Part shown: piece after piece, positions 1-64,000 of the stretch | Layout: every line of letters starts with the position of its first letter | Numbering within the stretch: position 1 is the stretch's first letter | Origin: Polyangia bacterium | GTDB lineage: Bacteria; Myxococcota_A; Polyangia; Nannocystales; Nannocystaceae | Reading direction: 5' to 3' | Length of the DNA stretch: 64,000 nucleotides | Assembly: GCA_030430565.1 (NCBI GenBank) | Contig: JAUIKS010000025.1 | Location: 1 to 64,000, forward strand | Notes under the pieces: generated by a model | Told to the model about the DNA's origin: nothing | Database searches by the model: none | Seen by the model: the letters and a program-made list of their open reading frames with translations, nothing else | Program-made: the position numbers and the translations under genes

Positions 1-2837
1 CCCTCCTCGAGGCCGGCGCTCCAGCCCGCGCCGTGGATCGCCGCCAGCGAGATGTCCTCGTGGACGAGCACGCGGTGGCTCTGCGCCGCCTCGCGCACGG
101 CGAGCATCGGCGGCGCGTCGGCGATCGTCTCGGTCAGCGCGACCAGCTGCTGCCGGGTCTGCTGGGCGTCGCCCGCGAGCTCGCGCTTGACCCCGGTGCG
201 CTCGTAGGAGCCGTCGAGCAGCCAGACGTCGATCGCGGTGGCGTCGAGCGGGCGCGCGAGGTCGAGCGCGAGCGCGCGCACCCACATCTCGAGCTCCGGG
301 CGCTCGCGCGCGGTCGCGAGCGCCCGGCGGAGCTTGCCGATCTGCCCCTCGGCGGCCCGCAGCTCCCGCGCCCGCGTCGAGGCGTCCCGTCGGTGCTTCT
401 CGAGGCGCGCCGAGACGGCGCGCATTCGGAGCAGATGGGCGATGGCGCCGAGCAGCACGAGCAGCAGCGCGAGCGCGCCGCCGAGCAGCCAGCCGCGATG
501 CCACCGCGGCGCCTCGGCCTGCGTCAGCTCGAGCACGGTCTCGGTCGAGTCCCACTCCTCGAGGCCGGTCGAGGCGGCGACGCGGAACTGGTACGCGCCC
601 GCCGGGAGGCTCGTGTAGATCGCGGTCCGCCGCGTGCCCGCCTCGGTCCACGCGGTGTCGAAGCCCTCGAGGACGTAGCGGAAGCGCAGCTGCTCGGGCG
701 CGACGAAGGCCGGCACCGTGTAGTCGATCGTCAGGGTGCGCGCGCCGGCGGGGAGGGCGAGGGGCGCGGACGGGTCGCGCGGGACGCCGTCGACGCGCAC
801 CGACTCGAGCACCACCGGCGGCGCGGGGACGCGGGCCGGGGGCTCGGGGTTGATCTTCACGACGCCCGCCTCGGTCGCGAACCACAGGTCGCCGTCCTCG
901 GCCCGCCAGGCGTTGGGCGCCCCGATGTCGCCGGGCGGGCGCACGCCGAGGTTCGCGCTGCCCTCGATCGCGCTGCCCTCGATCGCGACCGGGCTCACGC
1001 GCTCCCGCAGGCCGTCGGCGACCTCGGCGAGCTCCTCCTGCACGACCCGGTAGAGCCCGCGCTCGCCGGACAGCCAGAAGTTGCCGGCGTCGTCGTCGAG
1101 GATCTGCAGCACGCTGTCGTCGAGCAGGCCCTCCGCGGCGGTCAGCGCGTCGATGACCCCGTCCTGGATTCGCAGGAGGCCGGAGTGCTCGGTGCCCACC
1201 CACAGCGCGCCGCCGGTGTCCTCGTGGATGACCCGAATGACATCCGCGACGATGTCGTCGGGTCGGTCCTGGCGCGAGATGTCCTCGCCGTCCATGCGCA
1301 GCAGCCCGCCGCCGCGCGTGCCGATCCACAGCTGGTCGGCGCTGTCGACGTGCAGCGCGGTGATCGTCTCGCTCGTGAGGCCGTTCTCGCTCGTGAAGTA
1401 GCGGAGCGGGTCGCCCTCGTAATTGTCGTTGTAGCGGACGAGGCCGCCGCCCTGCGTGCCCAGCCAGAGGTTGCCGCGCAGGTCCGAGGTGATCGCGGTG
1501 ATCGAGCGCAGCGGCAGCGCGTCGTCGTCGAGCGCGCGCTCGATCTTGTCCTGACGCAGGCGCGCGAGGCCGTCCTGGGTGCCGATCCACAGCCCGCGGC
1601 TCGGCTGCTCGTGCAGCGCCTGGATGTTGTCGTTCGGCAGCTTGCTGTTCTCGTGATCGAAGATCGTCAGCGAGCCGCCCTCGGAGCGGACGAGGCCGCC
1701 GCCTAGCGTGCCGAGCCAGATCGCGCCGGCCTCGGTCTCGAGCACCGAGCTGACCGCGTCGACGGGCAGCCCCTCGCGCTCGCCGAAGCGCACGAAGGGC
1801 GCGTCCGCGAGCTGCTCGAGGCCGCCGCCGAGCGTGCCGATCCAGAGGTTGCCGTAGCGGTCCTCGGTCAGCGCCTGGACGTTGGGGCTCTCGAGGCCGT
1901 CGTCCTGCGTGTACCGGTTGACGCGGCCGTTGGCGATGCGGTTGAGCCCGCCGCTCGCGGTGCCGATCCAGACGTTGCCGTCGCGGTCGACCTGCAGGGT
2001 CGTGACGGTGTTGTCCGACAGCCCCATCTCGGTCGTGTAGAGCTTCCACGCGCCCTCGCGCAGGCGCCCGAGGCCGCCGTCGGTGCCGACCCAGAGGTCG
2101 CCGGCGGGGTCCCGCGTGATCGCGTTGATCGCGTCGCTCGGCAGCGCGGGCGCGTTGTACACGGCCACCTCGGGCCTGGCCTCGAGGCCAGCGCCGAACT
2201 CGACGCGCGCGAGCCCGGCGCCCGCGGTGCCGACCCAGACCACCGACTCGGCGTCGAGATGCAGCGCCGTCAGCACGTCGCTCGGGAGGCCCTCCGTCGC
2301 GGTGTAGCCCCGGAGCTCGCCGGTGCTCGGGTCGCGGCGCGCGAGCCCGGCGGTCGTCGTGATCCACAGCGCGCCGCGCTCGTCGGCCGCGAGCTGGGCG
2401 ACGCCGCCCGAGGGCAGCCCGCGCGCGCTGTCCAGGGTGTCGACGAGCACGCCGGCGCGGAGCTGCGCGACCGCGCCGGCGTCGGTAGCGACCCACAGCG
2501 AGCCGTCGCTCGTCTCGATCATCGAGACGACCCGATGCCCGCGGAAGGTCGGGCTGTCGTCCGCCGCGGGGCGCGTGAAGCGGATCCCGTCGAAGCGGAC
2601 GAGGCCCCCCGCCGTGCCGATCCACAGGAAGCCGTCGCGGGTCTGCGTGAGCGCGGTGATCGTGTCGTCGCCCAGGCCCGCGCCGGCCTCCCACACGCGG
2701 TGGCGGTACTGCGTGATCGCGCGGTGGGGATCGAGCGCGGCGGCTGGCGCGGCGACCCACAGCGACGCGAGCGCGGTGAGCACGGTCAGTCGCCCCGAAC
2801 GACGCCAGCGCGGATCACCGAGCGCACGACGAAGCAC
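1..2837 (-). CDS. Reg_prop beta-propeller sensor protein (partial, runs off left edge)
   Basis: This is the 5' part of a large membrane sensor. A GTG start at 2837 opens an unbroken frame to the window edge (about 945 codons). Residues 1-34 are a signal peptide (Arg-rich, then a hydrophobic stretch ending AAPAAALD). Residues about 35-660 hold a long series of propeller blades with recurring LWIGT..GGL and LWVGT..GL motifs, typical of Reg_prop repeats in two-component regulators. Residues about 700-775 match a Y_Y_Y domain (FRYVLEGFDTAW, then YTSLPAGAYQFRV). A transmembrane helix lies near 782-803. A cytoplasmic GAF-like region begins near 850 and is cut by the edge. The output domain (histidine kinase, cyclase or other) is outside the window. 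A CACAAT hexamer ends 6 nt before the GTG and supports this start. The domain order is certain; the stimulus is unknown. Confidence 0.88.
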   Translation of the reverse strand, partial: MLRRALGDPRWRRSGRLTVLTALASLWVAAPAAALDPHRAITQYRHRVWEAGAGLGDDTITALTQTRDGFLWIGTAGGLVRFDGIRFTRPAADDSPTFRGHRVVSMIETSDGSLWVATDAGAVAQLRAGVLVDTLDSARGLPSGGVAQLAADERGALWITTTAGLARRDPSTGELRGYTATEGLPSDVLTALHLDAESVVWVGTAGAGLARVEFGAGLEARPEVAVYNAPALPSDAINAITRDPAGDLWVGTDGGLGRLREGAWKLYTTEMGLSDNTVTTLQVDRDGNVWIGTASGGLNRIANGRVNRYTQDDGLESPNVQALTEDRYGNLWIGTLGGGLEQLADAPFVRFGEREGLPVDAVSSVLETEAGAIWLGTLGGGLVRSEGGSLTIFDHENSKLPNDNIQALHEQPSRGLWIGTQDGLARLRQDKIERALDDDALPLRSITAITSDLRGNLWLGTQGGGLVRYNDNYEGDPLRYFTSENGLTSETITALHVDSADQLWIGTRGGGLLRMDGEDISRQDRPDDIVADVIRVIHEDTGGALWVGTEHSGLLRIQDGVIDALTAAEGLLDDSVLQILDDDAGNFWLSGERGLYRVVQEELAEVADGLRERVSPVAIEGSAIEGSANLGVRPPGDIGAPNAWRAEDGDLWFATEAGVVKINPEPPARVPAPPVVLESVRVDGVPRDPSAPLALPAGARTLTIDYTVPAFVAPEQLRFRYVLEGFDTAWTEAGTRRTAIYTSLPAGAYQFRVAASTGLEEWDSTETVLELTQAEAPRWHRGWLLGGALALLLVLLGAIAHLLRMRAVSARLEKHRRDASTRARELRAAEGQIGKLRRALATARERPELEMWVRALALDLARPLDATAIDVWLLDGSYERTGVKRELAGDAQQTRQQLVALTETIADAPPMLAVREAAQSHRVLVHEDISLAAIHGAGWSAGLEE

Positions 2838-2843
2838 CTCGGC

Positions 2844-2849
2844 ATTGTG
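2844..2849 (-). promoter_or_regulatory. -10-like hexamer CACAAT, leaderless start
   Basis: The hexamer lies exactly 6 nt upstream of the GTG at 2837, matching the spacing seen before many genes here, although its first base departs from TANNNT. Confidence 0.4.
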
Positions 2850-2942
2850 CAGGGAAATCCCGCGGCTCGCCAGAAGTCCGCAGCGCCGTCCGCGTTCGCG
2901 CTCGCGCTCCGTCGCGCGGTCTAGCCAGCGTCTAGTCGGCGC

Positions 2943-3851
2943 TCACTCGACGTCAGCGTTCGACTCTGAGGGCGCGCGCAGGAGCACGCGGCGCAGCAAC
3001 CGGAGCGCGAAGGGGGTCGAGGTGATCACCGTCAACGCCGCCAGCAGCAGCGCCGGGCTGAGGTAGTGCTTCGCGCTCCAGAACACCTGCGCGCGCTCCG
3101 GCAGCTCATGCGCGATCAACCATCGCTCCGCCGTCCACGCGTGCGGGGCGATCAACACGGCGACGAAGATGCTCGTCAGCCACAGCCCGATCAGACCGAT
3201 CGCGCGACCGAGGACCAGCAGGCCGGCGCACACGACGATCGAGATCATCGCCACCCGCGGCCACGCAGGGACGTTTTCGACCGCCGCCCAGATCACCTGG
3301 TGCTGCGAGAGCTGCAGGGTGTGATCGAGCAGACCGCCCAGCGCGCCCGCCGAGTAGATCGACCACCGGATCGTCCGCGTCTGCGACGCCGTGAACGGCG
3401 CCCAGTGATTCGGCAGCCAGCGGTGACGTGAGGTCTCGCGCTCGAAGCGACGGACGAGGTCGGGGGAGGCGAGCAGCGCGATCGCAAGCAGCGGGAACAC
3501 CCCGAGCGTCGCGAGGTTGACGTGCTCGAGCCCGAAGCGCAGGTGCGGCCACTGCTGCGCGAGCGCGCCGACGCACGCCCCGACTGCGGCCGCGCGCGCG
3601 AAGTAGACGCGGACCGCGAAGGCCACGGTCGCCAGGACGTAGACGAGGAAGTTCCCGAGATCGAGGGTGCGCGGATCCAGCAGCTCGGAGCAGCAGAGCG
3701 CGACGCCGCCGGCGAGGATGAGGAGCTCCCGCGGGCTGCGGCCGCCCGCCCACGCGAGGTCGCGGTCGAGCCGCGGAGGGCGGGGCGCGGGGGGATCGAC
3801 GGGGCTGTCTTGCGCGTGCATGGCGATTTCGCTCTCGCGGAGACGCGTCAC
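2943..3851 (-). CDS. Multi-pass membrane protein of unknown function
   Basis: A 302-residue protein with a polar, Pro/Arg-rich N-terminus (about 40 residues) followed by about seven hydrophobic segments, for example LLILAGGVALCC, FLVYVLATVAFAV and LLVLGRAIGLIGLWL. I recognise no catalytic motif or family. It begins with GTG at 3851 directly after a GGAGG run (too close to be an ideal ribosome site). An in-frame ATG at 3821, preceded by a GAGAGCGAA stretch, is an alternative start that removes ten residues. It reads in the same direction as the upstream-sensor gene but is separated from it by about 100 bp, so co-transcription is possible and unproven. Confidence 0.7.
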   Translation of the reverse strand: MTRLRESEIAMHAQDSPVDPPAPRPPRLDRDLAWAGGRSPRELLILAGGVALCCSELLDPRTLDLGNFLVYVLATVAFAVRVYFARAAAVGACVGALAQQWPHLRFGLEHVNLATLGVFPLLAIALLASPDLVRRFERETSRHRWLPNHWAPFTASQTRTIRWSIYSAGALGGLLDHTLQLSQHQVIWAAVENVPAWPRVAMISIVVCAGLLVLGRAIGLIGLWLTSIFVAVLIAPHAWTAERWLIAHELPERAQVFWSAKHYLSPALLLAALTVITSTPFALRLLRRVLLRAPSESNADVE

Positions 3852-3912
3852 GCCTCCGATTGATTCCAGGGGAGCGCCCGTTGCGTTGGCGCCTCGCCTT
3901 CGCTCGAGGGTA

Positions 3913-4329
3913 TCACCGCGCGCGCGCGAGCGTGCGCAGCCCGAGCCCGCACAGCAGCGCGCCCATCAGCTCCCCCGCCCCTAGGAGCCACGTGATCGCG
4001 CGCTGCGGACCGTCGACGCAGACGCCGAGCAGGCGCGCGAGCGCCATCCCCGACAGGGCGCACAGCGCCGCGCGCAGCCCGAGCTCGAGCAGGGCGGGAT
4101 CGCGCTTGGAGCCGCGGAGCAGGAGCCCGAGGTAGCACGCCAGCCCGAGCTCGAGCCCGCCGTAGATCGCTCGGATATCGGTGAGCGCGGTCGCTGATCC
4201 CGCGAGGATGTCGACCTGCGCGGCCATGCCCGCAGGCGCGAGCAGGAAGGCGAGCCCGGCGGCCGCGAACAGCAGGGATGACAAGAGCAGCGCGACGCGG
4301 GCCATCGTCATTGCTACTACAGCATTCAC
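3913..4329 (-). CDS. DUF4345-type small membrane protein
   Basis: A 138-residue protein with four predicted membrane helices. The motif IRAIYGGLELG after the first helix (residues about 52-62) is the hallmark I associate with DUF4345 proteins, and the length is usual for that family. No biochemical role is established. The listed start is GTG at 4329; an in-frame ATG six codons later (4311) is a credible alternative because it sits just ahead of the first hydrophobic segment. It is transcribed divergently from the symporter gene at 4405, leaving about 75 bp for both promoters. Confidence 0.75.
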   Translation of the reverse strand: MNAVVAMTMARVALLLSSLLFAAAGLAFLLAPAGMAAQVDILAGSATALTDIRAIYGGLELGLACYLGLLLRGSKRDPALLELGLRAALCALSGMALARLLGVCVDGPQRAITWLLGAGELMGALLCGLGLRTLARAR

Positions 4330-4393
4330 CGCGTCGAGGCTGCGACCGGCTGTCAGCGATCTCCTCGACTTCCGCCGCGAACGCGCGCCCGAG

Positions 4394-4399
4394 TACGAT
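4394..4399 (+). promoter_or_regulatory. -10-like hexamer TACGAT before symporter gene
   Basis: TACGAT ends 5 nt before the ATG at 4405, the leaderless arrangement recurrent in this window. Confidence 0.5.
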
Positions 4400-4404
4400 G
4401 CGGC

Positions 4405-5274
4405 ATGCTCTCTGGACTCGAGAAAGCGCTGCTCGCCGTCCTGCTGCTCGTGCTCATGACCGGGATGGGCGCGACGCTCACGCCGCGCAATTTTAGTGAC
4501 ATCGCGCGTCGACCCAAGGGCGTGCTGATCGGCCTCGCGTCGCAGTTCGGCTGGATGCCGCTGCTCGCCTTCGTGCTCGCCCAGGCGCTCAACCTCGACG
4601 AGGCCTTCGCGATCGGGCTGCTGATCGTCGGCTGCACGCCGGGCGGCACCACCTCGAACCTCTTCACCTACTACGCGCGCGCCGACGTCTCGCTGAGCAT
4701 CTCGATGACCGTGGTCTCGACGCTGTGCGCCTTCGTGATGATGCCGCTGCTGCTCGGCCTCTACGTCGGGCAGCTCGACAACACCTCGATCACGATCCCC
4801 TACGCGAGCATCCTCGTCACCTTGGTGCTCGTGCTCGTGCCCGTCGCGATCGGCATGGCGATCAAGTCACGCAGCGAGCGCGCGGCCGAGCTCACCGAGA
4901 AGATCGGCAGCGTCGCTGGCGTCGGCGTGCTCGCGCTGCTGATCATCAGCGGCCTCGTCAACAACAGCGAGCTGCTGCTCCAGACCTCCGCGCCCATGTA
5001 CGTCGCCGCGATCGGTCTCGGCGTCGCCGGCATGGGGCTCGGCTACCTGGCGGCGACGCTGCTTCGCCTCGGTCGCCCGCAGCGGCGAGCGGTCGCCCTC
5101 GAGACCGGGATCCAGAACAGCCCGCTCGCGCTCGGGATCATCGTCGCCACCTTCCCCGACGCCCTGCACGAGCGCATGATGTGGCTCCCGCTGCTGTACG
5201 CCCTGTTCGTGCTGCTCAGCTCCTCGCTCGTCACGCTGTACTTCGCGCGGACCTCCCGCGACGTCAGCGAGTAG
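4405..5274 (+). CDS. Bile acid:sodium symporter family transporter (BASS-like)
   Basis: A 289-residue inner-membrane protein with eight to ten hydrophobic helices. The stretch GCTPGGTTSNLFTYYARAD (residues about 76-94) is the conserved core motif of the bile acid:sodium symporter superfamily, followed by LSISMT and a Met-rich helix. The repeat-related segment LETGIQNSPLALGI (about 232-245) corresponds to the second conserved crossover region. Family members move organic anions with sodium; the substrate here cannot be told from sequence. The ATG start is supported by a TACGAT hexamer 5 nt upstream. The next gene starts 24 bp after its stop on the same strand. Confidence 0.87.
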   Translation: MLSGLEKALLAVLLLVLMTGMGATLTPRNFSDIARRPKGVLIGLASQFGWMPLLAFVLAQALNLDEAFAIGLLIVGCTPGGTTSNLFTYYARADVSLSISMTVVSTLCAFVMMPLLLGLYVGQLDNTSITIPYASILVTLVLVLVPVAIGMAIKSRSERAAELTEKIGSVAGVGVLALLIISGLVNNSELLLQTSAPMYVAAIGLGVAGMGLGYLAATLLRLGRPQRRAVALETGIQNSPLALGIIVATFPDALHERMMWLPLLYALFVLLSSSLVTLYFARTSRDVSE

Positions 5275-5298
5275 CCCGCGTCGCGCGGAGTCGCGCGG

Positions 5299-5991
5299 GT
5301 GATTGACAGGCCCGCGGCGTCGCGCGAAACCAAGGGGGTGCAGGAGGACCAGCCCGCGCTCGAGATCACCAACACCCAGTCGCTGCTCGACGCGCTCGAT
5401 CGACGCGGCGTGAGCGAGGCCGAGCGACGCGCGTTCGATGAGCGCGTCTGGGCGGCGCGCGGCGTCGACGCGGCCATCCTCGTCACGGATCTCTCCGGCT
5501 TCACCCGCCTGACTCGGCGCCACGGCATCCTCCACTTCCTCGCCGTCTTCCGACGCTGTCAAAACATCTGCCTCCCGCAGATCGAGCGCCACCGCGGGAC
5601 CACGCTCAAGCAGGACGCCGACGACCTGATCGCGCTGTTCCCCGGGCCGCTCGAGGCGGTCTCCGCCGCGCTCGGGATGATCAAGGCCGCCGACGAGCTC
5701 AATCAAAGCCTCGACGAGGACGATCAGGTCGGCCTCTGCATCGGCGTCGAGCACGGTCGCATGCTGCGGCTCGACGACGACGCCTTCGGCGACGCGGTCA
5801 ACGTCGCCTTCAAGCTCGGCGAGGACATAGCGAAGGCCGGCGAGGTCCTGATCGGCGCGCGCGCGTACGCGGCGGTCACCGAGGCCGGCTACGACTTCCG
5901 CGGCTACGCGGTCAGCGAGGCCCGCGGCGTCGAGACCGGCAAGGTCGTGCTCGAGCACCACGCCGTTCACTACGTCGGCGACGCGTCTTAA
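5299..5991 (+). CDS. Class III adenylate/guanylate cyclase-like protein
   Basis: A 230-residue soluble protein whose residues about 55-200 form a class III nucleotidyl cyclase homology domain. The first metal-binding Asp is in VTDLSGFTRL, the second region reads KQDADDLIALF (usual GD replaced by AD), and the transition-state segment reads GDAVNVAFKL. In active cyclases this last segment is usually N..AR; here the Arg position is Lys. The catalytic Asn is kept. The protein could therefore be a weak cyclase or a cyclase-derived sensor. There is no membrane segment. The start is uncertain: GTG at 5299, or GTG near 5338, which lacks the poorly conserved first residues. It may be co-transcribed with the symporter just upstream. 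Confidence 0.8.
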   Translation: MIDRPAASRETKGVQEDQPALEITNTQSLLDALDRRGVSEAERRAFDERVWAARGVDAAILVTDLSGFTRLTRRHGILHFLAVFRRCQNICLPQIERHRGTTLKQDADDLIALFPGPLEAVSAALGMIKAADELNQSLDEDDQVGLCIGVEHGRMLRLDDDAFGDAVNVAFKLGEDIAKAGEVLIGARAYAAVTEAGYDFRGYAVSEARGVETGKVVLEHHAVHYVGDAS

Positions 5992-6270
5992 TCTCCTGCG
6001 CCTGTGTCGGCTTTTGTCGGGTCGCGTTCCGTCCGTTCGTTCGTTACGTCGACGACTCGTAATCATCGCCCGCGCCTGTGTCGGGTAGCGTCTCGAGAGC
6101 ATGGGAGACCCACACCGTGGGACCCTCCCGTGACTCCCGCGAACGCGTTCGCTATATGGACTCGACGCATCGTGAGCGCAGCGGCGGAGCGGGGCGGAGA
6201 GGGAGGGGCGGGGGGTGACGAGACCACCCGTCCAGTTGTGCTGACGATCCAGCTCTGTAGACTCGCCCGC
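5992..6270. other. Intergenic region with a hairpin and a short direct repeat
   Basis: No gene is evident. It contains a direct repeat of GCGCCTGTGTCGG (near 5998 and 6072) and an imperfect hairpin at 6103-6129 (arms GGGAG and CTCCC outside, CCCAC and GTGGG inside, loop ACC). No T-run follows, so it is at best a weak or factor-assisted terminator for the cyclase gene. Confidence 0.35.
6258..6263 (+). promoter_or_regulatory. -10-like hexamer TAGACT before ridA
   Basis: TAGACT ends 7 nt before the ATG at 6271, and it discriminates that ATG from the upstream in-frame start at 6004. Confidence 0.5.
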
Positions 6271-6678
6271 ATGGCAAAGAACATCCGCAGGATCATCTCC
6301 ACCGCCGGCGCGCCGAAGGCGATCGGCCCGTACTCGCAGGCGGTCCTGGTCAACGAGCTGCTGTTCTGCTCTGGGCAGCTGGGCCTCGACCCCGCCACCG
6401 GAGAATTCGTCTCGGACGACGCCGCCGGTCAGACCCGGCAGGCCTTACAAAACGCCGGCGCCGTGCTCGAGGCCGCCGGCACCAGCTTTTCGAAGGTCGT
6501 CAAGACCAGCATCTTCCTCGCGGACATCAACGACTACAAAGCCGTCAACGACGTCTACGCCGGCTTCTTCTCCGCGCCCTTTCCCGCGCGCGCCGCCTTC
6601 CAGGTCGCGACTCTCCCCAAGCACGCCAAGGTCGAGATCGAGCTGATCGCGATCGTCGGCGACGTCGAGGACCAGTAG
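6271..6678 (+). CDS. ridA: RidA/YjgF enamine/imine deaminase
   Basis: A 135-residue protein, the usual length of RidA. RidA enzymes hydrolyse reactive enamine/imine intermediates (such as 2-aminoacrylate) released by PLP enzymes. Family signatures are clear: IGPYSQAV near residue 20, LFCSGQLGLDPATGE around 32-46, QALQNAGAVLEAAG in the middle, and the C-terminal PARAAFQVATLP with the catalytic-site Arg, then VEIELIAIV. The frame is open back to 6004, but conservation begins only at MAKNIRRI, and a TAGACT hexamer 7 nt upstream supports the ATG at 6271. No operon partner is obvious. Confidence 0.95.
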   Translation: MAKNIRRIISTAGAPKAIGPYSQAVLVNELLFCSGQLGLDPATGEFVSDDAAGQTRQALQNAGAVLEAAGTSFSKVVKTSIFLADINDYKAVNDVYAGFFSAPFPARAAFQVATLPKHAKVEIELIAIVGDVEDQ

Positions 6679-6731
6679 CGCCCGCGGCTCGAGCCAGCGG
6701 GGCGCGGCGACGCGGCGGCGCGCCCCTCGGC

Positions 6732-6960
6732 TCAGCGCTCCTCCGTGAGCTCGCAGACCGCCGGCATGTGATCGAGATAGACCGTGTCGAGCACCGGCGG
6801 CTCGCCGTCGACGCCCGCCGACACGCAGCCGCCGACGAGCGTGTCGCTGACCACGTGGTCGATGTTCTCGAAGATGTGCTTGATCTGCTCCTGGCGACAG
6901 CTCCAGGCGCCGCGCCACTCGTCGCGGGAGAGCAGGCACGCTTTGTCGCGAGCGGCGCCG
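6732..6960 (-). pseudogene. Remnant of a Cys-containing protein (C-terminal fragment, no start)
   Basis: On the minus strand a frame ending with TGA at 6732-6734 reads like natural protein: DKACLLSRDEWRGAWSC, then QIKHIFENIDHVVSDTLVGG and a tail ending VCELTEER. The frame stays open upstream but has no credible start codon. It runs into the promoter and start of the divergent lipoprotein gene at 6992. I read it as a truncated gene remnant. It could also be an artefact of base composition, but the balanced amino-acid use (Lys, Ile, Phe, Asn, His) is unlike the Arg/Ala-rich shadow frames around it. The family is not recognised. Confidence 0.4.
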
Positions 6961-6977
6961 CGCGTGTCCGTCGCCGC

Positions 6978-6983
6978 TATACT
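6978..6983 (+). promoter_or_regulatory. -10-like hexamer TATACT
   Basis: TATACT ends 8 nt before the ATG at 6992. It lies inside the overlapping sequence CTCGAG shared with the pseudogene region. Confidence 0.5.
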
Positions 6984-6991
6984 CCTCGAGT

Positions 6992-8542
6992 ATGCGTGTC
7001 GGCGCTTCAGGGTATCGCTCGTTGTGTGGGGGCCGGCTGGGGTCGCTGCTGGCGACGTCGATCACCCTCGTGGCCTGCGCGCAGGGCCAGGATCCGTCGT
7101 CGCGGGCGCAGGCCTCGCCCCCGGCGCGCGCGCCGTCGGACCAGCAGGCGCTCGGCTTCGTCGACACGCCGGTCACGCGATCGGGGCCGAGCAACCAGGC
7201 GGCGCCCGCGTCGGCGAGGGGCGAAGCGACGGACGAAGAGGCCGTCGAGGACGCAGACGAAGAAGACCGAGAAGACATGTCCTCGGAGGAGGCCGACAGC
7301 GCGGGCCGGCGCGCGTCGGCGGCGGCGCCGAGTCAGTCGACCTGGAGCCCCCCGAGCTCGATCGGGCGCGGCGGGGCGACGGCGCTCCCGAGCGCCTCGT
7401 CGGGCGTCTCGCGGTGGCGGGCGGTTAAGCTGCTCCACGACGCGTTTAAGGGCAGCGGCTGCGCCGGCGGCGTTCCGGGCGGCCCTGGGCTAGAGCGCGC
7501 GAAGCCGGCCTATTGGGAGGATAAGGACGAACAGGGCGAGTTCTTCGACGCGACGCGGCGCGGCGCCGTGGTCCTGACCTATCATTCGTGGCACGGCAAC
7601 GGCGTGACCGCGGATCACGACGTGGAGATCGCCCGCTACGACACGCGGAGCTGTACACGCGAGGACGTGACCGTGAGCGTCAGCGACGGTGGGTTGAGCG
7701 CGCGCCTCTACGGCGATCCGAGCTCGCGGGTCGTCACGCAGGCGGTCGGGCGCACGCTCGACCCGGGCGCGCCCGAGCACGCCTACGCGCGGCTCGTGTC
7801 GACGATGCGCATGGTCTGCGAGCCCGCGGACACGCTCGCGCTCGGCGACCCGGTCCCGACCGGCGATGACCTCGCGCTGTTCGAGCTGCACGAGCTGCCG
7901 TTCACCGAGCAGCCCTGGCACAAGGGTCGCCCGCGCGCGCAGGGCTGGGCCTGGTACCCGGTGGAGGGGGAGGAGTACGAGGGCGAGGCGGTGCGCACGC
8001 GCGTGATCGCGGCTCCGGGCGCGGTCAAGACGCTGCGCCGCGTCGGGCGTCACGAGGTGTTCGGCGCGGCGCTGCACGGGCGCAACGGCGGCTTCGCGCT
8101 CGGCGTCTACGACCGCGTCAAGCGGCGCCACCGCTGGGTCATGCTCACGCGGGTGTGCCTGCGCGGCACGTCGATCTCGTGGCTCGCGGCGGGCGAGGAG
8201 CTGGTGGTCGGCTACGCCGTCTCGCATCACCCCGTCTACGCGGAGGAGGGGCGCGACGGCCTGTTCGTGCTCGACCTCCGCCGCGGGCGGGCGTTTCGGC
8301 TCACGCTCGAGGGCAACTCGCTGGTGTGGGAGGCGTGCCCGCCGGGCGAGCTCGACCGGCGCGGCGAGGACGAGGAGGAAGACGCGGAGGAAGACGCGGA
8401 CGAGCGCTGCGAGGACTGGTTGATCTTCGAGCCGACGGACGCGCTGATCGGTCGGTTTCGGCACGACGACAGGACGCTGCGGGCGCGCTCGGGCGCGCTC
8501 GTCTCGCTCGCGCGCCTGCGCGAGGCGCTCGATCGTCGCTGA
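6992..8542 (+). CDS. Large secreted lipoprotein of unknown function
   Basis: A 516-residue predicted lipoprotein. The signal peptide ends in lipobox ITLVAC (Cys29). Residues 30-140 are low-complexity, Ser/Ala/Pro-rich with an acidic run (EEAVEDADEEDRED), a likely stalk. The remaining 370 residues form a globular region with several Cys (for example SGCAGG, RSCTRED, RMVCEPADT, EACPPGE, ERCEDWL) and alternating beta-like segments. A second acidic insertion (EDEEEDAEEDADE) lies near residue 460. I recognise no family. The globular part has segments such as ALFELHELPF and DGLFVLDLRRGRAF that suggest a beta-rich or propeller-like fold, but this is a guess. It is transcribed alone. Confidence 0.78.
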   Translation: MRVGASGYRSLCGGRLGSLLATSITLVACAQGQDPSSRAQASPPARAPSDQQALGFVDTPVTRSGPSNQAAPASARGEATDEEAVEDADEEDREDMSSEEADSAGRRASAAAPSQSTWSPPSSIGRGGATALPSASSGVSRWRAVKLLHDAFKGSGCAGGVPGGPGLERAKPAYWEDKDEQGEFFDATRRGAVVLTYHSWHGNGVTADHDVEIARYDTRSCTREDVTVSVSDGGLSARLYGDPSSRVVTQAVGRTLDPGAPEHAYARLVSTMRMVCEPADTLALGDPVPTGDDLALFELHELPFTEQPWHKGRPRAQGWAWYPVEGEEYEGEAVRTRVIAAPGAVKTLRRVGRHEVFGAALHGRNGGFALGVYDRVKRRHRWVMLTRVCLRGTSISWLAAGEELVVGYAVSHHPVYAEEGRDGLFVLDLRRGRAFRLTLEGNSLVWEACPPGELDRRGEDEEEDAEEDADERCEDWLIFEPTDALIGRFRHDDRTLRARSGALVSLARLREALDRR

Positions 8543-8661
8543 GCCGGCGGTTGCGCGTACACGGATCGCGCCGAGACCTGTTCGTATATACATGCGCGAA
8601 AATACTTCCTTGACGTCCCGGCGCGCGCGACGTGATCCTCGGGCGCGCCAGGAGTCGTTGC

Positions 8662-9504
8662 ATGTCGGTCTTTGATCTCTCATCCCCGGAGCTGTGGACG
8701 AAGATCAGCGAGCTCCTCGATGAGGACGCGGAGCACGTGTGCGTGATGCCGATGACCACCGTCATCAAGCCCGTGCGCGCGACGACGGTGATCCAGACCG
8801 ACGCCGGCGTGACGGTCGCGGGCGCCCCGTGCCCGCCCGGCAGCGTCGACGTGTCGGGCGTGACCCCGGCCGCGCCGCGCGAGCCGCCCGCGACGAGCGA
8901 GGACCTCGCGCCGCCCGCGTCAGCCGCGTCACCTGGGCGTGTGGACAGGGCCGTCACCTACGGCGCGCGCGTGCGGCTTCGGTCCAGCTACGCTCCCGAG
9001 TCGCTGCTCGGCGTACAGGGGCACGTCGCCTGCGTGGAGGGGACGCGCTACGACGTCGCCGCGGGTCGATACGACGGAGAGCCCCGCGAGCGCGCGGCGG
9101 CGTGGACGGTGGTCTCGAGCGCGGGCGCGGAGGGGCCGGTGCGGTTCGGCGACATCGTTCATCTGCGCAGCGAGTTCGCCGAGGGCAGCTTCCTCGACGT
9201 CTGCGGGCGGGCGGAGTGCGCCGCGAGCACGCGCTTCAACGTCTCGACCCACGTCGAGCGCGACCGGGCGGGCAGCGGCACGGGCGCGTGGAGGATCGTC
9301 TCGGCGGCGCGCGCCGCCGAGGGGACCGTGGTGCGGGCGGGCGACGAGGTGTTGTTACACAATCAGTACGGGACCGGCAGCTACCTCGACGTGTGCCGTG
9401 AGATCGACGACGCGGGGCCGCGGTACAACGTCGTCGCGGACGCCGGACCAGGGCGAGACGGCGAGAACACGGCGACGTGGTCGTTCGAGGCGCTCGAGCG
9501 TTAA
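8662..9504 (+). CDS. Beta-trefoil-like (MIR/fascin-type) repeat protein
   Basis: A 280-residue soluble protein. The start at 8662 is chosen because AGGAG lies 7 nt upstream. Residues 1-95 are a non-repetitive head with a Pro/Ala linker. Residues about 96-280 hold three related blocks: YGARVRLRSSY...ESLLGV...AWTVVSS, FGDIVHLRSEF...SFLDVCG...AWRIVSA, and AGDEVLLHNQY...SYLDVC...TWSFEAL. The pattern (V.LRS.Y..G.YLDVCG, then W.(I/V)(V/F)S) resembles MIR or fascin-type beta-trefoil repeats, which bind carbohydrates or proteins. There is no signal peptide, so it is probably cytoplasmic. It precedes the kinase-CHAT gene pair on the same strand, with 69 bp between it and the kinase start. Confidence 0.72.
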   Translation: MSVFDLSSPELWTKISELLDEDAEHVCVMPMTTVIKPVRATTVIQTDAGVTVAGAPCPPGSVDVSGVTPAAPREPPATSEDLAPPASAASPGRVDRAVTYGARVRLRSSYAPESLLGVQGHVACVEGTRYDVAAGRYDGEPRERAAAWTVVSSAGAEGPVRFGDIVHLRSEFAEGSFLDVCGRAECAASTRFNVSTHVERDRAGSGTGAWRIVSAARAAEGTVVRAGDEVLLHNQYGTGSYLDVCREIDDAGPRYNVVADAGPGRDGENTATWSFEALER

Positions 9505-9561
9505 CAGCGAGGGGCGCGGCCGCGGGGCTCGCGGCGGGTCGCGATCGCGATCGCGCGGCCG

Positions 9562-9567
9562 TATACT
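9562..9567 (+). promoter_or_regulatory. -10-like hexamer TATACT before TPR kinase
   Basis: TATACT ends exactly 6 nt before the GTG at 9574. Confidence 0.55.
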
Positions 9568-9573
9568 CTCCCG

Positions 9574-12500
9574 GTGAGCGACCCCGCGGACTCCGGCGCG
9601 CCGGCGCGCTCCCAGCCGGCGCCCTCGGCGAGCTTGACCGACGTCACGCGCGTGTCCGCCCAGCGCCGCGCCGCGGGCGAGCGTGATGAGGTCGCGGGCG
9701 CGTTCGCGTCGACCGAGCGCGTCGCCGCGCGGCGGTCCACGCCGAGCGCGCTCGATGAGGACGCCGATGTCTACGGCCATGAGACGGTGGTCTCGGTGCG
9801 CTCGGCGAGCTCGGAGGCCTTCCCCGTGCGCGAGCTCGACCGCCGCGCCGCGCTGCGTCGCGGCGACAGCGTCGGCCGCCTCGTGATCCTGGGGACGCTC
9901 GGGGCCGGCGGCATGGGGGTGGTCTACGCCGCCTATGACCCGCAGCTCGATCGCAAGGTCGCGCTGAAGATGCTGCACACCGATCGCGCGCATCTCCGCG
10001 ACGCGCGGCTGCGGCTCGAGCGGGAGGCGCAGGCGCTCGCCAAGCTGTCCCACCCGAACATCGTGGGCGTGCACGACGTCGGGGTGCACGAGGGCTGGCT
10101 GTGGATGTCGATGGAGTTCGTCGACGGGGTGACCCTGACGAGCTGGCTGCGCGAGCGCGACCGGGGCTGGGCGGAGATCCTCGAGATCATGAAGGCCGCG
10201 ACCCAGGGGGTCTCGGCCGCCCACGAGGCGGGGCTGCTGCACCGCGACATCAAGCCGGACAACATCATGATCGGCCGGGACGAGCGCGTGCGCGTGATGG
10301 ACTTCGGGCTCGCGCGCGCGGACGCGGCGCGGGCTGAGCCGTCGTGCAGCTCGATGGCGCACGCCGAGTTTAACGCCGGGCGCAGCGCCTTCGACGCGAC
10401 GCTGACGGTCGACGGCGCGTTCATGGGCACGCCCGCGTACATGGCCCCAGAGCAATTCGCGGGGGCCGAGCTCGACGCGCGGACCGATGTCTTCTCGCTG
10501 TGCGCGACGCTGTGGCGGGCGCTCTACGGCCAGCGCGCGTTCGAGGGCGAGACGATCGATGACCTGAAGGAGTCGGTGTCGAAGGGCGAGCTGCGCGCGC
10601 CGCCGGCCGACGCGAGCGTGCCGCTCTGGCTGCGTCGCGCGCTCGAGCGCGGCCTCTCGAGCGACGCCGACGCGCGCTACCCGAGCGCCGACGCGCTGCT
10701 CGAGCGGCTGAACGACGACCCGGCGGTCCGGCGTCGTCGCCTGGCCTCGCGGGCAGGCATCGTCTCGCTGCTCGCGGGCGGCGGGGTGCTGGTCGCGGCC
10801 GGCGTCACCGCGCTCGCGTGGTGGGTTTCGGAGCGCCGCGAGCGTGCGCGCTGCGAGCGGACCGGCGCGCGCGCGCGCTGGGATGAGGAGCGCGCGCGCG
10901 AGCTGCGAGCCGCGTTCATGGCGACCGAGCTCGAGTACGCGGCGGACACGTGGGAGCGGGCGGCGGCGCGTCTCGAGGCGTGGACCGCGTCGTGGCGAGA
11001 CGCCCGCGTGCGGGCCTGCAACAGCGCGCGCGCTGGCGTTGGCGTTAGTGTCAGTGCTGCGAGCTTCGCGGAGATATGTCTCGACAGACAGGCCTGGCAG
11101 TTCGCGGGCACCGTCGAGATCCTGCGCGCCGCCGACGAGGCGCTCGTCACCCGCGCCGTCCCGATGGTCGCTGGGCTGCCGCCTGCGTCCGCGTGTGACG
11201 ACGCCGGCGCGCAGATCGCCGCCGCGGCCGCGAGCGCCAGCGAGGTCTCGGCGGAGGAGCTCAACCGCGTTCGTGAGCAGCTCGCGCTGGTGGCGGTCGA
11301 TGAGCGCGCGGGTCGCTACGAGCGCGCGCTGAGCAGGGCCGAGGCCGCGCGCGCAGAGGCCGAGGCGCTCGCGGACGAGGTCCTGCGCGCCGAGGCCCTG
11401 GCGACGCTCGGATCGGTCCAGGCCGCCAGCGGCGCGTACGAGGCGGCGGAGACGACGCTGCGCGACGCGTTCTTCCTCGCCAGCAGGATCGGTCACGACC
11501 CCATCGTCGCGTCCGCCGGCGCGTCGCTCGTGAAGGTGGTCGGCTACGATCGCGGGCGCGCCGAGCAGGGCTACGACTGGGCCGAGCACGCGCGCGCGGC
11601 GACGCGGCGCATGGGCATGGAGCCGGGGCCGCGGCTGCTGGAGTTCCTCGGCTACGCGCAGGCGGGCGCGGGCGCGTACGAGGACGCGGTGAAGAGCTTC
11701 GAGCGCGCGCTCGCGCTGCGCGTGGAGACGCTGGGGCCCGAGCACCCGGGGCTGGCCGAGACGCTGGGTGACCTCGGGGTCATGCACGCGCAGCTCGCCG
11801 ACTACGCGCGCTCGACCGAGTTCATGACGCGGGCGCTGGAGCTCAACGAGCGCGCGCTCGGGCCGAGCCACCCGGTCACGGCGCGGCACCTGTACAACTT
11901 CGGCGGCCTCGAGCGCCTGCGCGGGCGGCTCGGCCCGGCCGCGGCGCTGCTGAGGCGCGCGCGCGCGATTCAGGAGGTCTCGTTGGGCCCTGAGCACAGC
12001 GAGCTCGCCGACACCCTGCGCGAGCTCGGCCGCGTGCTGCGGCAGCAGGGGGAGCTGGAGGAGGCCCGCGCGCTGCACGAGCGCGCGCTCGCGATCGCCC
12101 TCGTCGCGCTCGGCGAGCACTCCGACACAGCGGGCTTTCGGACCGCGCTCGGCAAGACGCTCGAGCGCGCGGGCGCCCTCGACGAGGCGCTCATTCAGCA
12201 CCGCAAGGGCCTCGAGCTGCGGGAGCGCCTGCTCGGGCCGGAGCACCCCGATCTCGCGGAGTCGCTCAACAGCGTCGGGGTCGTGCTCGCGCGCGTCGGG
12301 CTGCTCGAGGAGGCGCTGCCGCGCTACCGACGCGCGCTCGAGCTCGGCGCGCGCGCGTTCGGGGAGGAGCACGCGTACCAGGCCGCGACCCTCGACAACA
12401 TCGGCGTCGCGCTCACGGAGCTGGGGCGGCCCGGTGAGGCGCTCGAGCTGCACGAGCGCGCGCTGGCGATCCGCGAGCGCGCGCTGGACCCCGGGCACCT

Positions 12501-13056
12501 CGACTTCGCCGCGTCGCGCGACTGCATCGGCCTCGCGCTCCTGCGCGCGGGGGAGGCCGCGCGCGCGGTCGCCTCGCACGAGCGGGCGCTCGTCGTGCGC
12601 GAGGCGACCGGCGGCCCTGACCATAAGCTGACTGGAGAGACACATCAGAGGCTGTCCGAGGCGCTGCGCGAGCGCGGCGAGCTCGCGGCGGCGCTGCGTC
12701 ACGGCGAGCGGGCGCTCGAGATCGCGTCGGCGACGCCCGCGGCCGCGCCGGACGTCCGCGCGCGCGCCCTCATCTCGGTCGGTCGCGCGCTCTTGGAGCT
12801 CGCGCGGCCTGGCGAGGCGAGCTCGCAGCTCGAGGACGCGGTCGCGCTCACCCGCGACCGCGCGCTCGATCCCAAGATCACGGCGGACGCGAGCTTTCAC
12901 CTCGCGCGCGCGCTGGCGCTTGACGAAGACGCGCGTGGGCGCGCGCGCGCGGTCGAGCTCGCGCGCGCGGCGGTCGAGGGCTACGCGGCGCTCGGCGTGC
13001 GCGCGGAGGCGGAGCGCGCGGACGCGGCGACATGGCTCTCGAGCCATCACGGCTAG
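9574..13056 (+). CDS. Membrane-anchored Ser/Thr protein kinase with TPR sensor region
   Basis: A 1160-residue Hanks-type kinase. The N-terminal 100 residues are a disordered Ala/Ser/Arg-rich leader. The kinase domain spans about 100-385: glycine loop LGAGGMGVVY, ATP-binding Lys in VALKML, catalytic loop HRDIKPDN (about 223-230), metal site DFGLA (about 243), and GTPAYMAPEQ in the activation segment. One transmembrane helix follows (about 394-415). The remaining 740 residues are mostly kinesin-light-chain-like TPR repeats with recurring G.EHP..A.(T/S)L..LG motifs spaced about 42 residues apart. All kinase residues expected for activity are present. The kinase domain should be cytoplasmic and the TPR part on the other side of the membrane, or tethered. 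The CHAT gene follows 77 bp downstream, which suggests a shared pathway. Start chosen from the TATACT-N6-GTG arrangement. Confidence 0.93.
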   Translation: MSDPADSGAPARSQPAPSASLTDVTRVSAQRRAAGERDEVAGAFASTERVAARRSTPSALDEDADVYGHETVVSVRSASSEAFPVRELDRRAALRRGDSVGRLVILGTLGAGGMGVVYAAYDPQLDRKVALKMLHTDRAHLRDARLRLEREAQALAKLSHPNIVGVHDVGVHEGWLWMSMEFVDGVTLTSWLRERDRGWAEILEIMKAATQGVSAAHEAGLLHRDIKPDNIMIGRDERVRVMDFGLARADAARAEPSCSSMAHAEFNAGRSAFDATLTVDGAFMGTPAYMAPEQFAGAELDARTDVFSLCATLWRALYGQRAFEGETIDDLKESVSKGELRAPPADASVPLWLRRALERGLSSDADARYPSADALLERLNDDPAVRRRRLASRAGIVSLLAGGGVLVAAGVTALAWWVSERRERARCERTGARARWDEERARELRAAFMATELEYAADTWERAAARLEAWTASWRDARVRACNSARAGVGVSVSAASFAEICLDRQAWQFAGTVEILRAADEALVTRAVPMVAGLPPASACDDAGAQIAAAAASASEVSAEELNRVREQLALVAVDERAGRYERALSRAEAARAEAEALADEVLRAEALATLGSVQAASGAYEAAETTLRDAFFLASRIGHDPIVASAGASLVKVVGYDRGRAEQGYDWAEHARAATRRMGMEPGPRLLEFLGYAQAGAGAYEDAVKSFERALALRVETLGPEHPGLAETLGDLGVMHAQLADYARSTEFMTRALELNERALGPSHPVTARHLYNFGGLERLRGRLGPAAALLRRARAIQEVSLGPEHSELADTLRELGRVLRQQGELEEARALHERALAIALVALGEHSDTAGFRTALGKTLERAGALDEALIQHRKGLELRERLLGPEHPDLAESLNSVGVVLARVGLLEEALPRYRRALELGARAFGEEHAYQAATLDNIGVALTELGRPGEALELHERALAIRERALDPGHLDFAASRDCIGLALLRAGEAARAVASHERALVVREATGGPDHKLTGETHQRLSEALRERGELAAALRHGERALEIASATPAAAPDVRARALISVGRALLELARPGEASSQLEDAVALTRDRALDPKITADASFHLARALALDEDARGRARAVELARAAVEGYAALGVRAEAERADAATWLSSHHG

Positions 13057-13076
13057 GTCTGGCGCCGCCCCTGGCC

Positions 13077-13082
13077 TACCAT
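13077..13082 (+). promoter_or_regulatory. -10-like hexamer TACCAT upstream of CHAT gene
   Basis: TACCAT sits in the 77-bp gap after the kinase gene. Transcription from it would begin near 13089 and leave a leader of about 45 nt, with a G-rich ribosome site (GCGGGGGCGA) before the ATG at 13134. The CHAT gene may thus have its own promoter as well as read-through. Confidence 0.4.
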
Positions 13083-13133
13083 GGGCGCTGACTACGGCCG
13101 CGCGTCGGCGCTGTCGCGCGCGGGGGCGACTCG

Positions 13134-16100
13134 ATGACGAATTCACAGAGAGGCGACGCGTCGCCCGCGGGTCCACGCCGCGCGCTGCTGATCTACGCGA
13201 CGCGCTCGGCGCTGCGCGGGCTCACCGACGACGGGGAGGTGCTGCGCGACGGGGATCGCGGGCCGCGAAGCTCCTGGCTGAAAGAGCATATCGCGGCTCG
13301 GGCGCACGAGCTCGGCGGCTGCCAGATCGCGCTCGAGCATCACGCCGCGCCGGGGCTCGCGGACCAGCTGCTCCGCCGCCAGCCGGGCGCGCGCGCTGTG
13401 TTTCGCGAGGGCGCGTGGCGGTCACCCGAGCACAACGAGGACGCGGCGCTCGGCGGGCTCGCGTCGTTCTTGCAATGGGCGCGTCGGGAGCTCCAGGCTG
13501 ATCAGCTCTCGCTGCTGATCCTCGGCGACGTCCTCGATGTCGAGGACGAAGACGACGCGGCGAAGATCTCGGAGCAGGCGCGCTCGCTGGCCTCCTGCTT
13601 CGGTCGGCAGAAGAACGCCCGGCCGCTGGGGCTGAAGGCGCCGGAGACGGGGAGCCGGCCGCTGGGGCTGAAGGCGCCGGAGACGGGGAGCCGGCCGCTG
13701 GGGCTGAAGGCGCCGGAGACAGGGAGCCGGCCGCTGGGGCTGAAGGCGCCGGAGACAGGGAGCCGGCCGCTGGGGCTGAAGGCGCCGGAGACAGGGAGCC
13801 GGCCGCTGGGGTTGAAGGCGCCGGAGACAGGGAGCCGACCGCTGGGGCCGAAGGAGTCTGAGCCCAGCGAGCAGCAGCTGGCGCGCGTCCTCGGCCTCGA
13901 TGACGGGGCGCGAATGTTCGCGCGCGCGCACCGAGTCATCGACGCGATCGCGGCGGCGTCGGCGGGCGCCCCGAAGCTCGCGCTGGTCGGCGCCGACGAC
14001 TCCACCCTCAGCTACGTCGGGGTCGCGCTCGAGCTCGCGCCGTACACGTCGCGCGTCGTCACGACGTCGCCCGGCCTGCCCCGCGCGACAGGTCCACTCG
14101 GTGAGTTCCTCGACTGGCTGGCGACCGGGGACGAGCGGGCCGCGCTCGCCGGCTTCAGCGAGCGCGCGGGCGTCCTCCGAGCGCGCTGCCACGCCGCGCT
14201 CGTCGAGTTCTCGCGGGGTGGAGATCGCGCCCTGGTCGCGCTGGCGCATCAGTTCGCGCACAGCGCGGCGTACTGCTCGATCGTCGACACGGCGCGCCTG
14301 AACCCGCTGCGCGCGCAGCTCGAGCGCTTCGCGGCGGCGTCGAGAGCGGAGCTCGAGCGCGCGACCGCGGACGAGCGCGAGCAGTTCTACCTGTACATCA
14401 CTCGAGCGCTGGCCGGCGTCGACGCGCGCACGATGAGCCGCGACATGCTCGAGTTCGTGGATCTGCTGTTTCAGCGGACGGGCCAAGGGATGTCGTGGAG
14501 GCCAGGCGCTGAGTACTGGGCGTCCGCGGTCGCGCTGCGCCGCGCGTTCTTGGGCTGCTTCTCGGAGTCGGTCGACGCGCGCCCCGAGTCGCTGCGAGGG
14601 GTCCGCGTGTACCTGCCGGTGCGCGCCGAGCTCCCGGTGCCCGAGGAGTACTTTCACCTGGGGATCCTGCGCGCCCCCGAGTCGCTCAAGCCGAGCGAGT
14701 GGATGCAGCTGCTCGTCGCGCTCCGGCAGGTCGCGGGCGCGCGCTCGCTCGACGAGCGCGCGCTGCGGGCCGCCGCCGCCGAGCAGCGCATGCTCTACGA
14801 CCTGACCGCGTTCTGGACGCGACGCGCGACCGCGGAGTCAGGGCCGCGCGAGGGCCCGTCGCGCGCGTCGACGATCGCCCCGCGCGAGCAGTGGGGCGTC
14901 GTGATCCACAGCTTCGTCGGCGACAGCGGCGAGCTCGTCGCGCTCGCCCAGCGGCACAACGAGGCGCCGTCGCCGGTGCGCGTCGCGCTGCTCGGCGCTA
15001 AGAACGAGCGCGGCGACTTCCTCGAGGTGATCCCCGGCGTGACGATGGTGAAGCCGCGCCCGCCCGAGCCCGACCTACGCCGCGGCGACGCCGGGCTCGT
15101 CGACGCCTTGCTCCGCAGCGTCCGCCTCTGCCACGCGCGTCGCCTGTGCGTGGTGATCCGCGGCGCCGCGGACGAGCGCGCGCCGTTCTTCTTGGGCGAG
15201 GACGAGCTCTACAGCGGTCGGCAGCAGTCGATCACCACGCTCGCCACGACGCTGAGGACCGTCCTCGATCGTCACGGCGTCGAGCGTCTCGAGCTCTTGA
15301 TCCTGCACGCGCCGCGCTCGCTGACCCTCGAGGTCGCCTACGAGTTCCGCGACGTCGCGCGGCGCCTGCTCGTCTGGCCGAGCGGCGCGGGGCAGGCCGC
15401 GCTCGACTACGACGCGCTGCTGCGCGGGCTCGCGGCCACGGTCGCGCCCGAGGGCGCGTTCTTCCAGGCGACGCTCGCGGCGCTCGCGGCCACGTCGCGG
15501 CAGCGCTCGCTCGAGGAGCTCCGCCGCGAGTGGGAGGATCGGCTGCTGCGCGAGGCGGTCGACGCCGCCGCGCGCAGCTCGGGCGGCGCGGCGCGGGCGC
15601 TCGACCTCGAGCGCGTCGAGGAGCTCTCGCGCCACCTCGACGCGGTCTGCCGGCTGCTCTTTAACCACCTCGACAAGGAAGAGGTATGGTCTTTAGTGCA
15701 GGTCGCGCTCAAGACGATCGAGCGGGGCGGGCGGCTGACGAGCTTCGTCGGCGAGCTCGGCGAGGCCGTCGCGCGCTCGGATCGCTGGCGGCCGACGCAG
15801 CGCGACGAGGGGGCGGAGATCGAGCAGATCATCGCGCAGCTCAAGACGGCGCGCGAGAGCGTCGCGCGGGCGCTGGACCAGCAATTCGGCGCGCGCGCGG
15901 ACGAGCTGCTGCTCGACTCGCGGACCGTGATGCCGCGCGACATGGCGCAGCTCCGGTTTCACCAAGAGGTGCACCTGTTCGCGCTGCTCAGCTCGTGGCG
16001 GCTGCTCAGCAGTACCGCGTCCCACAAGCTCTGGGACATCATCCGCTCGTCGCTCGCCTACACCAGCGGGCGGCAGCGCGGCGAGCTGCTGCGCAAGCTC

Positions 16101-18173
16101 GCCGACCAGCGCCACGTGGTGCGCTTCGCCTCGCTCGCGCCGCCGCCCTCGATCACGCTCTCGCTCGAGCCCGGCGTCGGGCGGGTCGACCGCGCGACCG
16201 GGCGCAGGCTCGAGCTCGACGACGACGTTCGCTACCGCGTGCGCCTGTCCTCGAGCGGCGCGGGCGCGGCCCTGGCCCAGGGCTCCTCGAGCGTGAACCC
16301 GCGGGCCATCGACGAGGCGCTCGGCGGCCTCGACATGCTGCTCGGGAACACCTCCGCGACCCAGGCCGAGTGGAACTACCTGCTCTCGCTCGGCGACAGC
16401 CTCGGCGAGGACATCGTCGGCGACCTCAGCGAGCAGCTCAAGTCGCTGCGCCGCGCGCTCGAGCGCGAGGAGGATGACCCGAGGAGCATCATCCACCTCG
16501 TGCTCCGCATCCCCCGCGAGCTCATGCGCTACCCGTGGGAGCTGATGAGCGACGGCGAGATGATGCTCGCGCGGCGCTTCGCGCTGGGCCGTCAGGTCTG
16601 GACCGACACGCCCCGCGTGATCACGCCCGAGGAGCGCGACAACACGCCGATGCGCGCGCTGATCGTCGGCGACCCCAAGCTGCTCGCGCCGTACACCGAG
16701 GACGACCAGCTCGCGGGCGCCAAGCAGGAGGCCGAGGAGGTCGCCGAGACCTTCGAACGGCTCGCGCGCGAGCTCGGTCGCGCGATGGACTTCCGGCGCG
16801 ACCGCGACGTCTTCATCGGGACCGTGCTCACGCGCTCCGCCATGCGCCGGCTGCTGCGCGACCGCGGCTACGACATCGTGCACTTCGCCGGACACGGCAT
16901 GTTCCACGCCGGTCACCCCGAGCGCAGCGCGTGGCTGCTCAGCGACGGCCCGCTGTGGGCGAGCGAGCTGCGCAACACCTTCTCCTGGTCACGCTCGCCC
17001 CCGTGGCTGATCTACGCCAACGCGTGCGAGGCCGGCATGAACGCCGACGCCGGCAGCTCGCGCTACACCGGCGACGTCTTCGGCCTCGCGACGGCCTGCA
17101 TCAACCAGGGCGTCAAGGCCTACATCGCGCCGCTGTGGCCCATCGACGATCGCTCCGCGAAGAGCATGGCGACGAGCTTCTACCGCGAGCTCGTGCTCCG
17201 TCGCGCGACCCTCGGCGCGGCGCTGTACACGGCGCGCCGCGAGACCGAGCGGATCGCCCGGGGCGGCGCGCTCGGAGACCCGCTCGGGACGTCCTCGCCG
17301 AAGACCTCAACCAGCCCGCTCGACGCCTTCGACATCAGCTGGGCGAGCATGGTCCTCTACGGCGACCCCCGGGCGCGCCTCAACGACGCGCTGGTGTCGA
17401 TGTCGCCGATCGAGAAGCGTGCGGCGAGGCCCGCCGCGCAGGCCCAGCGCGGCGCAGCGACGCCGCGCGTCGCCTCGCTCCCGCGCGAGACCAGCCCGAT
17501 CGAGCCGACACGCCCGGCGAGCCCGAGCTCCGGTCGCGCCGACGGCCCGAAGCCCGCGCCGCCGATCGTCGCCAACTGGTTGATCAACGACGGCTCCGGC
17601 GCGATCGCCTACGACAACACGAACACCGGCGCGCACGGGGCGATCCACGGGAGCGCGCGCTGGCTGGGTCGCCACCTGATCTTCGACGGCGCCTCGTGGA
17701 TCGACTGCGGCACCAAGGCCTCGCTGCGCGGCGCGGCGCCCTTCACCGTCACCGCGTGGATCAAGACCACCGCCTCCGGCACGATCATCCAGCAGCGCGA
17801 CGGCGGCTTCGACGGCGCCTACGCCCTGCGCGTAAAACCCAGCGGTCACGTGTCGTTCTTCGTCTACGGCGACGGCGCGACCCAGTTCTCGATCTCGTCG
17901 GCCGACACCGTCAACGACGGCGCGTGGCGGCACGTCGCGGCGGTCCGCGACGGTGACGAGGGCCGCGTGTACCTCGACGGCGTGCAGTCGGCGAGCGGCT
18001 CGGGACCCGCGCGCAGCCTACAGAGCAGCATCGCGGTGGCGATCGGCGCGGACGCGCGGGATCAGAGCAAGCGCTTCAGCGGGTTTATCTATGACGTGTG
18101 TGTGTTTCAGAGCGCGCTGTCGCCGGAGGAACTCGCGGCGCTCGCGTCGATCCGCCCGCTGGATCATCCCTGA
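13134..18173 (+). CDS. CHAT-domain protease-like protein with two degenerate clostripain-like modules and LamG C-terminus
   Basis: A 1679-residue soluble protein. The CHAT domain (about 1100-1400) has the caspase-clan dyad: His1254 in HFAGHG and Cys1298 in YANACEAG, so it should be an active cysteine protease. The C-terminus (about 1478-1675) is a LamG/concanavalin-like sandwich: VTAWIKTT, WRHVAAVRDG, VYLDGV. Two upstream regions look like clostripain (peptidase C11) folds without catalytic residues. In the first, the usual HG strand reads LLILGDVLDV and the DxC strand reads LVGADDS followed by ALELAPY. In the second they read CVVIRGAAD and LLILHAPRS followed by LEVAYEFRD. A 12-residue tandem repeat (164-235) is inserted in the first. 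There is no signal peptide or membrane helix. Being next to the TPR kinase suggests a phosphorylation-controlled protease, which is inference. Confidence 0.88.
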   Translation: MTNSQRGDASPAGPRRALLIYATRSALRGLTDDGEVLRDGDRGPRSSWLKEHIAARAHELGGCQIALEHHAAPGLADQLLRRQPGARAVFREGAWRSPEHNEDAALGGLASFLQWARRELQADQLSLLILGDVLDVEDEDDAAKISEQARSLASCFGRQKNARPLGLKAPETGSRPLGLKAPETGSRPLGLKAPETGSRPLGLKAPETGSRPLGLKAPETGSRPLGLKAPETGSRPLGPKESEPSEQQLARVLGLDDGARMFARAHRVIDAIAAASAGAPKLALVGADDSTLSYVGVALELAPYTSRVVTTSPGLPRATGPLGEFLDWLATGDERAALAGFSERAGVLRARCHAALVEFSRGGDRALVALAHQFAHSAAYCSIVDTARLNPLRAQLERFAAASRAELERATADEREQFYLYITRALAGVDARTMSRDMLEFVDLLFQRTGQGMSWRPGAEYWASAVALRRAFLGCFSESVDARPESLRGVRVYLPVRAELPVPEEYFHLGILRAPESLKPSEWMQLLVALRQVAGARSLDERALRAAAAEQRMLYDLTAFWTRRATAESGPREGPSRASTIAPREQWGVVIHSFVGDSGELVALAQRHNEAPSPVRVALLGAKNERGDFLEVIPGVTMVKPRPPEPDLRRGDAGLVDALLRSVRLCHARRLCVVIRGAADERAPFFLGEDELYSGRQQSITTLATTLRTVLDRHGVERLELLILHAPRSLTLEVAYEFRDVARRLLVWPSGAGQAALDYDALLRGLAATVAPEGAFFQATLAALAATSRQRSLEELRREWEDRLLREAVDAAARSSGGAARALDLERVEELSRHLDAVCRLLFNHLDKEEVWSLVQVALKTIERGGRLTSFVGELGEAVARSDRWRPTQRDEGAEIEQIIAQLKTARESVARALDQQFGARADELLLDSRTVMPRDMAQLRFHQEVHLFALLSSWRLLSSTASHKLWDIIRSSLAYTSGRQRGELLRKLADQRHVVRFASLAPPPSITLSLEPGVGRVDRATGRRLELDDDVRYRVRLSSSGAGAALAQGSSSVNPRAIDEALGGLDMLLGNTSATQAEWNYLLSLGDSLGEDIVGDLSEQLKSLRRALEREEDDPRSIIHLVLRIPRELMRYPWELMSDGEMMLARRFALGRQVWTDTPRVITPEERDNTPMRALIVGDPKLLAPYTEDDQLAGAKQEAEEVAETFERLARELGRAMDFRRDRDVFIGTVLTRSAMRRLLRDRGYDIVHFAGHGMFHAGHPERSAWLLSDGPLWASELRNTFSWSRSPPWLIYANACEAGMNADAGSSRYTGDVFGLATACINQGVKAYIAPLWPIDDRSAKSMATSFYRELVLRRATLGAALYTARRETERIARGGALGDPLGTSSPKTSTSPLDAFDISWASMVLYGDPRARLNDALVSMSPIEKRAARPAAQAQRGAATPRVASLPRETSPIEPTRPASPSSGRADGPKPAPPIVANWLINDGSGAIAYDNTNTGAHGAIHGSARWLGRHLIFDGASWIDCGTKASLRGAAPFTVTAWIKTTASGTIIQQRDGGFDGAYALRVKPSGHVSFFVYGDGATQFSISSADTVNDGAWRHVAAVRDGDEGRVYLDGVQSASGSGPARSLQSSIAVAIGADARDQSKRFSGFIYDVCVFQSALSPEELAALASIRPLDHP
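13623..13838 (+). repeat. Six 36-bp in-frame tandem repeats in CHAT gene
   Basis: Six nearly identical 36-bp copies, each encoding PLGLKAPETGSR, start at 13623, 13659, 13695, 13731, 13767 and 13803. A decayed seventh begins at 13839. Differences are single bases (ACGGGG versus ACAGGG; one GTTG). Because the unit is a multiple of three, copy-number change keeps the frame. Confidence 0.97.
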
Positions 18174-18199
18174 GCGACAACGGCTCGCCGCCGGCGTGC

Positions 18200-18205
18200 T
18201 ACCAT
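18200..18205 (+). promoter_or_regulatory. -10-like hexamer TACCAT before GD-repeat lipoprotein
   Basis: TACCAT ends 16 nt before the ATG at 18222, giving a leader of about ten nucleotides or less. Confidence 0.4.
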
Positions 18206-18221
18206 CCTCGGGTCGTAGGCG

Positions 18222-18770
18222 ATGCAGATCACGAAGCCAGCGTTTCGCGCCGTCGCGCTCCTGCTCGCGGCCGCGGTCACGTCGGGCTGCGCCGGCGACG
18301 ACGGCGAGACCACCGCGAGCGCGTCGACCGACTCCGCCAGCACCACGAGCGCGGGCGGGTCGACTGAGACCACTGGTGACGCGAGCTCTGGCGACATGAC
18401 CTCTGGGACTGGTTCTACCTCGGGGTCAACCGGAGGAGGCGGCGACGGGGATGGCGACGGCGACGGGGATGGCGACGGCGACGGGGACGGCGACGGAGAC
18501 GGAGACGGAGACGGAGACGGAGACGGAGACAATCCGGTCTGCGGGGCGTTTTCAGACAAGGTCCGCGAGTGCCTCGGCGACTACTACGGCGATGACGCCC
18601 TGTACACGTGCTTGGAGCTGTTCGGCTACCTTGACGACTATGGTCCAGACTGCGTCAGCGCCTACGAGGACTACTACTCGTGCCTCGCCGCGCTCTCGTG
18701 TGAGGTGCTAGAGAGCGATCTCGGGTGCCAGGAAGAGGTCGCCGTGATCGACGGCGTGTGCCAGGACTAG
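18222..18770 (+). CDS. Small Cys-rich lipoprotein on a Gly-Asp stalk
   Basis: A 182-residue lipoprotein. The signal peptide ends in lipobox VTSGC (Cys23). A Ser/Thr/Gly-rich segment follows, then fifteen consecutive Gly-Asp pairs, and a compact C-terminal domain of about 75 residues with six or more Cys (NPVCGAF, VRECLGD, YTCLELF, DCVSAYEDYYSCLAAL, SCEVL, LGCQEE). The Cys spacing suggests a helical disulfide-rich domain. The Gly-Asp array probably serves as an extended, possibly calcium-binding spacer that lifts the domain from the outer membrane. No function is recognised. Confidence 0.85.
   Translation: MQITKPAFRAVALLLAAAVTSGCAGDDGETTASASTDSASTTSAGGSTETTGDASSGDMTSGTGSTSGSTGGGGDGDGDGDGDGDGDGDGDGDGDGDGDGDGDNPVCGAFSDKVRECLGDYYGDDALYTCLELFGYLDDYGPDCVSAYEDYYSCLAALSCEVLESDLGCQEEVAVIDGVCQD
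18441..18530 (+). repeat. Gly-Asp hexanucleotide array (15 units)
   Basis: Fifteen tandem 6-bp units of the GGNGAY type encode (GD)15. Codon choice drifts from GGCGAC/GGGGAT at the 5' end to a homogeneous GGAGAC run at the 3' end, which suggests recent slippage expansion there. Confidence 0.95.
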
Positions 18771-18822
18771 CCGCGCGGGCGACGGGTGAGGCCAATCGTC
18801 TCGGCCGCGGCCTTCATCGCGG

Positions 18823-18828
18823 TATCAT
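18823..18828 (+). promoter_or_regulatory. -10-like hexamer TATCAT
   Basis: TATCAT ends exactly 6 nt before the GTG at 18835. Confidence 0.55.
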
Positions 18829-18834
18829 CCGCGC

Positions 18835-19269
18835 GTGAGGTATACGCGGCTCTTTCGGCACGGGACGGTCGCGCTCGCGTTGGTGCTCACGAGCTGTGAA
18901 CCTCCGTTGCCGCGGATGAAGACGACGCAGCTTCCGGGCCGCGACGGCGGAGGAACGCTGGAGGGGGTTGTGCGCGATCTGGACGGGCAGGCGCTCGCCC
19001 GGGCTACGATCTTGATTCGCTGCGAGTGTCTCGCCGGCGATCGCTACGCGACGACGAACCAACACGGGGTCTTTCGTTTTCAGCAGCTCCCGGACGGGGA
19101 CTACGCGGTCGTGGTGTTCTTCGGGAGCTTCTCCTTCTCGTCGCGGAGGGTTCGTATTCGCGACGGGCGTGGCCTTCGACTCGAGGTGACGCTCGACCCG
19201 CGGCCGCGCGACTTCGCGCGCCCATCGCGCCCACCGCGGACACGAGGTAGCTTCGATCTGAAGCCGTGA
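18835..19269 (+). CDS. Lipoprotein with carboxypeptidase-regulatory-like (Ig-fold) domain
   Basis: A 144-residue lipoprotein with lipobox VLTSC (Cys21). Residues about 45-120 match a carboxypeptidase-regulatory-like beta-sandwich: GVVRDLDGQALARATI, then T.QHGVFRFQQLPDGDYAVVV. Such domains are stable surface modules that often mediate adhesion or assembly and have no enzymatic activity. Two Cys (CEC) lie in the first strands. The Arg/Pro-rich C-terminus looks unstructured. The GTG start is supported by a TATCAT hexamer 6 nt upstream. It is convergent with the HTTM operon. Confidence 0.82.
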   Translation: MRYTRLFRHGTVALALVLTSCEPPLPRMKTTQLPGRDGGGTLEGVVRDLDGQALARATILIRCECLAGDRYATTNQHGVFRFQQLPDGDYAVVVFFGSFSFSSRRVRIRDGRGLRLEVTLDPRPRDFARPSRPPRTRGSFDLKP

Positions 19270-19329
19270 CGACGCGCGGGCGACGGTAGCCGCTCGGACG
19301 GCGCGTTGGGGTGTCGCGAGGCCGAACTA

Positions 19330-21351
19330 TCACGTGGTCGAAGAGACAGGCTCGGGCGCTCCTGCCTCGCGTCGGATGCAGCGTCGCGCCACGATCCACA
19401 GGCCGATCAGCAAGATGTGCCAGGGGACAGGTGAGGGCGCGCCGCTCCGCGGCTGCCACGCGAGCAGCCGCGACTCGTTCGGCGGGTGCAGGAGATCGGC
19501 GCAGCGGAAGGCGAGCAGCGTGGTGTCCTGCGCCTCGCGCTGGGCTCGACGCGCCCACGCTTCGTCCGTCTCGCTCGCGCCGAAGGCCAGCGCCGGGACC
19601 GTGCGTCGAACGAGCTCGACTCGCTCGACCTGCGGCCCGCCGCGCAGGCACGCGTAGCGCGCCAGCCACGGCCGCGCCCACGGTCGCGCCGCGCTCATGC
19701 GGAAGGACTTCTCGCGCTTGTGCCGACCGAGGATCGGTCGGCGCGTCGAGTCGGGCGCGTTGGGGCTCTGCACGATCGACGCGCGACGGCCACGCGCGTC
19801 GATCCCGAAGACGTACACAAACGCCTCCTGCGTCGGTGGATCCGGCGCGTACATCATCCAGTCCTGGTACGTCCGCGTGAAGCTCGTCCAGGTCGCAAAC
19901 GGGCGCGAGATGGCGGTAACGGCGGGTGTGCGGGGGCGCTCGTGGGGCAGCGCGTAGAGCAGCGCCGCGGCGACGTGAACCGTGCAGAACGCCGGCGCTA
20001 GCACGCGGCGACGGGGGACGCGTCGTCGCCACGCGCGCGCGATGAGCAGCGAGGCGGCGGCGAGGGTCAACCACGGCCACGCTTCGGGCGCCGCCGCGAT
20101 CACGGCGCCGGATCCGGCGAGGTACACGAGCAGCTCGAGCGGTGTCAGGACGCGGGCGTCGGCGCTGCGGCTTCGCGCTCGCGAGAGCTCCGGCGCGCCG
20201 TTGTCGAGCAGCAGGTACAGCGCCGCCGGGGACAGCGCGAGGACGTCGACGGACAGCGTGGCGAACAGCCCGAGGTGGAACAGCAGCCCGAAGGGGATCC
20301 ACAGCCGCGGCGCGCTCACCGTGGCGAGCAGCCGCGCGCCAACGGGTGTCTCGAGGGCCAGGCAGACGACGAGGCCCGCGCCGGCGCCCAGCGACAACCA
20401 CACCCACGGCGCCGCGCCCAGCTCGGTCGCGGGCCTGTAGACCGCGGCGAATAGATACGCGCCGACGGCCGCGGCCGCGACCGCGAGCGCGCGCGTCCCC
20501 AGCGTCGGGCGCGCTCGCGGGCCGGGGATCGAGCGCAGCGTGTGGATGACGGTCAGCGCGAAGCCGAACTCGAGCGCGAGGGTGAGATGACTGGCAGCCC
20601 AGAGCGCCGGCGCCAGCTCGCCGGCGTGCGCGCGAACGGCCCAGCGCGCGTGGAGGTGATTCGTCAGCGCGTAGTGGACCCCCTGTCCGTTCATCCATGT
20701 CGCTCCGTCCTTGGCGACCGCGTTGGCGAAGTAGATCAGGATCAGCTGCAGCGCCAAGAGCACCCGCGGCCAGCGCGGGATCGGCCGCAGCGGGGTCGCG
20801 CGGGCGTCGAGCGAGCAGGCGGCGCCGCAGTCAGAGAAGCACAGCAGCAGCAGCGAGATCGTGAGCACCTGCTCGCCGGCGAAGGGCAGGAAATTGCGCG
20901 ACCAGGTCGAGAGGTACAGGGCCAGCGCGCTCCACTTCGAGACCGTGGTCCACTTCCCGACGAGCAGGCCGAGCAGCGCGGCGTAGAGCGTCGCGAAGTG
21001 GAGCTGCACGGCCAGCGGCGAGTCCCAGAAGTGGAGCAGGCTCCAAGACGTCCCGAGCGGGTACTTGAGGAGCGTCCAGCGGCCGGGCGTGAGCACGTCG
21101 TCAAACTGCGAGAGCGCGTGCGTGTAGCGTGCGCCCGCGGTCGTGAGCAGGCCGGCGTCGGAGTACAGGAGCTCGCCGCTGAGATGCAGCGAGACCGCGT
21201 TCACGAGCAGCAGCGAGGCGAGCGCGACGCGAAAGCGCGCGAGCGGGCGCGGGTCCTCATACCCGAGCAGCACGTCGAGCGCTCGCTCGCGCCGCGCCAT
21301 CGCGAGCATGGCGAGCAGCGCGATCAAGAGGAGCGTCGCCGCGTCGGTCAC
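19330..21351 (-). CDS. HTTM (vitamin K-dependent gamma-carboxylase-like) membrane protein
   Basis: A 673-residue polytopic membrane protein with about a dozen hydrophobic segments in the first 480 residues and a soluble C-terminal part of about 150 residues. Family signs are the early ARFRVALASLLL helix, SWSLLHFWDSP, SALALYLSTWSRN, and especially LILIYFANAVAKDGATW with GQGVHYAL, the pattern of HTTM proteins related to gamma-glutamyl carboxylase. It lacks an obvious way to assign a substrate. It starts 4 bp after the stop of the membrane-protein gene at 21356-21856, so the two form an operon. The C-terminal soluble region (TYQDWMMYAPDPP onward) matches the usual HTTM tail. Confidence 0.82.
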   Translation of the reverse strand: MTDAATLLLIALLAMLAMARRERALDVLLGYEDPRPLARFRVALASLLLVNAVSLHLSGELLYSDAGLLTTAGARYTHALSQFDDVLTPGRWTLLKYPLGTSWSLLHFWDSPLAVQLHFATLYAALLGLLVGKWTTVSKWSALALYLSTWSRNFLPFAGEQVLTISLLLLCFSDCGAACSLDARATPLRPIPRWPRVLLALQLILIYFANAVAKDGATWMNGQGVHYALTNHLHARWAVRAHAGELAPALWAASHLTLALEFGFALTVIHTLRSIPGPRARPTLGTRALAVAAAAVGAYLFAAVYRPATELGAAPWVWLSLGAGAGLVVCLALETPVGARLLATVSAPRLWIPFGLLFHLGLFATLSVDVLALSPAALYLLLDNGAPELSRARSRSADARVLTPLELLVYLAGSGAVIAAAPEAWPWLTLAAASLLIARAWRRRVPRRRVLAPAFCTVHVAAALLYALPHERPRTPAVTAISRPFATWTSFTRTYQDWMMYAPDPPTQEAFVYVFGIDARGRRASIVQSPNAPDSTRRPILGRHKREKSFRMSAARPWARPWLARYACLRGGPQVERVELVRRTVPALAFGASETDEAWARRAQREAQDTTLLAFRCADLLHPPNESRLLAWQPRSGAPSPVPWHILLIGLWIVARRCIRREAGAPEPVSSTT

Positions 21352-21355
21352 GTCG

Positions 21356-21856
21356 TCACAGCGTCGCGCGCCACACGTGCGCGCCGATCCCCAGCGCCAT
21401 GTTGAGCGCGTTCGTGACGATCATCAGCACGCCTACGCGCGTGAAGCGGGTCTTGATCGCGGGCAGCTCCGCGGCGGTGGCGAAGGTCCGCCGCGGCCAC
21501 AGCGTCCACGAGACGTAGACGAAGCAGCCCGCGCTGGTCGCGAAGAGCAGCAGCTTGAGCGCGAAGAGCGAGCGCCACAGCGCGTCGCCGTTGACATGGT
21601 GCCCGGGCCAGACCGCGAGCGCGGCGCCCGAGAGTAGGATCGCGACGATCCCCGAAAAGACCTTCCAGCGCGCGCCGTGGACGACCGTGAAGATAAAGTC
21701 CTCGAAGTCCGCCTCTCGCGTGACGCGCTTGAAGTAGATCTCGGCGCGCGGGTGCAGGACGAAGATCGAGAACACCATCGCGCCGATCCACACCCCGCCC
21801 CCCAGCACGTGTACGCCCAGGAGCGTGGCCTCGGCGAGCAGCTGCGCGATCGACAT
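21356..21856 (-). CDS. Four-helix membrane protein (CopD-like)
   Basis: A 166-residue protein with four hydrophobic helices: LLGVHVLGGGVWIGAMVF, WKVFSGIVAILLSG, LFALKLLLFATSAG and VGVLMIVTNALNMALG. The first helix carries HVLGGGVWIG, like the conserved His-containing first helix of CopD-type and related copper-resistance membrane proteins. The resemblance is at the level of fold and motif only. It is first in a two-gene operon with the HTTM protein. GACCAT lies 6 nt before the ATG, a variant of the usual leaderless -10. Confidence 0.72.
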   Translation of the reverse strand: MSIAQLLAEATLLGVHVLGGGVWIGAMVFSIFVLHPRAEIYFKRVTREADFEDFIFTVVHGARWKVFSGIVAILLSGAALAVWPGHHVNGDALWRSLFALKLLLFATSAGCFVYVSWTLWPRRTFATAAELPAIKTRFTRVGVLMIVTNALNMALGIGAHVWRATL

Positions 21857-21862
21857 ACGCCG

Positions 21863-21868
21863 ATGGTC
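21863..21868 (-). promoter_or_regulatory. -10-like hexamer GACCAT
   Basis: GACCAT ends 6 nt before the ATG at 21856. The spacing fits, but the first base is atypical. Confidence 0.3.
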
Positions 21869-21883
21869 TCGTTTCTCTCGCTT

Positions 21884-22909
21884 CTAAAAGGCCCCTTGGA
21901 GGGTAAGGCCGGCGTAGCCGCGTCCGAAGCTCGGGCTCAGCGCGCCGAGCCGTCGCCCGCGCTCGCGCTTGTAGGCGCCGGCGTAGGCCAGCATCAGCGC
22001 GCCGAAGGTGATCGCCGCGTAGCTGAGGTTCGCGGTGGTGTCGAGCAGCAGCTGGTTCTTGCGGGCGCAGACCTCAACGCCCTCGTGCGCGCATCGGTTC
22101 TTGTAGCGATCCGTCAAGAACACCGCCCGCGTGGCGATCAGCGAGAGGACGCCGATGCCCAGCAGCCCGCCGCCGGGGCCGGCGATCGGCGCCATGTTGC
22201 GCGCCTTGTCGTGGCGCAGCGCGGCCCCGCGACCGAGGAAGTGCCCGCCGAGCGCGCCGAAGGGGACTGAGACGAGCTGGAGGCCCACCGCGCCGACGCG
22301 GTAGCCCGAGCCGGTGCGCTCGCAGTCACCGATCGCGGAGAGCGGGGAGCCGGCGTCGAAGACCCCGCGGAAGCAGCCCGCGACGTGGTTCGCGTGCAGC
22401 GTCTGGAGGCCGACCGCGCCGCCGAGCGCGAACAGGCTGAACACGGTGAAGCCGGCGCCGACGCCCGTGAGCGCGCCCGCCGGCGGAGGCGTTCGCTGGG
22501 GCTGGGGCTGGGGCTGGGGCTGGGGCTGCGGCTGGTACTGAGGCTGGGGCTGGGGCTGCGGCTGATACTGGGGTTGAGGCTGTGGTTGAGGCTGAACCTG
22601 TCCCGTGGGATAGGCTTGGGGCTGCGCGGGCTGGGGTTGGGGCTGCGCGGGCTGGGCCGGGGCGCCAGGCGGGCGCGTCGCCCAGTCCGGCGCGGGTTGA
22701 GGCTGGGGTTGAACCGGCTGGGGCTGGGGCTGTGGTTGGGGCTGGGGCTGAACCGGCTGCGGTTGTGGTTGCGGCGCAGGTTGAGCTGGCTGGGGCTGCG
22801 CTGGCGCTGGCGCTGGCTCCTGCGCCTGGGCGACGGGCGACCCCAGCGCGAGCGCGAGCGTCGGCGCGAGCGCGAGCGGGACTCGCCTCCAGCGCGGCCG
22901 ACTCGTCAT
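21884..22909 (-). CDS. Secreted/envelope protein with Pro-Gln repeat linker and membrane domain
   Basis: A 341-residue protein. The ATG at 22909 is chosen because it overlaps the upstream stop as ATGA; a longer frame to 22951 is less likely. Residues 1-28 are a signal peptide ending SPVAQAQ. Residues about 29-140 are almost pure Pro/Gln/Ala/Tyr (PQPQPQPQ repeats), a stiff periplasmic linker. The rest has four or five hydrophobic segments, with Cys residues in the loops (HVAGCF, IGDCERTG, RCAHEGVEVCARK). The architecture suggests a cell-wall-spanning envelope protein. No family is recognised. It is last in a three-gene minus-strand operon. Confidence 0.75.
   Translation of the reverse strand: MTSRPRWRRVPLALAPTLALALGSPVAQAQEPAPAPAQPQPAQPAPQPQPQPVQPQPQPQPQPQPVQPQPQPAPDWATRPPGAPAQPAQPQPQPAQPQAYPTGQVQPQPQPQPQYQPQPQPQPQYQPQPQPQPQPQPQRTPPPAGALTGVGAGFTVFSLFALGGAVGLQTLHANHVAGCFRGVFDAGSPLSAIGDCERTGSGYRVGAVGLQLVSVPFGALGGHFLGRGAALRHDKARNMAPIAGPGGGLLGIGVLSLIATRAVFLTDRYKNRCAHEGVEVCARKNQLLLDTTANLSYAAITFGALMLAYAGAYKRERGRRLGALSPSFGRGYAGLTLQGAF
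22490..22825 (-). repeat. Pro-Gln coding repeat
   Basis: Degenerate hexanucleotide repeats (CAGCCC-type units on the minus strand) encode the Pro-Gln linker of the 21884-22909 gene. Boundaries are approximate. Confidence 0.85.
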
Positions 22910-23361
22910 CGCGCGGCGCCCCCGGGCTGGGCGACTCGGCGTCGTCTCCACAGCGGCAACACGAGCGCGAAGGCGAGCGCGCCGAGCAGCTCGAGGGGGC
23001 TCGCGCCGCGATCGATCGCGCAGCCGTTGAGATCGGGGTCGCAGTTGCGGTCGACGGGGTCGTCACCGGGGCAGATCAGCGAGGGCGCGGTGTGACCGAC
23101 GGGCTGCCCCTTGATCTTCGAGCACAGCTGCTCGAGGCCGCCGTTCTCCTCGCAGAGCGCCGCGCACTCCTCCAGCCCCGAGACGCAGGTGAGGGTCTCG
23201 CGGTCGCAGAAGCCGGCGCCGCGGTACTGGGTCTGATCGTCGCAGTGGCAGGCGACCTCGCAGACGTTGTCGTCGCCGGTGCTGCAGGCGCCCAGCCAGA
23301 CGCCTGTCGTAAGGGTCATGAGCAGCGCGAGGGCTGCCAGTGATCTGCGGTTCGCGTGCAC
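22906..23361 (-). CDS. Cys-rich lipoprotein with C-terminal membrane/Arg sorting-like tail
   Basis: A 151-residue protein with lipobox WLGAC (Cys26) and a domain with at least ten Cys (VCEVACHCDD, GFCDRETLTC, ECAALCEENG, QLCSK, ICPGDD). It ends with a hydrophobic helix (LLGALAFALVLPLW) followed by RRRR, like a MYXO-CTERM-type tail but without the GCGC signature; a NCDPDLNGC segment precedes it. Having both a lipid anchor and a C-terminal helix is unusual. It overlaps the next gene as ATGA and lies 4 bp after the gene at 23366, so it is the middle gene of an operon. Confidence 0.8.
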   Translation of the reverse strand: MHANRRSLAALALLMTLTTGVWLGACSTGDDNVCEVACHCDDQTQYRGAGFCDRETLTCVSGLEECAALCEENGGLEQLCSKIKGQPVGHTAPSLICPGDDPVDRNCDPDLNGCAIDRGASPLELLGALAFALVLPLWRRRRVAQPGGAAR

Positions 23362-23365
23362 TCTT

Positions 23366-24028
23366 CTACGACCCTCCCGTGGTCACGCCGCCGCTCGACG
23401 TGCCCGTGCTGTCGGTCTCCCCGGTCGTCCCTGAGCCGGTCTCGCCCGTGCCGTCCGTGTCGCTTGTACCGCCCGTGCCGTCGGTGTCGGCCGTGCCCGC
23501 GCTTGTATCGGTGCTCGTGCCCGTCTCGGTCCCGTCGGTCCCGGCGGTCCCGTCGGTCCCGTCGGTCGTCGTGAACTCCGTCGACGTCGAGCTGCCGCTG
23601 GTCGTCAGGCCGTCGACCGAGCAGGTCTCGTCGGTGCACTGGTAGGCGCTCCATCGGCACCCGCAGATCGAGATGTTGTCGCGCGCGCACAGCCCGGGCA
23701 CGAACTTCGACTCAAACAGCTCGTCGTGGAAGGAGCCGTCCTCGCAGCCCCAGGCCGCGTCGACCCCGACCGCCGCCGGCGCCTCGCCCCCGCAGGGCGA
23801 GAGTTCGTCGTGATCGCTGATGCAGCGCGCGACGCAGCTCGTGTCCTCCTCGCAGCTGTCGCCGACGCAGCGCACGCAGTCGCGGGCGCACAAGAACGCG
23901 AGCTGACAGCTCTTCACCGGGCTGTCCGGCGCCGACTTGATGTCGATCGGCGAGCTGCACCCGCCGAGCGGCGTCGCGCTCACCACAGCGAGCGACACAA
24001 GGATCAACGTCAGCACGCGCGCGCGCAC
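23366..24028 (-). CDS. Cys-rich lipoprotein with Thr/Asp/Gly C-terminal stalk
   Basis: A 220-residue lipoprotein starting at GTG 24028. The frame is open further upstream, but the signal peptide MRARVLTLILV...TPLGGC (Cys24) starts here and TACACT lies 6 nt before it. Residues 40-145 hold about twelve Cys (CARDCVRCVGDSCEED, SCVARC, CGGEAP, WGCEDG, ICGCRW, QCTDETC), which suggests a disulfide-stabilised fold. Residues 150-220 are a Thr/Asp/Gly/Ser repeat of the TDGTGGTSDTDGT type. It is first in the operon with the genes at 22906 and 21884. The role is unknown. Confidence 0.82.
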   Translation of the reverse strand: MRARVLTLILVSLAVVSATPLGGCSSPIDIKSAPDSPVKSCQLAFLCARDCVRCVGDSCEEDTSCVARCISDHDELSPCGGEAPAAVGVDAAWGCEDGSFHDELFESKFVPGLCARDNISICGCRWSAYQCTDETCSVDGLTTSGSSTSTEFTTTDGTDGTAGTDGTETGTSTDTSAGTADTDGTGGTSDTDGTGETGSGTTGETDSTGTSSGGVTTGGS

Positions 24029-24034
24029 GCCACG

Positions 24035-24040
24035 AGTGTA
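24035..24040 (-). promoter_or_regulatory. -10-like hexamer TACACT
   Basis: TACACT ends exactly 6 nt before the GTG at 24028 and decides that start over the upstream in-frame ATG at 24268. Confidence 0.55.
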
Positions 24041-24267
24041 TCGGTCGCGCGCGGACGCGACAATTCCATCGCGTTGTCTCCATGTCGCGCGCGCGTAGCC
24101 GCGACGCGGCGTGAATCCATGTTCGGTCCGCATTCGCGTCTCGAGCTCGAGGGCGCGGTCAAAACAAAAAACCGATCTCGCGCTCGTGCGTATCGTGTAG
24201 GGTCGCCTCGGCTCGCGCGCGACATCCCCCGCTGTTTCTTCGAACACCGCCGCCCCGTGCGTTCCCA

Positions 24268-27200
24268 ATGAGACCGCTGCTCCTCCTCTTGGCGCTCCAG
24301 GCCGCGCCCGCGCCCGCTCCCCGGCAGACGGAGTCCGTGGAGCTCTCGGGCGAGCGCTGGCGCGAGCTCGCGGCCGGAGCCGAGGCGGTCGACGGCGTCG
24401 AGTCGCTCGCGGCCTGGGCCAGCGCGCGCGACGTCGAGCTCGAGTACATCCCGGGCGGCGCTCGCGGGGCGCCGCCGGGGCTCAAGGTCCGCGCGCGATG
24501 GACGATCCGCGCGCTCGCGCCAAAGCCATTCCTCGGCGCCCTCATCGGCCCTGGCGCGGAGATCGAGTCCGTGCGCTGGAACGGGCGACCCGCGACGATC
24601 GCGACCACGCGCTTCGGCACGGTCGTCGTCGGGGAGGTCACGGGCGGGAGCGCGACGATCGAGCTCGCGGCCTTCGTGCCGGGCGACCCCACGCGCGCGG
24701 CGCTCCCCCTCGAGCTGCTGCCGGCGGTCACGGGCTCGCTGCGGATGCGTCCCTCGAGACAGGTCACGCCGGGGGCCGAGGCCGAGACCGAGGTCACGCT
24801 CACGCCCGAGCTGCTCGTCGGCGCCTCCCGGGTCGCGCCGGTGCGGGTCGGCGCGCGATTCTGGGCGGGGGACGAGCGCGTCGAGCTGCGGCTGGTCGCG
24901 GGGCGTGAACCCGCCGACGGCAGTGAGGGCGCGGACGCGGTCGAGAAGACGCTCGCGGTCGCGAGCGTCGGGCTCGGCGTGACCGTCGGCGACGCGGCGC
25001 TCCGCGGTCGCGCGCGGGTGCGATGGGAGCTGCGCCGCGGGCAGCTCGACGCGGTCTCGCTCGCGGTCGCGAACCTCGGCGCGGACCTCGAGCTGACCGG
25101 CGCAGGCGTGCGCTCGTGGAGACGGGTCGGCGATCGCGTCGAGGTCGAGCTGCAGTCGCCCGTGCAGGGTCGCGTCGAGCTCGAGCTGAGGTGGACCGAG
25201 GCGATCCCCGCGGGTACCGAGTCGACGCTGCCGCTGCCGCGGATCGAGCCCGAGGGGGCGTTTCGCACCATCAGCGCGGCCCAGCTCGCGCGCGACGGCG
25301 AGGTCGAGGTGCTGCCGACGCTCGACGGCTGGGACGCGCTCGCGTCCGCCGAGCTGCCGAGCTGGGCGCAGGGCCTCGTCGAGGGCGTGCCGACGGCGGC
25401 GTTTCGCGTGGTGGGCGTGGGGGACGGCCGGCTCGACCTGCTCCGCTTCGAACCCGTCGCCGCGCCGCCGGCGGTCGTCGACGTCGCGAGCTACACGATC
25501 GCGACGACCCGCGAGGGGCGGACGCTTACGCGGGCGCACTACGAGCTCCGCAACGAGCGCGCCGCGTTCCTGCGCATCGAGCCGCCGCCGGGCGCTCGGA
25601 TCATCGGCGCGCGGGTGGCCGGCGAGACCGCCCTGCCGGCGCGCGGGGCCGGCGACGCGTGGTTGATCCCGCTGCAGCGCTCGGTCGAGACGGTGGAGGG
25701 GTTGATCTCGTTCCCGGTCGAGGTCGCGCTGCTCGGCGAGAGCACGGCGTGGCGCCGTCGAGAGCGGCGCGAGCTCGCGCTGCCGACCGTCGACGCCGAG
25801 GTCGCGATCACGCGCGTCACCGTGTACCTGCCGCCCGACTACGACTCGCGGCTCGACGTCGGCGACGACGACGTGGTCTCGTCCTTCACGAAGGGCGACG
25901 GCATCACCTACGGGCTCGGGCTCGGGGGCGTGGGCGCGGCCGAGGCCGACGCGCGCTTTCAGTCCGCCGTCCGCCACTGGCTCAACAACGACTTCGACCA
26001 GGCCCAGCAGGAGCTCGACGCGCTCGAGGAGATGGGCGCGAAGAGCGAGAACATCGACCGCCTGCAGTCCAACCTCTACGTCATCCAGGGGCAGAGCGAG
26101 GGCAAGGACAAGTCGCTCGAGCGGCGCGTCAAGGAGCAGGCCAAGGCGCGCGCGGTCGATCAGCAGCGCGCGCTCGAGGACCAGCGCCGGCAGGCTGAGG
26201 AGTACCGCCGCGCCGGCGAGTACGACAAGGCCGAGGTGACCTACCGCTCGGCGATCGAGATCGGCAAGAAGCTCGAGCGTCTCGAGCAGCGCGAGTCGGT
26301 CGAGCAGAAGAAAGCCAACGTCGCGCTGAGCGACGAGCTGGTGACGCTCGAGAAAGAGCGCGCCCGCAAGCGCACGTTTGGGCGCAGCGGCGGCGCGACG
26401 AAGAAGAAGAAGAAGGGCAAGAGCGTCCTCGACACGAAGTTTAAGAACGAGTCGCCGGACGAGACGAGCGGGGTCGATGAGGCGTCGACGCCCGCCGCCC
26501 AGCCCGCGCAGCCGGAGACGGGCGCGGTCCCGGAGACCGTCACGATCGAGCGCGATGAGCTCGAGGGGCTCTTGAACCCAGACAAGGCCTCGGTGCGGAC
26601 CCCAGAGCCAGCGCCAGCGCCGGAGCCAGAGCCAGCGCCGGACGCTGCTGAGGGTCGCTTCACCGTGGACGGCGCCAACATCAACGGGCCGACCGACAAC
26701 GCGCCCGCGCGCGTCCCTGACACCGACGCCGTCTACGTCGAGCTCGAGGACGCGCCGACCGGCGGCCACGCCAAGGCGCCGGCGCGCGACGCTGACGGCA
26801 ACGTCATCTACAAGGTCAAGGACAAGCCGCGCGACACGACGAAGCCCGACACGACGAGCCGCGACTTCACGGCGGTCATCGACGTCGCGCCCACGGCCTC
26901 GCGTGACGCCGCCGGGGTCGCCGTCGGCGGCGAGGCCGAGCCCGCGCCGCTCGAGGAGGAGGAGGAGCAGCCGCTCGCGGCCGCGGCCGAGCCCCCGCCG
27001 CCCGCCGACGCCCCGAGGCTCTTGTCGCGCGCGCCCGGGGTCTCGGCGAGGCGGGCGCGCGTGGGCTCCCGCCGCGGACCCAGGCGAGGGCAGAGCGTCG
27101 GGCGCCCGGACTCCTCTCGGCGTGAGCGCAAGGGGCGGGGGCCGGGTCCAGCTGGCGGAAAAGCCAGCAAGCAGACGAAGCCGCCCCCGAGCCCGCCGCC

Positions 27201-27477
27201 CGACGCCGACGCGGACGGGGTCCTCGACCTCGAGGACGCGCCGGCGGAGGGCGAGGCCTTCGCCGACGAGGACGGCGCGCCCGATCCGGCCGCGACCCTC
27301 GAGAAACTCCCAGCCCCCAAGACGACCGCGTCGGCGCTGTCGCTCGTCATCCCGGCCGCCGGCGAGGCGGTGCTCTACCAGCGCCAGCTGCTCAAGCCCA
27401 ACGAGACCTACACGATTCAGCTCGACGCCCGTGAGCGGCGTCGCGCTCGCAGTCGCCACAACAGGAGAACGCGATGA
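24268..27477 (+). CDS. Large envelope protein: beta-sandwich modules, TPR-like and coiled-coil regions
   Basis: A 1069-residue exported protein with a short signal peptide (MRPLLLLLALQAAPAPAP). Residues about 20-540 are beta-rich. Residues about 411-475 (TREGRTLTRAHYELRNER...FLRIEPPPGA...IPLQRS) are clearly homologous to the same position of the next gene product. Residues 565-620 look TPR-like (AVRHWLNNDFDQAQQELDAL). Residues 620-720 form a charged coiled coil. A KKKKKGK patch, Pro/Glu linkers and a basic Arg/Gly/Pro region follow, then a short conserved-looking end (LSLVIPAAGEAVLYQRQLL). The stop overlaps the next ATG as ATGA, so translation is coupled. The architecture resembles VIT/inter-alpha-trypsin-like envelope proteins, but I cannot name a family. 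Confidence 0.82.
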   Translation: MRPLLLLLALQAAPAPAPRQTESVELSGERWRELAAGAEAVDGVESLAAWASARDVELEYIPGGARGAPPGLKVRARWTIRALAPKPFLGALIGPGAEIESVRWNGRPATIATTRFGTVVVGEVTGGSATIELAAFVPGDPTRAALPLELLPAVTGSLRMRPSRQVTPGAEAETEVTLTPELLVGASRVAPVRVGARFWAGDERVELRLVAGREPADGSEGADAVEKTLAVASVGLGVTVGDAALRGRARVRWELRRGQLDAVSLAVANLGADLELTGAGVRSWRRVGDRVEVELQSPVQGRVELELRWTEAIPAGTESTLPLPRIEPEGAFRTISAAQLARDGEVEVLPTLDGWDALASAELPSWAQGLVEGVPTAAFRVVGVGDGRLDLLRFEPVAAPPAVVDVASYTIATTREGRTLTRAHYELRNERAAFLRIEPPPGARIIGARVAGETALPARGAGDAWLIPLQRSVETVEGLISFPVEVALLGESTAWRRRERRELALPTVDAEVAITRVTVYLPPDYDSRLDVGDDDVVSSFTKGDGITYGLGLGGVGAAEADARFQSAVRHWLNNDFDQAQQELDALEEMGAKSENIDRLQSNLYVIQGQSEGKDKSLERRVKEQAKARAVDQQRALEDQRRQAEEYRRAGEYDKAEVTYRSAIEIGKKLERLEQRESVEQKKANVALSDELVTLEKERARKRTFGRSGGATKKKKKGKSVLDTKFKNESPDETSGVDEASTPAAQPAQPETGAVPETVTIERDELEGLLNPDKASVRTPEPAPAPEPEPAPDAAEGRFTVDGANINGPTDNAPARVPDTDAVYVELEDAPTGGHAKAPARDADGNVIYKVKDKPRDTTKPDTTSRDFTAVIDVAPTASRDAAGVAVGGEAEPAPLEEEEEQPLAAAAEPPPPADAPRLLSRAPGVSARRARVGSRRGPRRGQSVGRPDSSRRERKGRGPGPAGGKASKQTKPPPSPPPDADADGVLDLEDAPAEGEAFADEDGAPDPAATLEKLPAPKTTASALSLVIPAAGEAVLYQRQLLKPNETYTIQLDARERRRARSRHNRRTR

Positions 27478-29333
27478 GAACCCTGAACGCCGCAGCGCTG
27501 TGCGCCGCCTTGGCCTTGATCACGCTGTCCGCAGCCGCCGGGACCGCGCGGGCCGAGGAGCCCGAGCGCGTGATCATGAAGCTCGACGACTTCCTCCGCC
27601 TCTACGAGGAGAACAAGACGCGCGCGCAGGCCGAGACGGCGCCCCGCGACCACGCGCTGTCCTCGGCGCGCTACCGCGGCGAGGTCGTGCTCGACGAGGG
27701 CAAGCCGGTCTCGGCGGTCTTCACCGCGAAGATGCGCGTCGAGGTGCTCAAGGCCAAGGGCTGGGCGCGCGTGCCGATCCTGCCGGCTACGGTCGCGCTG
27801 CAGTCGGCGAAGATCGGCAGCGCCGAGGCGCCCGTCGTGATCGAGAACGGCTTCTACACGCTCGTGACCGCGCGGCGCGGCGCCTTCGATCTTGACCTCA
27901 GCTTCGCGGTCGGCGTCACGACCTCCGAGGGCAAGAGCGAGGTCACCTTTGAGCTCGCGCCCTCCGGCGCGACCTCGGCGGTGCTCTCGGTGCCCGCGCG
28001 CGAGGACCTCGACTTCACCGTCGCCGGCGCGCGCTTGACCTCCGACACGGTCGAGGGCGAGACGCGCGTCGTCGAGGCCTCGCTGCCGGCGACCGGCTCG
28101 CTCTCGATCCAGTGGCAGCGCGAGATCCCCGAGGCGGCGCGCCAGCAGTCCCGCGTGTACAGCGAGGTCTACACGCTCGTCGGCCTCGGCGACGGCCTGA
28201 TGCGCGCGACCACGACCATCCACAACACGATCCTGTTCCGCGGCGTCGACCAGTTCCGCGTCAAGCTGCCCGAGGGGATGACGCTGCTCGAGGTCACCGG
28301 CGCGGGCATCCGCGACTGGAAGCAGGAGCAGGACGGCACGCTCAACGTCGCGCTCAACTACGCGGCCGAGGGCACGTACACGCTCAAGCTCGAGATGGAG
28401 CGCGTGATCAAGGAGGACGACAAGGGCCTCGGGGCGCCGATCGCCACGCCGCTGGGCGTCGAGCGCTCCAAGGGCTGGGTCGGCGTCGAGGCGCGCGGCA
28501 ACATCGAGATCGGCGCGGGCGAGTCGATCAAGGGCGCGACGCCGGTCGATGTCCGCTCGCTGCCGGCCGCGATCCTCGGGATCACGCCGCAGCCGGTGCT
28601 GCTGGGCTACAAGTACCTCGGGGCCGAGGTCGCGGTCCCGCTCGAGGTCTCCTACCACGACGACATCGACGTGCTCGTGACGCTGCTCGACCAGACGCGC
28701 GCGCGCACGATGTGGACGCGAGAGGGCCGGCGGCTGACCTCGGTCAAGTACCAGATCCGCAACAACCGGCGTCAGTTCCTGCGCCTCGAGCTGCCGAAGG
28801 GCGCCGAGCTGTGGAGCGCCTCGGTGGGCGGCCGCGCGGTCCAGCCCGCGCGCGCCGGCGACGGCCGCGTGATGATCCCGCTCGTGCGCTCGCAGTCCGC
28901 CGGCGGCGCGCTCGCGGCCTTCGAGGTCGAGGTCGTCTACGTCGAGAACGGCGCCGCCGTGGCCGACAACGGGCGCGGCACCTTCACGGCCACGCTGCCG
29001 CGCCCCGACGCGCCGAGCACCTACGTCGCGTGGACGATCTTCGCCCCGCAGAAGGCCAAGATCGCGCGTCGCTCGGTCGAGGGGAACCTGCGCCACGTCG
29101 ACTACCTCTCGAACCCGATCCCCGAGGAGGACATGAACTACATCGAGACCGAGACGCCGCAGGTCGCCCAGCAGGCGACCGAGCAGAGCGACTCGGGCGC
29201 GCTCGGGGAGGGCGCGGTGCCGGTGCCGGTCAGCCTCCCGCTGCAGGGCAAAGAGGTCAACTTCGAGAAGCTGCTCGCGCTCGAGGAGACCCTCGAGATC
29301 GAGTTCGACTACCGCGGCCTGCGAAAGCGCTGA
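27474..29333 (+). CDS. Periplasmic VIT-like beta-sandwich protein
   Basis: A 619-residue protein with a signal peptide (MRTLNAAALCAALALITLSAAAGTARA). AGGAG lies 6 nt before the ATG, which overlaps the upstream stop. It is almost all beta-sandwich, with no membrane segment after the signal. Residues about 414-475 (TREGRRLTSVKYQIRNNR...FLRLELPKGA...IPLVRS) repeat the module found at nearly the same position in the 24268 protein. Another strongly patterned part is FRGVDQFRVKLPEGMTLLEV (about 257-276), typical of proteins that carry vault/VIT-type sandwich folds. Its stop overlaps the next start (TGATG). It probably forms a complex with its two operon partners in the periplasm. Confidence 0.85.
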   Translation: MRTLNAAALCAALALITLSAAAGTARAEEPERVIMKLDDFLRLYEENKTRAQAETAPRDHALSSARYRGEVVLDEGKPVSAVFTAKMRVEVLKAKGWARVPILPATVALQSAKIGSAEAPVVIENGFYTLVTARRGAFDLDLSFAVGVTTSEGKSEVTFELAPSGATSAVLSVPAREDLDFTVAGARLTSDTVEGETRVVEASLPATGSLSIQWQREIPEAARQQSRVYSEVYTLVGLGDGLMRATTTIHNTILFRGVDQFRVKLPEGMTLLEVTGAGIRDWKQEQDGTLNVALNYAAEGTYTLKLEMERVIKEDDKGLGAPIATPLGVERSKGWVGVEARGNIEIGAGESIKGATPVDVRSLPAAILGITPQPVLLGYKYLGAEVAVPLEVSYHDDIDVLVTLLDQTRARTMWTREGRRLTSVKYQIRNNRRQFLRLELPKGAELWSASVGGRAVQPARAGDGRVMIPLVRSQSAGGALAAFEVEVVYVENGAAVADNGRGTFTATLPRPDAPSTYVAWTIFAPQKAKIARRSVEGNLRHVDYLSNPIPEEDMNYIETETPQVAQQATEQSDSGALGEGAVPVPVSLPLQGKEVNFEKLLALEETLEIEFDYRGLRKR

Positions 29334-30943
29334 TGTGTCTTCGTAGACATGTCATCGCGCGCGCCCTGATCGCGTGCGCGCTGACGCTCGCGCCGCTGGC
29401 CGCCGCCGCCGGGCCGCCGCCGGAGGAGGAGGAGCGGAGGCCGCCGCGGCAGGTTCGCTATCAGCGGATGGCGTCGCCCGCAGCGCCGGCCGAGGCCGTC
29501 TACGACTTCGACGCCGACGCGGTCGGCGACCTCGAGCTCGCCGCGCCCGAGATGAGCGTTGAGACGGTCGGCGTCACCGCCGGCGGCGCCCGGGGGATCG
29601 ATCTCGTCCGCGCGCAGATCGAGGCCGGCGAGATCCCGCGCGCGTCGCTGATCAAGGCCGAGGGCCTGCTCAGCGAGCACGACCTCCCGCTGCGCACCCG
29701 CGCCGGCTGCGAGCAGCTGCTGTGCATCCGGGCCGAGACCGTCGACGCGACGATGCTCGCCGAGCCGGCCGTCCACTACCTGGCGCAGCTCGGCTTCGCC
29801 AGCGACATCGACCTCACCGCGCTCCCGCGCCCGCCGCTCAACGTCGTGATCGTCGTCGACCTCTCGAGCTCGATGGCGGGGGCGCCGATCAACACGGCGC
29901 GCGCGGCCGTGGCCGCGATCGCCCGCGAGCTGGGACCCGGTGACCAGCTCTCGATCCTCGGCTTCGGCGTCGAGCCGCGGGTCTACATGCCGCCCACGCG
30001 CTCGCCCGACCCGAACTACGTCGAGGCGACGAGCTACCAGCTCGAGCCCCGCGGCGCGACCGCGCTGGAGCGCGGGCTGTTCGCCGGCTTCGAGCTCGCG
30101 CGACGCTCGAGCCGCGGCTTCGCCGGCGCGACGCGGGTCATGCTGATCACCGACGATCGCCCCAACGTCGGGCGGACCACGGCGAGCCCGTTTCTGGCGC
30201 TCGCGCGCTCGTCCGCGGCCGCCGGCGTCGGCCTCACGACGATCGGCGTCGGCGCGCGCTTCGACGCCGCGCTGGCCTACAAGCTCAGCGGCGTGCGCGG
30301 CGGCAACGTGCTGTACCTGCGCGGGCCTGAGCACGCGCGCCTGCGCATCGGCGAGAACTTCAGCGGCCTCGTACACGAGCTCGCGCGCGCGCTGGTGATC
30401 GAGATCGAGCCCGCGCCCGGGATGCGCGTCGTCGACGTCTTCGGCGTGCCCGGCGAGCTGCTCACGCGCGAGGGGGATCGCGTCAGCCTGCGCGTCGAGA
30501 CGCTGTTCGTCAGCAAGAAGCGCGGCGCGATCTACCTCGCGCTCGCGCCCAAGGGCCGCGCGAACCTCCCGCGCGCGCCCGTGCGGCTCGGCGCCCACCT
30601 CGGGCGCGTCTCGATCCGCCTGCGCAGCCTCGACGGCGCGCTGCTCTCGGACCAGGTCGCGCTGCGCAACATCAGCTCGCGGCGCGCGAGCCCGGGGCTC
30701 TCCCGCGGCGCGCTGCTCGTCGACGAGTTCGCGACGCTCCGACGAATTGGCGAGCTGTACCATGAATCAGGTGATCCCGCGGCCGCCTACGAGCTCGCGC
30801 GGGCGCTCGCGGAGCGCTTCAGGCCGGTGACCGACGACGAGCTGCAGGCGCAGCGCGAGCTGGTGCTGCAGCTCGAGCGGACCCTGCACGGGCGCGCGCC
30901 CGAGGCGGGCGCGACGCGTGGCCTGTTCGCGCCGCCGCGCTGA
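29333..30943 (+). CDS. Exported von Willebrand factor A (vWA) domain protein
   Basis: A 536-residue exported protein with a signal peptide (AL..ACALTLAPLAAAAG). The vWA domain lies near residues 165-345 and has the metal-ion-dependent adhesion site: VVIVVDLSSSMAG (DxSxS), a GATALERGLF threonine, and LITDDRPNVG as the third motif. Residues after 345 form a beta-sandwich, and the C-terminus (about 460-530) has a helical TPR-like unit. It starts at ATG 29333, overlapping the previous stop by one base. The frame is open well upstream but that part is shadow. With the two VIT-like proteins upstream, it recalls the VIT plus vWA layout of inter-alpha-trypsin-inhibitor heavy chains, split over separate genes. 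Confidence 0.87.
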   Translation: MCLRRHVIARALIACALTLAPLAAAAGPPPEEEERRPPRQVRYQRMASPAAPAEAVYDFDADAVGDLELAAPEMSVETVGVTAGGARGIDLVRAQIEAGEIPRASLIKAEGLLSEHDLPLRTRAGCEQLLCIRAETVDATMLAEPAVHYLAQLGFASDIDLTALPRPPLNVVIVVDLSSSMAGAPINTARAAVAAIARELGPGDQLSILGFGVEPRVYMPPTRSPDPNYVEATSYQLEPRGATALERGLFAGFELARRSSRGFAGATRVMLITDDRPNVGRTTASPFLALARSSAAAGVGLTTIGVGARFDAALAYKLSGVRGGNVLYLRGPEHARLRIGENFSGLVHELARALVIEIEPAPGMRVVDVFGVPGELLTREGDRVSLRVETLFVSKKRGAIYLALAPKGRANLPRAPVRLGAHLGRVSIRLRSLDGALLSDQVALRNISSRRASPGLSRGALLVDEFATLRRIGELYHESGDPAAAYELARALAERFRPVTDDELQAQRELVLQLERTLHGRAPEAGATRGLFAPPR

Positions 30944-31030
30944 TCGGCGAGGGTCGACGCGCGAAATCTCGCGGGGGCCGCGAGCGGCGGGGGCGGCCTC
31001 GAGCGGTGCCCACGGCGCGCGCGCTTCGTG

Positions 31031-31036
31031 TACCCT
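31031..31036 (+). promoter_or_regulatory. -10-like hexamer TACCCT
   Basis: TACCCT lies 39 nt before the ATG at 31076; the predicted leader is about 33 nt and includes ACGAGGA. Confidence 0.3.
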
Positions 31037-31075
31037 GATCGCTGACTATCCATACTCACGAGGACCTTAAAGAAC

Positions 31076-32269
31076 ATGCTCCAAGCGCCCTGTCCGAGCA
31101 CCGCGCGACGCCCTGGCGGGCCGCGGCGCGCCCTCCTGCCCGCGCTGCTGCTCCCGCTCGCGCTCGCCTGCAACCCCGAGTTGACGCCCGCGACCACCGA
31201 CGCGAGCGCCGGCTCCGAGACGACCGGTGGGAGCGACACCGAGGGCGAGGAGACGACCACGAGCACGGGGAGCAGCGGCGCGATCACGCAGACCGTCACC
31301 GCGCAGCCCGACACCACGAGCGACGCGACGACCGAGACCGGCGGCGCGAGCGACGGGACCGAGACGAGCGGCGCGACCGAGACGACGAGCTCCGCGAGCA
31401 CGGACAGCGCGAGCTCGACGAGCGAGGGCGGCGGGGTGTGCGGGGACGGCGTGACCGAGGGCGACGAGCAGTGCGACGGGGGCGGCGAGGACACCGCGCA
31501 GTGCGACGTCGACTGCACCCTCGTGGTCTGCGGGGACGGCCACGTCAACGCGGCCGCCGGCGAGCAGTGTGATCCCGGCAGCGGGCTGACCGACGCGCCC
31601 GGCTGCGTCGGCCCCGAGACCGCGCTCGCGGAGTTGGAGCTGCTGTGCCTCGACGGCCAGCAGATGTTCGTGACCGCCAGCACCTACCAGATCGACGCGG
31701 CCGCGCCGTCGCCGGACGACGCCTTCCACAGCCGCGGCGATCAGGACGAGGGGCGCGTCAGCGCCGACGAGCGCTGTCAGCAGGAGGCCGACGGCGCGGG
31801 GCTCGAGGGCAGCTACCGCGCCTGGCTGAGCGTGCAGGGTCCCGGCGGCGCCGCGATCGATCATGTAGGTGTCCCGATGAACAACTCGTTGCTGCTGGTC
31901 GGCTACCTCGGCTACGACCCGCAGCGCGACGTCGGCCCCGACACCTTCGTGTTCGCGGACAGCTGGGACGTCTCCTACGGGATCGTGCCGGTGCACCCTG
32001 ACGACGCCGCGTTCATCCGGCCGGTCGCCGGCGTGTACCCGGCGCCCGCGGAGATCACCGCCTCGTGGACGGCGAGCACGCTGCTCGGGCAGCTCGACAC
32101 GCTGATGGGCGCGGCCAGCGACTGCGGCGCGTGGAAGGACGACAACCCGATGGAGAGCGCCCGCATCGGTCGTCCCGGGATCCCGTATCAGTGGAGTCAA
32201 TCCGACAACCCGCCGAAGGTTCTGGACTGCGGCGCGAAGGCGCGGCTGTTCTGCGTAGAGGCGCCGTAG
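31076..32269 (+). CDS. Lipoprotein with two myxobacterial disulfide repeats and DUF1554/endostatin-like domain
   Basis: A 397-residue lipoprotein (lipobox LALAC, Cys32). A Thr/Ser/Glu/Gly stalk (residues 35-120) leads to two repeats of the type CGDGVTEGDEQCDGG and CGDGHVNAAAGEQCDPG, which are common in myxobacterial surface proteins. Residues about 195-395 resemble DUF1554/endostatin-like C-type-lectin folds: MFVTASTYQ, ADERCQQEADGAGL.GSYRAWLS, and a closing LDCGAKARLFCVE. This fold is found on secreted proteins of Leptospira and myxobacteria and probably binds ligands at the cell surface. It is transcribed alone. Confidence 0.85.
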   Translation: MLQAPCPSTARRPGGPRRALLPALLLPLALACNPELTPATTDASAGSETTGGSDTEGEETTTSTGSSGAITQTVTAQPDTTSDATTETGGASDGTETSGATETTSSASTDSASSTSEGGGVCGDGVTEGDEQCDGGGEDTAQCDVDCTLVVCGDGHVNAAAGEQCDPGSGLTDAPGCVGPETALAELELLCLDGQQMFVTASTYQIDAAAPSPDDAFHSRGDQDEGRVSADERCQQEADGAGLEGSYRAWLSVQGPGGAAIDHVGVPMNNSLLLVGYLGYDPQRDVGPDTFVFADSWDVSYGIVPVHPDDAAFIRPVAGVYPAPAEITASWTASTLLGQLDTLMGAASDCGAWKDDNPMESARIGRPGIPYQWSQSDNPPKVLDCGAKARLFCVEAP

Positions 32270-32322
32270 GCACGCTTGACAGGGCCTGACGGCGCGCGGG
32301 TTACTCAGCCGCGCCGCTCGGC

Positions 32323-32328
32323 TACCAT
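32323..32328 (+). promoter_or_regulatory. -10-like hexamer TACCAT
   Basis: TACCAT ends exactly 6 nt before the GTG at 32335. Confidence 0.55.
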
Positions 32329-32334
32329 CGGCGC

Positions 32335-33051
32335 GTGCGAAGCCCTGACTGGCGCGTCCTCCTCGCTGCGCTCGGCCTCATGACGGCGTGCGGCTCGCCC
32401 GCGCCGGCGCCCGAGCTCACCGTCGACGCGCGGCGCTGTAAGCCTGGCCCGGGGGCCACGGGCTCACCGCGCTCGATCGAGGAGGCGGTCGCGCTCGCCA
32501 ACACGCTCCCGTTCCCGGTGACCGCCGAGTGCCTCGTCGAGGCGCTCGATCGACCGCTGCGGATCGAGGCTTCGAACAGCCGCCTCAGCGTCCAGCCGGC
32601 GGCGGGCGATCGGAGCCCGCGCGTGTTCGTGTGGACCGACGACCGCCTCGTCATGACGATCGCGGTGGACGGCGAGGGTCGTGACCTGGTGGAGTTCGGC
32701 CAGTTCGTGACGCCGCGGCGAGCGATCAAGGGCGAGCTCGAGTTTCCGCTGACGGAGCCGGCGACGCTCGCCGACGCGCTCGCGCGCGTGCGCAACCCGG
32801 ACTACCCCAACATCACCTCTTGCTTCGTCTGTCACGATCGCGAGCGCGACGAGCCCTCGATCCCGGGCGCGCGCAGCTCCCTGGCGCTGCGCCCCAAGCC
32901 GTCCTCGCTGGTCCCCGTCGAGGCGCTGCGGGGCGAGCGGGCGGCGTGCGACGACGCGGCGGAGCCGGCGCGCTGCCGCTGGCTCGAGGCGCTGTTCGCC
33001 CACGGGCCCGTCGAGCACCGGCCCTTCGACCCGGCGCTGCGGCTGTTCTGA
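32335..33051 (+). CDS. Lipoprotein with a single CXXCH c-type heme motif
   Basis: A 238-residue lipoprotein (lipobox LMTAC, Cys19). It contains one Cys-Phe-Val-Cys-His motif at residues 163-167, the attachment site expected for covalent heme c. A second Cys pair (ACDDAAEPARC) follows. A candidate distal Met is not obvious. The preceding 140 residues are a beta-rich domain of unknown type. It is either a small outer-membrane cytochrome c or a protein with a chance CXXCH. The GTG start is supported by TACCAT 6 nt upstream; a terminator follows its stop at once. Confidence 0.75.
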   Translation: MRSPDWRVLLAALGLMTACGSPAPAPELTVDARRCKPGPGATGSPRSIEEAVALANTLPFPVTAECLVEALDRPLRIEASNSRLSVQPAAGDRSPRVFVWTDDRLVMTIAVDGEGRDLVEFGQFVTPRRAIKGELEFPLTEPATLADALARVRNPDYPNITSCFVCHDRERDEPSIPGARSSLALRPKPSSLVPVEALRGERAACDDAAEPARCRWLEALFAHGPVEHRPFDPALRLF

Positions 33052-33083
33052 GCGCGCGTCGTCGCGCGCGGCGAGTTTTTTTT
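33052..33083 (+). terminator. Intrinsic terminator
   Basis: A GC hairpin (GCGCGCG, loop TCGT, CGCGCGC) begins immediately after the stop at 33051 and is followed by a T8 run at 33076-33083. A second, larger inverted repeat, CGCGCGGCGAG at 33065-33075 and CTCGCCGCGCG at 33094-33104, encloses the T-run in its loop, so alternative pairing is possible. Confidence 0.65.
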
Positions 33084-33122
33084 CGCCCTGCGGCTCGCCG
33101 CGCGTGAGACACCAAGCGGTGG

Positions 33123-33857
33123 ATGCCGAGCGCGAGCGTGATCGTGAGCCCCGCGTCGCCCTTCGCGCTCGAGCGCCTGCGCGAGCGCCCGGAGCTGGCC
33201 GGCGCGATCTATCACCTGCCCCACGGCTCGTTTCGCGGCCTGCCGCGCGCCGGGCTCTTGATCGCGCAGCTGCCCGCCGGGCCGGGCTGGCGCGCGAGCG
33301 AGGGTCCGCACTGGTTCGAACCTGACCCCTCGAGCTACGAGCCGCCGGCGCCGATCGAGGGCGCGCCGGCGCCGGCGCGCGTCATGGATGAGCTGCGCTT
33401 TGAGCCACATGACATCGAGCGCCGCTTCCCCGTCGTCCGCGGGCGTCTGCCGCCGGCCGACGCGCTCCGCGTGTGCAAGGCGCTCGCGCGCGAGGGGCGG
33501 CGGCCGCTGGCCTGGTACACCTACCTCGATCGCGGCGACACGCTCTATCACGACGCGGCGTGGATCTTCGGCCCGCGCGTCCCGGTCACGCTCGCGCCCG
33601 GCGTGACCTTCGAGACCGCTGGCGACGGCGGCGAGGACGTCGAGGAGCTCGTCATCTACGACGGCTTCGACGGGCCCAGCTACCGCGGGTGGCTGCTGTG
33701 GGGTAACGCGCGCGCGCAGTCCCGTCACCACGACGCGCCGGCGTCCTCGCGGCTCGCCGTCCGCCTCGGCTTCTCGGGGCCCAGCGACTTCCCCTTCGAC
33801 TTCCCCTCGTACTCCGGCGTCACCGGCAACATCTGGGCGCCGTATCGCGTCGGCTAG
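33123..33857 (+). CDS. Hypothetical cytoplasmic protein
   Basis: A 244-residue protein without signal peptide or membrane helix. Composition is ordinary and balanced, with Trp/Tyr/His-rich segments (WYTYLDRGDTLYHDAAWIFG, YDGFDGPSYRGWLLWG), which argues for a real folded protein. No motif is recognised. The segment after residue 145 alternates beta-like strands with Gly/Asp turns. Start ATG 33123; no clear -10 or ribosome site precedes it, so the start is less certain. Confidence 0.68.
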   Translation: MPSASVIVSPASPFALERLRERPELAGAIYHLPHGSFRGLPRAGLLIAQLPAGPGWRASEGPHWFEPDPSSYEPPAPIEGAPAPARVMDELRFEPHDIERRFPVVRGRLPPADALRVCKALAREGRRPLAWYTYLDRGDTLYHDAAWIFGPRVPVTLAPGVTFETAGDGGEDVEELVIYDGFDGPSYRGWLLWGNARAQSRHHDAPASSRLAVRLGFSGPSDFPFDFPSYSGVTGNIWAPYRVG

Positions 33858-34038
33858 GCGGGGTCGGAGCGCGTCGGTCGATTCCGCCCCGGCGAGGGCT
33901 GGCGCGATCGCGGAGCCGGCCGCAGCGCGTCCTTGCGTATGCACTGGCCGAACGTCGTCTATACACCGGTACTTTGTTTCATGACCGAACGGGCTGCTGG
34001 CACCTCGCGCCTCGCTTGTGGCCCCGGCGCGCGCTGCC

Positions 34039-34044
34039 TACTAT
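34039..34044 (+). promoter_or_regulatory. -10-like hexamer TACTAT
   Basis: TACTAT ends exactly 6 nt before the ATG at 34051 and favours it over the in-frame GTG/ATG further upstream. Confidence 0.55.
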
Positions 34045-34050
34045 CTGTGT

Positions 34051-35349
34051 ATGCAACAGTCGCGGCGGTTGGTCCCGGTGGTCGTCATCCTCGGCCTTGG
34101 CCTGTTCACCCCCAGCACCGCCCGCGCCGCGCGCGTCGTGTACGTCAACCTCGACAGCGTCCTCGTCAAGGACGGCGCCGGGACCAACGACCCGACCATG
34201 GATATGGTCTCGGTCAACGGCTACACGCAGACGACCTTCCCCGGCTGGACCGGCGCGACCGACGAGCACAAGGTCGACATCCTCTTCTACATGAAGGAGA
34301 CCGCGGTGGACTTCGACGTGATCTTCACGCTCGAGCGCCCGCAGTCTGGCCCCTACGACATGATCGTCTTCGGCGACGCCAACACCCACGCGAGCGCCTT
34401 CGGCGGCAGCTGCTCGGCGGCCGTCGGCCTCTCGGACTGCACCGACACGAGCGGCGAGTCGATCAGCTTCATGTTCTGGGGCTGCCTGCAGCAGGCGCAG
34501 CAGCTCAACGCGCACCGCGTCGCCCACACCGCCCTGACCGCGCTCGGCTTCAGCTGGGGCCTCGAGAACGCCAACGCGAGCGGGATCATCATGGGCAACT
34601 ACGCCAACTACGACCTGTCCTACGGGTCAAGCTGCGTCGACATCGACGGCGCGAGCAACTGCGCGCACACGGGCTGCGCCGTCGGCGAGCAGAACGGCTC
34701 GGCCGATGTCATGGCGCGGCACGGCGCGCGCGTCGACGACGGCCCCGCGGAGGTCGTGATCACCTCGCCGGCGCCCGGCGCGATGATCCAGGGCGCCTTC
34801 AACGTCACCGCCGACGTCGTCGACGCCTTCGGCGGCCTGACGGTCTCGCTCGAGGTCGTCGGCCTGGGCGCGAACCCGGTGGTCGACGAGACGCCGGTCT
34901 ACGAGTGGACGAACATCGAGCTGCCGAAGGGCAGCCAGACGCTGCGCGTGAGCGTCGTCGACGCGGACGACAACCTCAGCAGCGCCGAGGTCACGGTCTG
35001 TATCGGGAACGAGGACTGCGCCGGCGACGGCGACGGCGACGGTGACGGTGATGGAGACGGAGACGGTGACGGAGACGGTGATGGCGACGGAGACGGTGAT
35101 GGCGACGGGGACGGTGATGGCGACGGGGACGGCGATGGCGACGGGGACGACACCGACGGCGGAGATGACGATGATGACGACTCCGTCGGCGCCGTGCCCA
35201 CGGGCCCCATGAGCACGACCTTCGGCGAGGACACCGACGCCGACGTCGGCTGCGGCTGCCGGGCCGACGCGCCGGCGGGCGGAGTCGGCGGGGCGCTGTC
35301 GCTGCTCGCCCTGCTTGTGTTCACACGCCGTCGCCGGCGCGCTGGCTGA
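34051..35349 (+). CDS. Secreted protein with Gly-Asp stalk and MYXO-CTERM anchor
   Basis: A 432-residue exported protein. The start at 34051 gives a proper signal peptide (MQQSRRLVPVVVILGLGLF...TARA). Residues 25-235 form a Cys-containing domain with an HRVAHTALTALGF segment and other features (LSDCTDTSGE, GSSCVDIDG) reminiscent of a metalloprotease-like or matrixin-like fold, but no full HEXXH zinc site is present. An Ig-like domain follows (VVITSPAPGAMIQGAFNV). Twenty-one Gly-Asp pairs, an acidic segment and a sorting tail close the protein: GCGC, a hydrophobic helix (GGALSLLALLVF) and TRRRRR. The tail marks it for processing and attachment at the cell surface. Confidence 0.87.
   Translation: MQQSRRLVPVVVILGLGLFTPSTARAARVVYVNLDSVLVKDGAGTNDPTMDMVSVNGYTQTTFPGWTGATDEHKVDILFYMKETAVDFDVIFTLERPQSGPYDMIVFGDANTHASAFGGSCSAAVGLSDCTDTSGESISFMFWGCLQQAQQLNAHRVAHTALTALGFSWGLENANASGIIMGNYANYDLSYGSSCVDIDGASNCAHTGCAVGEQNGSADVMARHGARVDDGPAEVVITSPAPGAMIQGAFNVTADVVDAFGGLTVSLEVVGLGANPVVDETPVYEWTNIELPKGSQTLRVSVVDADDNLSSAEVTVCIGNEDCAGDGDGDGDGDGDGDGDGDGDGDGDGDGDGDGDGDGDGDGDGDDTDGGDDDDDDSVGAVPTGPMSTTFGEDTDADVGCGCRADAPAGGVGGALSLLALLVFTRRRRRAG
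35023..35148 (+). repeat. Gly-Asp hexanucleotide array (21 units)
   Basis: Twenty-one GGNGAY units encode (GD)21. Mixed codons (GGCGAC, GGTGAT, GGAGAC, GGGGAC) show higher-order repetition, for example GGTGATGGCGAC blocks. Confidence 0.95.
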
Positions 35350-35435
35350 CGAGGGCGAGCTGTCCAAAACGGCAGGCGCGCCCGCAGGGCCTCCGTGAGG
35401 CCTGTGCGAGCGCGCTGGCGTCATGCCTCGAGCGG

Positions 35436-38400
35436 CTATCGGCGCCGACGCCGGCGCGCGAGCGCGAGCGCGAGCACGCTCAGCCAGAGCGCCCGCTCGC
35501 CGCCGGCCGTTGTCGCCGCGCAGCCGCAGCCGTCATCGCCCGCGCCGTTTTGATCGCCGCCGCTGTCGGTGCCGCCCTCGCTGTCGTCGTCATCGTCGTC
35601 GTCATCGTCGCCCGAGGACGTGCCAGCGTCGTCGTCGTCGTCGTCGTCGCCGGGTCCAGCGGTCGTCCCGACGCCCTCGAGCCCGCAGCTGGCGTCGCAG
35701 CCGTCGCCGCCTTCGGTGTTTCCGTCGTCGCACTCCTCGGTCTCGCTGTCGAGCACGCCGTCGCCGCAGACCGGCAAGGTGCAGTCGGTGCGGCACGCGT
35801 CGCCGACGGTGTCGCTGTTGTCCTCGCCGTCGTCGCACTCCTCGCCGAGCTCGATGAAGCCGTCGCCGCAGGTCTCTTCGAGGATGCCGACCACGCACAC
35901 CTCGTCCAGCGTCCAGCCGCCGAACTCGAGGCCGCCGTCGGACTGCAGGCCGAAGCGGAGCTGGACGCTGCCGTCAGCCGCCTGGCTGGACAGGTCGACG
36001 TCGTGGAAGCGCCACTCGCGATCGGTGTGCTGGGTCGAGCCCTCGCCTTGGAAGTTCTCCCACACCGTCTCGCCGTCGGCGGCGATCGTCGCGGTGTCGT
36101 AGGTCGAGTCCTCGACGTTGAGCCAGCGGCGGTACTGCAGGCGCACGGTCGTGAAGCCCTGCGTGTCGACCGCGGGCGAGTCGGCGAAGATGCTGACGTT
36201 CGCGTCATAGAGGCCGTTGTCCGTGTTGCCGAGGTCGGTGCCGAACACCTTGTCGCCGGCGAAGGCCGCGCCAGGGTCGCCGCCCTTGCCCGCGGGCGCG
36301 TCCCACTCCCAACCGTTCGGGGAGCCCGCGTTCGCGGTCCAGCCGTCGTCACCCGGGTTGTCGGCGAAGTCGGTGCAGTACAGCGGCACGGTGCCGCCGA
36401 CGTAGAACTCGTACCAGGGGTCGGCCGCGTTGACCGGCGCCGAGATCGTGACGTCGGGCGCGGAGAGCACGACCTGGTACTGCACGACCGTGTTCGCCTC
36501 CTGCAGCGGGATCATCCCCCGGTAGGTCTCGTCGTCGAGCGCCATCGGCAGCTCGCCGCTCACGCCAGGGTCCTCGCGCAGGCGCCAGCGCAGCAGGACC
36601 TCGCCGTCATCCCAGATCGGGCACTCGAACGCGGCCTGGACCGGGTAGCCCTCGGCCGTCGCCGGCAGCTGCGTGACATCCTCGATGTCGCGGAACACCG
36701 GCGCGATCCCGTGGAGCGCGAAGGCCCTGTTGATGTCGCAGAAGTTGGGCGTGCCGTTGTCGAGCAGGCCGTCGTCATCGTCGGCGAGCAGCGCCTCGGA
36801 GTACATCGACGGGATGTCGACCGCGCGGCTGATCCCCTGGTACCAGAGGTGGTCGGTGAGCTGCGTCCCCTCGACGTCGCCGAGCTTCTCGCGCAGGAGC
36901 TTGCGCAGGTCCCAGAGCGTGCCGGCGATGATCAGCCCGGTGGTGTGCGGGCTCGGGTCGATGTCGTCGGGCCACGTCGCCTCGTCGTCGACCGGGTCGA
37001 TGTGACGCAGCGGGCTGTTGGGTTGGTTGGCGAAGAACGCCAGCCCCATCGCCGGGTCGTTCGTGATCGTCGCGGCGAGGTAGTCGCTGATCCCCTCGCT
37101 GAGCGCGCCGTCGAAGAAGCCGACGCCCGGGACGATCGACTGGCTGTGCACCGAGTGCCCGGTCTCGTGATACACGACATCCGGCAGGCGCGCGGTGTTG
37201 TTGCAGCCGTTGCCGTCGCGGAAGAAGTAGATCGAGTCGCCGTCCGAGACCGCGTTGCAGCTCTGGTTGATGTTGACGGTGACGGTCTGCTGCTGGTCGA
37301 GCCAGCCGAGCTCCGGCGCGACGCCCCGCACGTACTGCTTGACCAGGTTGGCGTGGACGCTCGCCGAGAGCTGGGCGTCCTGGAACTGCTGGTCGGCGAG
37401 GCTCCAGGTCAGCGCGCCGCCCGGCGAGAGGTCTTGCTCGCCCGCCGCCGGCTCACCGCCCTCGGTCACGAGCTTGACGTAGGGGCCGTCGACGCCGAGG
37501 CCGACCGCGGCCTGCTGGTCGCCGCCCCACGAGACGCCGCCGTCGATGTCGCTCGTCTGACCCTGACCGTTGACGGTGAAGTCGGTGAACATCGCGGGCG
37601 CGTCGTAGCGGTCGCCGGGGTGGCGCCTGGGCACGTCGAATTGCACCACGCCGTCGGCCGAGCGCAGCAGCGACTCGCGGGCGACGGGCGCGCCGCTCTC
37701 CGCGTCGACGTAGACCGCCCAGCGCCCGAAGGGCAGGCGGCTCGAGACGGTGACGCGGACGACGTGTTCGAAGGAGGTGACCCCGCGCGCGGAGACGATC
37801 GGCAGGACCATCGGGCCCTCGACCGTCGGGGCGGCGGTAGCCTCTTCGGTCAGGTCACGCCGCGCCCACGCGAGCGCGCGCGCGCGCAGGCTCGCGTCCG
37901 GGAGCGCGTCGCCGGACGAGGCGCTGACGTCGGGCAGCGCCTCGGAGCCGATCAGCATCAGGCGGTCGTGCTTGATCCGCAGGCTCAGCTGCCCGCCGAC
38001 GACCTCGCGCCCCTGGTGCAGCTGCTGAAAGCCGAGCGTGCGGATGCCGGCGTCGAGGTGGTTGCTGACGAGCGTGAAGTCCGAGAGCGCGGCGCCGGGC
38101 GCCAGCAGCTCGAGGTGGCGCTCGAGGAACGACCACGCGAAGTCGCGCGCGCGCTCGGGCGACGCGACGGCGCCCTCGATACGCGGCCCGGCCATCACGA
38201 GGATGCGGCTCGGCACCCCGGTCGTCGGGTCCCACAGCGCCTTCAGCTCGCCCAGCTCCCGGCGCAGCTCGGTCCAGCTGGTGCGCGCGCGCGTGGGCAA
38301 TATGTCCCATCGGGACATCCGCGTCAGTCGTGTCCGCTGGCCTGACGCGAGCTCGAGCCCGGCCTCGTGGGCAGGCGCGGTGGGCCGCGCCCACGCGTCT

Positions 38401-38471
38401 CCGGCGACCAGCGATAGCAGCGTCGCGCTGCCGACCAACAACGATGTTCTCGTCCTGTTCTTCCTGTCCAT
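35436..38471 (-). CDS. Secreted gluzincin metalloprotease with disulfide repeats and MYXO-CTERM anchor
   Basis: A 1011-residue exported zinc protease. The ATG at 38471 has an AGGGGGG ribosome site; the longer frame is not needed. After the signal peptide come a fungalysin/thermolysin-type propeptide (about 90-190) and a catalytic domain with the zinc site HETGH (His435, Glu436, His439) and third ligand Glu459 in EGISD, as in gluzincins (M36/M4-like). Residues about 690-850 form a jelly-roll domain (FADNPGDDGW...GLEFGGWTLDEVCV). Two CGDG...EECDDG repeats follow, then poly-Asp stalks and a terminal GCGC, helix and RRRRRR sorting tail. It probably digests prey or extracellular protein while cell-attached. 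Convergent with the 34051 gene. Confidence 0.92.
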   Translation of the reverse strand: MDRKNRTRTSLLVGSATLLSLVAGDAWARPTAPAHEAGLELASGQRTRLTRMSRWDILPTRARTSWTELRRELGELKALWDPTTGVPSRILVMAGPRIEGAVASPERARDFAWSFLERHLELLAPGAALSDFTLVSNHLDAGIRTLGFQQLHQGREVVGGQLSLRIKHDRLMLIGSEALPDVSASSGDALPDASLRARALAWARRDLTEEATAAPTVEGPMVLPIVSARGVTSFEHVVRVTVSSRLPFGRWAVYVDAESGAPVARESLLRSADGVVQFDVPRRHPGDRYDAPAMFTDFTVNGQGQTSDIDGGVSWGGDQQAAVGLGVDGPYVKLVTEGGEPAAGEQDLSPGGALTWSLADQQFQDAQLSASVHANLVKQYVRGVAPELGWLDQQQTVTVNINQSCNAVSDGDSIYFFRDGNGCNNTARLPDVVYHETGHSVHSQSIVPGVGFFDGALSEGISDYLAATITNDPAMGLAFFANQPNSPLRHIDPVDDEATWPDDIDPSPHTTGLIIAGTLWDLRKLLREKLGDVEGTQLTDHLWYQGISRAVDIPSMYSEALLADDDDGLLDNGTPNFCDINRAFALHGIAPVFRDIEDVTQLPATAEGYPVQAAFECPIWDDGEVLLRWRLREDPGVSGELPMALDDETYRGMIPLQEANTVVQYQVVLSAPDVTISAPVNAADPWYEFYVGGTVPLYCTDFADNPGDDGWTANAGSPNGWEWDAPAGKGGDPGAAFAGDKVFGTDLGNTDNGLYDANVSIFADSPAVDTQGFTTVRLQYRRWLNVEDSTYDTATIAADGETVWENFQGEGSTQHTDREWRFHDVDLSSQAADGSVQLRFGLQSDGGLEFGGWTLDEVCVVGILEETCGDGFIELGEECDDGEDNSDTVGDACRTDCTLPVCGDGVLDSETEECDDGNTEGGDGCDASCGLEGVGTTAGPGDDDDDDDAGTSSGDDDDDDDDDSEGGTDSGGDQNGAGDDGCGCAATTAGGERALWLSVLALALARRRRRR

Positions 38472-39066
38472 GGTTGTCCCCCCTGCGAGCGAACTCGCGG
38501 TTGTTCCATACACCGGGAAGAGGTTTCGTTGTTGATGTAAGGAAAGAACGTTTTTGTGGAATCTTCACAGCTCGATACCAAGAACGATGCACGTTCACGG
38601 AAAAGCCATGTAAATACATGTGGATAGTGGGTTGGGCCCCGGTGCGAGCGACCACTCCTGCCCCGCGCGGTTCGCGGGACGCGCGAGGAGAACAACGCGC
38701 GCCCGACGAGGTCACGCGCGAGCGCAGAGCCGCGCGCAAGAGCGCGGCGACACCATGTCGCCGACGGCGCGAGATCGCGTCGCGCAGCGCCACGTGATCG
38801 GCCTCGACGCGCACGAATCATATGTTTTTAAGGACATGTGTCTGCGCTCGCGCGAGGCGGCGTAGACGCCGCGTGTGTGCACGCGCTTCGACATCGGTCC
38901 GCTCGAGCGCGACATCATCACGGCAACCGGCGAGGCCGTGAGCAGCACCTTAGCCAACGCGTCGACGCGAACTGCTCGCCTCAACGGGAGTGCACGATCC
39001 GCGGCGTGAAAGACGACGTGGTCATCAACCACCCGCTGGAGGAGAGCGTCGGGTGAAAGGGCGCGG
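38472..39066. other. AT-richer intergenic region (about 595 bp)
   Basis: No convincing gene. The first 170 bases are much AT-richer than the surroundings and should carry the protease promoter, with a palindrome at 38607-38620. A TTTTTAAGGACATGTG stretch lies at 38826-38841. A short plus-strand frame ending VVINHPLEESVG before the stop at 39054 looks slightly protein-like, but it is too short to call. Confidence 0.6.
38607..38620. promoter_or_regulatory. Perfect palindrome CATGTA-AA-TACATG, candidate operator
   Basis: Arms CATGTA and TACATG are separated by two bases, about 136 bp upstream of the protease start. An AT-rich palindrome in such GC-rich DNA is unlikely by chance and fits a dimeric regulator site. 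Confidence 0.35.
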
Positions 39067-40059
39067 CTAGCTCGGGATCGCCTTGCTGATGATCGTCGCG
39101 CTGTCGAGGTGCGCTTGAGTGCAGGTCGGCAGCGCGCAGCTCAGCTCGGTCCCGATCTTCCGGGGCGCGTTGACGCAGAGCGCGCCGTGTCGATCCCACG
39201 CCGCCTCGACGGGCCACTCGGTCTCGAAGCTCTGGATCCCGTACATGTCCTCGATGTCGATCGCGGTCCCGTTCTCCGTGTTGGGCTCGCCGACGCCGCA
39301 GTAGTCGGCGTAGACCATCCGGGCGCAGGCTTGGTGGAGATCCGCCATCGACTGGTCGACCCACGACGAGTAGCCGGCGGTCAGGCACTTCCCGATCACG
39401 CTGTTCTCGCAGGCGATCGTCATGGTGTGGGTGTCGTTGTAGGCGTGCGTGCGCTCGAGATCGTCGTCGTAGCGGCCGTGCATGAGGATCGCGCGGGTCG
39501 GGTTGTTGTTCTCGTCCTGGCAGGGGGAGCTCCAGGTGGCGCCGTTGAGCGGCCGGTAGCGCAGATCGAGGGTGTAGATCCCGCTCCACTCCGCGCTCTC
39601 CTCGACGTCATCGATCCGCAGCACGAAGGACTCCTCGTCGACGTCGTCGAGGTTCAGCGTCAGCTTCTGCTCCGCGCCGATGAAGTCGTCGTGGTGGTAG
39701 AACTCGCTCCCGGTGGACCAGCCGATGAGGCTGTTGGAGAACTGCGAGAGCTGCACGCCGACGAGCGTCTTGCTCTCCCCGTAGGTGCCGGCGTAGAGGG
39801 GCGTGTGGAGCTTGGCCTGGTCGATCGTCCCGCCGTCGAGGTTCACGCCGTTGAAGACGATACCGTTGACCTCCACGCCGTTGAAGACGATGCCGTTGAC
39901 GATGTCGCCGTTAAACACGATGCCGCGCTGGTCAGCGTCGACGTCGACGGGCGCGTCTGCAGGCTCGTCGACCTCGATCGCGCAGCCGGCGAGCGCGGGG
40001 CTCAGGACCGTCACCGCGAGTACACGTCGCGCGAGCGCTCTCCATCCATTCGCTACCAT
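39067..40059 (-). CDS. ADYC-domain lipoprotein with NGIVFNG repeats
   Basis: A 330-residue lipoprotein (lipobox ALAGC, Cys26). Residues about 45-75 carry three ten-residue repeats of the GIVFNG.(D/V)(I/V)N type, a pentapeptide-like beta-helical motif. The rest is an ADYC domain: ACARMVYADYCGVG is the naming motif (near residue 250), followed by ENGTAIDIEDMYGIQ and the paired Cys GALCVN and LSCALPTC. ADYC proteins are abundant in myxobacteria and their function is not known. The ATG start is supported by TAGGAT 6 nt upstream. Confidence 0.88.
   Translation of the reverse strand: MVANGWRALARRVLAVTVLSPALAGCAIEVDEPADAPVDVDADQRGIVFNGDIVNGIVFNGVEVNGIVFNGVNLDGGTIDQAKLHTPLYAGTYGESKTLVGVQLSQFSNSLIGWSTGSEFYHHDDFIGAEQKLTLNLDDVDEESFVLRIDDVEESAEWSGIYTLDLRYRPLNGATWSSPCQDENNNPTRAILMHGRYDDDLERTHAYNDTHTMTIACENSVIGKCLTAGYSSWVDQSMADLHQACARMVYADYCGVGEPNTENGTAIDIEDMYGIQSFETEWPVEAAWDRHGALCVNAPRKIGTELSCALPTCTQAHLDSATIISKAIPS
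39838..39932 (-). repeat. 30-bp repeat encoding NGIVFNG units
   Basis: Three copies of a 30-bp unit, each including CGTTGAAGACGATGCCGTTG or a variant on the plus strand, encode the GIVFNG repeats of the ADYC lipoprotein. Confidence 0.85.
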
Positions 40060-40065
40060 GGGTTA

Positions 40066-40071
40066 ATCCTA
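40066..40071 (-). promoter_or_regulatory. -10-like hexamer TAGGAT
   Basis: TAGGAT ends exactly 6 nt before the ATG at 40059. Confidence 0.55.
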
Positions 40072-40106
40072 GCGGCAGCGTCGGCGCGCAGCAAGCCGCG
40101 TGAGGG

Positions 40107-40260
40107 CCTCGACGTCAAACTGTCACAATGCGAAACATGCACAGTTGAACATGTGTACTTCTTGCGCGGATCGTCCGTCGCGAATTCGACGGAACGCGAG
40201 ATGTGCACGCTCTGCGCGCCGTACAACGCGGTTCCGCGGAGCTCGCCGCGCGACGACTGA
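40107..40260 (+). pseudogene. Possible McsA-like zinc-finger fragment without a start codon
   Basis: A plus-strand frame ending at the TGA at 40258-40260 reads CETCTVEHVYFLRG...EMCTLCAPYN, a CxxC-x(24-25)-CxxC arrangement like McsA/UvrB-type zinc fingers (C..C....H.......E..(L/M)C..CA). No ATG, GTG or TTG precedes it in a sensible place, so it may be a remnant, a non-canonically started small protein or chance. It lies in the otherwise empty space between two minus-strand genes. Confidence 0.3.
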
Positions 40261-40384
40261 GGCGACTAATTTGTCGGTACGCGCGTCGTATCGTCGACGC
40301 AATGCGACGCGCCGCGTTGTATGTGCAAGCTCCGCGAGAGCTCGCGCCGCGGCGCGAACGTGACACCAGCGCGCAGGCAAGATC

Positions 40385-40430
40385 GGCGCGCAGCCGCGGC
40401 GCGCAGCCGCGGCGCGCAGTCGCGGCGCGC
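40385..40430. repeat. 13-bp GC tandem repeat (3.5 copies)
   Basis: The unit GGCGCGCAGCCGC occurs three times (third copy AGTCGC) plus a half copy. It lies in the 444-bp gap (40060-40503) downstream of the kinase gene. No other gene was found in the gap; a CCGTCG/CGACGG inverted repeat lies at 40175-40192. Confidence 0.9.
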
Positions 40431-40503
40431 CAAACCAGCACGAGCCGCGCAGGATCGGCGCGGCTGTGCAAAAGTGGCGTATCGGACAGGTCGGTGTGTG
40501 TGC

Positions 40504-43215
40504 TCAAGGCCGCGCGGCGGCGGGCGCGGCCGCGTCGGCGAGCTCGACGCGCTCGAGCCACCGACGGGCGTCTCGCTTGCGCTGCGCGAAGCCCTCGCCG
40601 GCGGCCGCGAAGCCGGCGGCCGAGGCCCGCGCGAGGCCGACGGCGCGCGCGCGCGCGTCCGGGCTGACCGCGCTCTCCGGGTCGTCAAGGGTCAGCGCGC
40701 GCGCCAGCGAGAGCTGCACGGCGGCGCGCCGCTGCGGCGGCGCGGCGTGCCGCTCCGCGAGCGCCAGGGCCCGCTCGAGGGTCTGGCGCGCGCTGTCGAA
40801 GCGCCGCTGCGCGAGCCCGACGTCGCCGAGGCCGGCGAGGATCGGGATCATGAACTCGCTGTCCGCACCGAGCGCTCGCTCGATGATCTCGCTGGAGCGC
40901 GCGTAGGCGCGGTGGGCGTCCCCGAGCGCCCCGCGCTCGAGCGCGAGCTCGCCGAGGTTCGCCAGGATGAAGCCGTAGTGCGGGTGCTGCTCGCCGTAGA
41001 TCCGCGCCGCCTTCTGCTGGGCGCGCTCGAGCACCGCGTTCGCCTTCGCCGGCCTCGCGAGCCCCGTGTAGACGACGCCGAGCGTGTTGAGGATGGCGAC
41101 GCGGTAGGGGTGATCCTCGCGCAGCGTCTCGGCGGTCTCGAGCGCGGCGAGCAGCTCGGGCAGCGCCTGCTCATGCTCCTCGCGGACGTAGTAGACGGTC
41201 CCGAGGTTGTTCAGCAGCAGGGCGCGCAGCGCCGCGGGGCTCTGCAGTCGATCGACCAGCGCGCGCGCGTAGTGAGCGTCGTGCAGCGCCTCGCTGGTCC
41301 GCCCGAGGCGCGCGCCGACCAGGAACATTCGCTTGATCCCCGCCTCCGCCGCGAGCGCGTCGGCCTTCACGCGCAGCGCGATCCACAGCGCCTCCGAGAG
41401 CGCGAGCTCGGCCGCCTCGTGCTGCCCGCGCTCCATCAGCAGGCTGCCCTCGCGCATCCGGGCCTCCGCGATCAACGGCTGGTACGCGAGCGCGCGCGCC
41501 CGCGTGATCGCGGTCCGGGCGAGCGCGAGGCCGGCGTCGTAGCTGCCCGTGAGCTCGAGGACGCGCGCGCGCGCCAGCGCGGCGCGCTGATCCGCGACCT
41601 CGCGCGCGACCGCCTCGTCCGCCGGCGGCTCGATCTCCCCCATCAGCCACGCCGCGCTCTCGCAGCGCGCGAGCTCGTCGAGCGCCTCGGTCGCGTCGAC
41701 GGCCTTCCCGACGACCTCGGGGTCTCCGCTGGCGAGCACGTCGATCAGCTGCGCGAAGCCGGCGCGACCGCGCTGCAGGCACATCATGCGGCGATCAAAC
41801 AGCGCGTCGGACTCGTATCGCTCGAGATGGGCGAAGCACGCGTCGGCGCGCAGCGTCGACCAGCGCCGCGCGTAGGCGTCGAGCCGCGGCTGCACACGAA
41901 GCCATGTCGAGTCCGCGTAGGGCAGGTCGGTCTTCAGCAGCGCCTCGCGGACCTCCTCCGCGCGCGCCTCGCTCCACACTCGCTGCAGCTCGCCGCCGGC
42001 CTCGGCGCAGGCGCGCGCGTCGTCCGAGCGCGCGCTGTAGATCAGGCCGGCGGCGACAGCCAGCCCCGCGCCCGCGAGCGCGAGCTGGAGTCGTCGTCGG
42101 CGCTGCTTGGGGTCGTGGCGGAGCTTGTCGAGCAGCGCCGTCATCGACGGGAAGCGATCTTCGGGGATCGTCGCGAGCCCGCGCGTCAGCGCCAGGCGGA
42201 CTCGTCCGGGCACTGCGGTGGTGCGCGGCGGCTCACGCAGCGCGCCGATCACGGTCGCGTCGACGAGCTCCTGCACGCTCCCCTCGGAGAACGGGTGCCC
42301 GCCGTACAGCGCCTCCCACAGCGCGACGCAGAACGAGTATTGATCCGAGCGCGCGTCGGCGGGCGCGCCGAGGAATTGCTCGGGCGCCATGTACTGCGGC
42401 GTCCCCATGAGCGCGCCGACGCGGGTGAGCTGGCGCGAGAGCACCGAGCTCGTCAGGTCGACGTCGAGCTTCCCGCTGCGCACCGGCGGGCTCGCCTCGT
42501 CGATCTCGGTCTCGGCCTCATCGCTGGGGGCCGCGCGCGCGAGCCCGAAGTCCGTGACGAACGCGCGCCCGCGCGGGTCGACGAGGACGTTCGCCGGCTT
42601 GAAGTCGCGGTGCACGAGCCCCGCCTCGTGGGCGGCGGCGAGGCCGGCGCCGGCCTGCGTGAACAAGCCGATGATCTCGTGCCACGCGCGCGGCTCGGCG
42701 TGGATCCACTCCAGCAGCGTCGTGCCAGGGATGAGATCCATCGCGACGAACAGCCCGTCACCGGCGCGCCCGACGTCGTGCACGCCGACGACGTTGGGGT
42801 GCGAGAGCTTGGCCATCGCCTGGGCCTCGCGCTGAAGTCGAGTGACCGCCTCGCGGGTGGCGTGCCCGTCGCGGATCAGCTTGATCGCGACGCGGCGATC
42901 GAGCTCGGGGTCGTAGGCGGAGTAGACCACCCCCATCCCGCCCTCGCCGAGCTTGTCGATGATCAAGAACCTGCCGGCGCGCGTCGGCGCGGGCGCGGGC
43001 GCGGGCGCGGCCGCGCTGCGCGGCGCGGGCTCGGAGAACGCCACCAGCGTGTCGGCGACCGGCGTCGACACGCGCGGGCGCCCGGCGTTCGGCGGACCCA
43101 CGAACTCGCGCGCCGCGGGCTGCGAGTCGAGCACCAGCGTGTCGTCGCTGTTCGGCACTCTTCGCTCGTCGCGCTCGCGCGCGCCGGGCCTCGCGGTTTC
43201 GGTGGGGCTGCGCAT
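40504..43215 (-). CDS. Membrane-anchored Ser/Thr protein kinase with TPR sensor region
   Basis: A 903-residue kinase with the same plan as the one at 9574: a disordered 80-residue leader; kinase domain 82-345 with LGEGGMGVVY, Lys112 in VAIKLI, HRDFKPAN (202-209), DFGLA (222-226) and GTPQYMAPEQ; one transmembrane helix (LALAGAGLAVAAGLIYSA); then about 480 residues of TPR-type helices (LLLNNLGTVYY, ILNTLGVVYTGL, FILANLGELALERG). All catalytic residues are present. It is not adjacent to a CHAT gene. A TACACT hexamer lies 18 nt before the ATG, so a leader of about 12 nt is predicted. No clear substrate gene is next to it. Confidence 0.93.
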   Translation of the reverse strand: MRSPTETARPGARERDERRVPNSDDTLVLDSQPAAREFVGPPNAGRPRVSTPVADTLVAFSEPAPRSAAAPAPAPAPTRAGRFLIIDKLGEGGMGVVYSAYDPELDRRVAIKLIRDGHATREAVTRLQREAQAMAKLSHPNVVGVHDVGRAGDGLFVAMDLIPGTTLLEWIHAEPRAWHEIIGLFTQAGAGLAAAHEAGLVHRDFKPANVLVDPRGRAFVTDFGLARAAPSDEAETEIDEASPPVRSGKLDVDLTSSVLSRQLTRVGALMGTPQYMAPEQFLGAPADARSDQYSFCVALWEALYGGHPFSEGSVQELVDATVIGALREPPRTTAVPGRVRLALTRGLATIPEDRFPSMTALLDKLRHDPKQRRRRLQLALAGAGLAVAAGLIYSARSDDARACAEAGGELQRVWSEARAEEVREALLKTDLPYADSTWLRVQPRLDAYARRWSTLRADACFAHLERYESDALFDRRMMCLQRGRAGFAQLIDVLASGDPEVVGKAVDATEALDELARCESAAWLMGEIEPPADEAVAREVADQRAALARARVLELTGSYDAGLALARTAITRARALAYQPLIAEARMREGSLLMERGQHEAAELALSEALWIALRVKADALAAEAGIKRMFLVGARLGRTSEALHDAHYARALVDRLQSPAALRALLLNNLGTVYYVREEHEQALPELLAALETAETLREDHPYRVAILNTLGVVYTGLARPAKANAVLERAQQKAARIYGEQHPHYGFILANLGELALERGALGDAHRAYARSSEIIERALGADSEFMIPILAGLGDVGLAQRRFDSARQTLERALALAERHAAPPQRRAAVQLSLARALTLDDPESAVSPDARARAVGLARASAAGFAAAGEGFAQRKRDARRWLERVELADAAAPAAARP

Positions 43216-43364
43216 GGCGTGCCTGCCGTGCGAGTGTACGACGCGGAGCGCGTGTCTCAGGGCGCGCGTCGACGCCGCGACGGCGCATCCTTTACTCGAT
43301 ATTGCCCTTTAGACATGCGCGCCCAGTCGTGAGCGCGCGGCGATCGGCGCGGCGTCCGGAGCGG

Positions 43365-44534
43365 TCACGACGCCGCGAGCAGCGTCGTCCACGACTCCGC
43401 GCCGGCCATGGAGTACACGTAGTAGAGCAGCGCGGCGACGCACGCGAGGCGCACGATCTCGACCGGCCAGGCCCAGCGTCGACCCTCGAACAGCCCGCCC
43501 CAGACCGCGGTCGTCGCGATCACGAGGGCCGAGGCGGCCAGCAGGAAGCCGAGGCTGAGCTGCTTGTAGTGATTGAGCAGCATCACGACCGCGTACGTGA
43601 TCGTGATGAAGTGCAGCACGATGTAGGCCTTGATCCACGGCCCGCTGCGATCGGCGTCGTACTTGTGCTGCTTGCGCTCGCGCAGCTCGTCGCCGACCAG
43701 GCCCCTGTGGACGCCGCCGGGGTGCCAGCCCGGGTGGCCGAACCACACGCGCAGCTTGTCGCCCCAGCGCGTCATCCCGCGGCTGCGCCGGGCCATGTCG
43801 CGGAGGTGGTGGAAGTTGGCCCAGACCGGGCTGAAGCTGGCGAGCGGCTTGGTCGTGCCGTAGACGGGCTCGGCGCGCTCGGGCTCGAACGAGCCGAACA
43901 GGCGATCCCAGATGATGAAGATGCCCGCGTAGTTGCGGTCGAGGTACTCGTCGTTGACGCCGTGGTGAACGCGGTGATGCGAGGGCGTGTTGAGCACGGC
44001 CTCGAGCGGGCCGAGGCGGTCGATCAGCTGGGTGTGGATCCAGAACTGGTAGAGCGTGTCGATCGCGCCGGCGAGGAAGTAGACGTGCGGCGGCAGGCCG
44101 AGCAGCGCGAGCGGCAGGTAGAAGGGCAGCGAGGTCAGGGGCGTGAAGTAGGCCTGCCGCAGCGCGACCGCGAGGTTGTAGTCCTCGCTGTGGTGATGAA
44201 CGATGTGGGCAGCCCACAGCACGTTCACCTCGTGGCTCGCCCGGTGCCACCAGTAGTAGATGAAGTCGTAGGCGAGGATCCCGAAGACCCACAGGAGGAC
44301 CGGGTTGAGCGCCTCGAGCTCGAACAGGTGAAAGCGCGTGTAGACGCCGATGTAGGCCGCGCCGAGCGCCGTGCCGAGCAGGACCTTGCCGATGATCTGG
44401 TTGCCGATCCCGCAGCTGAGGTCGGTGACGGCGTCGTTGAAGCGGTAGACGTGTCGCCGCCGCAGCCACGCGACCACGGCCTCCACGAGGATCATGGCGA
44501 AGAACGCGGGGATGGCCAGCGCGATGATGCTCAT
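43365..44534 (-). CDS. Fatty acid hydroxylase / sterol desaturase family membrane enzyme (alkylglycerol monooxygenase-like)
   Basis: A 389-residue membrane di-iron enzyme. The ATG at 44534 starts the first hydrophobic helix (MSIIALAIPAFFAMILVEAVVAW). The histidine clusters of the family are present: WWHRASHE, HIVHHHSEDYN, FWIHTQ and SHHRVHHGVNDEYLDRNYAG. The order and the GIFIIWDRLFGSFEPE segment closely resemble alkylglycerol monooxygenase-type (TMEM195-like) proteins, which cleave ether lipids. Sterol or fatty-acid hydroxylation is the alternative. Two or three C-terminal helices follow. Ether lipids are used as signals and membrane components in myxobacteria, so this role would fit. Confidence 0.88.
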   Translation of the reverse strand: MSIIALAIPAFFAMILVEAVVAWLRRRHVYRFNDAVTDLSCGIGNQIIGKVLLGTALGAAYIGVYTRFHLFELEALNPVLLWVFGILAYDFIYYWWHRASHEVNVLWAAHIVHHHSEDYNLAVALRQAYFTPLTSLPFYLPLALLGLPPHVYFLAGAIDTLYQFWIHTQLIDRLGPLEAVLNTPSHHRVHHGVNDEYLDRNYAGIFIIWDRLFGSFEPERAEPVYGTTKPLASFSPVWANFHHLRDMARRSRGMTRWGDKLRVWFGHPGWHPGGVHRGLVGDELRERKQHKYDADRSGPWIKAYIVLHFITITYAVVMLLNHYKQLSLGFLLAASALVIATTAVWGGLFEGRRWAWPVEIVRLACVAALLYYVYSMAGAESWTTLLAAS

Positions 44535-44637
44535 GAGGTCGTGTTGCGCCCGTTCTACGCTCGTGGTCGCGGCGAGCCGCGCTCGAGAGTGTAGCGCGCG
44601 GCGGCGCGGCGGCGCCACTCGACGGGGCGCGCGGGCG

Positions 44638-45330
44638 TCAGCGGCGGAACGGGAGCGTGTTCATGCTCTCGACGATCATGTCGTCGGCGTTGCACGCCTC
44701 GCGAAACTCTCGCCACCGCGCCAGGTGATCCTCGCCGGCGCGGGTGTGGGAAAATTCGTGCTCGCGCTCGCCGACCGGCAGCGCGCGCAGGGCTGGCTCG
44801 AGCATCTCGGCCGTGAACGCCGCCGGGTTGAGCAGCCACGCGATCGCGGGCGTCATCATGATCACGAAGCCGAGCAGCAGCGTGACGCGGGCGACGCCCC
44901 AGAACCCAGGGGCCCACGCGGCGTAGAACAGGACCGCGGTCGCCAGCGCGAGCGCGGTGATCATCGCCGCCGCGCGCTGCTGGCTGTGCTCGGGCGAGTC
45001 ATCGACGCGACGGGCCGTGCTGCGGATCGAGCCGATCAAGCGGATCGCGTGGCGTCGCGGCGCGTCGGGTGACATCGGCACCGGCTCGGTGAAGTGCTGC
45101 GTGCTCACGACGGCGCGGAACTCCCCACGCGCGACGCTGACGCGGGTCCCGTCGAGCATGCCGGAGAGCGAGGTCTTCGAAGTCTTGTAGCCGGCGGAGG
45201 CGGGGAAGTGCTGCCGGATCAAGCGCTCGACGCAGGTCGCGAGCGCGGCCCGGGCTTGCGTCGCCTGCTCTGAGGTCCATCTGGCGGAGCGACGGGACCA
45301 GAGGAAGCGCTCATCGTCACGTCCAGACAT
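44638..45330 (-). CDS. Two-helix membrane protein of unknown function
   Basis: A 230-residue protein starting at ATG 45330 (TAGCCT lies 7 nt upstream; the longer frame to 45609 is not needed). The first 125 residues are soluble, and two adjacent helices follow (MITALALATAVLFYAAW and VTLLLGFVIMMTPAIAWLL), then a soluble tail rich in charged residues (ALPVGEREHEFSHTRAGEDHLARWREF). The N- and C-terminal parts both face the cytoplasm in this topology. No family is recognised. The gene at 43365 lies 103 bp downstream on the same strand. Confidence 0.7.
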   Translation of the reverse strand: MSGRDDERFLWSRRSARWTSEQATQARAALATCVERLIRQHFPASAGYKTSKTSLSGMLDGTRVSVARGEFRAVVSTQHFTEPVPMSPDAPRRHAIRLIGSIRSTARRVDDSPEHSQQRAAAMITALALATAVLFYAAWAPGFWGVARVTLLLGFVIMMTPAIAWLLNPAAFTAEMLEPALRALPVGEREHEFSHTRAGEDHLARWREFREACNADDMIVESMNTLPFRR

Positions 45331-45717
45331 AGAATTTAGGCTACCTGCACCGCGGGGGGGAGCCAACCATTTGTGTCCGTTTGGCCATCTTGCATCCAGC
45401 GCCGCGCCGGCGCGCGAGCCCGCGCGAGCCTCGGTCCGGCTCCGCGCGTGCGTGCATGTGGGACGCGTCATCCGGTCCACGGTGTCCTGTACGCGGGACG
45501 CACTCGCGCCGAAATTGCGGGCTCGATTTGGTTGCCGTTGGCGCGTGTAGCTACACCGCAGTCGCCGACCCGCTGCGCTGTGCTCGCATGGTTGACAGGT
45601 CACATCCATCGGCAGGAAGATGCGAGGCGATCACGGTCGCGTTCGCGAGCGCGATCGCTAGGAGAGGCGCTCGCACGGACGCGAGGCGCTGGGCACACAA
45701 CACAAGGAGCGGTGAAG
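45331..45717. other. Intergenic region of 387 bp between divergent genes
   Basis: No gene seen. It should hold promoters for both neighbours. A TTGACA sits at 45592-45597 but no convincing -10 follows at 16-18 bp. An AAGGAG ribosome site for the ArdA-like gene lies at 45704-45709. Confidence 0.5.
45338..45343 (-). promoter_or_regulatory. -10-like hexamer TAGCCT
   Basis: TAGCCT ends 7 nt before the ATG at 45330. Confidence 0.45.
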
Positions 45718-46230
45718 ATGGTGCAATACGTTGATCCTGACGCGGAGCCAGAGGGGGGCGCGACGGAGCGCGACGGGTGCGCGCAGCGGCGCGACGAAGG
45801 CGCCTCCGAGCGGCGACGTCGCCTACAGACCGACGAGTTCGCGGTCGATCTCTCCGATCTCGAGGGCCGCGATGAAGCTGCTCCCGGGCCGGAGGACCTC
45901 AGCTCGACCTACGCGACAGGCTGCGAGGCCGCGTCACCGGGGCTCATCCGTCGGCTCCACGGCTACTTCGGCGGCGACGCGCGGCGCGTGCACGCGGCGA
46001 TCGACGGGTACCGCGGTCTGTACGCGAGCGTCGGCGCGTACGTGTCCCAGTGCCTCGACAGCGACGGCGTGGCGGAGTGGCTGCTCCCCTACATCGACCA
46101 CGAGGCGATCGGTCGAGACTGGACGCTCGGCGGCACGATCTGGACGCTCCCGGAGGAGCTCCACGATCGCCAGCACGAGCGCACGCCGCGTGAGGGGCTC
46201 ACGCGCGGCGTGCACGTGTTCGTCGGCTGA
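45718..46230 (+). CDS. ArdA-like antirestriction family protein
   Basis: A 170-residue acidic protein, the size of ArdA. ArdA proteins mimic DNA and block type I restriction enzymes. The evidence is the C-terminal half: a segment like ASVGAYVSQCLDSDG followed by LLPYIDHEAIGRDWTLGGTIW, and a final GVHVFVG. This matches the ArdA pattern of an acidic helix, Y(I/F)D.EA.ARDL, a gap, and a terminal VYVF. The N-terminal third (Asp/Glu/Arg-rich, no similarity seen) diverges from typical ArdA, so the protein may be a chromosomal relative with another role. Start ATG 45718 with AAGGAG 8 nt upstream. No mobile-element genes are adjacent. Confidence 0.55.
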   Translation: MVQYVDPDAEPEGGATERDGCAQRRDEGASERRRRLQTDEFAVDLSDLEGRDEAAPGPEDLSSTYATGCEAASPGLIRRLHGYFGGDARRVHAAIDGYRGLYASVGAYVSQCLDSDGVAEWLLPYIDHEAIGRDWTLGGTIWTLPEELHDRQHERTPREGLTRGVHVFVG

Positions 46231-46269
46231 GCGGATCGTTAAAATGACCCTTTGGACATGTCGTTGCGT

Positions 46270-46827
46270 CTAGCGCCGCCACGTCCAGCCGCTCGCGCCG
46301 GGGCGCGAGCGCAGCATCTCGAAGAACTGCGCGCCGCTGATGAGCTGCGCCTCTAGCTGGCCGAAGCCGATCGTGTCGCCGACCTCGACCTTCACGCGTG
46401 TTCCGGGTCGCAGCGCCTGGTGGTTGACGTGTGTCCCGTTCGAGGAGCGCTGGTCGCACAGGTACATGAGCCCGCGCGGGCCGACCAGGAAGTGCGCGTG
46501 CAGCTTCGAGATGTACGAGAGCCGGAGCACGATGTCGCAGTTCTGCGCCCGGCCGACGCTGATCCGATCCGGGAACGGGTTCCCGGGTCGCTTTTGCACG
46601 GGGGCGACGCGCCACGACGCGTCGAAGGCGGCGCCGTCTTCGAAGAACTCCCCGTCGTCGCCACGCGCCGGCATCTTCACGAACACGGTCTGGTACTGGA
46701 TATCCTCGTCCCACTCATCGTCGACCTTCGACGGTGACTTGAGCAGGTACAGCGAGCCAAACTTGCGCACGAAGCCGGCCTCGTCGAGTTTGCGCGCCGC
46801 CTGACGATAATCATCGACCGGTTTCAC
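46270..46827 (-). CDS. FHA-domain phosphothreonine-binding protein
   Basis: A 185-residue soluble protein. Residues about 85-165 form an FHA domain: ISVGRAQNCDIVL, YISKLHAHFLV, LCDQRSSNGTHVNHQAL, then VEVGDTIGFG. The conserved phosphopeptide-binding residues (GR, S..HA, SSNGT) are present, though K replaces the usual RxH spacing in SKLHA. FHA proteins read phosphothreonine marks made by Hanks-type kinases, and three such kinases are encoded within 40 kb. The N-terminal 80 residues are an unrecognised extension. GTG start supported by TAGACT 6 nt upstream. Convergent with the ArdA-like gene. Confidence 0.9.
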   Translation of the reverse strand: MKPVDDYRQAARKLDEAGFVRKFGSLYLLKSPSKVDDEWDEDIQYQTVFVKMPARGDDGEFFEDGAAFDASWRVAPVQKRPGNPFPDRISVGRAQNCDIVLRLSYISKLHAHFLVGPRGLMYLCDQRSSNGTHVNHQALRPGTRVKVEVGDTIGFGQLEAQLISGAQFFEMLRSRPGASGWTWRR

Positions 46828-46833
46828 GGGGTC

Positions 46834-46839
46834 AGTCTA
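46834..46839 (-). promoter_or_regulatory. -10-like hexamer TAGACT
   Basis: TAGACT ends exactly 6 nt before the GTG at 46827. Confidence 0.55.
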
Positions 46840-47106
46840 GCACCCGCACGCGGACCGCTCGGCCCGAAACTCCGGACATGTCGGTGCAGGCGCGATCCTC
46901 CTGGGCGCGGCGCTTGGGCGTTCGCGAGCGCGCGTTCGCGAGCGGGGGTGCGCGGCTGCGGCCGCGTCGGGGCCGGGGCGCGGTGATCCTCGTTGGGGGA
47001 TATGGACACACTCGCGCCCGTTCGCGCATGATCGCCATCGACCGTCAGGCGCGGCGCGCAGGGCAGGCGAGACCAGCAAAACCATCGGCGGCAGGAATCG
47101 ATCAGC

Positions 47107-47886
47107 ATGACAATTGGACACACCATCATCGGCAGCGGATCCCAGGGCGTACTCGTGCTTCACGGCTGGATGGGCGACTTCACCGTGTTCAACCCGATGC
47201 TCCCGTACCTCGACACCGGGAGCTTCACGTACGCCTTTCTCGACTACCGCGGGTACGGGAGGTCGCGCGAGCAGGCGGGCGAGCACACGATGAAGGAGAT
47301 CTCGGCGGACGCGATCGCGCTCGCCGACGAGCTGGGCTGGGACAAGTTCCACGTCGTCGGTCACTCGATGGGCGGAATGGCCGTGCAGCGCGTCGCCGTC
47401 GACGCCGGCGCGCGCGTGCGCAGCGGCGTGTGCATCACCCCGGTGCCGGCGGCGGGGGTGCCCTTCGACGAGCAGGGCTGGGGCCTGTTCTCGGGCGCGG
47501 CGGACAGCGATGACAACCGCCGGATGATCCTCGACATCACCACCGGCAACCGGCTCTCGGGGCAGTGGCTCGACTGGATGGTCCGGGCCTCCCGCGAGAC
47601 GACCACGCGTGACGCCTTCGCCGACTACCTGATCGCGTGGGCGAAGACCAACTTCCTCGAGGAGGCCAACGGGCTCAAGACGCCGCTGCTGGTCATGCCC
47701 GGGGAGCACGACCCCGCGCTCAGCGAGGCGGTCATCAAGCAGACCTTCATGGAGTGGTACCCCAACGCGACGCTGCACGTGCTGCGCAACGCGGGGCACT
47801 ACCCGATGCAGGAGACGCCGGTGCACCTGGCGACCGTGATGGAGGCCTTCATGCGCGAGCGCGGCGGCCAGCAGGCCGCGAGTTAA
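47107..47886 (+). CDS. Alpha/beta hydrolase
   Basis: A 259-residue soluble alpha/beta hydrolase of usual length. The oxyanion-hole motif is HGWMGD (19-24), the nucleophile elbow is GHSMGG with Ser87, the acid is in MPGEHDPA, and the catalytic His is in NAGHYPMQE. DYRGYGRS (47-53) is the usual strand-4 motif. The substrate is not predictable; esterases, lactonases and C-C hydrolases share this fold. Start ATG 47107 with GGCAGGAA upstream. It is transcribed alone, with 279 bp of gene-free sequence before it. Confidence 0.92.
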   Translation: MTIGHTIIGSGSQGVLVLHGWMGDFTVFNPMLPYLDTGSFTYAFLDYRGYGRSREQAGEHTMKEISADAIALADELGWDKFHVVGHSMGGMAVQRVAVDAGARVRSGVCITPVPAAGVPFDEQGWGLFSGAADSDDNRRMILDITTGNRLSGQWLDWMVRASRETTTRDAFADYLIAWAKTNFLEEANGLKTPLLVMPGEHDPALSEAVIKQTFMEWYPNATLHVLRNAGHYPMQETPVHLATVMEAFMRERGGQQAAS

Positions 47887-48011
47887 CTCGTCGTCTCTGG
47901 GGCGCCGCGCGGTTTCGGTCGCGCCGCGTGAACGCGCGCGCGCGCGTCGGGCCGCGAGCGCGCGCGCGCTCCTCGGGGGCGCGCGTGCCCACGGCGCGGC
48001 TCAGCTGGCAG

Positions 48012-48017
48012 TAGGAT
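48012..48017 (+). promoter_or_regulatory. -10-like hexamer TAGGAT
   Basis: TAGGAT ends exactly 6 nt before the GTG at 48024 and favours it over the next codon, ATG. Confidence 0.5.
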
Positions 48018-48023
48018 GTTCGC

Positions 48024-48350
48024 GTGATGGTCTTGGACGAAGTACGCGCGCGGCGGCTGCACCCCCGCCTGCACCTCTCATCGCTCGGCCTTGCGCTCGG
48101 CCTTGCGCTCACGCTGCCTTGCTGCGCGAGCTCTGGCGCGCCGCCGACGGCGAACCCCGGCGCGACCTATGAGGTCACGGGCGACAACCCCAACTACGAC
48201 AGCGGGTGCGCCCAGGGCAGCCCGACGGGCAAGCTCGTACGCAAGCAGCGCTTCAAGCTCGTGAGCGTGAAGGACGGCTGCTGGCTGATCGAGTTCGACG
48301 ACCAGACCGAGACCTATATCCGCCCCGAGCGCGTCAAGCTGGCGGAGTAG
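48024..48350 (+). CDS. Small exported lipoprotein-like protein
   Basis: A 108-residue exported protein with a long N-region and a hydrophobic core (LGLALGLALTL) ending PCCASSG; Cys33 or Cys34 may be lipidated. The mature part is about 70 residues with two Cys (DSGCAQG, DGCWLI) that may form a disulfide, and an SH3-like feel (KLVRKQRFKLVSVKDGCWLIEFDD, given here only as a pattern). No family is recognised. It is convergent with the propeller lipoprotein, stops 29 bp apart. Confidence 0.68.
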   Translation: MMVLDEVRARRLHPRLHLSSLGLALGLALTLPCCASSGAPPTANPGATYEVTGDNPNYDSGCAQGSPTGKLVRKQRFKLVSVKDGCWLIEFDDQTETYIRPERVKLAE

Positions 48351-48379
48351 ACCTGCCGTAGCGGTCAGGTTCAAGTCGC

Positions 48380-49363
48380 TCACGGCGGGATCAGGTTCAA
48401 GGTGCGCGGACGAGCGAGCGCGTGCTCCTCGGCCGCGACCAGCGTGGTCACGGAGAGCGCCATCGGCCCGGCGTGGCGCTGCAGGCCGGTGAGCAGCAGG
48501 ACGCCCTCGTCGCAGAGCACGTAGAGCGCGCCCGACCGGCCGAGCTCGAGGTCGATCGGCGCGGTGAGCTGGGGATCGTCGGCGACGATCGTGTCGAGCT
48601 TGCTGCGCGTGTCGAGCTCGTAGCGGACGATCTGATCGCGCTGGTGGTCCGCGACGTACAAGAGCCCGTCGGTCCCGAGCGCGAGCCCGGTCGCGGCGCC
48701 GAGCTCGTCCTCGTCGCCGAAGCTCTCGAGCAGCTCGTCGCGCTCGAGATCCCAGAGCTGCAGCGCGCCGCCTCGCGCCGGCCCGCGCATCGCCGCGACC
48801 AGGACCAAGCCCGAGGGGAGGAACAGGAAGTCGTGGGGGTCGACGAGCCGGGCCGCGGCGAGCTCGCCGAGGAGCCGCCCGGCGCCCTCGCGCTCCTCGA
48901 GCACCACGATGTTGCGGCTGTCGTTGCCGAGGACGTAGAGCAGGTCGTCGACGAAGTGCAGCTCGACCGGCTCCTCGAGCCACCAGGTGTCGCGATAAAA
49001 CAGCGAGACAGGCTCACCGGTCACGCCGTCGTAGCGGTAGATCGTCGAGCTGTCGAAGTGCGCGACGTAGAGCAGCCCGTCGTGGTGCACGCGCGCGCTC
49101 GAGGGTCGCGTGAGCGGCTGCTCCCCCGGCAGCGGCGTCGAGAGGAGCGCGCCCGAGGCGCTGTCGAAGCGCAGGACCCGGTCTGAGTCGCGGTCGCTGA
49201 GCAGCAGGTCCCCGTCGCCCGCCCGCGGCCCGCAGCGCGTCATGTCGACGCAGGTGGCGAGCGGCGCGAGCTCGTCGGACGACGCGTCGATCGTGGCCTC
49301 GCCCTGGCAGCCCGCGAGCGTGAGCCCGAGGACCGCGAGCGCGAGGAGACGAGGCACCACCAC
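48380..49363 (-). CDS. Beta-propeller lipoprotein (NHL/SMP-30-like)
   Basis: A 327-residue lipoprotein (lipobox LTLAGC, Cys19). The first of three GTG codons (49363) is chosen because TACGCT lies exactly 6 nt upstream; TTG at 49366 is the only longer option. The mature protein has about six propeller blades with motifs such as DLLLSDRDSDRVLRFD, LLYVAHFDSSTIYRYD, LLYVLGNDSRNIVVL, LLYVADHQRDQIVRYE and ALYVLCDEGVLLL. This pattern is typical of NHL or SMP-30-type propellers. Such lipoproteins usually serve as binding scaffolds or lactonase-like enzymes; no metal-site residues are obvious. Confidence 0.85.
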   Translation of the reverse strand: MVVPRLLALAVLGLTLAGCQGEATIDASSDELAPLATCVDMTRCGPRAGDGDLLLSDRDSDRVLRFDSASGALLSTPLPGEQPLTRPSSARVHHDGLLYVAHFDSSTIYRYDGVTGEPVSLFYRDTWWLEEPVELHFVDDLLYVLGNDSRNIVVLEEREGAGRLLGELAAARLVDPHDFLFLPSGLVLVAAMRGPARGGALQLWDLERDELLESFGDEDELGAATGLALGTDGLLYVADHQRDQIVRYELDTRSKLDTIVADDPQLTAPIDLELGRSGALYVLCDEGVLLLTGLQRHAGPMALSVTTLVAAEEHALARPRTLNLIPP

Positions 49364-49369
49364 CAAGCC

Positions 49370-49375
49370 AGCGTA
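49370..49375 (-). promoter_or_regulatory. -10-like hexamer TACGCT
   Basis: TACGCT ends exactly 6 nt before the GTG at 49363. Confidence 0.5.
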
Positions 49376-49472
49376 ACACGGGGGTGACAGCGAGGTGACA
49401 CGGCGCGCGCCGGCGTCTCGAGAGCGCGCGCCTTGAGGCGCGCCAGGATCGAGCTGTCATTTCGGTCATGTC

Positions 49473-49901
49473 TTATCGCGCGGGATCGAGCCCCGGCGCG
49501 GGCTCGCGCAGCAGCGCGCGGAGGCGGGCGCGCTCGGGGATCCCGAGCCGCTCGCCGAGCCAGCTCGCCAGCGGCGCGGCGTCCTCGAACGCGCGCCGCT
49601 CCGGGTGCGCCGCCTCGCGGATCATGCGGTTGATCTGCAGCGCGACGACGGCGCTCAGCGGCAGCAGCGTGCCGGTCCGCAGCAGCCGGCGCTCGTCCTT
49701 CATCGTCGCGACGTAGGCGTCGACGACGTCGGGGGGGAACACCCTCGCGCCGCGCAGATCGACGAAGCAGACGTACTCGCCCTCGACCCGGTCGATGACG
49801 GCGTCGTGGTCGCGGCCCCACTCGATCGCCTCCTCGACCGAGACCGGCGACCAGATCGCGATCTCGACGAGCCGGCCGACGCGGTTGGCGACGCGGTACA
49901 T
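49473..49901 (-). CDS. SpoIIAA/STAS-like small protein
   Basis: A 142-residue soluble protein starting at ATG 49901 (TACACT lies exactly 6 nt upstream; the longer frame to 50195 is rejected). The order of strands and helices (YVCFVDLRGARVFPPDVVDAYVATM, then LQINRMIREA...RRAFEDAAPLASWL) recalls SpoIIAA-like STAS folds widespread in myxobacteria, where they are candidates for regulatory partners of other proteins. The assignment is from pattern only. It is divergent from the kinase gene at 50062. Confidence 0.7.
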   Translation of the reverse strand: MYRVANRVGRLVEIAIWSPVSVEEAIEWGRDHDAVIDRVEGEYVCFVDLRGARVFPPDVVDAYVATMKDERRLLRTGTLLPLSAVVALQINRMIREAAHPERRAFEDAAPLASWLGERLGIPERARLRALLREPAPGLDPAR

Positions 49902-49907
49902 GATCAA

Positions 49908-49913
49908 AGTGTA
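49908..49913 (-). promoter_or_regulatory. -10-like hexamer TACACT
   Basis: TACACT ends exactly 6 nt before the ATG at 49901. It is part of a small inverted repeat, CAAAG-TGTAG-CTTTG at 49905-49919. Confidence 0.55.
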
Positions 49914-50047
49914 GCTTTGAACATGTCTATAGAAGCTGCCGCCAACGATCGAGGCGCGCGCCCCTGCACCCGCCCTCGCGCGGAATCGCGGCGCCGGCGC
50001 GGCCTCGAGCGGCGGTCGTCGGAGGTCATGCCGCGCGCCCCATGGTG

Positions 50048-50053
50048 TAGGCT
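50048..50053 (+). promoter_or_regulatory. -10-like hexamer TAGGCT
   Basis: TAGGCT ends 8 nt before the GTG at 50062. Confidence 0.4.
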
Positions 50054-50061
50054 GGCGAGGC

Positions 50062-52110
50062 GTGAAGAAGACCTTGCCCTGGCACAAGAGACGTCGACGG
50101 GCGCGCTCTGTCAGCGACTCGCGCGGCGGGAGCTCCCGGACGACGCCGCTGCCCGAGCCGGACGCGACGCGCGTCGCCGACGCGGCGGGCTTCAACGATC
50201 TCGCGCGCTACTGCGCCGAGATCGGCATCTCGCCGCGGGTGAGCCCGGGTCTCGACGAGGACGGCCCCGAGGTCGATCTCGAGGGCGAGCGGCGCTACTC
50301 GATCGGCGATGAGCTCGGGCGAGGCGGCGGCGGCGTCGTGCGCCTCGCGGCCGACCGCAACCTCCGACGCTCGGTCGCCCTCAAGTCGCTCGCGCGGGAG
50401 CACAGCGAGAGCGCCTTGCACGTGCAGGCGTTCCTCGAGGAGGCCATCATCACCGGCGGGCTCGAGCACCCGAACATCGTGCCGGCCTACGAGCTCGGCG
50501 TGCGCCCCGGCGAGGGCCTGTTCTACACGATGAAGCGCCTCGACGGGCAGACCCTGTCGCACATCCTGGAGCGCCTGCGCGAGCGCGACCAAGAGTACGT
50601 CGAGCACTTCACGCTGTACCGTCTGCTCGGCTTCTTCATCGAGATCTGTCGCGCGCTGATCTACGCGCACGGGCGCGGCGTGATCCACAGCGACCTCAAG
50701 CCCGAGAACGTGGTGATCGGCGCCTACGGCGAGGTCACCGTCGTGGACTGGGGGCTCGCGCAGGTGCTCGGGCCCGACGGCGTCCACCAGGCCCGCGCGC
50801 GCATGCGGGCCGGGACGCCCGAGTACATGGCGCCCGAGCAGATCACCCACGAGGGTCGCGAGCTCGACGCGCGCGTCGACGTCTGGGCGCTCGGCGTGAT
50901 CCTCTACGAGCTGCTCACGCTCACCCAGCCCTTCGTCGGGGAGAGCGCCCGCGAGACCGCGGCGAAGGCCCTGCTCGAGCCCCTCGAGCCGCCCTCCGAG
51001 CGCGCGCCGAGGCGCCCGATCCCGAAGGCGATCGAGGAGGTCGTCGCGCGCGCGCTGCACAAGCAGCCCGAGTTTCGCTACGTCTCCGTCGCCGAGATGC
51101 TCTGGGACATCGACGCCTACCTCGCCGGCGCGCGCGAGCAGATGCGACAGGCGGAGCTGGCCCAGCGGACGGTTGATCAAATCGAGACGATCCTCGCGGG
51201 GGTCTCGAGCGTCGAGCGTGACCTCGAGCTCTTGGAGAAGGCCGCGGGCGTCGAGCCGGACGAGGACAGCCAGACCCTCGAGATGCAGCACGTGCTCGCG
51301 GACGCCTATCAGCAGGGCGTTCACCATCTGCGCCGCGCGTTTCGACTGGTCCGCCGGGCGCCGATGCTCGAGGAGTGCGCCGCCGGGCTCTACTGGCGGA
51401 TCTTCACCAACCTCTACCCCGGGCGCTCACAGGCGCCGAGGGTCCTGGCGCAGATCGGCAGCGACATGCTGATGACCCTCGGCGTGCACGCGCTCCCCTC
51501 GATCGTCCGCGTCGGCACCGAGCGCGCGCGCGTGCGCGGCCACGTGATCGACGACAGCGACAACCCGTGGCTGGCGATCGTGCGGACCCTGACCGAGTCG
51601 AGCAGCGGCGACGCGACGCGCCGCGGGATCTCGACCATCGCGCGCTTCGTCAGCCGCATCGCCTTCCTGCGCTCGATCCCGATGTTCGAGCGCATCCCCG
51701 ATCACAACCTGCTGCCGGTCTGCGAGGCCTGCGAGGAGCGCAGCTACGAGGTCGGCGAGGTGATCTTCGCCCAGGGCGAGCGAGGCGACGCGCTCTGCGT
51801 CATCGTCGACGGCTCCGTCTCGATCGTGCGCGACGGCGCGGAGCTCAACACCTGCGGGCCGCACAGCTGCGTGGGCGAGATCGCGGTGCTCGGCGAGACG
51901 ACGCGGACCGCCAGCGTGGTCGCGCGGACCCGGACCATCGGCCTCATCCTCGCGGCCGAACGCTTCCGCGCGATCGCGGTGGAGAACGGCGCGCTCGCCA
52001 TGGGCCTGGTCGCGATCCTCAACGAGCGCCTGCACGTCGCCATGGAGCGAGAGGCGGCGCTGCGCTCCCTCACCAACACCCTGCTCGAGCCCAAGCGCTC
52101 GAGCTCGTAG
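50062..52110 (+). CDS. Ser/Thr kinase-like protein with C-terminal cyclic-nucleotide-binding domain
   Basis: A 682-residue soluble protein. The kinase domain spans about 80-355: GRGGGGVVRLA, Lys108 in VALKSL, catalytic loop HSDLKPEN (HRD changed to HSD, 209-216), DWGLA in place of DFG (229-233), and AGTPEYMAPEQ. Asp, Asn and Lys needed for phosphotransfer remain, and DWG is common in bacterial kinases, so activity is likely. Residues about 360-540 are helical. Residues about 545-660 form a cNMP-binding domain of the CRP/PKA-R type (VGEVIFAQGERGDALCVIVDGSVSIV, CVGEIAVLGETTRTASV). The phosphate-binding segment GEIAVLGETTRTA retains the Arg-Thr. There is no membrane helix. It could link cyclic nucleotides to phosphorylation; note the cyclase-like gene at 5299. 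Confidence 0.93.
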   Translation: MKKTLPWHKRRRRARSVSDSRGGSSRTTPLPEPDATRVADAAGFNDLARYCAEIGISPRVSPGLDEDGPEVDLEGERRYSIGDELGRGGGGVVRLAADRNLRRSVALKSLAREHSESALHVQAFLEEAIITGGLEHPNIVPAYELGVRPGEGLFYTMKRLDGQTLSHILERLRERDQEYVEHFTLYRLLGFFIEICRALIYAHGRGVIHSDLKPENVVIGAYGEVTVVDWGLAQVLGPDGVHQARARMRAGTPEYMAPEQITHEGRELDARVDVWALGVILYELLTLTQPFVGESARETAAKALLEPLEPPSERAPRRPIPKAIEEVVARALHKQPEFRYVSVAEMLWDIDAYLAGAREQMRQAELAQRTVDQIETILAGVSSVERDLELLEKAAGVEPDEDSQTLEMQHVLADAYQQGVHHLRRAFRLVRRAPMLEECAAGLYWRIFTNLYPGRSQAPRVLAQIGSDMLMTLGVHALPSIVRVGTERARVRGHVIDDSDNPWLAIVRTLTESSSGDATRRGISTIARFVSRIAFLRSIPMFERIPDHNLLPVCEACEERSYEVGEVIFAQGERGDALCVIVDGSVSIVRDGAELNTCGPHSCVGEIAVLGETTRTASVVARTRTIGLILAAERFRAIAVENGALAMGLVAILNERLHVAMEREAALRSLTNTLLEPKRSSS

Positions 52111-52292
52111 TTCCCGTTGTCGATCGCGGGCGCTGTGCCGCGATTCGTCGTGTTGGTGATACACGCGGGGCTCTTGAATGAAGGCCGGGGGGCCTCCATG
52201 CGGGAGTCACGTGAACGACACCCTTCGGGCGCCGATCACATGCTTTTAAGTCCTCCTACGACCCCCCGCCCTCGGAGCGGACGCTGGTGCGG

Positions 52293-52298
52293 TAGGGT
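52293..52298 (+). promoter_or_regulatory. -10-like hexamer TAGGGT
   Basis: TAGGGT ends exactly 6 nt before the ATG at 52305. Confidence 0.45.
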
Positions 52299-52304
52299 CT
52301 ACCT

Positions 52305-53138
52305 ATGACCGACGCGCCGGCGATCATCGACGCCTGGATCCAGCACCCGACGCCCGCGTTCATGCGCGAGCCGATGTTCGCCACCTTGCTGCGCTGGATG
52401 GGCGTCGACCAGGTCCCGGAAGAGATCCCCCTCGAGATGACCATGGGGGCGCTCGACGCCGCCGGCGTCTCCCGGGCGCTCATCTCGGCGTGGTGGGGAC
52501 CCCGGGGCCCGCTGCTCTCCAACGATGAGGTCGCGGCCTGGGTCGGGCGCTACCCGGCGCGCCTCGTCGGCGTGGCCTCGGTGGACCTGCACCGACCGAT
52601 GGCGGCGGTCCGCGAGCTGCGGCGCTGCGTGAAGACGCTCGGCTTCCGCGCGCTGCGGGTCCTGCCGTGGCTGTGGGGGCTGCCCCCCGACGACCGCCGC
52701 TACTACCCGCTGTACGCCGAGTGCGTCGAGCTCGGCGTCCCCTTCTGCCTGCAGGTCGGCCACGCCGGGCCGCTGCTGCCTTCTGAGCCAGGTCGCCCGA
52801 TCCCCTATCTCGACACCGTGGCCGCCGAATTCCCCGAGCTCACGATCGTCGGCGGTCACATCGGCTACCCATGGACCGAGGAGATGATCGCCATGGCCAC
52901 GAAGTACCCGAACGTCTACATCGACACCTCGGCGTACAAGCCCAGCCGCTACCCGGCGCGGCTCGTCGAGTTCATGCGCGCGCACGGTCGGCGCAAGGTC
53001 CTGTTCGGCAGCAACTACCCGATGATCCTCCCGGGCGCCTGCCTGGTCGACGAGCAGCTGGAGGGCCTGGAGCTCGACGCCGAGGCCCGCGCGCTGTTTC
53101 TGCACGGCAACGCCGCGCGGGTCTTCGGACTCGAGTAG
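52305..53138 (+). CDS. Amidohydrolase-2 family protein (ACMSD-like TIM barrel)
   Basis: A 277-residue protein with the amidohydrolase-2 (TIM-barrel metal-dependent hydrolase) pattern: an early IIDAWIQHP in the place of the first D.H.H motif, GFRALRVLPW, QVGHAGP (metal-binding His), LTIVGGHIGYPW (second His) and KVLFGSNYPM near the end (the usual catalytic Asp reads Asn, so the metal site may be changed). Similar proteins include decarboxylases and lactone hydrolases such as ACMSD. The substrate is unknown. ATG start supported by TAGGGT 6 nt upstream. Confidence 0.87.
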   Translation: MTDAPAIIDAWIQHPTPAFMREPMFATLLRWMGVDQVPEEIPLEMTMGALDAAGVSRALISAWWGPRGPLLSNDEVAAWVGRYPARLVGVASVDLHRPMAAVRELRRCVKTLGFRALRVLPWLWGLPPDDRRYYPLYAECVELGVPFCLQVGHAGPLLPSEPGRPIPYLDTVAAEFPELTIVGGHIGYPWTEEMIAMATKYPNVYIDTSAYKPSRYPARLVEFMRAHGRRKVLFGSNYPMILPGACLVDEQLEGLELDAEARALFLHGNAARVFGLE

Positions 53139-53377
53139 CGCGGACGTCTTCGGCCTCGCGGGATCCGTGCGCGGGCGCGCGCGGCCTCGGCGTGGAGAGG
53201 TCCTCACACGGCACGCTGGCGCGCGTTGAGGGCGCGGCACCGGGCGCGCGCGTGATCCCAACGAGATCGCGTGAACGCTGGATTTTCATCGTCCCAATGG
53301 GAACACTTGCGAGGCTCGTAACGCGCTCGGAGACGTCCATCCGCGCGGTTTCAGCCACCTCGATCGGGGATCGAACC

Positions 53378-55138
53378 ATGGCCAAGAAAAAGACGGCGAA
53401 GAAGACGGCGAAGAAGACGACCACCAAGAAGACCACAAAAAAGAAGGCGGCGAAGAAGACCGCCGCCAAGAAGACGACTTCGAAGAAGAAGGCGGCTGCC
53501 AAGAAGACGACGTCGAAGAAGAAGACGACGGCGAAGAAGACGACGACGGCGAAGAAGAAGACCGCCTCCAAGAAGAAGACGACTGCGAAGAAAAAAGTGG
53601 CGAAGAAAAAAGTAGCGAAAGCAGCGGCGCCGGCCGCCGCCGCGCCGGCCCCCACGCCGAACGACGACGGGGTGCTCGAGGAGGCGGTGCTCAACTGGAC
53701 CGACCTGACGGGCGCGCGCACGGGCGCGACCTCCTTCGGCTCCAACAAGTTCTACAAGGCCAAGATCGAGGAGGCCGGCGGTCGCTTCAAGATCACCTTC
53801 AATTACGGCCGCGTCGGCCAGCGAGGACAGACCAAGATCGAGTGGGCCCCGACGCTCGACGCGGCCCGGCGCAAGTTCAACTCCAAGGTCAACAAGAAGA
53901 TCGCCAAGGGCTACCGACGCATCGAGATCCGCAACGAGGCCGAGGAGCGCGCCAAGGCCAAGGCCAAGGGCGTCAAGACCGAGCACGGTGAGAAGAAGAA
54001 GAAGTCCACCGGGCCCAAGCGCGACTTCCACTCGGAGGTCGAGACGCTGCTGCGGACGATGTACTCATCGACCGGGAACGCGGTCAAGAAGGGCCTCAGC
54101 TCGGCGGCCGGCGTCAGCAACAAGGCGCCGCTCGGCAACCTCTCGGACCGCCAGCTCGACACGGGCGCGGACATCCTCGAGGAGATCGAGTCGCTGCTGA
54201 AGAAGGGGAGCCCGGCGCGTCAGAAGATGATCAACCTGACGAACGACTACCTCTCGAACATCCCGCGTAACATCGACCACGCGCGCCGCGGCGGCCGCCT
54301 GGACCTGGACCAGATCCTGATCAACACCACGGAGCGGATCGACGAGCAGCGCAAGTTCATCACGCTGCTGCGCGACATCCACCTGCAGGAGGGCGTCTTC
54401 AAGGACGCGGCCGCGTCCGACGATCCCGTCGAGGTCTGGTACGACGGCCTCGGCTGCGACATCTCCTTCGTCGAGCCCGGGACCGCGGAGTTCAAGCGCG
54501 TCAAGGGCTACTTCGACAACGGCCAGTCGCCGATGAACTCGAACTTCTACAACAAGCTCAAGGTCATCAAGATCTGGAAGGTCGAGCGCAAGAACAAGAA
54601 GACCGACTTCGATGTCTACGCCGAGAAGATAAAGCAGCGCAAGAACGCGACCGGCGTGATCGTCGGCTGGCACGGCACGCGGACCGAGAACCTGATGGGT
54701 ATCTCGCGCTCGGGCCTGCTGATGCCGGAGAACCTGCCGAAGGGTGTTCACATCACCGGCAAGGCCTTCGGCAAGGGCATCTACCACGCGCCCTGTTGGG
54801 ACGACGCTGGCCAGCCGCGCAAGGCCAAGGACGGCAAGACCTACAAGCGCTACAACGGCGCGCTGAAGAGCATGAACTACACCTCGCTGCGCGGCGCCTA
54901 CTACGGCACCTCGAACGTCGGCAAGCGCGGTCACATGTTCTTGGAGGAGATCGCGCTCGGCGTCCCCGAGGTCCACCTGACCGCCTGCTGGGATCGCCCG
55001 CGACCGGCTAAGGGCTTCGACTACATCTACGCGCAGGCGTTCGGGAACCCGCGCCTGAGCCACGATGAGATCGTGACCTTCGACGAGCACGCCTCGCGCC
55101 TGACCCACATCCTCGAGATCGGGCACAAGCGCGGCTGA
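53378..55138 (+). CDS. Bacterial poly(ADP-ribose) polymerase with histone-H1-like tail, WGR-like and PARP catalytic domains
   Basis: A 586-residue nucleic-acid-associated ADP-ribosyltransferase. The frame is open upstream, but ATG 53378 is where the Lys-rich tail begins. Residues 2-84 are made of KKTAKK, KKTTSKK and KKVAKK units, like histone H1 tails, and should bind DNA. Residues about 100-170 are a WGR-type domain with the Trp replaced (NYGRVGQRGQ). Residues about 230-330 match the PARP regulatory helical domain (GNLSDRQL, then LTNDYLSNIPRN). The catalytic domain has all of the H-Y-E triad: His432 in WHGT, Tyr469 in FGKGIYHA and Glu564 in HDEIVTFD. In eukaryotes this architecture senses DNA breaks. 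A strong terminator follows, so it appears to be transcribed alone. Confidence 0.93.
   Translation: MAKKKTAKKTAKKTTTKKTTKKKAAKKTAAKKTTSKKKAAAKKTTSKKKTTAKKTTTAKKKTASKKKTTAKKKVAKKKVAKAAAPAAAAPAPTPNDDGVLEEAVLNWTDLTGARTGATSFGSNKFYKAKIEEAGGRFKITFNYGRVGQRGQTKIEWAPTLDAARRKFNSKVNKKIAKGYRRIEIRNEAEERAKAKAKGVKTEHGEKKKKSTGPKRDFHSEVETLLRTMYSSTGNAVKKGLSSAAGVSNKAPLGNLSDRQLDTGADILEEIESLLKKGSPARQKMINLTNDYLSNIPRNIDHARRGGRLDLDQILINTTERIDEQRKFITLLRDIHLQEGVFKDAAASDDPVEVWYDGLGCDISFVEPGTAEFKRVKGYFDNGQSPMNSNFYNKLKVIKIWKVERKNKKTDFDVYAEKIKQRKNATGVIVGWHGTRTENLMGISRSGLLMPENLPKGVHITGKAFGKGIYHAPCWDDAGQPRKAKDGKTYKRYNGALKSMNYTSLRGAYYGTSNVGKRGHMFLEEIALGVPEVHLTACWDRPRPAKGFDYIYAQAFGNPRLSHDEIVTFDEHASRLTHILEIGHKRG
53381..53630 (+). 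repeat. Lys/Ala/Thr-rich coding repeat (H1-like tail)
   Basis: A-rich, AAGAAG-type codon repetition encodes the basic tail of the PARP. It stands out in base composition from the GC-rich neighbours. Confidence 0.9.
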
Positions 55139-55160
55139 GCTCGGTTGTCGTGGAGCCGCT

Positions 55161-55209
55161 CGATCGCCCGCGCGCCGCCTCGGCCGCGGGCGATCGCGCT
55201 TTTTTTTTC
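55161..55209 (+). terminator. Strong intrinsic terminator after PARP gene
   Basis: A 12-bp stem (CGATCGCCCGCG and CGCGGGCGATCG) encloses an inner GCCG-CCT-CGGC hairpin, and a T-run of about nine bases follows at 55200-55208. It lies 22 nt after the stop at 55138. Confidence 0.93.
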
Positions 55210-55280
55210 AAAGAAAAGACCTGTCCCGAAGAGCGGGGCGCCTGCACGCCGCGGGGCGCCCCGCGGGATGGCTCGTACGA

Positions 55281-55745
55281 CTACGCGCCTTCGGGCTCGC
55301 CAGAGCCGGCTGAGGTTCTGGTCGCCGACGCGCTGGAAGAGCTCCCGGCGTCCGACGTCGGTCCATCGCTGGTCTCGTCCGTGGCGGTTGTGCCCGTTGT
55401 GCCCGTCGTGGTGGCGCTGTCAGGGGTCGCGGTGGTCGTCTCGGACGTGCTGGTGTCGGTCGTGGCGCCGCTCGGCTCCGTGGCCATCGGGCTCGACTCG
55501 CTGGCTCCGGAGGTGCTGACGGTCGTCGTCCCGTCGGTGTCGCTCGTGGAGTGCGGGGGGCCCTCCGAGGACGGCACGCCGTACACCGAGTCGCCGCAGC
55601 CGCCCACCAACGACAAGCCCACGAGCACGACGCTCGCGGACCGCGTGAGCGGTCGCCGACCCAACGTCGCGTCACAGTGGGGACAACGTCGCTCGTCGCG
55701 GCGGACATGGGACCCGCACGCGGGGCATGGCGTCAGCGGCGTCAC
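55281..55745 (-). CDS. Zinc-ribbon lipoprotein-like membrane protein with Ser/Thr stalk
   Basis: A 154-residue protein starting at GTG 55745. An N-terminal zinc ribbon (CPACG...CPHCD, four Cys in 30 residues) is followed by one hydrophobic segment (VVLVGLSLVGGCGD) and the motif VYGVPSS, common in Nannocystaceae envelope proteins. The remainder is a Ser/Thr/Gly/Asp-rich stalk with no folded part. A C at the end of the hydrophobic segment could be a lipidation site, but the ribbon sits on the cytoplasmic side. TATGCT lies exactly 6 nt upstream of the GTG. Confidence 0.75.
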   Translation of the reverse strand: MTPLTPCPACGSHVRRDERRCPHCDATLGRRPLTRSASVVLVGLSLVGGCGDSVYGVPSSEGPPHSTSDTDGTTTVSTSGASESSPMATEPSGATTDTSTSETTTATPDSATTTGTTGTTATDETSDGPTSDAGSSSSASATRTSAGSGEPEGA

Positions 55746-55751
55746 CGCGCG

Positions 55752-55757
55752 AGCATA
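55752..55757 (-). promoter_or_regulatory. -10-like hexamer TATGCT
   Basis: TATGCT ends exactly 6 nt before the GTG at 55745. Confidence 0.55.
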
Positions 55758-55829
55758 GCAGGAAACCCGGCGCCGCGCGTGCGAGGCCGGGCTCTGCTGT
55801 CGACGCGTGCGCGGTCTTTGGGGAGGCCG

Positions 55830-56498
55830 CTAGCGCGGCATGCCCTCGATGTGCAGGCCGTCGTCCTCGACGCGCGCGAGGATCTCGGAGTCGGGGTCGA
55901 AGGGGTACACGAACTGACGCGGGAGGTGGAGCAGCGAGGGGTGCGCGTAGCGGAGGTTGGCGATCGGCGACTCGTCCTCGTCTCCCTGTCCCTTGTCACA
56001 GATCAGCATGTCGGGGCCGTCGGCGATCAGGTACAGCTCGACCTCGTCGCCGTGCACGCCGGCTTTCTCGAGCAGGCGCTTGGGGATGCGCAGGCGCCCG
56101 TCCTTGCCGGGCTTGAGCTCGAGCTCCTGGATGTTGGGGTCGAGCGCGAGCTGGTCGTCGTCGACCGCGACCGAGACCGGCGCGAGCGCGGTCTTGCTGC
56201 GCTGCTGGTCGGTGTAGCTCTGCGGCGCGTCGGTCTTGAGGTGGTAGAGGAAGGCCTGGACCTTCTTCGTTCCGCCCGCGAGCACGTCGATCAGCGAGCG
56301 GTTGTAGTCGGTCCCCATCTCGTCGTCGTCGAAGAGCTCGCGGACCAGCGGCGCGACCTCGCGGTGACGGACCTGGCGCAAGCTCTTCTTGACGACGTTG
56401 GACACGTCGAGGGCCGTGAACATCAGACCCTGCTCGGTGAACTGATCGACGACCCTGCGCGTGACACCCATGAGGACGTTCTGCGAGACGTTGGACAC
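55830..56498 (-). CDS. AbrB/SpoVT-like domain protein
   Basis: A 222-residue soluble protein starting at GTG 56498 with an AGGGGAG ribosome site 5 nt upstream. The C-terminal region (about 125-165: ELELKPGKDGRLRIPKRLLEKAG, written here as separate pieces LKPGKDGRLRIP and LLEKAGVHGDEVEL) matches swapped-hairpin AbrB/MraZ-type DNA-binding barrels. The N-terminal 95 residues are helical and unrecognised (VNVVKKSL-type helices). It could be a transcription regulator. An inverted repeat lies in the divergent intergenic region with the 56716 gene, a candidate operator. Confidence 0.78.
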   Translation of the reverse strand: MSNVSQNVLMGVTRRVVDQFTEQGLMFTALDVSNVVKKSLRQVRHREVAPLVRELFDDDEMGTDYNRSLIDVLAGGTKKVQAFLYHLKTDAPQSYTDQQRSKTALAPVSVAVDDDQLALDPNIQELELKPGKDGRLRIPKRLLEKAGVHGDEVELYLIADGPDMLICDKGQGDEDESPIANLRYAHPSLLHLPRQFVYPFDPDSEILARVEDDGLHIEGMPR

Positions 56499-56650
56499 CT
56501 GGACTCCCCTGCCGTTGCCGTTGCCGTTGTGTGGTGTTTGTGCGCGGCGCCTGACGATCGTGAATGGACCCCGAGCTCGCGTCGCTGCGCAAACAGAGCA
56601 TGCCCGCCGCGCGAGTGGGCGCGCAAGTCCAAATCCGCCGCGCGCGGGCC

Positions 56651-56671
56651 CGTGATCCCGTCGAGATCACG
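56651..56671. promoter_or_regulatory. Inverted repeat CGTGATC-N7-GATCACG, candidate operator
   Basis: A perfect 7-bp inverted repeat with a 7-bp spacer lies in the 217-bp gap between divergent genes at 56498 and 56716. It could be bound by the AbrB-like protein or another dimeric regulator. Confidence 0.35.
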
Positions 56672-56715
56672 CGGCGCGCGACCTCGCCCTGTGTCATGCT
56701 GTAGCCGCGTCTGTT

Positions 56716-57408
56716 GTGAATTTCTTCGGTCACGTGACGGTCGCGCGATGGTTTCGCGCGGACCCTGGCTTCGCGCTCGGGGCCATGCTGCCCGACTTTA
56801 TGAGCATGGCGAGGGTCCGCCTCGCGGGCGTCGACGACGAGGATGTCGCCGCTGGCGTGGCGCTGCACCACCGGACCGATGACGCCTTTCACTACGCGCC
56901 GATCTTCCTCGAGCTGATGGACGAGGCCCAGGAGCAGCTCGAGCGCGTGGGGGTCGGGCACGGCCCCGCGATGGCCTGCGCCCACGTCGGGGTCGAGCTG
57001 CTGCTCGACGGATGGTTGGTCGAGCAGGGCGTGCTGGGGCCGCCGCGCGAGCTCGGGCTCGCGCCGCCGCTCGACGGCGGTCGCGATCTGCAGCTGTACC
57101 GCGCGGCGCTGCAGCACGAGCCCGTCGCGCTCCGCTGGCGCGGCGAGGGGGGCGATGAGCGCATGCGGACGCTGCGACGACGCCTGCGCGAGAGCTCGAT
57201 CCCCGGGGCCTACCGCGATCCTAGCTTCGTCGCCGACCGGCTGGTGTGGATCTTGTCGCGACGGCCGCGGCTCGCGGTCGACGAGGCCGGCGCGGTGGCG
57301 CTGGAGCGCTGGGCGCCGCGCGGGGCCGCGGCCGTGCGAGCGCGCGCGCCCGCGTTGATGCGGCAGGTCGCCGAGCGCCTCGGTGAGCCGCCGCAGTCGT
57401 CAACGTAG
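56716..57408 (+). CDS. Acyl carrier protein phosphodiesterase-like protein
   Basis: A 230-residue soluble protein of AcpH-like type. The N-terminus MNFFGHVTVARWF and GAMLPDFMSM replace the MNFLAHL...GN(F/L)(I/L)GDF motif of AcpH enzymes, and GVALHHRTDDAFH corresponds to the family's H..iD.ftD region. AcpH removes the phosphopantetheine arm from acyl carrier protein. His and Asp residues for metal binding are present in GHV, HHRTDD and CAHVGVELLLD. The C-terminal 70 residues are Arg/Ala-rich and less conserved. GTG start. Confidence 0.75.
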   Translation: MNFFGHVTVARWFRADPGFALGAMLPDFMSMARVRLAGVDDEDVAAGVALHHRTDDAFHYAPIFLELMDEAQEQLERVGVGHGPAMACAHVGVELLLDGWLVEQGVLGPPRELGLAPPLDGGRDLQLYRAALQHEPVALRWRGEGGDERMRTLRRRLRESSIPGAYRDPSFVADRLVWILSRRPRLAVDEAGAVALERWAPRGAAAVRARAPALMRQVAERLGEPPQSST

Positions 57409-57414
57409 TACCGT
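57409..57414 (+). promoter_or_regulatory. -10-like hexamer TACCGT
   Basis: TACCGT ends 7 nt before the ATG at 57422 and supports that start over the upstream in-frame one. Confidence 0.4.
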
Positions 57415-57421
57415 GGGGCGG

Positions 57422-57718
57422 ATGGACTGCCCGTTCTGCGAGACAACGATGAGGTCAGGGCGCGTCGAGCTCGAGGCCCCGGCGGTGACGCGCGTGTTGA
57501 CCGGCGAGACCGGACTCGTCGCGCGCGTCGTGTTCGTCGACGAGCGGAGCGGCGCGCGGACCAAGGCGCCGTCGGGGCTCGTCTCGTACCGCTGCGACGC
57601 CTGCGAGGCGATCGTGCTCAAGGGCGAGGGCGCGGATGACTCGCTCTACTGCTTTGAGTGCGGCGCGCCGATCGGCGCGAGCGAGAGCGCCTGCCCCGCC
57701 TGCGGCTGGAGCTGGTGA
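57422..57718 (+). CDS. DUF6487-like small zinc-ribbon protein
   Basis: A 98-residue soluble protein. It opens with MDCPFCETTM, has a second pair RCDAC, and ends with a separate zinc ribbon YCFECG...CPACGWSW; eight Cys in all. The first ribbon (C..C...M..G.(V/I)...) is the pattern of DUF6487 proteins; the second is a generic ribbon. The function is unknown. Confidence 0.82.
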   Translation: MDCPFCETTMRSGRVELEAPAVTRVLTGETGLVARVVFVDERSGARTKAPSGLVSYRCDACEAIVLKGEGADDSLYCFECGAPIGASESACPACGWSW

Positions 57719-57795
57719 GTCGAGGCTGGTGCCCCGCGCGAGCGCGCGCGGAGGTGCTCGATCGTGGAGCGCAGGCGCGGCGTGACGCGGCGCGC

Positions 57796-57801
57796 TACGA
57801 T
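57796..57801 (+). promoter_or_regulatory. -10-like hexamer TACGAT
   Basis: TACGAT ends 8 nt before the GTG at 57810. Confidence 0.4.
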
Positions 57802-57809
57802 CGGCGGAC

Positions 57810-59384
57810 GTGCGCGACGACCACCCGCGCGAGCGCTTGGCTCGCCTGCTGCAGCGCTCGCCTAGCGCGGAGCGTTGGCGGCGGGCGCTCGAGCGCGTTT
57901 CGTTGGCTGACGATGATCCGCTGTGGGCCCAGCTTCGGCGCTGGCCGGCGGCGCTGCGGCGTGTCGACATTACGGAGGATCCGTGGGTCAGCGCGGACGC
58001 GCTGCGCGCGGCCGGTCAGCTGCTGATCACGCTCGATGAGCGCCTCGACTGGCTCACGCTGGTCGATGCCCCGCTCGCGCTCGAGGGCCTCGGGGTCGCG
58101 GGGCTGTCCTCCGGGCAGCTGCCGGCGCTGCGCGAGCTGCTGCAGTCGCCGGGCCTAACGACGCCGACGCCCCACGTGTACGTCGAGCTCGACGCGCTCG
58201 CGGCGAGCGAGGCCCGCGAGGCGCTCGAGCTCCTGCTCGGCGCGCCGGCGCGCGTACAGGGGCTCTCGCTCGATCTGCGCGGGCTCGAGGAGGCCAGCCT
58301 CGACGCCGTGTCCGGCTGGCTCGCGGACTCTCTCGACTCGAGCGTGCTCACGGAGCTTCAGCTGCACCTCGATCCGTCACAGCGCGAGGGCGTCGACCGG
58401 CTGCTCACGTTTGTCGAGGCGCGGCTGCGGCGGCTGCGGCGGCTGTCGCTGGTAGGCCTGTCTCGAGGGGCACGCGCGAGGATCCTCGCCACGCTGCGCA
58501 GGGAGCCGTCGGCGCTCGTCGCCCTCGAGCTCGACGAGCTGAGCGACGACGACGCGCTCGCCCTGCTGACCGCGCCGCGCTTGGCCGAGGTCGCGCGGCT
58601 CAGCCTGTGGCCCGGCCCGTTTGGCTGGTTCGCGGACCAGCTGCGCGATCGCCCGCGCGAGCGCTGGGCTACGTGGGCGTCCCATCCTCACCTGCAGCGC
58701 TGGCTTCAGGACGTGCTCCGTCGAGGCGGGCGGTCGCCGCAGGAGCGCCTGGCGCTGCCGGGGCCCGAGGCGATCGCGGAGCTGTATCTGCGTGACGCTC
58801 GAGACGCCTGGATCCCGCAGGGCCTGGTCGACGCGGCGCGGCTGCGGCCCGTGCTGTTTCACCCCGACGGCCGCCCGCGGACGTTCCCCGGGGTCGTCAC
58901 GCTGAGCTTCGGCGACGGCTGGCTGGGACCGCTGCTGCCCGAATTGTTCGCGGCCGGACACGGCATGTTCCCAGAGCTCCGCGGGCTCGACCTCACCCAC
59001 TGCGCCTTGCTCGACAGCGCCGCGTACCGGGCGCTCGGGCGCTCCACGCTGCTCGAGCCGGAGCGGCGCGTGGCGATGCGTTGGCGGGTCTTCAGCCGCG
59101 ACCTCAACAGCTGGCGCGACGAGGGCGCGGAGATGTTGGCGCTGATGCTCGACGAGGACCTTCCGATCTCGCTGCGGCGTGAGCTGTGGGAGCCTGTCCG
59201 CGAGTACATCGCCATGCTCGACGCCGAGGACGCCCGGCGCGAGCTCGCGCGGCACGCGATCGCTGTCCCGGCGTCGCGCTCGGTCCGGGCGCTGCGGGGG
59301 GCGCTGCGGGGGGCGCTGCCGAAGGAAGTCCGGCGCAGGTCGCTGCTGCGATCTCGAAGATGGCCGAGTGACCAGGTAGCCTGA
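57810..59384 (+). CDS. Leucine-rich-repeat-like protein of unknown function
   Basis: A 524-residue soluble, Leu/Arg/Asp-rich protein without signal peptide or membrane helix. Recurrent segments such as LRRVDITEDPWVS, LDWLTLVDAPLALEGLGVAGL, LRRLRRLSLVGLSRG and LRGLDLTHCALLD look like degenerate leucine-rich repeats of the TIGR02996-associated type common in myxobacteria and planctomycetes. I cannot confirm the family. The final 40 residues are repetitive (RALRGALRGALPK). GTG start supported by TACGAT 8 nt upstream. Confidence 0.72.
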   Translation: MRDDHPRERLARLLQRSPSAERWRRALERVSLADDDPLWAQLRRWPAALRRVDITEDPWVSADALRAAGQLLITLDERLDWLTLVDAPLALEGLGVAGLSSGQLPALRELLQSPGLTTPTPHVYVELDALAASEAREALELLLGAPARVQGLSLDLRGLEEASLDAVSGWLADSLDSSVLTELQLHLDPSQREGVDRLLTFVEARLRRLRRLSLVGLSRGARARILATLRREPSALVALELDELSDDDALALLTAPRLAEVARLSLWPGPFGWFADQLRDRPRERWATWASHPHLQRWLQDVLRRGGRSPQERLALPGPEAIAELYLRDARDAWIPQGLVDAARLRPVLFHPDGRPRTFPGVVTLSFGDGWLGPLLPELFAAGHGMFPELRGLDLTHCALLDSAAYRALGRSTLLEPERRVAMRWRVFSRDLNSWRDEGAEMLALMLDEDLPISLRRELWEPVREYIAMLDAEDARRELARHAIAVPASRSVRALRGALRGALPKEVRRRSLLRSRRWPSDQVA

Positions 59385-59387
59385 GAC

Positions 59388-59678
59388 TCAGTACGCGCCG
59401 TGGGGGCCGGCCGCGATCGTCACGCGCGAGCCGAGCGCGGGCGCGCCCGCGCGCCCGCGCGCCCGGGGAAGCCCTCGAGCACGCGCGCGAGCGCGTCGAC
59501 GACCGTCTGAAACGGCACCTCGGGCCGCTCGCTGCGTTGTGGCCTCTGGGGCAGGTGAGGGCGTCGAGCGCGGCGCGCTGGCGGGCGTTGGCCCGCCGCA
59601 GGAGGCGAGCGCGAGCGCGGAGCCCCGCAGCCCGTAGCGAGCGGGCGCGATGCGAGGTGCGCCGGGGCGCGCGGTCAT
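59388..59678 (-). pseudogene. Frameshifted lipoprotein gene remnant
   Basis: The minus-strand frame begins at ATG 59678 with a lipoprotein-like start (MTARPGAP... ALALASCGG), continues into Arg-rich nonsense and ends in a natural-looking tail (RVTIAAGPHGAY) before TGA. A middle part in another frame reads ERPEVPFQTVVDALARVLEGFP, which looks like real protein. The pattern fits two compensating frameshifts, the second in a run of GGGCGC repeats near 59440-59460. It may be a decayed gene or a sequencing error in GC-rich repeats. The 328-bp gap around it (59385-59712) holds no other gene. Confidence 0.35.
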
Positions 59679-59712
59679 GGCCGCAAGAGTATCGGATTGA
59701 CGAAGAGGCGCC

Positions 59713-61212
59713 GTGGGTATCATCGACGCGTCGATGCGGATCCCGGGGACGACGCTGCACACGAGCTTGTCCGTGGGCGCGATCAAGGACTACCTGGGCG
59801 TCTACACGCCCGCGCGCGCGTCGGACATCCTGCTCGAGCCGCCGGCGGATCCTGTACGGACCTGGCGGGCGCCGCTGCTCGGCTGCGAGATCGCGAGTCA
59901 CGACTTCGAAGATCCGGTGCTGCCGGCGCGCGAGCTCTTGATGAGCCGCGCGCTCAACTGGGCGCTCCCGCTGCGCGACCCCGACGCCCGCTGGGCCTCG
60001 CCCGACGAGGCGCGCGCGAGCATGGCGCGCGAGTTCGCCGGCATGATCCGCCCGCGCGTCGACTGGCGGGCGCCGCTCTCAGACGAAGCGCTCGCGCTGT
60101 TCGTGCGACAAGGGCTCGCGGCGCACCTGCTCACGCGCGACGAGGGCGGCGAGGGCTATCGCGTCGACCTGCTGGCGATGCGCCGCTACCCGACGCGCCG
60201 CGGTCTGCAGCCCTACGGCGCGCGTCTTCGGCTGTCGCCCGCGCTCGAGCCGGTCGCGATCGACTGGGAGGGGTCCACGCGCCGACCCGGCGGCGTCGAC
60301 TGGGAGGTCGCCAAGCTGGTGTTTCGGGCGTCCGTCGCGGCGATCGTCACGATCCGCGATCACGCGCTCTACTGTCACTTCAAGGTCGCCAACGCGGCCT
60401 GCGTGGCGACGCGGGGCTCGCTCGCGCCGGCGCACCCGGTCCGGCTGCTGCTGCGCCCGTTCCTCTATCGCACGGCCAAGATCAATTTTGACGGCTACAC
60501 GATGCTCGTCCGTCGGCGCGCGATCTTCCACCGGCTGTTCGCGTTCACGTGGCGCGGGCTGCGAGCGCTGTACGCCGACGCGCTCTCCAGCTTCACCATG
60601 CGCACGCTGCCCGAGTCGCTCGCGCGGCGCGGCGTCGCGGAGCTCGAGGGCTACGCCTACGGCGAGGACGCGGCGCGCGTGTGGTCGATCGTCTGTGACT
60701 ACGCGCGCGCCCAGCTCGCCCGCGACTACCAAAGCGACGCCCGGGTCGACGGCGACGCGGCGCTGCAGCGCTGGTGGACGCGCCTGCGCGACACCGCCGG
60801 TTCGGCGCTGCCGCTGCGCGGCGTCGCGGGCCTCGTCGAGCTCTGCGCCCGCCTCATCTTCAACGCGGTCGCGGTGCACGAGCAGGTCGGCGGCTCGATC
60901 GGCGACTACCTCACGCACCCCGGCTTCGCCCCGCCCGCGCTGCAGCGCGGGCGCGCGCCCGAGGAGATGTGGGCCTCGAAGAACACGCTGTACCAGGCCT
61001 ACATGCTCGGCGCGCTGACGAACCTGAGGATGCCGCGCGTGCTCGAGGACCTCTCGGGCGCGCTCCCGGACGAGCACGCGCGCGCGTGCATGCGCGGCTT
61101 TCAAGCGGCGCTGACGGCCTGGGCGCGCGAGCTCGAGCGTCGCAACGCCGGGCGACCGCAGCCGATGCGGACCTTCGACCCCACCAGCATGGAAGTGAGC
61201 GTCTCGATATGA
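59713..61212 (+). CDS. Lipoxygenase-like protein (mini-LOX size)
   Basis: A 499-residue protein with the features of the lipoxygenase catalytic domain. It has the iron-binding H-x4-H motif HALYCH (His217, His222), followed by the family core VATRGSLAPAHPVRLLL...RTAKIN, a third His in VAVHEQV (His389) and the terminal Ile (EVSVSI). The fourth ligand position (four residues after His389), usually Asn or His, is Gly. It lacks the N-terminal PLAT domain, as bacterial mini-LOX do. Lipoxygenases add oxygen to polyunsaturated fatty acids. The stop overlaps the next gene as ATGA. Start uncertain: GTG 59713 with GAAGAGG upstream, or ATG 59734 (residue 8) preceded by TATCAT. Confidence 0.85.
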   Translation: MGIIDASMRIPGTTLHTSLSVGAIKDYLGVYTPARASDILLEPPADPVRTWRAPLLGCEIASHDFEDPVLPARELLMSRALNWALPLRDPDARWASPDEARASMAREFAGMIRPRVDWRAPLSDEALALFVRQGLAAHLLTRDEGGEGYRVDLLAMRRYPTRRGLQPYGARLRLSPALEPVAIDWEGSTRRPGGVDWEVAKLVFRASVAAIVTIRDHALYCHFKVANAACVATRGSLAPAHPVRLLLRPFLYRTAKINFDGYTMLVRRRAIFHRLFAFTWRGLRALYADALSSFTMRTLPESLARRGVAELEGYAYGEDAARVWSIVCDYARAQLARDYQSDARVDGDAALQRWWTRLRDTAGSALPLRGVAGLVELCARLIFNAVAVHEQVGGSIGDYLTHPGFAPPALQRGRAPEEMWASKNTLYQAYMLGALTNLRMPRVLEDLSGALPDEHARACMRGFQAALTAWARELERRNAGRPQPMRTFDPTSMEVSVSI

Positions 61213-62303
61213 GCGAGCCGGCTGATACTCCCCTCGAGCCCCTGCCGAGCACCCCCAGCGCGTGGAGCCGCGCGCTCCGGCTGCTCGGCGTTCGTCGCGG
61301 GCCCGCGCTCGCGCTCGCGACTGAGTACCGCGTTCCCGGTGAGGAGCGCGTCACCGACGAGCTCATCGACGAGATGCTGGCGATGGTGCGCCGTCGCGAC
61401 GCCGACGGGCCGCCGATGCGCGGCGCCCACCCCAAGCAGACCGGCTGCCTCGAGGCCGAGTTCACCGTCGACGAGGCGCTCCCACCCGCGCTCGCGGTCG
61501 GCCTGTTCTCACGGCCAGGTACCTACAAGGCGCTGCTGCGCTACTCCAACACCGCGCCGCGCGTGCAGCCCGATCGCGTCACGGACGTCCGCGGCGTCGC
61601 GATCAAGGTCATGGGCGTGGGCGGCCGCTCGCTGCTCGGCGACGAAGACCAGGACTTCTTGCTGGCCAGCGCGCCCGCGCTCGCGACCTGCGACGTCCGC
61701 GACTTCCTCGAGCTCACGCGCGCCGACCTGCACAGCCACCTGCTCTGGTACTTCCTGGACCTGCGCAAGCGCAACCTGTGGAAGCTCGGCGTCGCCCTGC
61801 GCGCGCCCAAGCAGCGCTTCGCGAGCCCGGCCGACTACCGGTACTGGAGCGCCTCGCCCTACCTCCTCGGCGAGGGGCAGGCGGTCAAGTACGCCGTGGT
61901 CCCGCGTCACCCCCAGGCGGGCAGCCGCAGCGAGCGGCGCGCCGACGATCACCTGCGCGAAGATCTCGAGCGCCAGGTCGCGAGCCACCCGCTGACCATG
62001 GACTTCTTGGTGCAGCGCCAGCTCGACGCCGACGCCATGCCGATCGAGGACCTCTCGGTGCGCTGGGACGAGCGGCGCTCGCCCTTCGTCAAGGTCGCGA
62101 CGATCCGCGCGCCCCGGCAGGAGCTCGCCGCGGCGCTGCGCGAGCGCGCCGATCGTGCGTCGTTTAACGCGTGGCGCTGTCTGCCGGAGCACCGCCCGCT
62201 CGGCAGCGTCAACCGAGCCAGGCGGCGCCTCTACGAGGTGCTCAACCGCGAGCGGACGCGGCGTCTCGAGGCGCGTGGCCAAAAAGCCAGCTCGCGCGGA
62301 TGA
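61209..62303 (+). CDS. Catalase-related heme protein (allene oxide synthase-like / SrpA family)
   Basis: A 364-residue soluble protein with the compact catalase-related fold. The distal His is in GAHPKQTG (His74). The segment GCLEAEFTVDEALPP, with GLFSRPGTYKALLRYSN, is the typical first part of the barrel. DVRGVAIKVMG follows, and the proximal heme motif RxxxY is in NRARRRLY (Arg338 to Tyr342). It is much shorter than true catalase and lacks its flavodoxin-like part. The nearest described relatives by architecture are coral/cyanobacterial allene oxide synthase, which converts lipoxygenase hydroperoxides, and SrpA. Its ATG overlaps the upstream lipoxygenase-like gene, so the two are translationally coupled. 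Confidence 0.88.
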   Translation: MSEPADTPLEPLPSTPSAWSRALRLLGVRRGPALALATEYRVPGEERVTDELIDEMLAMVRRRDADGPPMRGAHPKQTGCLEAEFTVDEALPPALAVGLFSRPGTYKALLRYSNTAPRVQPDRVTDVRGVAIKVMGVGGRSLLGDEDQDFLLASAPALATCDVRDFLELTRADLHSHLLWYFLDLRKRNLWKLGVALRAPKQRFASPADYRYWSASPYLLGEGQAVKYAVVPRHPQAGSRSERRADDHLREDLERQVASHPLTMDFLVQRQLDADAMPIEDLSVRWDERRSPFVKVATIRAPRQELAAALRERADRASFNAWRCLPEHRPLGSVNRARRRLYEVLNRERTRRLEARGQKASSRG

Positions 62304-62356
62304 GCGCGCCGGAGCGCGGCGGTCGCTATCGAGCCGACGACGTCCGCGTCCTCCCG

Positions 62357-62362
62357 TATGAT
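62357..62362 (+). promoter_or_regulatory. -10-like hexamer TATGAT
   Basis: TATGAT lies 64 nt before the ATG at 62427; a leader of about 58 nt with GAAAGGTGAG before the start is predicted. Confidence 0.35.
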
Positions 62363-62426
62363 GCCGGCGCGTGGGCGACTAGGTCTTTGGGACAGCGTCG
62401 CGCGCGCCGAGAAAGGTGAGCAGTCG

Positions 62427-64000
62427 ATGGCGAAGCGTCTCCTGTTAACGCGCTCCATGGGTCGTCAGGCCGCCCCCTCGTGCCGGATCGGGCCCGGCGC
62501 GCCGATCGTCGCGGCGCGCGACGGCAACGGCGTCGCCGTGGTCGCGGCGATCGGTCGCGAGGGCGCGGTGCGGCTGTTCGTCGAGGGCGCGAACAACCGG
62601 TGGGAGACCGTCGAGACCGGCCTCGTGGGCACCGCGCTGGAGCTCGTGCCCGATCCCCAGGGCGGGCTGCGCCTCTTCGTCATTCACCAAAAATTGCTCG
62701 GCACGGTGCACCGCGCCGACGACGGGACCGTCAGCCCGCCCTTCGTCGGCCCCGTCAGCGCCGGCCCCGGCGTGATGGTCAACGTCCGCGCGGAGGCGGT
62801 CAACGGGCAGCTGTGGCTGCGCATGGCGTGGTCGCTGTCGGGCGGGGACGGCCCCTATCTCGTGTTCGGCGGGCTCTGGACCGGCAACCTCGCGCTCCCG
62901 CTGCTGCTCGACGGGCGCGCCGTCGACGATCCCGAGGCGCTCGGCTGGGGTCGCCGCCCGGACGGCAGCGTCGCCCTGTTCGCGCTCATCAGCCCGCAGC
63001 TGCTTATTAAGCCATGTAAGAAGTACGCGCGCGTGTGGACCGACCGCGGCTCCGGGGCGCAGGAGGACGGCTCGATCTGGCGCCCGCTGCCGGCGCCCGG
63101 CTACTTCGTGTGCGGCGACCGAATGCGGCGCGCCCACGCGGACCCCGGCATGCTCGGCGAGACTACCCCGACGATCGCCGCGGTCGAGGATCCGCGCCCC
63201 GGCGTCCCGCCGATGCTCGCGGCGCCGACGAGCGGCGCGCGGATCTGGGATGACGAGGGCTCCGGCGCCCATCAAGACGGCTCGATCTGGGCGCCGCTGC
63301 GGCCCTACTACCTCGCCATGGGTCACCTCGGCTCCGGCAAGCACAGCTACCCCGACATGAGCGCGGTGCGGATGCTCCGGGCGGACGTGGCCGCGGTCGC
63401 GTACCTCCAGGGCGGGGACAAAAAGCCCAACGGCGATCACGGCTGGCGGATCTGGTGGGATCGGGGCTCCGGTGCCGACGCGGACGTAAGCGCGCACGCG
63501 GTCCACGACGGCGACAACAAGGACTTCGGGACCTTCGTCGCGCAGGCGAACTACCTGCAGCCGCAGCCGACCAGCGTCGGCCTCCCGCCGAAGAACCCGC
63601 CGCGCCGCAGCGTGCTGATCGCCTGGGCCGTCGGCAGCTTCACGGTGCTCGCGGCGCCCGAGGACGGCTTCGTCGGCTGGGGTCTGTCCGTCGCCACGCG
63701 CACGCAGGGCGCGAGCGCGCTGCTGTTCGGCGCGGAGGACGGGCTCGCGGTGTTCGACCAGGAGACCCGCGAGGTCTCGCTGTGCCCCGGCGCCGCGCGC
63801 CCGGTGCTGCTGCGCACGAAGGTCGCCGCGCAGGGGAAAATTGACATCTTCATGATCGACGAGGACGCGCGCGGGACCCTCGTGCGGCGGTCCTCGAACG
63901 GCTGGATCGCGCCGCGTCGTGTGCCCCCGAACGCGCGCGTGGCCTCGGGGGCGCTGCTCGAGCGCGCGGGCCCGGGGAACGCAGGCGTCGTGGTCACGCG
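62427..64000 (+). CDS. Vps62-like repeat protein (partial, runs off right edge)
   Basis: An unbroken frame of at least 524 codons from ATG 62427, with a GAAAGGTGAG ribosome site. Residues about 200-380 have tandem repeats of the type RVWTDRGSGAQEDGSIWRPLPAPGY, RIWDDEGSGAHQDGSIWAPL and RIWWDRGSGADADVS (each listed as short pieces: VWTDRGSGA, IWDDEGSGA, IWWDRGSGA). The W.D.GSGA..D.SIW pattern is that of Vps62/DUF946-type beta-prism domains, mostly known from fungi and plants. The first 190 residues and the part after 400 are beta-rich and look like propeller or sandwich modules. There is no signal peptide at the start. It follows the oxylipin gene pair on the same strand, 123 bp downstream. Confidence 0.78.
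   Translation, partial: MAKRLLLTRSMGRQAAPSCRIGPGAPIVAARDGNGVAVVAAIGREGAVRLFVEGANNRWETVETGLVGTALELVPDPQGGLRLFVIHQKLLGTVHRADDGTVSPPFVGPVSAGPGVMVNVRAEAVNGQLWLRMAWSLSGGDGPYLVFGGLWTGNLALPLLLDGRAVDDPEALGWGRRPDGSVALFALISPQLLIKPCKKYARVWTDRGSGAQEDGSIWRPLPAPGYFVCGDRMRRAHADPGMLGETTPTIAAVEDPRPGVPPMLAAPTSGARIWDDEGSGAHQDGSIWAPLRPYYLAMGHLGSGKHSYPDMSAVRMLRADVAAVAYLQGGDKKPNGDHGWRIWWDRGSGADADVSAHAVHDGDNKDFGTFVAQANYLQPQPTSVGLPPKNPPRRSVLIAWAVGSFTVLAAPEDGFVGWGLSVATRTQGASALLFGAEDGLAVFDQETREVSLCPGAARPVLLRTKVAAQGKIDIFMIDEDARGTLVRRSSNGWIAPRRVPPNARVASGALLERAGPGNAGVVVT

Follow-up and report, generated by a model that had tools for sequence, protein, structure and literature searches.

The coupling of a lipoxygenase (LOX) to a catalase-fold heme enzyme with an RxxxY proximal motif is exemplified by the coral allene oxide synthase (AOS)-LOX fusion of Plexaura (1u5u/3dy5). 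Catalase-LOX fusions have also been described in Anabaena PCC 7120 and Acaryochloris (PMC11719350). In Nostoc punctiforme, according to PMC13049297 and PMC9579011 (citing J Biol Chem 289:13101), a 10S-dioxygenase related to COX supplies the substrate of a catalase-related hydroperoxide lyase that has a gene of its own. The locus considered here is a pair of overlapping genes in a 64,000-nucleotide stretch of Polyangia DNA (hereafter the window), of which the first (gene 1) encodes a LOX and the second (gene 2) a catalase-fold heme protein. The pair shares with the coral fusion both the type of partnership and the RxxxY motif, but it is split, its LOX comes first and lacks a PLAT domain, and its heme protein belongs to another clade without the AOS residues Thr66 and Asn137. 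The cyanobacterial catalase-LOX proteins, likened here by their published description (PMC11719350), resemble it in joining a PLAT-less bacterial LOX to a small catalase-related heme protein, although theirs are fused. The Nostoc system, its lyase being likened through the description in those sources, is analogous in having two genes, a dioxygenase that makes a hydroperoxide and a catalase-related protein that processes it (as predicted for the window), whereas its first enzyme is a COX relative and not a LOX. Judged by sequence, the pair is thus of a known kind, a LOX plus a catalase-fold heme protein, but the heme protein comes from an almost unstudied branch. A literature search, in which few subscription papers were covered, found no description of such pairs in Myxococcota.

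We consider it rather likely that genes 1 and 2 form one translationally coupled two-enzyme oxylipin unit, in which a hydroperoxide would be converted into a product other than an allene oxide. The features of the locus are collected in Table 1.

Table 1. Features of the LOX and heme-protein gene pair and their positions in the window
Feature	Position	Strand	Basis
Gene 1, PLAT-less LOX, 499 aa, GTG start	59713..61212	+	PF00305 E 9.3e-17; PDB lipoxygenases E 5e-18; clade placement
H-x4-H iron site His217/His222, then one-residue insertion typical of the LOX clade of gene 1	60361..60378	+	5lc8/4g32 alignment; 64-domain alignment
Third iron His389 and Gly393 (Asn in canonical LOX), motif HEQVG	60877..60891	+	PDB and 64-domain alignments
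Shine-Dalgarno-like GGAAGTGAG, 9 nt 5' of gene 2 start, inside the end of gene 1	61191..61199	+	Read from sequence
C-terminal Ile499, iron carboxylate ligand	61207..61209	+	PDB and 64-domain alignments
ATGA stop/start overlap of genes 1 and 2	61209..61212	+	Sequence
Gene 2, catalase-fold heme protein, y4iL-like (CD08152-type) clade, 364 aa	61209..62303	+	Profile, model, Foldseek, tree
Distal heme His74, preceded by Ala73 (Thr in AOS)	61428..61430	+	Alignment
Ala153, where catalase/AOS have the distal Asn	61665..61667	+	Profile match and alignment
Proximal heme motif R338-x3-Y342	62220..62234	+	Sequence and alignment
1294-aa protein directly 3' of the pair	62358 to beyond 64000; L101 159-4043		Pfam: weak Vps62

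Both genes carry a strong coding signal, with GC at the three codon positions of 0.72/0.53/0.93 (gene 1) and 0.75/0.51/0.92 (gene 2) and gene-model scores of 150 and 117, respectively. The ATGA overlap of two co-directional genes, from which the first-pass annotation had argued that they are expressed together, is indeed present, and it supports translational coupling together with the Shine-Dalgarno-like (SD) stretch before gene 2. Upstream of the pair lie a gene without a Pfam match (57810-59384), a zinc-ribbon-like gene (57383-57718) and, further away, a gene with a weak ACP-phosphodiesterase match (56716-57408); the 1294-aa gene downstream, devoid of any confident Pfam domain, is followed by TrkH/TrkA. 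Since these neighbours do not have the look of a lipid pathway, the operon is most likely limited to genes 1 and 2. Elsewhere in the window, 53378-55138 encodes a bacterial protein with a lysine-rich N-terminus followed by WGR, PARP regulatory and PARP catalytic domains.

The identification of gene 1 as a LOX was borne out by profile searches, with a score of 61.2 bits against Pfam Lipoxygenase (PF00305, cut-off 23.6) and several alignments to PDB lipoxygenases that reach the C-terminal residue; no PLAT domain was detected by Pfam at the N-terminus. When 64 LOX domains of the window genome and related genomes were aligned, the previously proposed iron site of His217, His222, His389 and the terminal Ile499 fell entirely within the iron-ligand columns. 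The Asn, His or Ser of the fifth iron ligand is replaced by Gly393 in gene 1, the Asn being missing in its close clade too; such a fifth ligand is not strictly needed in every LOX. The clade comprises short LOXs with an extra residue after the second His and no Asn four residues past the third, where the HEQVG of gene 1 reads HEAVG in most members, and the closest relative (L009, 43% identity) groups with gene 1 with a support of 95 in the tree. On these alignments, gene 1 is placed in a distinct LOX clade with Gly in place of Asn as the fifth iron ligand, and it very probably encodes an active LOX. Its single-sequence AF2 model (pLDDT 35) was unusable for ligand geometry. No NCBIfam match was obtained for the protein of either gene, and no relatives of the gene 1 LOX were found in viral contigs.

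Gene 2 on its own is sub-threshold against Pfam Catalase (E 0.12). A family profile built from 14 relatives matched the 33-kDa catalase-related protein of M. avium (3e4w) with an E of 8.5e-15, solved catalases with 4e-7 and coral AOS with 1.9e-5, and the AF2 model of gene 2 (pLDDT 79, pTM 0.82) adopts a catalase fold for which Foldseek retrieved catalases (E about 4e-12), 3e4y and 1u5u (E 4e-11). The role of catalase-related heme partner previously given to gene 2 is upheld by these matches, as are the distal His74 and the RxxxY motif at 338-342, the proximal Arg being kept in all 46 clade relatives and the Tyr in 45 of the 46. The distal Asn of the catalase superfamily is absent, its place being taken by Ala153. 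Gene 2 falls in the y4iL-like catalase-fold family, its sequence being 38% identical (E 3e-46) to a y4iL-type catalase of pNGR234a, and it most probably binds heme. The label CD08152 for this clade was taken from PMC4417212, according to which its members are heme-binding but not necessarily catalases. The candidate assignment of gene 2 as a true catalase was rejected on the missing distal Asn and the sub-threshold Pfam match, although the protein may still have catalase activity.

The term “allene oxide synthase-like” in the first-pass annotation, on the other hand, did not hold. A tree was built from 71 catalase-related domains, with coral 1u5u included and cyanobacterial AOS left out; in it, gene 2 lies outside the cAOS clade (support 99) that holds 1u5u. 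The positions of AOS Thr66 and Asn137 are occupied by Ala73 and Ala153, whereas 15 of the 17 cAOS-clade rows carry Thr or Ser at the former and 15 of the 17 Asn at the latter, and BLASTP of gene 2 against the cAOS of its own genome gave no significant match. Assignment of gene 2 as an AOS was rejected on these grounds.

Among the partners of the y4iL-like clade are enzymes of three types, LOX, COX-like and RoxA-like, that are established or presumed fatty-acid dioxygenases. Fusion proteins join the y4iL-like catalase domain with a LOX in L121 (1182-4232, G190), with an animal heme peroxidase of COX-like type in L123 (108-3185, G260) and with a RoxA-like diheme protein in L124 (4001-7411, G501); y4iL-like genes share operons with COX-like or RoxA-like enzymes at L068, L203 and L205, and with RoxA-like proteins at L089. 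Combination of this clade with a LOX was seen only in the window pair and the G190 fusion among the loci examined. Fusions to LodA amino-acid oxidases accounted for 5 of the 72 neighbour or own proteins scanned. Of about 17 plasmid genera examined without selection, only 3 have a y4iL-like relative beside a lipid oxygenase, and as most of the copies there are without such a neighbour, the association with lipid oxygenases is real but partial; it is strongest in the members most similar to gene 2. On the rhizobial symbiosis plasmid pNGR234a, L201 (1986-8852) encodes a RoxA-like diheme protein, a y4iL-type catalase, a cAOS-like fragment, a second RoxA-like diheme protein and a patatin-like phospholipase, and looks like an oxylipin operon. 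The y4iL-type gene there, the sole related place on the plasmid, is presumably y4iL itself. Its product and that of gene 2 are heme proteins of about 40 kDa from one clade, but the surrounding genes on the plasmid encode RoxA-like diheme proteins plus a patatin-like phospholipase, and not a LOX. The Algoriphagus-type y4iL-like catalase at L070 (4974-6530) was tested and carries a C-terminal Polyketide_cyc2 domain, a lipid-binding fold, which L071-L078 probably have as well.

Units that combine a LOX and a catalase-related heme enzyme recur. About ten further pairs, adjacent or fused, were found in related genomes, in keeping with the general idea of a split oxylipin unit. A true cAOS was found in about 15-20 of the 379 phylum genomes, with about ten copies adjoining or fused to a LOX. 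The order is LOX then cAOS in L122 (in the window genome), L152, L153 and L154, with an ATGA overlap in L153 identical to that of the window pair; it is reversed in L158, L159 and L083, and the two genes are convergent in L155. A cAOS-LOX fusion is present in a genome from the window's own genus (L132/L151); as a single ORF at L151 (5751-8075, G366:C31), it has the cAOS then LOX domain order of the coral fusion. The loci L122, L153, L083 and L132 are all like the window in that a LOX adjoins or is fused to a catalase-related heme enzyme, except that theirs is a true coral-type cAOS. The C-terminal part of the L156 cAOS gene was tested for a LOX domain, and no match was obtained. Conservation of the exact pair itself failed: it was present in no other genome searched, and the 29 family genomes held no other LOX more than 34% identical to gene 1.

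The closest relative of gene 1 is paired with a P450 and not with a catalase-fold protein (L081). A divergent LOX followed by a 335-aa P450-like protein is conserved in two families (L102 3642-6126 and L119 6031-8576), and LOX-P450 neighbours were also noted at L081 and L120. A CYP74-like label for the 335-aa proteins was dropped because a PDB profile search backs them only as P450-like (E 4e-4).

In the proposed scheme, the LOX of gene 1 would add O2 to a polyunsaturated fatty acid (PUFA) to give a hydroperoxide, which gene 2, with its tyrosinate heme ligand, would take as substrate and convert into a secondary oxylipin. Cleavage or an epoxide/ketone-type conversion appears the most likely chemistry, as in the catalase-related hydroperoxide lyases and epoxidising forms. 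From the comparative analysis, the gene 2 enzyme may well act on the gene 1 product, and a non-AOS transformation is the most likely origin of the final compound; an allene oxide is an improbable product of the pair. Gene 2 is a single copy in an 11.6-Mb genome that holds 10 LOX genes, from which the chance of its adjacency to a LOX was estimated at about 0.2%, our own figure for a case selected after the fact. A PfaA-type PUFA synthase is encoded in the window genome (above the curated cut-off), and the PUFA substrate may therefore be made in-house. Against the coupled unit stand the occurrence of the exact pair in one genome only, the P450 partner of the closest LOX relative, the position of most gene 2 relatives away from any lipid oxygenase, the five LodA fusions, whose oxidases would make H2O2, the inability of Gly393 to be the fifth iron ligand and the missing distal Asn.

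A broader possibility, which we hold only tentatively, is that y4iL-type proteins are general hydroperoxide-processing modules placed on LOX, COX-like and RoxA-like enzymes alike, and that the window LOX, as a member of a new LOX clade, works with only four protein iron ligands, the outcome being an undescribed oxylipin. Somewhat unlikely, but deserving fair consideration, is a protective role in which gene 2 is a peroxidase or catalase that reduces the lipid hydroperoxide or by-product H2O2, leaving the LOX hydroxide or hydroperoxide as the operon product. The residue before the distal His of gene 2 is Ala/hydrophobic as in true catalases and unlike AOS, and the nearest solved sequence relative of gene 2, 3e4w, has been described as a peroxidase, yet the distal Asn of catalases is missing. 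Catalase domains of the same clade also occur as fusions with amino-acid oxidases of the LodA type, a source of H2O2 (PMC4417212), and these fusions make reduction or detoxification the leading alternative; the closest clade members (L068, L205, L203 and L201), however, adjoin lipid dioxygenases and not LodA.

That the two genes came together by chance or recent insertion, their proteins having no common substrate, is very improbable. The pair does occur in one genome only and the closest LOX is partnered by a P450, but the ATGA overlap with its in-gene SD, the independent fusion of both families in G190 and the repeated pairing of LOX with other hydroperoxide-type heme enzymes all argue otherwise. 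Least probable is a split bacterial AOS-LOX with gene 2 as the AOS, for although the Foldseek match to 1u5u with a LOX neighbour and the genuine cAOS-LOX pairs in the window genome and phylum speak for it, gene 2 sits in a different clade, lacks Thr66 and Asn137, and has no significant BLASTP match to the cAOS encoded in the window genome.

The coupled oxylipin unit would suggest a function, open to testing, for a large catalase-fold family that lacks characterisation and is usually annotated merely as “catalase family protein”, and for myxobacteria-type genomes it is a pointer to oxylipin chemistry parallel to that of corals, cyanobacteria and plants. Alongside its lipoxygenases, about ten in all, the window genome encodes a PUFA synthase and, separate from the LOX/y4iL-type pair, a phospholipase-LOX-cAOS operon. 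In that operon (L122 3507-8095, G000:C30), a patatin-like gene, a divergent LOX and a coral-type cAOS stand head to tail, the patatin-like gene scoring 27.6 bits, just below the cut-off of 27.7; three further LOX genes of the same genome lie in tandem at L164 (5538-10901, G000:C43). An operon of patatin phospholipase, cAOS and LOX is likewise found at L083 (6292-11923, G298:C10), its cAOS matching coral 1u5u with an E of 2.8e-71. With these bacterial cAOS-LOX operons brought to light, the coral gene is seen to nest among them: 1u5u falls within the bacterial cAOS clade (clade support 99, inner branch 87, with cyanobacterial AOS left out of the tree), and a transfer between bacteria and corals is therefore possible. 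Large kinase-AAA-GAF-adenylate/guanylate cyclase proteins, possible regulators, are encoded beside LOX/cAOS at L154 (8020-12999) and L160 (2462-7768). Finally, at L157 (1944-7394, G067), a cAOS domain is embedded in a megasynthase of 1816 aa together with AMP-binding, amine oxidase, PP-binding and acyltransferase domains.
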